Source: a virus. Taken from it: a DNA stretch of 27,410 nt. Shown piece by piece: positions 1 through 27,410 of the stretch. The translations under genes and the position numbers were made by a program. The notes under the pieces were generated by a model that saw nothing but the letters and a program-made list of their open reading frames with translations, was not told the origin of the DNA and did no database searches. Numbering within the stretch: position 1 is the stretch's first letter; each line of letters starts with the position of its first letter. Location: IMG/VR virus record IMGVR_UViG_3300006224_000033, positions 1-27,410 of that record; one strand, written 5' to 3'.

Positions 1-576
1 GAAAACACACGTTCCGGGGGGGAGAATAACCGAACCGTTGAAATTATACGCAACTGAAATAGGGACTGAATTTACTGCCGCCAACTGCATTAAACTTATC
101 CCCAATGGTAGGAATTGAGTTGAGGCAGCGGTTAGGGTGGCAGCTATCCCAAATCGTGCCTTATTAATGGTACTTCCCCCAAGAAGGCCATTTAGAATAG
201 GACCATTTGTAAACGCTGATATTTTTGCCCCTGTCGCAACCTCAGAACCGATGTTTGTGATAACCCCCAATTGAACATTTCCCTCAACATTGGTCCCTGA
301 AGCATATCCTATGTAATACCCTACAAGTACACAGTTTACCCCTGAACCATAAGGATTCCATAGTATGAATTTAGGGGAGATCGTACTTGTAATAGGTATA
401 GCAAGGGGGGTCGTAGAATATCCATGAAACGTCAATCCTCTGTATGTAGTATTGTAAATCCCTTCATGGACTACCGATGTCATTAATTCTGCTGTCTTTC
501 CGCACAACAGACTAACATCATCCCCATCACTGAATGATATATTAGAAAAGTTGTTTACAACCCCTTCTATTATCAA
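1..576 (-). CDS. Beta-rich virion-like protein, partial (paralog of the next gene), TTG start
   Basis: The reading frame stays open for 192 codons from a TTG at 576 to the window edge and has no in-frame ATG near its start. Its translation follows the neighbour at 573-1247 closely. It begins LIIEGVVNNFSNISFSDGDD, against MSILRGIVQAPTNISFSDGDD in the neighbour. Both then carry a CGK.AEL block, a TTPL.IPI block, a W(N)P.GSG block and a PPGT.V block near the C-terminus. The TTG overlaps the upstream stop codon (TTGA) and has GAGGT about eight bases before it, so it is translationally coupled. The protein is gly/ser/thr-rich and probably beta-structured, like a decoration or fibre-head protein. 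Function is unknown and the C-terminus is missing. Confidence 0.8.
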   Translation of the reverse strand, partial: MIIEGVVNNFSNISFSDGDDVSLLCGKTAELMTSVVHEGIYNTTYRGLTFHGYSTTPLAIPITSTISPKFILWNPYGSGVNCVLVGYYIGYASGTNVEGNVQLGVITNIGSEVATGAKISAFTNGPILNGLLGGSTINKARFGIAATLTAASTQFLPLGISLMQLAAVNSVPISVAYNFNGSVILPPGTCVF

Positions 577-1247
577 GTAGGTACCTCAGACCAGCTTATT
601 GTCTGTGCATATAAAGCACTTGAAGCAATCGTACAACAAATCCATACTGCCGTACCAGGAGGCACTATAATAGAACCTTTTGGATTTGAACCTGCTCCTG
701 GTACAAATGTTGCGTGAGCGGTTCCTGTGGCTGCTTCAAGGTTGATATTCCCAAGAGTATAGAACCAATTAGAAGCAGTTGGAGAAGTGGTCAGGGTGGT
801 GGTCCCTGCAATCGCTACCCTGCCTGCCGATACACCTCCACCCCCTACTATCCCATTTACAGGAGTTCCGGTCCCAAAGGCAGAAAATACAGACCCTGTA
901 GCAACTGTACTCCCGGCTACCGTTACATAGGATAACCCAACCGCCCCGTATGTTGCGGTCCCACTTACATACGCAAATACAATATTGATAATGGATAGAT
1001 TTCTACCGCTTCCTATCGGGTTCCACAGGCATACAGTAGGAGCCGTGCTTGTATAAATAGGGATCGCCAATCCGAGAGGAGTCGTCGAAGCGTGAAAGAC
1101 ATATCCCCTGTATGTCTGAGAATATAACTCCGAGTGCATTGGAGAGGTCAAAAGTTCTGCCTGTTTTCCGCAAATAATGTTGACATCATCCCCATCGCTG
1201 AATGAAATATTGGTCGGTGCTTGTACAATTCCTCTCAAGATAGACAT
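573..1247 (-). CDS. Beta-rich virion-like protein, first of a tandem pair
   Basis: This 224-residue protein is rich in Gly, Ser, Thr and Val, with alternating hydrophobic residues that suggest beta structure and no membrane segment. The ATG has a strong AAAGGAGG site upstream. It lies at the distal end of the capsid gene block, where decoration, head-fibre and minor virion genes commonly sit, and the following gene is its paralog. I do not recognise a named family. Because the copies are adjacent and full of matching blocks, they look like a local duplication that has diverged. A virion surface role is inferred from context and composition only. Confidence 0.75.
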   Translation of the reverse strand: MSILRGIVQAPTNISFSDGDDVNIICGKQAELLTSPMHSELYSQTYRGYVFHASTTPLGLAIPIYTSTAPTVCLWNPIGSGRNLSIINIVFAYVSGTATYGAVGLSYVTVAGSTVATGSVFSAFGTGTPVNGIVGGGGVSAGRVAIAGTTTLTTSPTASNWFYTLGNINLEAATGTAHATFVPGAGSNPKGSIIVPPGTAVWICCTIASSALYAQTISWSEVPT

Positions 1248-1268
1248 TTTAAAATCCCTCCTTTATGT

Positions 1269-1532
1269 TTATTCCTCATGTAAATATTCAGACTCAGCAT
1301 CACTTCTGACATCTTCTAAATCTTCCTTTAGATTTAATCCTTCATTCATTAAATGCGAGATCACCCTTAGTTCTGACAATAAATTATCCATCTTCTCCAT
1401 TAGGAGATAAGCTAACTCGCTTCCGAATATGATATTCCCTGCTTCGTCGGTATGGACAGCCTGAAACTTATCTCCATCGTGGCCATATATTCCTTTGGTT
1501 CCTGTGGTTTCTTCATAGACAGGACGAACCAT
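1269..1532 (-). CDS. Small acidic protein of the capsid operon, unknown function
   Basis: This is an 87-residue protein. Its first 40 residues look beta-like (GDKFQAVHTDEAGNIIFGSE) and are followed by a helical, acidic C-terminal half (about 42-87) rich in Leu, Glu and Asp that could form a coiled coil. The start codon shares one base with the stop of the upstream gene (TAATG), so translation is coupled. A short beta region with a helical tail is seen in some minor virion proteins encoded after the capsid gene, but I cannot assign a function. Confidence 0.7.
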   Translation of the reverse strand: MVRPVYEETTGTKGIYGHDGDKFQAVHTDEAGNIIFGSELAYLLMEKMDNLLSELRVISHLMNEGLNLKEDLEDVRSDAESEYLHEE

Positions 1533-1798
1533 TAATCAGTATCCCCCGTGATGTTCATCCCCATGTGCATCAGCATATTAAAGGGAGACATCCCTGAACT
1601 TGAATCGATCGCTTTCGGCATGGATTTTATTGCTTTCCCCTCATCTCCTTCTTTATCCACCTTAAACAGGTTGAAATTAGTGATTGATGTTTTCCACACC
1701 ATCCCCATTCTTGCCACTTCAAGCGATAGGTTGCTTGAGTTCTCCATAGCTTCAGGAGGGGCATCGGTTTCAAGTTCAAGGGTTATGATGTATGTCAT
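1532..1798 (-). CDS. Small protein of the capsid operon, unknown function
   Basis: The 88-residue protein begins MTYIITLELETDAPPEA. An in-frame ATG 45 bases upstream (1843) is possible, but the internal ATG at 1798 has GAGAGGAT at good spacing, while the upstream one would run into the preceding gene, which ends at 1821. The chain holds a Ser/Asn-rich middle and a Met-rich C-terminal part with MLMHMGMNI. It shows no Cys motif or membrane segment. Its stop overlaps the next start by one base. Function is unknown; position suggests a late, virion-related role. Confidence 0.65.
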   Translation of the reverse strand: MTYIITLELETDAPPEAMENSSNLSLEVARMGMVWKTSITNFNLFKVDKEGDEGKAIKSMPKAIDSSSGMSPFNMLMHMGMNITGDTD

Positions 1799-1820
1799 TT
1801 CATCCTCTCTTTTTATCCAC

Positions 1821-2015
1821 TTATCGTTTAAACCTATGAACATTGCTGATGACTGATCTATCTATCCAACCTGCCCCAATTTTTTTCTCAAGATATTTAC
1901 ATTTGTCAATCTCTTCATGGTTCAAGGATGCACAACCCCACTCTTTATGAAGATTATTTTCCAATTCGGATCTGCTTTTCCCAAGTCTGTTTCTTCCTTT
2001 AATGATTATCAACAT
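1821..2015 (-). CDS. Small basic hypothetical protein
   Basis: This 64-residue protein starts MLIIIKGRNRLGKSRSELEN and is rich in Lys and Arg. AAGGAG lies about seven bases before the ATG. It sits between the beta-helix gene and the small capsid-operon genes on the same strand. Nothing in it resembles a known catalytic motif. The segment GRNRLGKSR recalls a P-loop only superficially (no GxxxxGK[ST]), so no nucleotide binding is claimed. It is a real gene by spacing and ribosome site, with function unknown. Confidence 0.55.
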   Translation of the reverse strand: MLIIIKGRNRLGKSRSELENNLHKEWGCASLNHEEIDKCKYLEKKIGAGWIDRSVISNVHRFKR

Positions 2016-2069
2016 CTTCCTACTCCTTAAATATTGGGGGGATATAGCGCCCCCCTTCGCTTAAAAATG

Positions 2070-3059
2070 TTAGATGGTTACAATACCGCTCTCACCCTCG
2101 GTATCAGCCTGTACCATGTTCCCAACCTGTGCAATGGTAGTAGGAACATTTCCTATCGTTCCGGCAGCCGCCAAAAGACCATCCATCGTTGTAGCCGCAT
2201 AACCGAACCGATTATTTGAAATTATTCCTGTCGGTCCTGATGCGAAAGAGATATACTTATTAACTACACCGTGATTTGGCAAACCATCGGTAAACCAACA
2301 GTTGTTAACGAGCAACCCTGAACCCTGATCTGCATTGCAGAAAATATCCACATCCCTGACAGTCGTTGTGCCTGAGAATACGCAGTTTGTAATGTGCAAT
2401 TTATTGATAGCTGCGTAAGCAGACCTTATCGCAATGCTGTTTGGGTTGTCAGAGAACAGGCAATTATCAATCTTCATGTAGATGGCGGTGTCTAAATAGA
2501 TACCTCCACCACCAGAAATGAGATGTCCTTTTGCATTTCTAATCGTGCAGTTTCTGATTGTAAAACCGCTTGCCCTTCCTATCGTCCCATCATTAACCGT
2601 CACAATAATGCTTGCGGTGTCTGCGGTCTGACTTGTCCCTGTCCATTCCATCCCTTCCGTTAGGAATGAATGCCCCCTGATGGTTAAAACAGGAGTCCCT
2701 GCCCCTGCTACAGTTGTCTTTATTTGAGGACCAAGATAGGGCATACTTTGATCCTGAGCGCACCCCAATATTGCTAATTGAGGCGTACTCAAGGGGATCG
2801 TAATGTTATCGAGATAATAAGTTTGGACAGACCCGGTAGTCGTTCTGGGCCTTACATAAATAGTTCCACATTTCGAGGCCAAATTTACTGCTGTCGTTGG
2901 GATATCTACTGCATCATCAGGAGATTTCCCCCCATTGCTTGCTATCCCATTATCTCCATCGACAAAAAAGATGTTTTCAGAGTTAAAAATATCCGCTAAT
3001 CTTACACCACCGATATTCGGTGTTGCAAAAATCCCATGAGGAAATCTTGATACTGTCAT
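2070..3059 (-). CDS. Right-handed parallel beta-helix (pectin-lyase-like) virion protein
   Basis: The 329-residue protein has a pectin-lyase-like body. From about residue 60 to 285 there are repeated short beta rungs of the type I..NCTIRNA, IDNCLFSDN, ITNCVFSGT, VNNCWFTDG and ISNNRF, the Asn/Cys ladder typical of parallel beta-helices. The first 60 residues form a non-repetitive head that could attach to the virion. The gene lies directly after the major capsid gene. Such proteins in phages are tailspikes, capsid-attached fibres or polysaccharide-binding or degrading proteins. No catalytic residues can be assigned by eye, so binding versus cleavage is open. Confidence 0.8.
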   Translation of the reverse strand: MTVSRFPHGIFATPNIGGVRLADIFNSENIFFVDGDNGIASNGGKSPDDAVDIPTTAVNLASKCGTIYVRPRTTTGSVQTYYLDNITIPLSTPQLAILGCAQDQSMPYLGPQIKTTVAGAGTPVLTIRGHSFLTEGMEWTGTSQTADTASIIVTVNDGTIGRASGFTIRNCTIRNAKGHLISGGGGIYLDTAIYMKIDNCLFSDNPNSIAIRSAYAAINKLHITNCVFSGTTTVRDVDIFCNADQGSGLLVNNCWFTDGLPNHGVVNKYISFASGPTGIISNNRFGYAATTMDGLLAAAGTIGNVPTTIAQVGNMVQADTEGESGIVTI

Positions 3060-3105
3060 TTTACACTCCTTTTAATTAGGATGTCTGCCCTGTCTAATGC
3101 ACACA

Positions 3106-3172
3106 CCGGGGGAATTTCACCCTCCGCTTACCCAGTATGGAGGATGCCACCCTCTTCAGGTGACACCCCCCG
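3106..3172 (-). repeat. Nested inverted repeats between capsid and beta-helix genes
   Basis: The 123-base gap downstream of the capsid gene is GC-rich and foldable. CGGGGG at 3107-3112 can pair with CCCCCG at 3167-3172, and CCTCC at 3121-3125 can pair with GGAGG at 3139-3143 inside it. On the transcribed strand no U-run follows, so it is not a simple terminator. It may be an mRNA stabiliser, processing site or attenuator that keeps capsid protein made in excess over downstream products. Confidence 0.4.
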
Positions 3173-3182
3173 TTTGGTTAAA

Positions 3183-4112
3183 TCACGATACTGCATGACC
3201 GTATATAAATCTCCAATTCGTAAACCCATTGGCATACCTACCATAGATCGAATGTTTTACGGTAAAGGTTTCAAAATCAACAGTCGTGTTCGTTTCAGGA
3301 GGTATGCGATTGAGCCAAACCATAAACTTCTTCATAAGGCTTGAATCGACCATGAACCAGTTGTTTGTATCGTAGTCGCTCAGTCTCAGCCAGTTCAGAA
3401 CATCGTAGCGTCCTTTGTGGACGTTGATGGTTCCTTCGGCAGAGTCTAAGCCTCTCTCTGTTCCGGTGATTTCAAGGGCCTTGTCGTAAAGTTCATCCGG
3501 CACGATCAGCATATTAGGTTCAATCACGATCCTTTCGCTGATGTCGTTCCTGAACTTCTTCATCAGGATTCTTGTTGCAGCAACAGAGGTCTTGCTGATT
3601 GCAGAAGTCCCTGCATTTGCGAACCCGGAAGAGGTCGATGTCCCCGACTTTGTGGTATGAGATGAACTGCAAAGTGCTACGCCTTCCTCAGAGATCATGT
3701 AATCAAACGCTGAAGAAAAAGCATAGGCAAGTGGTCTTGCGGCAACCTTGGACTCAACTCTTCCATAAGAGTTTCCAAGCATCCCCGCAGCGTCCATCAT
3801 CACATTATACTTCTTGTCATCAAGAAGTTTTCTCTCAAACATGACACCGCCAGCATACTCCTTCGGTTCAATCTTGGTGTAATACCCAGGGGAAAGGCTT
3901 AAATAAGTCAGCTTCCCATTAAACTCAGGAATATCAGGCAAAGCGCCAATGTCGTAAAACTCTTCCTGTGCCGAATCACCGCTGATGACACGATAAACCT
4001 TGTTAATCATGTCCTCTTTCTTCTGAAGTTCAGAAATTGCGTTTTCGGTCACTTCTCGTAAATCATTAAACAACAGTTTAGTAAACTGTGAACTTGTTAT
4101 TGGGTTAGGCAT
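3183..4112 (-). CDS. Major capsid protein (HK97-type fold, Mu gpT-like)
   Basis: The 309-residue protein forms the icosahedral head shell. It resembles the Mu gpT and related HK97-fold head subunits. It has an N-terminal helical part (about 10-45), a middle with YTKIEPKEYAGGVMFERKLL, the block ALCSSSHTT (146-154) matching the LFS..H loop of gpT-type capsids, a helical spine (SVAATRILMKKFRND) followed by IEPNMLIVPDELYDKALEI, and a C-terminal beta part ending WRFIYGHAV. Length is normal for the family. AAGGAGGAGG precedes the ATG. Upstream neighbours are a scaffold-like and a decoration-like gene, the usual head gene order. Confidence 0.9.
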   Translation of the reverse strand: MPNPITSSQFTKLLFNDLREVTENAISELQKKEDMINKVYRVISGDSAQEEFYDIGALPDIPEFNGKLTYLSLSPGYYTKIEPKEYAGGVMFERKLLDDKKYNVMMDAAGMLGNSYGRVESKVAARPLAYAFSSAFDYMISEEGVALCSSSHTTKSGTSTSSGFANAGTSAISKTSVAATRILMKKFRNDISERIVIEPNMLIVPDELYDKALEITGTERGLDSAEGTINVHKGRYDVLNWLRLSDYDTNNWFMVDSSLMKKFMVWLNRIPPETNTTVDFETFTVKHSIYGRYANGFTNWRFIYGHAVS

Positions 4113-4129
4113 CGTCTCTCACCTCCTCC

Positions 4130-4951
4130 TTATGGTCTTTCAGGTTGGAACTGGTACGGGTTGATTCTGAAAATCGCATACTCGTCTCCAGCTGTTTTAA
4201 GGTTAATTTCCATTACATCGAGCCACAAATAGTTGGTCGTGTAAGAAGTGGCGTGATCGTTTCCCCACTGTTCGATGTATGTCCCCACCGCATCAAACAT
4301 AGCCTTGCACGTTCCGAGAGTAATCGCCACAGGAACAAAGGTGTCCCCTACTGCGATGTCGTATGGCCATGTGAGATAAAACGTGTGTGAGGTCGTGCTT
4401 GCAGAATAGGATGGTCTGTAAAGACCCATGTTATTACCGCTCCTGCAATACCACATGGCGTTATATGCAGGATAGGTGTGGTCAACCGCTGCGGTTGTAA
4501 TGGTAGAACCATCAGTTGAAGCAGTCGTATTCGTCACGACATCACAGGCGGTTCCATAGGCAGTATCGAAGATCCTACCTTTAATGAATGTCGATGAATC
4601 AATTACAGCAACCTCAGCCATAAGGGCAGGATCACTCGGTCCCCACATACTCCTTGCCCCGATATATTCTCTTGCAAGCTGAGCGGCCTGAGTAGAAACC
4701 GAAGTCCCGTAATTGCCCTTATAGGTTGTATTAAATGTGGGGGCTTTGTTGTTAAATCCGACAACGATACCAAGTGGATTCTGATTCACACTCGTATCTG
4801 CGGCCCCTGCCACGTCCCACGCTTTCAAACCCTGTCCTGAATCGGCAAAACACCATGATACAAGTTGCCCTTCGTACAGGGTGACAGCGTTATAATCTAC
4901 CGGAAACCAAAAGGTTGCCACCGGTTCACCAATGACAGTAAATCCAGCCAT
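4130..4951 (-). CDS. Probable capsid decoration or head-stabilising protein
   Basis: This is a 273-residue, Thr/Ala/Gly/aromatic-rich protein that looks all-beta and lacks signal peptide or membrane segment. It starts MAGFTVIGEPVATFWFPVDY behind a clear GGAGG site. It sits directly between the scaffold region and the major capsid gene, ending 17 bases before it. In many tailed phages the gene in this slot encodes a capsid cement or decoration protein. The LYEGQLVSW and NPLGIVVGF segments resemble the small-barrel openings of some cement proteins, but the chain is longer than the usual cement proteins of 100-150 residues. Function is inferred mainly from location. Confidence 0.55.
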   Translation of the reverse strand: MAGFTVIGEPVATFWFPVDYNAVTLYEGQLVSWCFADSGQGLKAWDVAGAADTSVNQNPLGIVVGFNNKAPTFNTTYKGNYGTSVSTQAAQLAREYIGARSMWGPSDPALMAEVAVIDSSTFIKGRIFDTAYGTACDVVTNTTASTDGSTITTAAVDHTYPAYNAMWYCRSGNNMGLYRPSYSASTTSHTFYLTWPYDIAVGDTFVPVAITLGTCKAMFDAVGTYIEQWGNDHATSYTTNYLWLDVMEINLKTAGDEYAIFRINPYQFQPERP

Positions 4952-4978
4952 ATTAATCCCTCCTTTATTTTGTGATTT

Positions 4979-5329
4979 TTAACCTCTCCATGTTACGCAA
5001 CCACAGAATGAACATCCCGTAGAAACCACCGGATAATATCCATAGCAAGACACTTCATAGATAAGTGGTTCGCCATAGACAAAATTACCAATGACCACCA
5101 TCGGATATCCCCCTGACAAACTGTTCAGGTTCAATATCGGATAGTAGACAGTTTCTACGTTTGAGTGTTCAGATTCCTGACTGCGTTCTATTTTGTTTAT
5201 AAATCCGCAATACCAGCACCGATACCATTCACCAGAATCATCGAGGCTACCGGGAATAGGGATACGTCGCCTTTCCCTTGGAATCCTCTGTGTGGCAAAG
5301 TTACCATATCGGTTTCTGGTCCTGCTCAC
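4979..5329 (-). CDS. CxxC zinc-ribbon-like protein in the head operon, GTG start
   Basis: The 116-residue protein has two cysteine pairs, CWYC near residue 38-41 and CSFC near 106-109, a spacing that could bind one zinc ion by bringing the ends together. The N-terminus is very basic (RTRNRYGN, RIPRERRRIPIPG), so nucleic-acid contact is possible. The start is a GTG that shares its first base with the scaffold stop codon (TAGTG), indicating coupled translation with the scaffold. I do not recognise the family. A minor head protein or assembly factor is the contextual guess. Confidence 0.65.
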   Translation of the reverse strand: MSRTRNRYGNFATQRIPRERRRIPIPGSLDDSGEWYRCWYCGFINKIERSQESEHSNVETVYYPILNLNSLSGGYPMVVIGNFVYGEPLIYEVSCYGYYPVVSTGCSFCGCVTWRG

Positions 5330-6081
5330 TACCTTCTTGCTCCATGAGGAACTTCAGACTTTAAGGCATCCCTGACTGTATCTTCCTTGAGTCCCCTTCT
5401 GCGTACATACTCGGCAGCTATTTCATCCAGCTCTATGTTAGCAGGGGATGAATGATCGCTCCTTGAAGATACGCTGAGGTTAGTGGGTGCGGTCTGTCTT
5501 TCTCCTCTGACATTAGGCTTAACTTTTCCGAGTTTACGGGAAAGGATAGCCATTTTCGCATTGGTATAATTCAGTTCTGAATCAATCATCGGGTTCCACG
5601 TTTTTGGGTCATAAGGGTCCCCACGCTTGACATTGTAATTTTTCATCATCTCTTCCACTACTTCATCGTGAATCTCAGGGTCTGCTATGTTCCTTAGATT
5701 ATCCATATATAATTTCTCATACTTCCTGGTTGCTTCAAATTCATCCCTTCTCATGCGTGAATATACTTTTCTTGCATCTTCTGGGGTGGATATATATTCA
5801 GGTTCATCACTTACCTGAGTCTGAGGTTCACGTTGGGATTTAATCTCGATCAGAAGATTTTTCATTTCAGAAAGTTCATCCTCTAACCTTTTGACCTTTC
5901 TTCCGAGATTAGACCTTTCCCTCTGGTCAATGTCATCTCGCTTCAAATCCTCCTTCGCCTGCCTTAAATCTTCTTTTGTTTCGTGAATCTGTTCTTTAAT
6001 CTCTTCGTTGCCAGGGGAGTCAAGAGTCCCATCGGTCACGGCTTGGGTGACGGTAGTCTCTTTCTCATTGCCTTCTGTCAT
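5329..6081 (-). CDS. Probable capsid scaffolding protein
   Basis: The 250-residue, strongly charged protein has a long coiled-coil segment (about 25-85) rich in Glu, Lys and Asp, no cysteine, and a C-terminal helical part ending in a basic tail (LKSEVPHGARR). This layout, with its place two genes before the major capsid gene, fits a scaffolding protein that guides procapsid assembly through a basic C-terminal helix and is then lost or cleaved. No protease domain is visible. AAAGGAGA precedes the ATG. A terminator-like hairpin sits just upstream, so scaffold and capsid messages may be made by readthrough or from an unseen promoter. Confidence 0.75.
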   Translation of the reverse strand: MTEGNEKETTVTQAVTDGTLDSPGNEEIKEQIHETKEDLRQAKEDLKRDDIDQRERSNLGRKVKRLEDELSEMKNLLIEIKSQREPQTQVSDEPEYISTPEDARKVYSRMRRDEFEATRKYEKLYMDNLRNIADPEIHDEVVEEMMKNYNVKRGDPYDPKTWNPMIDSELNYTNAKMAILSRKLGKVKPNVRGERQTAPTNLSVSSRSDHSSPANIELDEIAAEYVRRRGLKEDTVRDALKSEVPHGARR

Positions 6082-6109
6082 AAACTGTTTTCTCCTTTCG
6101 TTGTGAAAT

Positions 6110-6147
6110 AAAAAAAGGGCTAACGAGTCTTTCGACTACATTAGCCC
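6110..6147 (-). terminator. Rho-independent terminator inside the late operon
   Basis: On the minus strand GGGCTAA pairs with TTAGCCC, with an inner AGTC/GACT stem closed by a GAAA tetraloop, and a run of seven T residues follows at once (6110-6116). It lies after the 62-residue gene and before the scaffold gene, in the direction of transcription. Confidence 0.85.
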
Positions 6148-6175
6148 CAGGTGTTCTGATAGCTATTTATTAAAT

Positions 6176-6364
6176 TTATTTATTCGGTCTTATCCATACA
6201 TCCTTATCTATGTGACTTAAATTAACATTCCAAACTTGTATTCTGTGTCCCCATATCTGAATATCACCACATCTTAAACACTCCTCTTTCCAATCACCAT
6301 TATTAAACTCTTCAATCTTTATCATCTTATGTCCAAATATTCTGCATCGTAATTTCACCTTCAA
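6176..6364 (-). CDS. DUF1660-like small zinc-ribbon protein
   Basis: The 62-residue protein opens MKVKLRCRIFGHKMIKI and carries ECLRCGD near residue 29-33, giving the C...GH...C..C pattern of the small phage family DUF1660 (opening C[RK].FGHK). It probably binds one zinc ion; the function of that family is unknown. AGGAGG lies upstream of the start. It is the last gene before the internal terminator. Confidence 0.65.
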   Translation of the reverse strand: MKVKLRCRIFGHKMIKIEEFNNGDWKEECLRCGDIQIWGHRIQVWNVNLSHIDKDVWIRPNK

Positions 6365-6386
6365 CCTCCTTTGTTAGGATAGTTTA

Positions 6387-6686
6387 TCATGCTTTTCCAG
6401 TTACATTTTTAAGTTCAATCCCATTATTGACTTTTATTATTTTACCAACATCTTTTTTCATACGAATATTTATTCTTATTTTCATGTCATAATAAATACT
6501 TGCTAATCTTTTAACTGTGATTATCATATCTTTTTCAATAAATCTATCAAAATGAAAAGAATAATCGTCAAAAACAAACGTCAACAAATCTTTTATTTTA
6601 ATTATATCTGCCATTGATGCAATACTGCCTACAATCGGATCTGTCCTCCTACAATAATCAACAAATCCCTTTGTTTCCCAATTCAT
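6387..6686 (-). CDS. Hypothetical protein between portal and scaffold
   Basis: The 99-residue, Ile/Lys/Asp-rich protein is predicted to mix helix and strand, with no Cys pair or membrane segment. Its ATG overlaps the stop codon of the 42-residue gene upstream (ATGA), so the two are coupled. I do not recognise it. Its base composition is more AT-rich than the flanking head genes, which may mean the small-gene cluster 6176-7118 was acquired separately. Confidence 0.55.
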   Translation of the reverse strand: MNWETKGFVDYCRRTDPIVGSIASMADIIKIKDLLTFVFDDYSFHFDRFIEKDMIITVKRLASIYYDMKIRINIRMKKDVGKIIKVNNGIELKNVTGKA

Positions 6687-6811
6687 GATAGCTTTATTGA
6701 CTCCGTCTTCTTAATAATCACTACTTTGCCTGCTTCCATCTTAATAACCACTTCTCCATAAAATTTCTTATTTATCAGTTCTTCAAATAATCTTATTAGA
6801 TTATCTAACAT
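6683..6811 (-). CDS. DUF2292-like 42-residue protein
   Basis: A short frame encodes 42 residues beginning MLDNLIRLFEELINKKFYGE, followed by VVIKMEAGKVVIIKKTESIK. The helix followed by YGEVVIK..AGKVV.I.KTESIKL matches the pattern of DUF2292, a family of tiny proteins of unknown function found in bacteria and phages. Its ATG lies eleven bases inside the end of the upstream gene and its stop overlaps the next start (ATGA). Tight packing on both sides supports it as real despite its size. Confidence 0.7.
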   Translation of the reverse strand: MLDNLIRLFEELINKKFYGEVVIKMEAGKVVIIKKTESIKLS

Positions 6812-7118
6812 TGTCAAGCACCTTTTTTATTTCCCCAATACCTTCCAGATAAGCCTTTACCTTTTCACTCCTAATACCAACCTGGTTTTTAAGATGCTTA
6901 AACTCTCGCCTGTCTATTTCTGTATCTTTTTCTTCGCATATCTTTTCCAACAACTCTTCCATTCTTATAACATCAGCAAGCAATAACTCTCTTCCAATCT
7001 CTGTTTCAAATATAGCATTAAAAGAAGGATATAGCTTGTTCAAATATTTAACAAGCATCGCCCCTCTCTTTCGGGTCATTTCAAGATAAGTATTGATGTC
7101 GGATAGTCCAAGTTCCAC
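6801..7118 (-). CDS. Helical hypothetical protein after portal, GTG start
   Basis: The 105-residue protein is almost entirely helical by composition (many Glu, Lys, Leu, Arg) with coiled-coil potential around 40-80. The start is a GTG whose first base is the last base of the portal stop (TAGTG), so it is coupled to portal translation. A short helical gene after the portal could be a head-completion or assembly factor, but no motif confirms this. Confidence 0.6.
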   Translation of the reverse strand: MELGLSDINTYLEMTRKRGAMLVKYLNKLYPSFNAIFETEIGRELLLADVIRMEELLEKICEEKDTEIDRREFKHLKNQVGIRSEKVKAYLEGIGEIKKVLDNVR

Positions 7119-9076
7119 TATCTCATGCCTCCTCCCAATAACCTGAGTCCTTCCTGAGTAGGTGATGTCGGATATCCATACTGATTGCTTGTCTCAACCG
7201 TATTCATATTTGGTATCTGTTGTGGAGTAGGATTTTCTCCCCCCTCCTGTTGCGGTGTAGCCCCTGAAAAGTTTTCTATCATCTTTGCAACGGTCACATA
7301 CTCATCCCCTTGAAGTTCAAGGGTCCTTCGTATCATGTGGGCAATGATGGGAATTACCTGTGGAACCGACTGAACAAGACCTACCAGCCTGCCAATGTGC
7401 TGATCGTAATTCTGTATCTTTCTGTACTTGTTATACTCCAACTCAATGTTGGAACTAACCGGGCTATAAGAATAGTCTTGATCTGGGTCGAACCACTGTG
7501 CATCCTTCCCCATCATTTGAAACGCTGTCTTATCCTCGGCAAACTGGTAGGTCATCTGTAAGATGGTCCAGTAGAAATCCAGAAGATAGGTATATTCAAA
7601 CGTGAGAGATTTATAGTTTGACCTCAAATTGGTTCGTTGTTCTGCCCCTGCAACTGCCGTAGCGGTTGTAGAGGCTTGATAAGGGACAGAACCCATTGTC
7701 GTAGGGTATACTGCTGTCGCTTTCTGCCCTGAATCCTTTGCAACCTGAACAATGGACATGATCCCTGTAATATTGTCGCTTATTTTCAATTCCTTTAAAT
7801 CTTCTCTTGGGTTCTCCACCTGCATAATATGCTCAGGAGCAAAATATAAAGAGGAATTGTCCTCCATTGAACTTCTTTTACCTATCAATGTGGGAAGGGT
7901 GGCTAATTTAGCCCTGTCTGCCGCCATGTTAAGACCATCATTGATAGTAATTTGATTCTCTTTCAATAACTTTCCATCTCCAAGACCTGTGTCTTTTGTT
8001 GGATGAATATAACATAAACCTCTAATAACTGGCCTGTAGGTATTCCCTAATGAGTCTTTGTATGGATTAGGTTGAAACCTTATTAACACCCTAATACTTC
8101 CAACGATAACCTGTTCGATAATACACTCGACTAACTCTGCGTCGTTTAAGACCTCACCGCTTTTGTCATATCCAGGCACAACCTCAACAGGGTATCCATC
8201 TCCATCTCTTGTCTTTACCATGCACCACAACTTACCAAATCTCATTAGCTTATCATACAGGGTTATAACTTTCTTGTCGTGATAACCCCTATTAACATCT
8301 TTCTCGTATGTTTCCCTTGCTGTATCTGTTTGTGTTTTCGACTTAACAGATTCCTTTATAAGATGGAGATTAAAATATCCCTTGTCTTCTTCCTGAGATT
8401 TTAACTCCTCATACGAAACTTCACTCCTGATAATGATATAATCCTTATCCTGGATAGAATAGCAATATTTATTGTCTGTAAATATATTCCTTGGGTCAAT
8501 CGGTTCATAGTTGAACCTGTCAAGCGTTACGTTGTCTTCATATATAGGGGTTCTTTGAATTTCAACAGGCGATTCCTCTGTCCCCTCTCCAATATACTCT
8601 TCATTGAACCCAGTAACCACAGGTTTCTTTTTCTTCTCCCACCAGCACAGGGCATAAATTTGACTGCGTATATTGTTGATGAGCCTTGCCCTAATGTATT
8701 TGTGGTAGTGGTAGATTCCCCTATTATTAAGTGTGGAGTTGAGACATTTCTTGGCGGCAATACATTTTTTTTCGTCTTTCTCACTGTTTCCCTCCAATTT
8801 AACTTCTACGAAGTCACGCGATTGAAAGTATTGTGAAGCCCAACCGGAAGCATCGGTGTTTATAATGGCGAATAACTCAGAATCCATAATCTCGCTCATC
8901 CATTCATAATCACGTTCTGTATGTTTAAACTCCAGGAGATCAACCACCTGCTCAAATGTATTATCGTCTATTAATTTTGAGTTTTTAGATGGAAGATACT
9001 CAAAATCATAGATTATTTTGTTAATATAATCTTCAACTTCTTCCTTGAATTTATGCGCCTTCAGTTGTTTCGGCAT
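7118..9076 (-). CDS. Portal protein
   Basis: The 652-residue protein directly follows the large terminase gene and has the size of the P22-like portal class. It would form the dodecameric ring at the unique capsid vertex through which DNA is packaged. Visible features are a helical N-terminal region with Trp-rich contacts (about 55-130), a beta wing region (about 190-330), a segment with INDGLNMAADRAKLA (about 375-395) typical of the central part of large portals, a long helical crown region (about 500-600), and a Gln/Pro/Asn-rich low-complexity tail. Start has GGAGAAG upstream. The stop overlaps the next GTG start. Confidence 0.88.
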   Translation of the reverse strand: MPKQLKAHKFKEEVEDYINKIIYDFEYLPSKNSKLIDDNTFEQVVDLLEFKHTERDYEWMSEIMDSELFAIINTDASGWASQYFQSRDFVEVKLEGNSEKDEKKCIAAKKCLNSTLNNRGIYHYHKYIRARLINNIRSQIYALCWWEKKKKPVVTGFNEEYIGEGTEESPVEIQRTPIYEDNVTLDRFNYEPIDPRNIFTDNKYCYSIQDKDYIIIRSEVSYEELKSQEEDKGYFNLHLIKESVKSKTQTDTARETYEKDVNRGYHDKKVITLYDKLMRFGKLWCMVKTRDGDGYPVEVVPGYDKSGEVLNDAELVECIIEQVIVGSIRVLIRFQPNPYKDSLGNTYRPVIRGLCYIHPTKDTGLGDGKLLKENQITINDGLNMAADRAKLATLPTLIGKRSSMEDNSSLYFAPEHIMQVENPREDLKELKISDNITGIMSIVQVAKDSGQKATAVYPTTMGSVPYQASTTATAVAGAEQRTNLRSNYKSLTFEYTYLLDFYWTILQMTYQFAEDKTAFQMMGKDAQWFDPDQDYSYSPVSSNIELEYNKYRKIQNYDQHIGRLVGLVQSVPQVIPIIAHMIRRTLELQGDEYVTVAKMIENFSGATPQQEGGENPTPQQIPNMNTVETSNQYGYPTSPTQEGLRLLGGGMR

Positions 9077-9088
9077 ATCTTCTCCGTT

Positions 9089-10705
9089 TTACACTCTCGT
9101 CCTGAAGTAACTGTCATGCCCGCTTCGTCTTTCAAATATCGGTTTAAACCTCCCCATGCTGAAGCGGACATCCTTAAAAATGCACTCAAGCATAACAGGA
9201 AAATGAGAGTGTTTATCTTCAGGCTTGTTCTTCTCTTCTTTTGTTGCTGAAGCCTCTCTTGAAGCCCACTGTTCCCAACGCCAGTTTTTAAAGCCGTAGG
9301 TTGTCTGCTGGCAGTTATCTAAAAACCATATTGTCGGGAGAAAACTTTCAACCCCATTTTTTGTAATCCGATTGGCAAATGGTCTACCGATTATACGTGA
9401 GTTTTTTAACCTTTCCTTAATAATGTCACGACCTCTCTCGCTCTTGGTGTCCCACGTCTCCCAGTATCCCCCTGTCCCCTGTCCATTACGTTTAAACTCT
9501 GCAAAGAATCGGTTGAAATCATCCAATGCACTCAACCCTGTATTGGGTTGCTTTATAGCCATTGTCGGATCGACAAGGTTTATCTTATACTTCTCGTCTC
9601 CACTTATCTTAATCAACTGTTTGGCTATCTCATAGGTTACAAATCTATCAGGAGAAGGGTTGTATTCGTTGTAAACAAATGCTTCATTTTCGGTGGACAG
9701 ACATATCCATCCGCAGGCCCAATTAACGTGAGTATGAAAGTCAATTCCCCTTGCATGGAGCCATTCCCCTGGCATTCCATGAGGGAAAAACTTATCCCTA
9801 CTGATGACATGAGTATAAGGATCAAAATCTTTATAGATGGTACCTGACATTTGATGGAAGAACCCATATCGTCTAATCTCAATCGTTGTTACGTCATCAT
9901 ATTTGGACATCCTTTCTTCGATATCCTTGGATGAATAGATCGGGTTATCATCGGTTGCCGCCCTGATGACCGCAATATTTGGGTCTCCATCAAGTTTCTC
10001 AATGGTCTTGTGTTCAATCCCGGTTGTTTTTTTCAAATAGTTAATAATATGAGGTGAATTATACATAACTCCTGCACGTTGGTATACATCTTCATACAAC
10101 CAGGTTAGTTTATTGACAGGTGTAACTCCTATGATTAAATCTCCACCTGTTTTAACACTTTCTGGGAGTATCAACCTTGCTACCTGTTCCTCATGGATAG
10201 ACTTCTTTGCTTCCTCATCCTCAAAGATTGACCATCGTGGGACTCCTGCCTGAGATTGAACCTCCTGATTGTAGGAGTTAAACTCAATAATAATGTCCTT
10301 TCCTCCCTGGTGATCGTATAGAGTCAATACAGGCTTTCTAATCGTAATGTCTTTCTTAATCAGAAATGGAGGAAGAAATTGCTTGATCTGAGGATAGATA
10401 GTGTTCCTGACTTCTCCATTCTCATCCGCTTCCTGTGGGAGTGTTTCCGAACACATTCTTATAATTCGGATAGGGTTGTCCGGTCTCATGTTCTTCTTCT
10501 CAATCGGATGCTCTCCCATTATTCTAAGGATATAATTTTTAACAATGGATGCTGTTTTACCTGCCCTGTTTCCGCTCACAATCAATATCGTATCGGCCTC
10601 GCAGTTAAGCAATGCCCACAGGATGAAATTCGGTTGAAACGAATCGAACCCCGCCATATCGCTTATTAACTGTGTCTGGACATTTGTAAGTGCTATTTCG
10701 TTCAT
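9089..10705 (-). CDS. terL: Terminase large subunit (TerL)
   Basis: The 538-residue packaging motor has an N-terminal ATPase and a C-terminal nuclease. Walker A is GNRAGKT (45-51), Walker B with the catalytic acid is SIFEDEE (159-165), and the coupling motif GVTP is at 193-196. The RNase-H-like nuclease begins with RGIDFHTH (Asp 322) and has a second acidic strand NLVDPT (Asp 379). Length fits the family. Its start overlaps the tailspike stop by one base (TAATG) and the portal gene follows 12 bases after its end. The gene is separated from the proposed small subunit by about 6 kb of surface-protein genes, which is unusual. Confidence 0.95.
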   Translation of the reverse strand: MNEIALTNVQTQLISDMAGFDSFQPNFILWALLNCEADTILIVSGNRAGKTASIVKNYILRIMGEHPIEKKNMRPDNPIRIIRMCSETLPQEADENGEVRNTIYPQIKQFLPPFLIKKDITIRKPVLTLYDHQGGKDIIIEFNSYNQEVQSQAGVPRWSIFEDEEAKKSIHEEQVARLILPESVKTGGDLIIGVTPVNKLTWLYEDVYQRAGVMYNSPHIINYLKKTTGIEHKTIEKLDGDPNIAVIRAATDDNPIYSSKDIEERMSKYDDVTTIEIRRYGFFHQMSGTIYKDFDPYTHVISRDKFFPHGMPGEWLHARGIDFHTHVNWACGWICLSTENEAFVYNEYNPSPDRFVTYEIAKQLIKISGDEKYKINLVDPTMAIKQPNTGLSALDDFNRFFAEFKRNGQGTGGYWETWDTKSERGRDIIKERLKNSRIIGRPFANRITKNGVESFLPTIWFLDNCQQTTYGFKNWRWEQWASREASATKEEKNKPEDKHSHFPVMLECIFKDVRFSMGRFKPIFERRSGHDSYFRTRV

Positions 10706-12600
10706 TAAGCGTCCGCCATTGCTGTAAATGTTTCGTAATAGACTATTGCCCTTATTGTCCCCTGTGCAGTGAAATTACCTCCCCCATTCTTTGTAATGGC
10801 AATATTGGTAGTGTTGGAAGTAATTGCAGTAGCCGCATTGTCGTTATACATTAAATTTACTTTTGTATTTTTGGCAACCGCTTGAGCAGTGGCTATAGCA
10901 GTGGTACTTCCTCCAGAATAGGCTGCATCCCAAAGTTCCCCTGCTGCAAGTGCGACATCGACCCTTAATTGACAACCCAATAACCTTGCCCCTGAAGGAA
11001 TGCTTAATGTGATGGTTGTGCTTGCATCTGCTTCGATAGCTGCTGCTGCCTCTGCAAAATGTCTTTTTAAACCTCCAGTTGTGCCTGTGTTTTCAGTCGC
11101 TATGTTGAATCGAAGTTTCTCGCTTGCGGAACCTGTAAACTTAATGCTTCCATCAGCTTCTTCCTGTGTTAATAGGACGTAATAATCTCCATAGACACCG
11201 TTAATTTTAAACCGTGGGCCAAATTCTACTGTCCCCCTGTATCCGTTTGGAAGCTGAACAGATGTAGCCCCCCATGTTCCGCCATGATCACCGAAGGTAT
11301 ATAAATTTGTATTGTACCAGGTTGACGTTTCGTATTGGGGAATGTTCCACAGGTCTTTGGCTCCGCTTATACTGTAGAACGGGAGGGTAGAAGCATCACA
11401 AGTAGCATAAAAATTTCCGATGGATACAATAGTGGATGGGTTTAAAGTGCTATAGGCATCACATCCGATTTTAGGGATAGTAACCCCCTCAGTTGTGTAG
11501 TTCACGAACATATTGTTGATAAGAGTTAATGATCCAGCTGTTTTAATAATATATTCATCTGCAGCAATCGCCCCACTGTAGAAGAAATTTCCAGCAAGAA
11601 AATGTGTGGCTGGGTTTACAGAACCTTCACTCAATAGGAATAATGCTGAGTGTTCGCTCTGGGACCCTATAACGGACAGTATAACCGCTTGGGAGTTTAT
11701 GTCGGTGACTGAATTTCCAGCAAATGTGCATTTATTTACGGTGAGTATTCTGCCACCTGTTGAGTGGTTAATAGCTGTCTCAAAGTCAGAAAAATGAGAA
11801 CCGGTTACATAAAAATCAATAGCGTTGTTTCCACCAAAATATATCCCATTAACACAGGTGTTATTACCCTGAAAGGTGCAGTTTGTTATATTGACCTCGG
11901 ATACCTGATTTCCGGTATATCCAAGTTTTAATTCCGTGCTGCCTACTCCCGTAAATTGTTCAAAATAGTCATAATCAAAAACCCAACTGTAAGACCCTGC
12001 CCCGTCTACCGAGTTATATTCAAGAAAGCATCCAATCAATGCAGTGTTGTTCCCATAAAAACCGAGCTGACTCAGTGTACCGCTTCCTCCATAAATTGTC
12101 ATCATGGTACCGCCAGCAGCGCCAACCCACTTTAATGCACTTTGAAACATCCCTTCCCCATACAAATAGATAACATCATAGGATGTTCCATACCATGTCA
12201 GGGTAGTGGATATCGGATAGGTCCCTCTTGCAAAATAGGCTTTGAATGGGACTTTATTAAATACAGTAAACATTTTTTGAATTGCCGTCGTATCATCTGT
12301 TGTCCCATCTCCCTTTGCACCCCACCATTGGGGATAAGCCTTTTCTATAGAACTATTTCCAAATACAACCGTACCGCTTCCGCTAAAGCATTGATGCAGT
12401 CCGCATTCAAACGAACCGTTAATCGTAAGGGTTATTCCTGAAGCTATTGAAAAACATCCCCCTTTCTCGACAATGACTTTTATATTAACAGGAATGGTAT
12501 CATTAGCTGCAATGCTTATCGTTGACGCAACCAATAGCGTCTTATCCGTTCCCGCAATAGAGGTTTCTGCTGATACTAAATCGGTATAGGTTGTTATCAT
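10705..12600 (-). CDS. Tailspike-like protein with pectate-lyase-superfamily fold
   Basis: The 631-residue protein has an N-terminal beta region (1-85), then PQWWGAKGDGTTDDTTAIQ (90-108), the signature opening of the phage pectate-lyase-superfamily beta-helix (Pfam PF12708). Beta-helix rungs with repeated ITNCTFQGN, VTGSHFSDF and VNKCTFAGN follow to about 400. A separate C-terminal beta domain (about 500-631) contains STTITLSIPSGARLLGCQLR and may serve trimerisation or receptor binding. It probably recognises or cleaves surface polysaccharide. Catalytic residues cannot be named by eye. It has no signal peptide, unlike the next three genes upstream. Confidence 0.85.
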   Translation of the reverse strand: MITTYTDLVSAETSIAGTDKTLLVASTISIAANDTIPVNIKVIVEKGGCFSIASGITLTINGSFECGLHQCFSGSGTVVFGNSSIEKAYPQWWGAKGDGTTDDTTAIQKMFTVFNKVPFKAYFARGTYPISTTLTWYGTSYDVIYLYGEGMFQSALKWVGAAGGTMMTIYGGSGTLSQLGFYGNNTALIGCFLEYNSVDGAGSYSWVFDYDYFEQFTGVGSTELKLGYTGNQVSEVNITNCTFQGNNTCVNGIYFGGNNAIDFYVTGSHFSDFETAINHSTGGRILTVNKCTFAGNSVTDINSQAVILSVIGSQSEHSALFLLSEGSVNPATHFLAGNFFYSGAIAADEYIIKTAGSLTLINNMFVNYTTEGVTIPKIGCDAYSTLNPSTIVSIGNFYATCDASTLPFYSISGAKDLWNIPQYETSTWYNTNLYTFGDHGGTWGATSVQLPNGYRGTVEFGPRFKINGVYGDYYVLLTQEEADGSIKFTGSASEKLRFNIATENTGTTGGLKRHFAEAAAAIEADASTTITLSIPSGARLLGCQLRVDVALAAGELWDAAYSGGSTTAIATAQAVAKNTKVNLMYNDNAATAITSNTTNIAITKNGGGNFTAQGTIRAIVYYETFTAMADA

Positions 12601-12825
12601 TTACTTCCCCTCGACTTTAGGTTGTTTGGACTTCTCCTCTTTTAAAACAGCATCTAAGAGAGGTTTGAGTTCTTTTATCTGATATTCTGTTACGTTATAT
12701 TCTGCCTGAAGCCTTGCGAGTCGTTCCTGCAACACCATCATTTTTAATTGAAGTTCTTCTTTCTCTCCTGCAAAACCTAACCCAACAAATAAAATAACTA
12801 AAATTAAGCTGAGTAGCCATTTCAT
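12601..12825 (-). CDS. Small exported coiled-coil protein (signal peptide)
   Basis: The 74-residue protein starts MKWLLSLILVILFVGLGFAG, a classical Sec signal with likely cleavage after the Ala of GFA, followed by a charged coiled coil (KEELQLKMMVLQERLARLQA) and a Lys-rich tail. If uncleaved, the same segment would anchor it in the inner membrane, giving the shape of an inner-membrane spanin, although no endolysin, holin or outer spanin is nearby. Its stop codon abuts the tailspike start codon. Exported chaperone, periplasmic spacer and spanin are all possible. Confidence 0.7.
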   Translation of the reverse strand: MKWLLSLILVILFVGLGFAGEKEELQLKMMVLQERLARLQAEYNVTEYQIKELKPLLDAVLKEEKSKQPKVEGK

Positions 12826-12845
12826 AAGTTGTCCTTTCTTCCTGA

Positions 12846-13640
12846 TTATGGATGTGCCGTTTTATATCCAGTCAAGCTATAAACATTGTCGATATAAAGA
12901 GTATCTACCCACAACCCTCCGGTGTATCTCTCCCCGATAAGTATTTCACTCGCAGCAGCTTCCCAATCGGAGAGTGATTCTGCCTCCTCTTCCCAATCGT
13001 TATCGTTTACCTTGCTCCCATGCGTATCCGTTCCAGTCTTTTGCCATGAATAAGCTATGGTGTTCCACCCAGTACTTAGTCCTTTTGTTCCAGCAACATT
13101 CTTACCAATATTGGTTCCTCTGTAGGATACTGTAAGCCTGCCACTGGAGTTAAACACAATGTTGATGTAATTTCTTGTATCGTAAGAAGCGGGTACAGCT
13201 TCAAAGATAACAATGGAATCATCGGGAGTAGCATCAAAGACATAGAGATCAATCCAAATGGTTCCATCAACGATATTTATTCCATCTCCTCCGCTTACTG
13301 CCCAACTAATATATTGATCCTCATCGGTAATTTTAAATCCTACTCCCGTCCTGCCAAAAGACGCTGAAAGACCCCCTCCTGCTCCAAGGGCAACCGTCCC
13401 GTCCTTCTGAGCCGCCCCACTGGTGAAGCATCCTTTATCGGTATCCGGCCCATAATCTCCATTCCATGCAAAGAGGTATGTACCTGATGGACAGGCTGGA
13501 GGAGTACCACCCGTTACGGTGATGCTCTGTGATCCTCCAGTGGTGAAGGTTTGGCTGCCTACTCCGATGGTGAAAGTCTCGGCCGACCAGCATGGATAAG
13601 CTAAACTTAGTATTAATAGGATTATGGATAAGATTCTCAT
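12846..13640 (-). CDS. Exported lectin-like (LamG/ConA-fold) protein
   Basis: The 264-residue protein carries a signal peptide (MRILSIILLILSLAYPCWSA, cleavage probably after WSA). A short Thr/Gly linker is followed by a probable beta-sandwich (about 75-260). Signs of the fold are FGRTGVGFKITDEDQYISW, YINIVFNSSGRLTVSYRG, STGWNTIAYSWQ and the closing LWVDTLYIDNVY, the strand pattern of LamG or concanavalin-like domains with the closing D..Y strand. Carbohydrate binding is likely; no hydrolase motif is seen. The gene lies 9 bases after its exported fibre-like neighbour. Confidence 0.75.
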   Translation of the reverse strand: MRILSIILLILSLAYPCWSAETFTIGVGSQTFTTGGSQSITVTGGTPPACPSGTYLFAWNGDYGPDTDKGCFTSGAAQKDGTVALGAGGGLSASFGRTGVGFKITDEDQYISWAVSGGDGINIVDGTIWIDLYVFDATPDDSIVIFEAVPASYDTRNYINIVFNSSGRLTVSYRGTNIGKNVAGTKGLSTGWNTIAYSWQKTGTDTHGSKVNDNDWEEEAESLSDWEAAASEILIGERYTGGLWVDTLYIDNVYSLTGYKTAHP

Positions 13641-13649
13641 TAATCCTCC

Positions 13650-15689
13650 TTAAAACAACGCTATGATTTTATAGGTTAATGTCCCATTGACGTTGAAGGC
13701 TGCGGGGACTGCACCTGCTCCACCAACTATTGATAAAGAATCAACACCGCTTTCCTCATGCGAATTTAAAAATATCCCCTGAGTAGCAGTAACACCTGTC
13801 ACCTGTTTAGCACTTACATCATCAACATACCAAGTACCTGAGGTAGCAGCACCACTTGTGATGATTATATAATAACTGGCTCCAACTGTTATATCTGTAT
13901 AATATCTTGTTATTTGATTCCACAAAGAGGCTGTTAATCCAGTTACATTTTCTGAAAAAGCCCATCCCGAATCATCGGCTGCCCTCGCCTTAATTGTCAC
14001 TGTAGTTGATGGAGGATAGACCCAAATATCAATTTTACCCATCGCCCCTGAGCTAATTCCTTCTATGAATACATCGCTCTGTATCCCTTCATCTGCTGCG
14101 TCAACAGTGAATAATCTTGAGTAGGTTCCAGCGTGAGCTTGGACATCACTCCTTGCTTGAGCAGAGGGAGTACCAACATTAGCCCAGTTGGAATCAAGTT
14201 CCATGTCTCCGTTGGTTATATTTTCGGCTGCTAATGTCTCTCCTGTCGATAAATCTCCTGCATAAGCAACCGCATAAAGATTGGCGTTGTCGTAAACGAC
14301 GATTTTATATCTACTTACATTTACCGAACCACCCGCTTGAGCCGCATAAGCAGTAAAATCCTTTCCTGTATCCCAAAGGAATGCCCCCCCATCAGCAGAC
14401 GACAACCTAACCGTCCCCGCAGGGGATTGCTGAGCGACACCACCAAATTTAACTCCTCCTGCGGTTGGGGTAGTTAGTTCAGGAGAGGTTTGTAAAACTA
14501 ATGCCCCACTTCCTGTTGGTGCTGTCACTCCATCCAGATACCCCAACTCTGTATCGGTCAAAGTAGCATGAGAGACCAGATTTCCGCTTGCATCCGAGTA
14601 GACCGCTCTCGAAGCCGTAAACCCCCCGAATGTTCCCGTAAGAGTACCAGACCATATCGGAGCAACCCCTACACCTTGAGCGGTGAAAACATATCCTGAA
14701 GTGGCTGTTGAGGTGATGGTATTTGGTGCTGCATCTGCCCCCCCTCCGACCATTACGGCATTAGCGGCAAGGAGAGCAGATGAGGCCAATGCTGTCGTTG
14801 TGGTGAACCAGGGGATACCGCCTTCCGTACCTGCTGATAACCCTGTCCCTCCGAGTGGAACAGTTACCGGAGTGAATCCAGTTGCAAGAGATCCACTCGT
14901 CAATGCACCAACTGTTACGATGCTCGATGAACCCGCTGCTACAGACCATACTCCTTCCGTTCCAGCACATACCCCAGGCAAACCACTTGCATCAGTACAG
15001 ACAGGCTTGCTTGCAGTAAGCCAATACCATGTCGGAACCGTACCTGTCATTCCTAAACCGAATGCGTTTGTCCCTAAAGGAGCAAGGGCAATCGTATTTG
15101 AGCCATTGTAATAAATCATATACCCTTTGGCCATTGTAATAGAGGATATGTCTGTTAGGTTTGTATTAAGGGGCTGGAGGATGGTAGTCCATGCCGCACC
15201 GTTAATAGTGGGAGCATTTGTTATTTCTAAATTAGTGAACCATCCTTTTGTCACCCTCGATGCGGTTGCTGCAAGGGAGCCTGTCATTGTAATACTTCCA
15301 GATCCAAGAGCCAACCCTGCGAACGTAGGAGAAGAGGTCGTTTGAAGTGCCTGATCCCCCCAAGAGAAAGTACCATTGGTTGAGCAGATTGCAGGGGCAT
15401 TTGCGATAAGAGGATATGCGGTGAATAAAGTATAGGTCGTATCCCCTGCCATCGCAGGGACAGTCAACCCTAAATAATTTGCTCCCGACCCTGAAGGTTC
15501 GTATATTCTTATCAACCCTGCCGAAGTTCCCCTTTTTACATCCAATGCTCCATTAAGAGTAAGACCTGCAAACGTAGGGGAATCAGTTGCACTCAATCCC
15601 TGTGGAAATCCATGTATGCTGACAGGTTGTGAATAGGAAGTTGAAGCGAACAGTAAAAAATAAATTACAAAAAAGGCTATTTTTTTCAT
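13650..15689 (-). CDS. Exported fibre-like protein with signal peptide and CBM-like domain
   Basis: From the ATG at 15689 the protein has 679 residues and starts with a signal peptide (MKKIAFFVIYFLLFAST, cleavage near TSYSQ). A TTG 15 bases upstream is unlikely as a start because it forms part of the GGAGAGGGGTGAG ribosome site. The body has fibre-type repeats, with SPTFAGLTLNG and SPTFAGLALGSG about 80 residues apart, and Gly/Thr/Ala-rich segments resembling tail-fibre shafts. A region near 490-630 (NGDMELDSNW to WYVDDVSAKQ) looks like a CBM4/9 jelly-roll carbohydrate-binding module, and a short beta tail closes the chain. Tail-fibre composition with a secretion signal is odd for a virion protein. 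Confidence 0.8.
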   Translation of the reverse strand: MKKIAFFVIYFLLFASTSYSQPVSIHGFPQGLSATDSPTFAGLTLNGALDVKRGTSAGLIRIYEPSGSGANYLGLTVPAMAGDTTYTLFTAYPLIANAPAICSTNGTFSWGDQALQTTSSPTFAGLALGSGSITMTGSLAATASRVTKGWFTNLEITNAPTINGAAWTTILQPLNTNLTDISSITMAKGYMIYYNGSNTIALAPLGTNAFGLGMTGTVPTWYWLTASKPVCTDASGLPGVCAGTEGVWSVAAGSSSIVTVGALTSGSLATGFTPVTVPLGGTGLSAGTEGGIPWFTTTTALASSALLAANAVMVGGGADAAPNTITSTATSGYVFTAQGVGVAPIWSGTLTGTFGGFTASRAVYSDASGNLVSHATLTDTELGYLDGVTAPTGSGALVLQTSPELTTPTAGGVKFGGVAQQSPAGTVRLSSADGGAFLWDTGKDFTAYAAQAGGSVNVSRYKIVVYDNANLYAVAYAGDLSTGETLAAENITNGDMELDSNWANVGTPSAQARSDVQAHAGTYSRLFTVDAADEGIQSDVFIEGISSGAMGKIDIWVYPPSTTVTIKARAADDSGWAFSENVTGLTASLWNQITRYYTDITVGASYYIIITSGAATSGTWYVDDVSAKQVTGVTATQGIFLNSHEESGVDSLSIVGGAGAVPAAFNVNGTLTYKIIALF

Positions 15690-15704
15690 CTCACCCCTCT
15701 CCAA

Positions 15705-16295
15705 TTAAAAATAATAAGTCACCTGTACATTTGATGCACTACCAGAAGTATAATCGATGACCTTCATGTTTTTAATCGTGTTTATGTCCCTTATGATAAG
15801 AGAACTATTTGCAGGCATAGGGACTCCAATCAATGAAGATTGGTCAGGGTTCCCTGTGAGAGAAATTAATGCGGTCTGTGCATAAACCACAATCAACGCA
15901 ACCGAGGCCATTCTCCCGAAATTGTCGTATCCTGCTATTACCTTATGTGCAACTCCATCCACTGTTGCAGTATTGACCCCTGCAAGGTTCAATATTTCGT
16001 TATTAACCAGAGCGGTCCCCCGGTATGACTTCACCCTCATCACCCCTGCCGCATCCCCTCCGGCCCATGTACCAGGAGTTGTAGCATCGAGGGTAATAGA
16101 TACGATGCAGAACTGAGCCCCCCCGGTAGCCCCGATCATATAATCCCCTACGACAGGAGTTGCAACACCCCCTGAGTCAAAGGGGACATCATACTCCATA
16201 TAATTATAGCAATTTTCACTCAGGGAAGTCGCTGTGTTCCCAGGGACTATCTTCTCGTGAGTCAGGGGTTCCCCAAAATATTCAAGATTAAGCAT
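15705..16295 (-). CDS. Hypothetical beta-rich protein, possibly virion
   Basis: The 196-residue protein lacks a signal peptide and begins MLNLEYFGEPLTHEKIVPGN. It is rich in Val, Thr, Gly and Ala and looks mostly beta. The PANSSLIIRDINTIKNMKVI segment near 160-180 resembles the receptor-side beta strands of small virion proteins. The AGGAGG site overlaps the stop region of the 55-residue gene before it. I do not recognise a family. It sits at the head of the surface-protein cluster, so a virion role is plausible. Confidence 0.65.
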   Translation of the reverse strand: MLNLEYFGEPLTHEKIVPGNTATSLSENCYNYMEYDVPFDSGGVATPVVGDYMIGATGGAQFCIVSITLDATTPGTWAGGDAAGVMRVKSYRGTALVNNEILNLAGVNTATVDGVAHKVIAGYDNFGRMASVALIVVYAQTALISLTGNPDQSSLIGVPMPANSSLIIRDINTIKNMKVIDYTSGSASNVQVTYYF

Positions 16296-16299
16296 TTCA

Positions 16300-16467
16300 C
16301 TACCTCCTGTAAAGTTTGTATACCCTGTTTACAAAATCAAAAAATACATACTCGTTTGAATTTATAAAATCATCTGTGTTTTTAAGTTCCTCCATGACAA
16401 CATCCCTGTAAATCATTTCCATAGCAAAGAATTTATACAACTCTATTTTGTTGACAGTCTCTTCCAT
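16300..16467 (-). CDS. Small helical hypothetical protein (55 residues)
   Basis: A 55-codon frame starts MEETVNKIELYKFFAMEMIY and ends YKLYRR. It fits exactly between neighbours. Its ATG overlaps the upstream stop (TGATG), and its last codons carry the AGGAGG site for the 196-residue gene that starts five bases after its stop. The protein is helical, acidic in the middle and basic at the end. Function is unknown. Confidence 0.6.
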   Translation of the reverse strand: MEETVNKIELYKFFAMEMIYRDVVMEELKNTDDFINSNEYVFFDFVNRVYKLYRR

Positions 16468-16706
16468 CACTTTTTACGTTTTACTTTCCTCGGTAATTTC
16501 TTCCCATTGCTTTCCTTCAAATGCCTTTCCAATGCAGCAACAGACATTTTCCATACAGACATGGGAGTTTGTGAAGGCTTCTCTCTCCCCGCTTTTTTAG
16601 CCCCATAAGCTGATCCCATCATCCCTCTCTGTTTCTTACTCACAATAGGAGTATGTTTTCTTCCGATCTTACTGCACGCTTTGGTTGTCAATGATGACCT
16701 CCCCAT
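16467..16706 (-). CDS. Small very basic protein, start uncertain
   Basis: At most 79 residues, with about a third Lys or Arg, ending GKKLPRKVKRKK and containing QTPMSVWKMSVAALERHLKE, a short helix that could dock to a partner or to DNA. Two starts are possible. An ATG at 16706 has no clear ribosome site. A TTG at 16691 (74 residues) has GGGGAGG six bases upstream and is slightly favoured. A small basic protein near the packaging genes could bind DNA, but this is conjecture. Confidence 0.6.
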   Translation of the reverse strand: MGRSSLTTKACSKIGRKHTPIVSKKQRGMMGSAYGAKKAGREKPSQTPMSVWKMSVAALERHLKESNGKKLPRKVKRKK

Positions 16707-16860
16707 TCTTGTCGATAATCTCTACCTTGCTTTTCTCATGCTCCTTAATAATATCCCTTGCAAGTGCAAGCATCCCATAACAGGTCATCTTATCTTCAAT
16801 AGGTCCCGTCACGGTCATGTACCCATTATCGTCAACTTCTATCACGAGCCTGAGCATCAT
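16669..16860 (-). CDS. Small hypothetical protein near the packaging genes
   Basis: Starting at the ATG at 16860, the 63-residue protein reads MMLRLVIEVDDNGYMTVTGP and continues with a helix (CYGMLALARDIIKEHEK) and a final strand (VEIIDKNGEVII), a compact beta-alpha-beta outline. GGGAGCGG precedes the start. Longer forms starting at 16899 have no ribosome site. It overlaps the ends of both neighbours in other frames, which is common in this operon. Function is unknown. Confidence 0.6.
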   Translation of the reverse strand: MMLRLVIEVDDNGYMTVTGPIEDKMTCYGMLALARDIIKEHEKSKVEIIDKNGEVIIDNQSVQ

Positions 16861-17299
16861 CACCGCTCCCTTCTTCCGCATCGATAACATCATGCTCAAT
16901 CATTTTAGGAGCAAACTGCTTCAAAGTATCGACGTGCTTCCTCACCAGTTCCCTCACCATAGGGTTCTCGGAAGCATTGATCTGCGTAAGGTTGACTACA
17001 AACTGAGACTGAGAATTGCCGGGACTTACCCCCATGATTGTCGCAATATCTCTCCAGGCATTAAACTGAAGTTTCCTGTCTGAATCCGACAACTCATTAG
17101 GGTTAGAATGAATCAAATCCGTCAACCCCTGAAGGCTCTTGTCAATATTGGCCTGCATGAAAGACTTCTGCCTTATCTCAAGATACTGAAGTATCTCGTC
17201 TTTAGAATAGTGTTTCCATTTATCCTGTAGCTTGTAATCCGAGGCAAAAAATCTCTGGTAGATCTTCTCTGTGGCAGGACTGAACTTACTTGCAGCCAT
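16832..17299 (-). CDS. Possible terminase small subunit (first gene of late operon)
   Basis: From the ATG at 17299 (GGAG five bases upstream; a TTG at 17308 is less likely) the protein has 155 residues. It is mostly helical, with ILQYLEIRQKSFMQANIDKS, then SDRKLQFNAWRDIATIMGVS (about 70-95), a stretch that resembles the helical core of small terminase subunits, followed by QSQFVVNLTQIN and a helical, acidic tail. It is the first gene behind the promoter region of the packaging and virion operon. TerS would recognise phage DNA and start packaging. The identification rests on position and general shape. Confidence 0.45.
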   Translation of the reverse strand: MAASKFSPATEKIYQRFFASDYKLQDKWKHYSKDEILQYLEIRQKSFMQANIDKSLQGLTDLIHSNPNELSDSDRKLQFNAWRDIATIMGVSPGNSQSQFVVNLTQINASENPMVRELVRKHVDTLKQFAPKMIEHDVIDAEEGSGDDAQARDRS

Positions 17300-17368
17300 A
17301 GGCTCCAATAACTTCAGATAATCTCAGAAGATACTTGCATAAATAATACCAAATACAATCCCCCATCT

Positions 17369-17397
17369 ATCATACTTTTATTATCTTGTCAAGTAAA
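17369..17397 (-). promoter_or_regulatory. Candidate sigma-70-type promoter of the late operon
   Basis: On the minus strand TTTACT (17397-17392) and TATGAT (17374-17369) are 17 bases apart. TTGACA is also present, overlapping the spacer side at 17392-17387. The site lies about 70 bases before the first gene of the late operon in a very AT-rich stretch. The rest of 17300-17606 holds only AT-rich DNA and no convincing gene. Confidence 0.45.
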
Positions 17398-17606
17398 AAA
17401 AATAAACTATTTTTATAACTTACTAATATCATTGTTAAAAACATATGTAAAAAAATAAAATAATTTTTCAGAAATATTTATAGAAATAATAAAAATTATT
17501 AAAATAAAAATCCGAAAAATGGTATGGGTACCTTTTTTCTCCCTTGATACGCAAGCATTGCAGAGTATGTTGAGACACTTTTAATTTTATTCTTAACATA
17601 ATTATC

Positions 17607-17635
17607 TTGACATAATTCTCATTACATAGTATGCT
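17607..17635 (+). promoter_or_regulatory. Sigma-70-type promoter of the HNH gene
   Basis: A perfect TTGACA (17607-17612), a 17-base spacer and TATGCT (17630-17635) lie 21 bases before the HNH start codon, with AAAGGAGA in between. This is the best sigma-70 match in the window. Confidence 0.75.
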
Positions 17636-17656
17636 ACCAGACAAAGGAGACAACCC

Positions 17657-18193
17657 ATGAAACCTACTCACGACTTCACCAAGGCAATCGAGATGTACAC
17701 TACCCAACTTATGTCCCTTCAACCGATCTCTGAACACTTCGGAGTCTCACGACAGGCAATATGGTTCTATTTAAGAAAAAATGGAATAGATACTTCCAAA
17801 CACCGAATCCCTGTAAAATGCCATATCTGCAATAAAGATTTCGTTAAACCAAGATGCCTAATAAGATCCTCTATTCACAACTTCTGCTCTAAAAAATGCT
17901 ATTTCCAGTACATCGGAAGCCAACCCTACCAGGAACACCGAGACGGTCAACGCTTAGGCAGAAGAGTATTTGAATCTAACTTCGGCTTCATGCACGATTG
18001 GATTATACATCACGTTGACGGAGATAATTACAATAATAAACTATCCAACCTCTGGGCATTCAAAACTCACTCCGACCACATGAGATACCACCAAGGAGGT
18101 TCTTCGGAAGCATTCATACCTAAATCTGGTACTTGGGAAATGGTAAATAAAAACATGCAGGTTAAGAAGGGTAAAAAATTGATTCAAAGATGA
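17657..18193 (+). CDS. HNH endonuclease with N-terminal HTH and zinc site
   Basis: The 178-residue protein probably nicks or cuts DNA. Residues 13-43 form a resolvase-like helix-turn-helix (LQPISEHFGVSRQAIWFYLR). Four cysteines (55, 58, 77, 81) in CHIC and CSKKC form a zinc site. The HNH core is IIHHVDGDNYNN (116-127), with NLWAFKTHSDHMRYH (131-145) supplying the later His and Asn ligands. It has its own promoter and points away from the packaging operon. Free-standing HNH enzymes in phages act as homing enzymes or as helpers in DNA packaging; the location next to the late operon start fits either. No intron boundary is seen. Confidence 0.88.
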   Translation: MKPTHDFTKAIEMYTTQLMSLQPISEHFGVSRQAIWFYLRKNGIDTSKHRIPVKCHICNKDFVKPRCLIRSSIHNFCSKKCYFQYIGSQPYQEHRDGQRLGRRVFESNFGFMHDWIIHHVDGDNYNNKLSNLWAFKTHSDHMRYHQGGSSEAFIPKSGTWEMVNKNMQVKKGKKLIQR

Positions 18194-18317
18194 TAAGCAT
18201 AATGGTTTTAGATAAATAGGAAAATATATGATTGGGATTTTATACCCTTATGTGTAGGTAGGTTAAAGACTACGTCGTCATGGGACCCAATCTTCCTCCC
18301 GCTCCCCACCCCACCCT

Positions 18318-18344
18318 TTGACATTTTGTCCACTATTTTATAAC
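18318..18344 (+). promoter_or_regulatory. Weak sigma-70-like promoter in gene-free stretch
   Basis: TTGACA (18318-18323) and TATAAC (18339-18344) are 15 bases apart, shorter than optimal, and GACA...TGTC forms a small inverted repeat over the -35 box. No reading frame follows for 570 bases, so if active it would give a noncoding RNA or a long leader. Confidence 0.25.
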
Positions 18345-18386
18345 TACTCGATATAACTACATATCCTAAGCTGTTTACATAGTTAC

Positions 18387-18619
18387 AATCTTATAGGGGA
18401 TATTATGTTAACTTCAGATAAATCAATATACATCATTGTTATCAATTGGTTGCAAGGATAGCTTGTATATTACCATGATAATCAACATCCAGTACCTGAC
18501 CGGAGCCGGCCTCGATCCTGGGTTATTAGCTCCAATGATGCAGAATTGCATCACTGATGCAATATTGCATATTATGTGAGCGTTAGTTGAATCTATACTA
18601 ATCTTATAGGAATATTATG
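18387..18619. repeat. Spaced direct repeat flanking the control region
   Basis: AATCTTATAGGGGATATTATG (18387-18407, 21 bases) recurs as AATCTTATAGGAATATTATG (18600-18619), with one gap and one substitution. The copies are 213 bases apart and bracket a short GC-rich island (ccggagccggcc, near 18500) and the tandem dyads. The stretch 18194-18864 contains no convincing gene; it holds these repeats, the dyads and AT-rich tracts, and could be an origin or a control region. Confidence 0.5.
18536..18572. promoter_or_regulatory. Two tandem 18-bp dyads (operator or enhancer sites)
   Basis: TGATGCA-N4-TGCATCA (18536-18553) is a perfect inverted repeat. One base later the same pattern recurs with two mismatches (18555-18572). 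The centres are 19 bases apart. Paired dyads like this are usual binding sites for dimeric regulators. They lie about 300 bases upstream of the first GG-N10-GC promoter-like element, a distance at which bacterial enhancer-binding proteins can work. Confidence 0.6.
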
Positions 18620-18662
18620 AATCTATAATTGAATCGATATTAGGATCATTGGAAGGTTTACT

Positions 18663-18737
18663 ATAATTATTATTAAGATTATTATTATAAGTACTATTAT
18701 TATACTCTTTATTATTATTATTATCTGATTATTATTG
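18663..18737. repeat. ATT/TAT-rich low-complexity tract
   Basis: About 75 bases consist almost entirely of ATT, TTA and TAT trinucleotides broken by short interruptions. It would melt easily and is not coding on either strand. It might be an unwinding element or simply repeat slippage. Confidence 0.5.
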
Positions 18738-18813
18738 CGTGTACGTAGGGGAGGACTATTATTTATTGATTTACTTATTGGATAATTTGTCAAGCAAAAA
18801 AAAGAAATGGAGT

Positions 18814-18847
18814 CCTCTATTAAAGGATAGGGTTTTCCTTTTTTTTT
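18814..18847 (+). terminator. Possible terminator before the first repeat leader
   Basis: CCTCTAT and ATAGGG can pair with one bulged base, followed by TTTTCC and nine T residues. The stem is short and imperfect, so termination is uncertain; it would insulate the downstream promoter from upstream transcription. Confidence 0.35.
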
Positions 18848-18859
18848 GGTGGATAGCTG

Positions 18860-18922
18860 AAACATGGCACAAAACTTGCTTTAATAAATGGTATCTCAAA
18901 TATGAAAGGAGCAAGGAAAATG
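18860..18922 (+). repeat. 63-bp leader repeat, copy A
   Basis: This stretch is 58/63 identical to 19236-19298. It contains a GG-N10-GC promoter-like element, an untranslated leader, the AAAGGAG ribosome site and the start codon of the following gene. Downstream of the start codon the two genes are unrelated, so only the control segment is duplicated. Confidence 0.9.
18865..18880 (+). promoter_or_regulatory. Sigma-54 (RpoN)-type promoter 1
   Basis: TGGCAC-AAAAC-TTGCT matches the -24/-12 consensus TGGCAC-N5-TTGCW at every specified position, with GG and GC separated by the obligatory ten bases. The -12 GC is 41 bases before the start codon of the next gene. Transcription would need RpoN and an enhancer-binding ATPase. 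Confidence 0.7.
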
Positions 18923-19186
18923 AAAAATATGAATGACGTAAACACGGTATTAAGAAACGAATTAAATCAGTGGTTTAAAAAACAATGTCAAAATGAATGG
19001 AATGATTATTATTTATACTATCTACCAACAACACCAGAATATAACGGTGGATTGCTGATTGCAAACAAAAAACCTGCCAATCCAGAATATCAAGTAGTAA
19101 GAAGTATTCAAAAACACCTTACAATAGAACATAATCATAGAATTTTGTTAGAAATGTGCCGAAGCCTGCCAATATTAGAATATTAA
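18920..19186 (+). CDS. Small hypothetical protein behind RpoN-type promoter 1
   Basis: The start is taken at the ATG at 18920, because AAAGGAG, the ribosome site, lies inside the apparent extension from the ATG at 18902. The 88-residue protein begins MKNMNDVNTVLRNELNQWFK, is rich in Asn, Gln and Tyr, and has a Tyr-rich YYLYYLPTTPEYNGGLLI segment. I recognise no family. It shares only its leader, not its protein sequence, with the next gene. Its role is presumably tied to conditions that activate RpoN. Confidence 0.6.
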   Translation: MKNMNDVNTVLRNELNQWFKKQCQNEWNDYYLYYLPTTPEYNGGLLIANKKPANPEYQVVRSIQKHLTIEHNHRILLEMCRSLPILEY

Positions 19187-19235
19187 ATGAAAGGTAGGAT
19201 CATAAAATGATAGAAAGATTTGTGGGGTTACATTT

Positions 19236-19298
19236 AAACTTGGCACAATAAATGCTTTAATAAATGGTATCTCAAATATGAAAGGAGCAAGGAAGATG
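19236..19298 (+). repeat. 63-bp leader repeat, copy B
   Basis: Second copy of the repeat at 18860-18922, 376 bases downstream, with five substitutions, four of them in or next to the promoter-like part. It ends at the start codon of the next gene. The identical part includes the whole leader and ribosome site. Confidence 0.9.
19241..19255 (+). promoter_or_regulatory. Sigma-54 (RpoN)-type promoter 2
   Basis: TGGCAC-AATAA-ATGC keeps the GG-N10-GC spacing (GG 19242-19243, GC 19254-19255), with the -12 element ATGC in place of TTGC. The GC is again 41 bases before the start codon. It is part of repeat copy B. Confidence 0.6.
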
Positions 19299-19541
19299 GA
19301 AAAAATCAGAGTATACACAAAAGAAAGGGGAATTAGAGTATTAAAGGAAGGAGTTACGCTTGAACAATATCGAATTAAGTATCCGGATGCCATAACTGTA
19401 CGCAAGCCTCCATGTATCAAGACTCTTGAAAAATGGAGCAAGGATTGTGGATGCAGGGCTATTGACGGATGCTGGGTTGAACCCGATGGAGAATGCGAAC
19501 ATGGTCTTCCCTCATGGTTAGTGGCAATGAATTTTATTTAA
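19296..19541 (+). CDS. Cys-rich small protein behind RpoN-type promoter 2
   Basis: Starting at the ATG at 19296 (the ATG at 19278 is within the leader), the protein has 81 residues. The C-terminal half carries DCGCRAIDGCWVEPDGECEH followed by GLPSWLVAMNFI. The C.C....C......C.H spacing suggests a bound metal, and the DGCWVEPDGECEHG.PSWL pattern is one I associate with small phage and bacterial proteins of unknown function. The first half is basic with predicted strands. A strong terminator follows 15 bases after the stop, making this a one-gene unit. Confidence 0.7.
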   Translation: MEKIRVYTKERGIRVLKEGVTLEQYRIKYPDAITVRKPPCIKTLEKWSKDCGCRAIDGCWVEPDGECEHGLPSWLVAMNFI

Positions 19542-19556
19542 TCACTTGATCCCTCG

Positions 19557-19591
19557 ATACCCAGGACCTTAACCTTCCTGGGTATTTTTTT
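19557..19591 (+). terminator. Strong rho-independent terminator
   Basis: A perfect 10-bp stem (ATACCCAGGA with TCCTGGGTAT), a 9-base loop and a run of seven T residues follow the 81-residue gene. Confidence 0.92.
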
Positions 19592-19608
19592 GTCCTCTTT
19601 TATCCTCC

Positions 19609-19785
19609 GTGTATAAAAACGTAACAACTGTTGAAATCACATATAACATATTAATATAATTTATAAATTCCAATCAATTATTTTTTCATCCCTAAAATAT
19701 GTATCAAAACGTAACAACTATAAATGTTTAATATCATTAAATAATGTCAAATAGTGGTGTTTTGGTGTATCAAAAGGTTACGACC
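19609..19785 (+). repeat. Three 21-bp iteron-like direct repeats
   Basis: Copies lie at 19609-19629, 19699-19719 and 19765-19785. The first two share TAtmAAAACGTAACAACT (18 of the last 19 bases); the third is diverged (CAAAAGGTTACGACC). Starts are 90 and 66 bases apart, all in the same orientation. The interval 19592-19936 is very AT-rich and has no gene. The repeats lie between a terminator and the third GG-N10-GC element, so they could be regulator sites or replication iterons. Confidence 0.7.
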
Positions 19786-19882
19786 TATATAAAAACTTAT
19801 ATATTCTAAATAAATGTAGAAATTATTTATAAATAGCTGTATTAATTGATAATTGCTTATTTATTAAAATATTTTATTGGTA

Positions 19883-19898
19883 TGGCAATGAAATTGCA
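19883..19898 (+). promoter_or_regulatory. Sigma-54 (RpoN)-type promoter 3 or operator
   Basis: TGGCAATGAAATTGCA has GG (19884-19885) and GC (19896-19897) ten bases apart, with TTGCA as a good -12. The GC is 40 bases before the next start codon, the same spacing as the other two. It is also a small inverted repeat (GCAAT-GAA-ATTGC), so it could instead be an operator. Confidence 0.5.
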
Positions 19899-19936
19899 TT
19901 CTATAAATATAAATTCAACGAAGGGAGGAAAGGGAA

Positions 19937-20530
19937 ATGGAAAAAATGAAACAGATAGAAAGCAAGGAGGATTTTTTAAGATGGGCTCATGAAGTTAATC
20001 TTCACATCGAAAGCAAAAAAAATGGAATCTGTGATCTTCAAGATGTATTTTACAAAGGCCAGGAAGGGGATCTCAAGCAATTAAAGGAATGGTTTCTTGA
20101 TTGTACTCAAACAGAGAAACAGCTTTTAACCTTCTCTATTATTAAGGCAATGGGTGAAGAAATGGCCTATAAATTTATCAAGGCATGGGCTCTGCATCAA
20201 GCTGATAAATGTATCCATGAATATGAAGAATCGTTTACCGCAAGGGAATATAAGCTGTACGAATCCGAAAAGGCCCTAAATAAGGATAGGGTTGAAATTG
20301 AATCTCAGCTTGAATATGCCAAAAAAGAGATCAAAGAATTAAACGAATTGTTGGAAAATAGCAGAATCAACAACGACGGGCTGCACCAAACAATAACAAG
20401 ATTGTCTAACAATAATTATCAGTTGTCTGTTGACCTTGATAATGCCTATAAGGAGCTTAATAAAATGCAGGCATTTAAACAGACATTAAAAGAAATTATA
20501 GGCCAGGATATATCAAGTTTAACCCCCTAA
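19937..20530 (+). CDS. Coiled-coil hypothetical protein, first gene of accessory operon
   Basis: The 197-residue protein has a helical N-terminal domain (about 8-95, with two Trp-containing helices and LLTFSIIKAMGEEMAYKFIK) and a long coiled coil (about 98-190) ending in a short tail. GGGAGGAAAGG precedes the ATG. No enzymatic motif or membrane segment is visible. The coiled coil suggests self-assembly or partner binding. It heads a run of ten genes that reaches the terminator at 22893. Confidence 0.7.
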   Translation: MEKMKQIESKEDFLRWAHEVNLHIESKKNGICDLQDVFYKGQEGDLKQLKEWFLDCTQTEKQLLTFSIIKAMGEEMAYKFIKAWALHQADKCIHEYEESFTAREYKLYESEKALNKDRVEIESQLEYAKKEIKELNELLENSRINNDGLHQTITRLSNNNYQLSVDLDNAYKELNKMQAFKQTLKEIIGQDISSLTP

Positions 20531-20602
20531 CCTATGAGCTGCTAACATCGAAAGCCCTTGAAAGAGGGTTCTTAGGGTAAAATAAGAAGGGAGGAAAGGA
20601 AA

Positions 20603-20935
20603 ATGGAACAAAAGAAAAAGTATCAAGAAGCATTATCAAGGGCAGCAGGAGGTTTGACTATGTCAAATTATCCTACCATTATTAACGGGTTCATTCAAAA
20701 GGGTATTCCTGAAGATCAAATTGAACCCCGGAAAAATGTTTTTACCTATGATGCATGGAAGGCCTTGGGACGTTACGTTAAGAAGGGTGAACATGGGGTT
20801 CGGGTAGTAACTTTTTTAAAGGTTGAAAAAAAAGAAGTTGATGAACAAACGGGGAAAGAGGTTTCAAGGGTTAATTCCCGTCCATGGATGACAACAGTTT
20901 TCCACGTAACACAAACGGAAGCTATTAACCCCTAA
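20603..20935 (+). CDS. ArdC N-terminal-domain-like ssDNA-binding protein
   Basis: The 110-residue protein matches the N-terminal domain of ArdC-type antirestriction proteins. Signs are NVFTYDAWKALGRYVKKGEH (about 45-64), then GVRVVTFLKVEKK and the ending RPWMTTVFHVTQTEAI (about 92-108). In full-length ArdC this part binds single-stranded DNA and a C-terminal metalloprotease-like domain follows. Here that domain is absent, so this is a stand-alone DNA-binding module. It may protect entering DNA or act in replication or recombination. AGGGAGG precedes the start. Confidence 0.8.
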   Translation: MEQKKKYQEALSRAAGGLTMSNYPTIINGFIQKGIPEDQIEPRKNVFTYDAWKALGRYVKKGEHGVRVVTFLKVEKKEVDEQTGKEVSRVNSRPWMTTVFHVTQTEAINP

Positions 20936-20940
20936 CCCAT

Positions 20941-20976
20941 AGCTGCCCTATCGGCTATACGGGGAGAAATGGGAGG
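20941..20976 (+). promoter_or_regulatory. Intergenic leader element, copy 1
   Basis: AGCTGCCCTATCGGCTATAC followed by GGGGAGAAATGGGAGG. AGCTG can pair with CGGCT around a 6-base loop (one G-U pair). The element ends in the ribosome site of the next gene. A near copy is at 21231-21265, and looser versions occur in the other gaps of this operon. Confidence 0.55.
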
Positions 20977-20981
20977 TAATG

Positions 20982-21215
20982 ATGAGAGATTTTGAATTAC
21001 CCAATGGATTACAAGATAGTGATTTAGAAATGAACTCCTTAAATGAGCTTGCAAGGCAAGAAGCACAACTTAAAAAACAAGGAAAATGCACTCATGGGTG
21101 GAGACAAAGAGGCCAGGGAATAACAATTCCAATCGGTAAAACCAAATGCCTTAACTGTGGAAAAATATCAACATGGGAAGAATTAGAACAAGAAAGAAAA
21201 GAGTTATTAATTTAA
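20982..21215 (+). CDS. Small zinc-ribbon-like protein
   Basis: The second of two adjacent ATG codons (20982) is preferred because GGAGG is five bases upstream of it and only two from the first. The 77-residue protein has an acidic helical start (LPNGLQDSDLEMNSLNELAR), then KCTHGWRQRG and TKCLNCGKISTW, a C.H...C..C arrangement likely to bind zinc. The C-terminal end is a charged helix. A zinc-ribbon adaptor or DNA-contact role is possible; no family is recognised. Confidence 0.65.
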   Translation: MRDFELPNGLQDSDLEMNSLNELARQEAQLKKQGKCTHGWRQRGQGITIPIGKTKCLNCGKISTWEELEQERKELLI

Positions 21216-21230
21216 TCCTATAACCTCAAC

Positions 21231-21265
21231 AGCTGACCTATCGGCTTGACGGGGAGAAAGGGAGG
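21231..21265 (+). promoter_or_regulatory. Intergenic leader element, copy 2
   Basis: Near copy of 20941-20976, with AGCTGACCTATCGGCTTGAC followed by GGGGAGAAAGGGAGG. It differs at three positions and lacks one base. The hairpin bases AGCTG and CGGCT are conserved, while three of the differences fall in the loop and the linker, as expected for an RNA element under selection. Confidence 0.55.
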
Positions 21266-21272
21266 GTTGAAA

Positions 21273-21419
21273 ATGAATTATCCATTAGATAGATCGGAAA
21301 TAGCAAGGGCACTGGCAAAAGCGATCGCCTATAAGCAATGCGGGAAGGATCAAGAGGCTTCACAATGGGCAAGGGAATTGATTAAACTGTTGGAGTGTGC
21401 AGAGATATTAAAGGATTAA
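21273..21419 (+). CDS. Small helical protein (48 residues)
   Basis: A 48-codon frame begins MNYPLDRSEIARALAKAIAY and is helical throughout, with a pattern like a single tetratricopeptide helix pair (KDQEASQWARELIKLL). GGGAGGG lies seven bases before the ATG, and the frame fits between two leader elements. Function is unknown; it may bind a partner protein. Confidence 0.65.
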   Translation: MNYPLDRSEIARALAKAIAYKQCGKDQEASQWARELIKLLECAEILKD

Positions 21420-21457
21420 CCACTAACCACCCGATAAGGGAGAAAGGAGTTTAAATC

Positions 21458-22036
21458 ATGGGCGAATATGCAAAAAGAAAAAACGATGGAATAGAAATAA
21501 AAATTGGTACTTGTGAGTCTATGTATTACCTGAGATATGAGGATAAAGACAAGGTTAAAAATGATCCTCATAGCCTTGATCCTTCAAAAGAATTAAATCT
21601 ATTTTGGAGATTGCCTTTTCCTGAAGAAGATCAAATTAATCCCGGAGAATATAAAGAGTTTAACAAGGGAGAAAGGCTTTACAAGGTCATTAAAAGCGAT
21701 TTTCCCAATCAACAAGATCGGATGGAAGAGTTTTCCGACCCTTCAACAACAGAAGATCCTGGGATTATCCAAATGACTCATGAATCAGGGATGATGGTAA
21801 ACATCCACTGCTATCATGGAGAGAAACTCCCTGAAGGTTCAAAGGATGTTACTCCTTTTTGGAATGGGCGCTCTTGGCATTATGAGCTTGCTCATATCAA
21901 AAACCATGAAGATGGTAAAATATACCCTATTGTTTATTGCCGACATTGCCGCCATATGTGGAGATATACCTGGGAAGAGATACTCCCTTATTTACATGGA
22001 GAATTAAAGGAAAGGCTTGAGAAATATAACCAATAA
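21458..22036 (+). CDS. Conserved-looking hypothetical protein with Cys/His motifs
   Basis: The 192-residue protein opens MGEYAKRKNDGIEIKIGTCE and has YYLRYEDKDKV, LFWRLPFPEEDQINPGEY, IHCYHGEKLPEG and near the C-terminus YCRHCRHMWRYTW, a CxxC-H cluster that could bind zinc. The GEYAKRK.DG.EIKIGTCE.MYYLR opening is one I recall from phage and environmental genomes, where it has no assigned function. AAAGGAG precedes the start. It is the largest gene in the distal half of the accessory operon. Confidence 0.75.
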   Translation: MGEYAKRKNDGIEIKIGTCESMYYLRYEDKDKVKNDPHSLDPSKELNLFWRLPFPEEDQINPGEYKEFNKGERLYKVIKSDFPNQQDRMEEFSDPSTTEDPGIIQMTHESGMMVNIHCYHGEKLPEGSKDVTPFWNGRSWHYELAHIKNHEDGKIYPIVYCRHCRHMWRYTWEEILPYLHGELKERLEKYNQ

Positions 22037-22086
22037 CCCTAACCTCCTGGCTACGAGGTTAAACTGGCCCAGAAATGGAGGTCAAA

Positions 22087-22221
22087 ATGGTAAGGGTTAT
22101 CTGTAGAAAATGTGGCAGCCATTATGACCGCAAGTTGTTTGCTAAGTGTTCAAGCGGTGAGGTGGTCAAGGGGTTTTGGAAGTGTCCGTATTGTAAATGT
22201 TCTAAATATAGATTTTGCTAA
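22087..22221 (+). CDS. 44-residue zinc-ribbon miniprotein
   Basis: The frame encodes MVRVICRKCGSHYDRKLFAK, then CSSGEVVKGFWKCPYCKCSK and YRFC. It has eight cysteines in 44 residues, with CRKC and CPYC knuckles separated by 25 residues as in small zinc ribbons. The start has the GGAGGTCAAAATG block that recurs in three other genes here. Zinc ribbons of this size occur in phage transcription and packaging factors, but this one has no assigned role. Confidence 0.7.
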   Translation: MVRVICRKCGSHYDRKLFAKCSSGEVVKGFWKCPYCKCSKYRFC

Positions 22222-22235
22222 GGAGGTGACTCGAG

Positions 22236-22595
22236 ATGGATAAAGGGAAACATACACCTGGACCGTGGAAGATGTCTAAAACACATTTTATGAGTGGAGA
22301 TACTTGGTATGTAATAACGGACCAAAGAGGATATGGGCCTATCATGGAAGTCGGGGGGAAAGACCTTGATGGACAAATAGCTGAAGCAAAGCATTTAATT
22401 ACTAATCCTCAAGAGATTGAAGCCAATGCTACCCTTATCGCCGCAGCTCCGGAGTTATTGGAAGTGTGTAAAATTGCAGGAAAATTACTCGATGAAATAG
22501 CCGGGAATTGCCTTTCGTTTAACAATGATGAAAAGGAAATTCTTGATAATATTTGGTCAGCCATATCAAAGGCAGAAGGAGGTCAAAATGAATAG
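22236..22595 (+). CDS. HTPGPW-family phage protein
   Basis: The 119-residue protein opens with KHTPGPWKM and has EIEANATLIAAAPELLEVCK (about 59-78), the two landmarks of a widespread phage and prophage family of unknown function. The ending is acidic and helical. AAGGAGG lies upstream of the ATG. Its last codons contain the ribosome site of the next gene and overlap it by eight bases. It occurs in many tailed phages of Gram-negative hosts, usually among early or accessory genes. Confidence 0.85.
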   Translation: MDKGKHTPGPWKMSKTHFMSGDTWYVITDQRGYGPIMEVGGKDLDGQIAEAKHLITNPQEIEANATLIAAAPELLEVCKIAGKLLDEIAGNCLSFNNDEKEILDNIWSAISKAEGGQNE

Positions 22596-22743
22596 ATCAA
22601 ACTTGCTCCAATGCATCAACGTCATGGCCGACTGCTTCAAGGCCGTGGCGGAGACTCCGGAACACGATCAGCTTATAAGAGTTTTTATCTTGGCACGTGA
22701 CCGAGCGTACCAAGAACTAATCAAGGAGGAGGTGGAGAAATGA
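22588..22743 (+). CDS. Small helical hypothetical protein (51 residues)
   Basis: From the ATG at 22588, with AAGGAGGTCAAA before it, the protein is MNRSNLLQCINVMADCFKAV with a helical continuation ending ELIKEEVEK. Its 8-base overlap with the upstream gene and the shared ribosome site indicate coupled translation. Its own last codons carry the AAGGAGGAGG site of the membrane protein gene that follows. Function is unknown. Confidence 0.6.
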   Translation: MNRSNLLQCINVMADCFKAVAETPEHDQLIRVFILARDRAYQELIKEEVEK

Positions 22744-22883
22744 TGAGTCCATTCTATACAGGATTGCTAATTGGCTTAGGAATTGGCTTGTTTGCAGGTT
22801 TCTCTACGGCGGCCTGGCTGGTTCTGTGGTCCCTCGAACCCAAGGAAAGTGAGGACGATAATATCCCATTCCCTGGGGCTTAA
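22740..22883 (+). CDS. Small single-pass membrane protein (47 residues)
   Basis: The frame begins with two ATG codons and encodes MMSPFYTGLLIGLGIGLFAG followed by FSTAAWLVLWSLEP and an acidic, Pro-containing tail. Residues 7-31 form one glycine-zipper-like membrane segment (GLLIGLGIGLFAG). The start overlaps the previous stop (ATGA). Small membrane proteins of this kind can be holin-like, antiholin-like or superinfection-exclusion factors, but there is no lysis gene next to it. It is the last gene before a strong terminator. Confidence 0.65.
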   Translation: MMSPFYTGLLIGLGIGLFAGFSTAAWLVLWSLEPKESEDDNIPFPGA

Positions 22884-22892
22884 TAGGATAAG

Positions 22893-22928
22893 AAGGGTTA
22901 AGGGGCGATTTCTTCTTAACCCTTTTTT
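22893..22928 (+). terminator. Strong terminator at convergence of operons
   Basis: AAGGGTTAAG pairs perfectly with CTTAACCCTT over 10 bp around a 12-base loop, followed by T residues up to 22928. It ends the plus-strand operon. The facing minus-strand gene ends at 22927, so the hairpin may also limit the opposing transcript, although it lacks a clear U-run in that direction. Confidence 0.92.
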
Positions 22929-23103
22929 ATTGCCTTTGGATATTGTCTAACCATTTTAGTATCTTTGAACAGATAGGCCCGCAAGTTTTTCTTACAGGAT
23001 AATACTTCTTAGACCTTTTGCCAAACTTTGCAGGAGGTATTTTTCTTAATTTCCCACATACTTCGCAAACAATTAGGTCTTTTTTGATTAACATACTACT
23101 CAT
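22927..23103 (-). CDS. 58-residue zinc-ribbon-like protein
   Basis: The frame starts MSSMLIKKDLIVCEVCGKLR and includes CEVC and CGPIC (cysteines at about 13, 16, 41, 45) with a basic middle (KFGKRSKKYYPVRKT), a four-cysteine zinc site over a basic linker. AGGAG precedes the ATG and overlaps the stop of the gene before it. It ends at the terminator hairpin. Nucleic-acid binding is plausible. Confidence 0.65.
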   Translation of the reverse strand: MSSMLIKKDLIVCEVCGKLRKIPPAKFGKRSKKYYPVRKTCGPICSKILKWLDNIQRQ

Positions 23104-23109
23104 TTTCTC

Positions 23110-23325
23110 CTATTTTCCATTTTCATCATCATCTTCCTCTTCGGGCTCATCCTCAAATCTGTTTCTTCTTCGTCTTCCTCTATAGTACCCTTCTTCCTCA
23201 TCCCTTAATTGAGTATTTGTTTTTCCATCCATTCGGATCGGCCTACCAAGGACCGGCCCGCACTCTTCGCAATATCCGACTGATGGAGCAATCAAATTAC
23301 CACAACGACATTCAAATTCGCTCAT
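23110..23325 (-). CDS. Zinc-ribbon protein with basic patch and acidic tail
   Basis: Taking the ATG at 23325, which has GGAGGTCAAA directly before it, the protein has 71 residues. The zinc site uses CRC, then YCEEC (about residues 6-22). It continues with a basic stretch (YYRGRRRRNRF, about 47-57) and an acidic C-terminus (EPEEEDDDENGK). A zinc knuckle, Arg block and acidic tail suggest a small nucleic-acid or polymerase-binding adaptor. Function is unknown. Confidence 0.65.
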   Translation of the reverse strand: MSEFECRCGNLIAPSVGYCEECGPVLGRPIRMDGKTNTQLRDEEEGYYRGRRRRNRFEDEPEEEDDDENGK

Positions 23326-23572
23326 TTTGACCTCCATTTACCTTTTTTTGTTTTAACGACCTCCCGCAATCGGGGCAGAATTTAGGGAAAGTAGTTCCAT
23401 TCATCATGTAAGTTCCGTTTGTATAAATATGCTTCTGTATCCTCTTCTCCCCTTCACCCTCACACCAACATTTTGGTTTCACCTTCTGGTGGTGACAATG
23501 GTCTCTTTTTTTCGGCACGTATCCAATGTCCAGTTCCTGCTTGCATTCATCACATAACTCATCATAACTCAT
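23312..23572 (-). CDS. Multi-cysteine small protein, probable zinc binder
   Basis: The chosen start is the ATG at 23572, with AAAGGAGGTC fifteen bases before it; the upstream ATG at 23599 lies before that site. The 86-residue protein contains CDEC, HCHH, CWC and CPDC, enough ligands for two zinc ions (LCDECKQELDIGYVPKKRDH, then KCWCEGEGEK, and KFCPDCGRSL). It overlaps the next gene start by 14 bases. Its layout is like a double zinc ribbon. Role unknown. Confidence 0.65.
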   Translation of the reverse strand: MSYDELCDECKQELDIGYVPKKRDHCHHQKVKPKCWCEGEGEKRIQKHIYTNGTYMMNGTTFPKFCPDCGRSLKQKKVNGGQNERI

Positions 23573-23586
23573 CGAAAGACCTCCTT

Positions 23587-23781
23587 TCATCTTACACATT
23601 CTTGCAATACCGGAATCAACTTTTTTATGGCATTTTTGGAAAAAATCATTCGGCTGCTTAAAAAATCTGTGTCATTTCCTGTTGGTCTAAATCCCTCTAT
23701 TGCTATCAGACCATTGGGGAATTCATACACAATAACCCATCCATGCTCTGTTCTAATTGGTTTAGATATTTGAAATTTCAT
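23587..23781 (-). CDS. Hypothetical small protein
   Basis: The 64-residue protein begins MKFQISKPIRTEHGWVIVYE and has a beta-rich first half (WVIVYEFPNGLIAIEGF) and a helical end (IKKLIPVLQECVR). AAAGGAGGTTAAG before the ATG is a very strong ribosome site. No family is recognised. It is one of a row of small same-strand genes with tight spacing. Confidence 0.6.
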   Translation of the reverse strand: MKFQISKPIRTEHGWVIVYEFPNGLIAIEGFRPTGNDTDFLSSRMIFSKNAIKKLIPVLQECVR

Positions 23782-23793
23782 CTTAACCTCCTT

Positions 23794-23997
23794 TCATCCC
23801 AAAATGCCATTTTTCTCCTCCTCCCATAAATGGCTATTCAGGTTAGCCCTTTTCTCAAGCGCCTCTTTGGTAAAATCCGCCTTGTGAGCCTTGATTAAGA
23901 GCTTGCATATTGTCATCTGGTGTTTGATCGCAGCTACATACCCCTCTTCCCAGGCTCGATTGTAGTCTATAAACTCCTTTCGGGTTTTGGGTTTCAT
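23794..23997 (-). CDS. Helical hypothetical protein
   Basis: The 67-residue, Lys/Glu/Ala-rich protein is helical throughout (RAWEEGYVAAIKHQMTICKL is one amphipathic stretch) and ends EEEKNGILG. Its start overlaps the stop of the preceding gene by four bases, with GGAGGAGG upstream. No motif is recognised. Confidence 0.6.
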   Translation of the reverse strand: MKPKTRKEFIDYNRAWEEGYVAAIKHQMTICKLLIKAHKADFTKEALEKRANLNSHLWEEEKNGILG

Positions 23998-24428
23998 ACC
24001 TCACTCCTCCTCCTCATACTCTTTGAGTTTTTCTGTCCTCCTCCAAACCCACGTTCCTCCACCTCATACTCTTGAGGGGGGACATAAATCTGGACCGCTC
24101 CTGGCTGACCCCATCCCTCTGCATCTTCTTTCGTCAGATGTCCGCTTCCCCACATTTTGGTTGAGGGATAATAATTTACCCATACTCCATTTGTCATCCG
24201 CTTAACCTTCCTCTTTGGCCTCGGAGGCGGGTCAATCTTAATCTCATTCCAAAAGTTTGTGGGAAGGAGGTCGTTAACACTTTCCTTCCCATCAAAAGTA
24301 ATTGTTACAAACCCGTAAAAAGTTTTTAAAATTATATGATATATGGCATTTGGTCTTATCTCAACAACTTCCTGCCATCCCCTTTTCATTGACCAAACCC
24401 TATCCCCAACCCTTGCATCCTTAAACAT
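23994..24428 (-). CDS. Hypothetical protein with small beta-barrel-like N-terminus
   Basis: The ATG at 24428 with AAGGAGGTCAAA before it is taken as start; the longer form from 24452 would place that site inside the gene. The 144-residue protein opens MFKDARVGDRVWSMKRGWQE, a pattern of phage proteins in which VGDRVWS..RGW precedes a small beta barrel. A Pro/Arg/Lys-rich linker follows (PPPRPKRKVKRMT), then a Trp/Tyr-rich part, and a basic tail. A nucleic-acid or protein adaptor is possible; no function can be assigned. Confidence 0.65.
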   Translation of the reverse strand: MFKDARVGDRVWSMKRGWQEVVEIRPNAIYHIILKTFYGFVTITFDGKESVNDLLPTNFWNEIKIDPPPRPKRKVKRMTNGVWVNYYPSTKMWGSGHLTKEDAEGWGQPGAVQIYVPPQEYEVEERGFGGGQKNSKSMRRRSEV

Positions 24429-24452
24429 TTTGACCTCCTTCCGGCTTATCAA

Positions 24453-24746
24453 TTATCTATCTTTAACTATTTCTGGTGGTGGAACCTCCATACTCCACCC
24501 TCTTCTTTGGATTTCTTTATAGGCCTCTTCAGATAACATAAAAGCCCTGTTAATTAGATCCGGTATGGACATTAACCCAATCTTTGCCCTGCCGGTTGAG
24601 TCCTCTCCATCTGGGAATCCCTGAACCATCCCCCATTTCTCCAGAAACAAAAGAGCAAGTCGGGCTTCATCACTTAAAACGGTAGTTTGAAAAACCAAGC
24701 TCTCCACCATCGCATCATATTTTTTAGCCTTGATGTAACCGTACAT
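24453..24746 (-). CDS. Hypothetical protein
   Basis: The 97-residue protein starts MYGYIKAKKYDAMVESLVFQ with AAAGGAGA upstream. It is mainly helical with one Pro/Gly-rich turn (GMVQGFPDGEDSTG) and ends EVPPPEIVKDR. No Cys pair, membrane segment or known motif. It is separated from its neighbours by 24 bases on each side. Confidence 0.6.
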   Translation of the reverse strand: MYGYIKAKKYDAMVESLVFQTTVLSDEARLALLFLEKWGMVQGFPDGEDSTGRAKIGLMSIPDLINRAFMLSEEAYKEIQRRGWSMEVPPPEIVKDR

Positions 24747-24769
24747 TGCTGTCTCCTTTCGTTTAGAAT

Positions 24770-24976
24770 TTATTTGGGCTTATCAGGCCCAATCAGAAAA
24801 TCATGCTCTTCGTCGCCAGGGAGTTTATAGCCAGGTTCGCAATCCTGGATGTCATAGCCTCCTGTGCATTCAAATAAGCCATCCTCTAATGAGCAGGCAC
24901 AATCATCGGATTGGTTGAACAATCCATCATAGCCATTGTCGATTAGATACTTTTCGATGATTTCTGAGATTGTCAT
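24770..24976 (-). CDS. Cys-rich small phage protein
   Basis: From the ATG at 24976 the protein has 68 residues. This start overlaps the Mom-like stop (ATGA), has GGGAGAAAA upstream, and is favoured over the ATG at 24991. It opens MTISEIIEKYLIDNGYDGLF and continues with DDCACSLEDGLFECTGGYDI and QDCEPGYKL. The LKANGYDGL...C.C.L......C.....C.PG pattern is known from many phages, with no assigned function; the four or five cysteines could bind a metal. Confidence 0.75.
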   Translation of the reverse strand: MTISEIIEKYLIDNGYDGLFNQSDDCACSLEDGLFECTGGYDIQDCEPGYKLPGDEEHDFLIGPDKPK

Positions 24977-25542
24977 AAAGTTTTCTCCCATCTAATTTTT
25001 TCCCCAGTTGCAATTATTTCATTTCTGATTCTTCCATTGCCTTTTTTTGATAGTTTTCCCCATCTAATTTCGCTTTTTTTAGTAATGTGTCCAATGTTCC
25101 AACCAGATGCTTTATATATGGTTCCTGCGTGAACATCCGTATCCTGATAACTTATTATCTTTTTTAGCCATGGCTTAGACTTTCTTAAAATTTTTATAGT
25201 AACTGAAATCATTCTTGAAGCTGTATTTTTAGGGGCATCACTTGAAATTGCCATTCTCCTTAACTCTAACGTAGGAGTTCCATTAAAAGCCCTTGCTACT
25301 GGTGGGCCGAATATCATAACCGCATAAAATCTATTGGAATATTCTGCGGAATATGCTTCACAGGCTTGCCAGTTTGTTAAATTTGGAAGTCTCGAATGCC
25401 ATAACCTATTTAATTGAAGGGCTTTTTTAATATCTATTTTTTCTATATTTAATTGGAGCGGAGAGGTCGGAATCGAACCGCCACCTTCAACTTGGAAAAG
25501 CGGACGTGCTACCCTTACACTATCTCCGCATACATTAAGCAT
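24973..25542 (-). CDS. Mom-like GNAT-fold protein, putative DNA adenine hypermodification
   Basis: The frame runs 189 codons from an ATG at 25542 that overlaps the previous stop (TAATG) and has GGAGAAGGAAAG upstream. Residues about 31-165 match the phage Mu Mom / XF1762-type acyltransferase-like family, with ELRRMAISSDAPKNTASRMI (93-112) and IISYQDTDVHAGTIYKASGW (129-148), then NIGH. Mom converts adenine in DNA to a carbamoylmethyl derivative and so blocks restriction. Residues 5-30 are encoded by the tRNA gene on the same strand and look non-native; the family-like part begins LNIEKIDIKKALQLN with no ATG, GTG or TTG nearby. A shorter or unusual start, or a split transcript, is possible. Confidence 0.7.
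   Translation of the reverse strand: MLNVCGDSVRVARPLFQVEGGGSIPTSPLQLNIEKIDIKKALQLNRLWHSRLPNLTNWQACEAYSAEYSNRFYAVMIFGPPVARAFNGTPTLELRRMAISSDAPKNTASRMISVTIKILRKSKPWLKKIISYQDTDVHAGTIYKASGWNIGHITKKSEIRWGKLSKKGNGRIRNEIIATGEKIRWEKTL
25454..25529 (-). tRNA. tRNA-Gly(UCC)-like gene with encoded CCA, slightly irregular
   Basis: On the minus strand GCGGAGA pairs perfectly with TCTCCGC, followed by discriminator T and encoded CCA. The D arm is GTGT...GCAC and the T loop is TTCGATT. The anticodon arm TCCGC-TTTTCCAA-GTTGA resembles tRNA-Gly with anticodon TCC. Two irregularities are seen compared with a normal Gly tRNA: the anticodon loop has eight bases, its stem has a mismatch plus a G-U pair, and the T stem has one unpaired base (GGCGG with CCGACC). 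It could be functional or a decaying copy. It lies inside the 5' end of the Mom-like frame. Confidence 0.7.
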
Positions 25543-25760
25543 TATCTTTCCTTCTCCACCCCAACATAGAAAACTGGTATGAATCCCCTTTCCATAGCAG
25601 ACTTAAACTCCTTATGGTCGTATTTATCAAGGGTAATAATTCCATCAAAGGTTGAACCTGAATGAAATTTCCCATTTGCCAAGTCAGACCCGTCAAGGGT
25701 TTGATAGACACTATTAAATTCTGAGTCTTTCCAATCCCAGAAGATGAGTTTGATTTTCAT
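25542..25760 (-). CDS. Small phage protein of unknown function
   Basis: The 72-residue protein starts MKIKLIFWDWKDSEFNSVYQ and continues LANGKFHSGSTFDGIITLD and GFIPVFYVGVE. The K..FWDWRD...S.Y.T..G..L..G.FHSG.TF.G.I.L pattern is one I recall from many tailed phages, without known function. Start overlaps the YopX-like stop (ATGA); its stop overlaps the Mom-like ATG (TAATG), so three genes are coupled. Confidence 0.75.
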   Translation of the reverse strand: MKIKLIFWDWKDSEFNSVYQTLDGSDLANGKFHSGSTFDGIITLDKYDHKEFKSAMERGFIPVFYVGVEKER

Positions 25761-26101
25761 GGTGTATCTCCTTGTAAGAGTCCAGGATGCTCGTAAATAT
25801 TTCCGATGACTTCAACCGTATCACGTGGACTCCATTCAGTAAAACGAGCACCTTTTTCTCTCCATTCAACAATAAAGGGACGATAAGGATGATTAAACTT
25901 TTTAGAATCAATCGGCACAAAAGATAGGATGTCCCCTTCCCATATCTCTTTTCCGTTTTTATCATGGAGGCCAGTAAATTGCATTGGAATAAGCCAACTT
26001 TCATTAAAAAATATACACGTCCCCCAATCATCTGCTATCTCATCCCACAGAACCATTCTTTTATCTTCCATGTCCCATGCCCTAAATCTGATGTCCCTCA
26101 T
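25757..26101 (-). CDS. YopX-family protein
   Basis: The 114-residue protein matches the YopX family (Pfam PF09643). It has RDIRFRAWDMEDKRMV at the start, MQFTGLHDKNGKEIWEGDIL (about 40-59) with the conserved G[LR].DKNGKEI.EGDI box, and VEVIGNIYEHPGLL near the end. The family is common in phages and prophages; it forms small beta-rich proteins of unknown role. GGAGGTAGG precedes the ATG and lies in the last codons of the upstream gene. Confidence 0.92.
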   Translation of the reverse strand: MRDIRFRAWDMEDKRMVLWDEIADDWGTCIFFNESWLIPMQFTGLHDKNGKEIWEGDILSFVPIDSKKFNHPYRPFIVEWREKGARFTEWSPRDTVEVIGNIYEHPGLLQGDTP

Positions 26102-26104
26102 AGC

Positions 26105-26368
26105 CTACCTCCACGGAATAAGCCCACTTAAAAACTCCTGAGAATAGTTTTCCGAAGTCCAAACCTTTGGATTGCCAGACAGATCCGCCATCCTGTGAAC
26201 CCGTTTTTCTGCAATAGTCACAATTCTTAGCAGATTTTGGGAGTTACTAATAAATGAACAATCAGGGCACCTAACCCTGGGGCCCCCCCTGTAAATATAA
26301 GGCTGCTTACAATCTATACAGATTATCTTACGGTATTGAGGTATCCAATGTCGAGGATGTCGGTTCAT
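26105..26368 (-). CDS. Zinc-ribbon protein
   Basis: Starting at the ATG at 26368 (AGGAGGAAATCCC upstream; the open frame to 26452 lacks a ribosome site), the protein has 87 residues. It opens MNRHPRHWIPQYRKIICIDC, with a second pair in RCPDCSFI, a four-cysteine zinc ribbon over about residues 17-38. The rest is helical and basic. The leader carries a 7-bp inverted repeat 33 bases before the start. Role unknown; zinc ribbons of this type often contact nucleic acid. Confidence 0.65.
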   Translation of the reverse strand: MNRHPRHWIPQYRKIICIDCKQPYIYRGGPRVRCPDCSFISNSQNLLRIVTIAEKRVHRMADLSGNPKVWTSENYSQEFLSGLIPWR

Positions 26369-26400
26369 GGGATTTCCTCCTATTTTTCTACGGGTGCATG

Positions 26401-26418
26401 GTCTACCATAGGGTAGAC
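26401..26418. promoter_or_regulatory. Operator-like or hairpin palindrome
   Basis: GTCTACC-ATAG-GGTAGAC is a perfect 7-bp inverted repeat with a 4-base spacer, in the gap between the zinc-ribbon gene and the helix-turn-helix gene. It could be an operator or a small mRNA hairpin in the leader. Confidence 0.5.
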
Positions 26419-26466
26419 ATTTACCCTCTTGTATGGCGTTGTGTGGCCTCATGGCGTGGTAGTATG

Positions 26467-26682
26467 TTATGCTGTGGTGCTTTGTGTTTTAACGTCTGCC
26501 ATTCTTTTCTGATGTTCCAAAATCCACTCCATAAATGTCGGTTCGTAAAAGTAAGCCCTACCGCCTAAACTTATCCAAGGCAGACCTTTTCGCCTCAATC
26601 CGTACAGGGTTGATCGAGACATTCCTAATGCTTCTGCCATGTGTATCTCGGATATTAGCTGATTGATCGTTTTGTTCTCCAT
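26467..26682 (-). CDS. Small helix-turn-helix DNA-binding protein (excisionase/AlpA-like)
   Basis: The 71-residue protein has a winged helix-turn-helix of the MerR/excisionase type: LISEIHMAEALGMSRSTLYG (9-28) followed by the wing GLPWISLGGRAYFYEPTFME (about 33-52). Such proteins bind DNA as excisionases or short regulators in prophages. No integrase is in the window. AGGAGG lies nine bases before the ATG. It is in a different frame from the longer gene at 26558-26875, which it overlaps. It could act on the palindrome just downstream at 26401-26418. Confidence 0.75.
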   Translation of the reverse strand: MENKTINQLISEIHMAEALGMSRSTLYGLRRKGLPWISLGGRAYFYEPTFMEWILEHQKRMADVKTQSTTA

Positions 26683-26875
26683 TTAATCTAACCTCCTTGC
26701 ATATTGGGGTAACTTCACAAAACTCCTCGTATTTATACTCATTCTCTTGGCATCTTATACAAGTTTTATTCTCTCCCTTCCATTCACTAAATTTAACAAG
26801 CGCATCTGTTCTGGTCATCCCAAATCCAATACCTGTATGATTTTGATAATATTGCAATAATTCAGCCTGATCCAT
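26558..26875 (-). CDS. Hypothetical protein with Cys motif, overlapping the HTH gene
   Basis: The 105-residue frame begins MDQAELLQYYQNHTGIGFGM and has TCIRCQ, FCEV and ICKEV, possibly a zinc site. The upstream sequence GTGAGGCGGG is only a weak ribosome site. The final 41 or so codons run into the HTH gene in another frame and look less protein-like (SANIRDTHGRSIRNVSINPV), which suggests either a genuine overlap or a frameshift that removed an earlier stop. The first 65 residues look like a real protein; the C-terminus is doubtful. Confidence 0.5.
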   Translation of the reverse strand: MDQAELLQYYQNHTGIGFGMTRTDALVKFSEWKGENKTCIRCQENEYKYEEFCEVTPICKEVRLNGEQNDQSANIRDTHGRSIRNVSINPVRIEAKRSALDKFRR

Positions 26876-26884
26876 TTTCCCGCC

Positions 26885-27058
26885 TCACGACAACTTCTTC
26901 CCGTAAATCTCCAGGGAAGTTTTTAATCCTCTCTCAAACCCAATATGTTCCATTTGACGAAACTCATTTAACAACCACATTTTTATTGATTGTTTAAGTT
27001 TAAATTCTTTAATAAAATAATCAACTTTGTTTTGTATGTATTCTTCATCTCTTTCCAT
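26885..27058 (-). CDS. Small helical hypothetical protein (57 residues)
   Basis: The frame begins MERDEEYIQNKVDYFIKEFK and ends YGKKLS. It is helical with alternating acidic and basic blocks, and has AGGAAA about eight bases before the ATG, a weak site. It fits between neighbours on the same strand, ending ten bases before the next start. Function is unknown. Confidence 0.55.
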   Translation of the reverse strand: MERDEEYIQNKVDYFIKEFKLKQSIKMWLLNEFRQMEHIGFERGLKTSLEIYGKKLS

Positions 27059-27079
27059 TATATTTCCTATATTATTAAA

Positions 27080-27409
27080 TTATAAATCTAATTTTATAAT
27101 TCGTAAATTAGTATACTTTTTCACCCTTACCTTTTGATAAATTGATAAAATATCCTTTAAATTAATAATGGCACTTAAAATAATATGGGTCCTACCCTCT
27201 GCAAAGGCGACGGCTCTTTGATATGTTGTAAAATGACAACCGACTCCACATTCGATATTTTGGTCTGGTTGCAATAATAAATCATCCCAATCTTTTCCAA
27301 CTTCATATTGAAAATTTTTACTATAAAAAGAGGTTAAATCTGGGTTTACAGATTTATAAAGTATATAATTACCTTCCTTGTCTGGAAGAACTCCAAGATT
27401 AATAAACAT
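27080..27409 (-). CDS. DUF7666-like protein, 5' end at window edge
   Basis: The 109-residue frame starts one base from the window end, so the true start may lie outside. It resembles DUF7666-type phage proteins: YKSVNPDLTSF near 18-28, FQYEVGKDWDD (33-43) matching the F.YEVGK.Y block, then NIECGVGCHFTTYQRAVAF (51-69), where the family has a C..GFH.C pattern with D/Y following, and a strand-rich C-terminal part. Families of this type have no known activity. The conserved His of GCHF is present. Confidence 0.6.
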   Translation of the reverse strand: MFINLGVLPDKEGNYILYKSVNPDLTSFYSKNFQYEVGKDWDDLLLQPDQNIECGVGCHFTTYQRAVAFAEGRTHIILSAIINLKDILSIYQKVRVKKYTNLRIIKLDL

Positions 27410-27410
27410 T

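Follow-up and report, generated by a model that had tools for sequence, protein, structure and literature searches.

Duplicated cassettes ahead of two unrelated genes

The window analyzed in this study, a virus record of 27,410 bp, contains two nearly identical segments placed ahead of two small genes, which raises the question of whether these segments are promoters, by which sigma factor they would be read and where that sigma factor would come from. We conclude that both segments, together with a third site located before the next gene, very likely contain sigma-54 (RpoN) promoters of a tailed phage. This interpretation rests on what the sequence shows, namely the sites themselves, their spacing, their place before gene starts, their recurrence in other phages at the head of the same operon and the controls with altered spacing; promoter activity, dependence on RpoN and the involvement of a host activator are inferred, as there are no expression data and the host is not known.

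Capsid, portal and terminase-type genes occupy the minus strand of the window. The plus strand carries a small-gene block between ∼18.9 and ∼22.9 kb, with the cassettes at its head. Because the block diverges from the structural and packaging genes, we infer that it probably has an early or host-takeover role. An AT-rich intergenic region without a convincing ORF (18194-18864) extends from an HNH gene (17657-18193) to site A; the best sigma-70-type site in its last 300 bp reaches just 9/12 matches (shuffle P 0.91). A near-perfect palindrome (18538-18570, 16-nt arms, 88%) is located ∼300 bp upstream of site A. The minus strand also encodes a relative of a Mom-like DNA modification protein (24973-25542; PHROG 1384, 1.6e-22) and a tRNA-Gly (TCC) identified by ARAGORN and Rfam (25458-25530).

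Each control cassette consists of a promoter-type site, a leader, an RBS and a start codon on the plus strand. Copy A (18860-18922) and copy B (19236-19298) end with the ATG codons of gene A (18920-18922) and gene B (19296-19298), and the repeat finder extends the repeat to 71 nt at 90% identity. The original prediction described 63-bp segments, 58/63 identical, ending at the start codons of unrelated proteins, each with TGGCAC, with GG and GC ten bases apart and 41 bases before the ATG; all of these features were recovered on recheck in both copies. The proteins of 88 and 81 aa encoded by genes A and B have no match to one another. Both copies possess another in-frame ATG 18 bp upstream of the start; the gene B start at 19296 is backed by relatives with the N-terminus M-E-K-I-R-V-Y. 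We propose that one promoter-leader-RBS unit was duplicated, with different cargo behind each copy. An exact search of the viral contigs with the window leader gave 0 matches. A second duplicated leader, which lacks a sigma-54-type site, precedes two other small genes of the window (20941-20977 and 21231-21267, 84% over 37 nt); thus, leader duplication by itself is not special in this window.

Gene A (18920-19186, plus strand) has no known function and no meaningful family match in Pfam, PHROGs or NCBIfam. As a single query it retrieved 0 relatives, and two relatives with ∼50% identity turned up by tblastn within the fetched loci (L057 and L005/L012). Gene B (19296-19541, plus strand), also of no known function, belongs to a family of short proteins with the signature DGC..EPDG.C.HG.PSWL and many relatives among viral contigs (IMG/VR loci), and the window member has no match in Pfam, PHROGs or NCBIfam. 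The predicted fold of gene B is confident (mean pLDDT 94); in fold searches, no PDB structure matched gene A or gene B at E <= 0.001. Downstream of gene B lies a probable intrinsic terminator (19556-19592, plus strand), an 11-bp stem and then a T run (RNA fold -16.9 kcal/mol, z -4.3), and therefore gene C requires its own promoter. Gene C (19937-20530, plus strand) encodes a 197-aa coiled-coil protein with weak coiled-coil matches to scaffold families, below the cut-off. Next in the block is a gene with the N-terminal domain of the ArdC anti-restriction family (20603-20935, plus strand; Pfam ArdcN 5e-8, over the cut-off).

Sigma-54-type sites A, B and C

The three best sigma-54-type sites of the window are all located on the plus strand, each directly upstream of one of three consecutive genes: site A (TGGCACAAAACTTGCT, 18865-18880, score 26.5, transcription start predicted near 18891), site B (TGGCACAATAAATGCT, 19241-19256, score 25) and site C (TGGCAATGAAATTGCA, 19883-19898, score 24.5). 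The scores derive from our own simple consensus weighting and not from a trained matrix. Site C, which lies 54 bp upstream of gene C (19937), had not been picked up in the original prediction. The GG and GC elements (-24/-12) are ten bases apart in all three window sites, as well as in six gene B relatives. The distance from the site start to the ATG is 54-55 bp in each case, on the same strand as the gene, and in sites A and B, which share the pattern GG-N10-GC, it is the last GC base that falls 41 bases before the ATG.

When the 300 bp preceding each start were dinucleotide-shuffled, P was 0.001, 0.002 and 0.002 for sites A, B and C, respectively, vs 0.88 and 0.68 for two control leaders on the same strand; the former control is the leader of the ArdC-type gene, which has no sigma-54-type site. 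Over both strands of the whole window, 3 sites scoring at least 24 were observed vs 0.47 expected from first-order Markov random sequences. The TGGCAC/TTGCW consensus of the window sites therefore exceeds chance, as judged by the shuffles and by the spacing controls described below. The next best sites of the window score 23.5; equally good GG-N10-GC matches inside phage genes, which would have refuted the original prediction, were not encountered. Sites A and B are copies and represent one event rather than two independent ones, and site C is independent.

Gene C is also preceded by a sigma-70-like element, TTGAAA-N18-TATAAT (11/12), ∼280 bp upstream, which counts against the sigma-54 reading of site C. 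Three TGTATMAAAACGTAACAACT-like direct repeats upstream of site C (19610-19785, plus strand, at 19610, 19700 and 19766) are candidate activator or operator sites, a function that is inferred only. The TTGTCAAG motifs found upstream were weighed as enhancers, although they may instead represent the -35 boxes of sigma-70 promoters that point the other way.

Gene B operon heads in other viral contigs

A sigma-54-type site heads the gene B operon in six other contigs (L013, L014, L034, L061, L066 and L050), with scores of 22 to 27.5 and shuffle P of 0.001 to 0.018. L013 and L014 share a common leader with a different first gene behind it in each; beyond the motif, the leaders of the remaining four contigs are like neither that of the window nor each other. 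A terminase gene is located on the opposite strand in L013, L014, L061 and L066, and a packaging-type gene in L034. Where present, the terminases of these gene B loci are of different types. As at site C, repeats occur upstream in L034 and L066, their sequences differing between phages. In L014, a second sigma-54-type site (5697, plus strand, score 24.5) is found ∼930 bp upstream of the gene B one.

In six more contigs (L065, L019, L059, L062, L037 and L053), the gene B operon is headed by a sigma-70-type promoter with 10 to 12 of 12 matches (shuffle P 0.005 to 0.020). In L013, an 11/12 sigma-70-type site accompanies the sigma-54-type one, and L057 has neither kind. L062 and L053 contain nominal sigma-54 matches too (P 0.019 and 0.015, respectively) in which the TGGCA core is absent; these matches and the two kinds of site in L013 count against the sigma-54 interpretation. 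The sister phages L005/L012, L010 and L011 carry hairpin leaders of the CCCTGAG(A/C)AA(T/C)CAGGGCAAGG type ahead of successive genes of the gene B operon.

Collection-wide scan of IMG/VR

We scanned IMG/VR for a full consensus site followed by an RBS and an ATG. The scan identified 53 matches at the true spacing vs 10 with one extra spacer base (45 vs 7 after near-identical contigs had been removed by eye), a control that alters one thing only. The ORFs downstream of the true-spacing matches are mostly short. Within the scan loci, 77 sites score at least 26, vs 1, 3 and 3 at spacing +1, +2 and +3; 45 of the 77 are those selected by the scan and 32 are further sites. When 14 scan contigs were searched whole, 38 consensus sites were found, 14 of them of the selected kind, whereas neither spacing +1 nor the reversed pattern gave any.

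In at least nine scan matches (L080, L085, L086, L092, L102, L103, L106, L108 and L114), the opposite strand encodes a terminase at a distance of 1 to 4.6 kb upstream, the same layout as in the gene B loci; L112 has its terminase gene downstream and on the same strand. The scan rests on the IMG/VR viral calls, which are backed by terminase neighbours for part of the set only. Four sigma-54-type sites apiece are present in L118 and L114, where similar leaders precede proteins without any mutual match; the arrangement first proposed for the window, a duplicated cassette carrying independent cargo, is therefore recurrent. In L079 (contig G021), there are eleven consensus sites, of which ten fall on a single strand within ∼2.1 kb (16674-18802), more than ordinary promoters would require. 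No such arrays were found in two cultured phages with L114-related terminases, Rhizobium phage RHph_X3_2 and Shewanella phage S0112 (49.9 kb scanned in each), which have zero sites and one site scoring at least 25, respectively.

The sigma-54 reading of the cassettes, as originally put forward, is thus supported by the spacing controls, by conservation at the operon head across different terminases and by the third site before gene C. The same data bear on the possibility that the repeat is mainly a translation leader (an RBS unit) duplicated by recombination, its likeness to sigma-54 promoters being coincidental. Leaders duplicated without a sigma-54-type site do exist, both in the second leader pair of the window and as CCCTGAG..CTCAGGG-like leaders recurring ahead of successive genes in L005/L012 and L010. 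However, the gene B operon heads in other phages, like site C, share the motif but not the leader, and the spacing controls speak against coincidence, so we consider this explanation improbable.

Source of the sigma factor and the activator

No RpoN gene (PF04552) was detected in the window or in the 35 scan-hit records, in a search whose controls were recovered and whose records may be fragments. The activator-type AAA+ domain (PF00158) is absent from the window; among 55 records, which again may be fragments, it exceeds the cut-off in one (G028) and falls below it in one more. Given the lack of RpoN and the scarcity of the activator domain in the viral records, the host is the simplest source of both, and the sigma factor and its activator are probably host proteins. 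A host search of genome contigs retrieved nothing beyond a partial match to gene B from a Chloroflexi bin, the terminases have only remote matches to cultured phages, and no enhancer sequence shared between the phages was found.

It could be argued that a phage-encoded transcription factor or RNA polymerase recognizes the TGGCAC-N5-TTGC element, which would then resemble a sigma-54 promoter by chance; the sites do repeat within one phage and on one strand, as phage-specific promoters do. We give this little credence, since the element and its spacing fit the published consensus of bacterial sigma-54 (RpoN) promoters, TGGCAC-N5-7-TTGCT (PMC12316311), in phages that differ widely in GC content and in the type of terminase. 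The absence of a single-subunit RNA polymerase gene from 11 records also argues against it, weakly, since the positive control failed to ring. Least plausible is that the sites bind something else, as operators or as replication or packaging repeats, and are not promoters: the L079 array exceeds promoter needs, but the bases between the two blocks are free to vary while the block spacing is fixed, and at most loci an RBS and a start codon follow 41 to 92 bp after the site, on its own strand.

Under the preferred assignment to RpoN, host RNA polymerase with host RpoN would form a closed complex on the -24/-12 elements, which only a host AAA+ enhancer-binding protein would open. Transcription of genes A to C and of the block behind them, which includes the ArdC-type gene, would then take place only while this activator is active. 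Candidates for activator sites are the direct repeats that precede site C and those of L034 and L066. As no activator has been identified, a link to nitrogen, stress or stationary phase remains a guess. It is tempting to speculate about a PspF-like activator answering membrane stress, such that infection would be its own trigger; nothing here bears on this idea.

Comparison with known systems

In the usual account, sigma-70 promoters or phage polymerases set phage programmes in motion. RpoN promoters do not fire without an ATP-burning activator, and therefore a phage that uses them makes some of its genes conditional on host physiology. Our search of the open-access literature, which did not extend to subscription journals and preprints, yielded no report of sigma-54 promoters driving blocks of phage genes. 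Our results suggest that some phages tie a gene block to host RpoN regulators. Somewhat more speculatively, we favor a general model in which RpoN promoters drive a packaging-divergent block in unrelated tailed phages, frequently as duplicated cassettes that differ in cargo, and the infection programme would thereby partly await a host enhancer-binding protein, for example one activated by infection stress.

The window sites are similar to bacterial sigma-54 promoters in their core, spacing and distance to the start codon, and differ from them in that they head phage gene blocks and have no assigned activator or enhancer. A link between a phage and sigma-54 has likewise been proposed for Pectobacterium phage Q19, which encodes a putative sigma-54-like protein with a weak structural match (E 0.67) (PMC7693777); there the evidence is a phage protein, whereas here it is the promoters, and no phage RpoN was found. 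RpoN-dependent transcription is also tied to phage infection in the phage shock response, which involves the psp operon, PspF and RpoN (PMC3844500, PMC4641369). However, the psp genes are host genes answering infection, whereas the genes of the window are the phage's own.

Finally, sigma-70 early promoters of phages are a known type, and TTGACA-N17-TATAAT-like elements head the operons of six gene B relatives, whereas in the window and in six others this position is taken by the sigma-54 type. Since gene B relatives carry sigma-70-type operon heads, related operons allow the two promoter classes to be compared for their effect.
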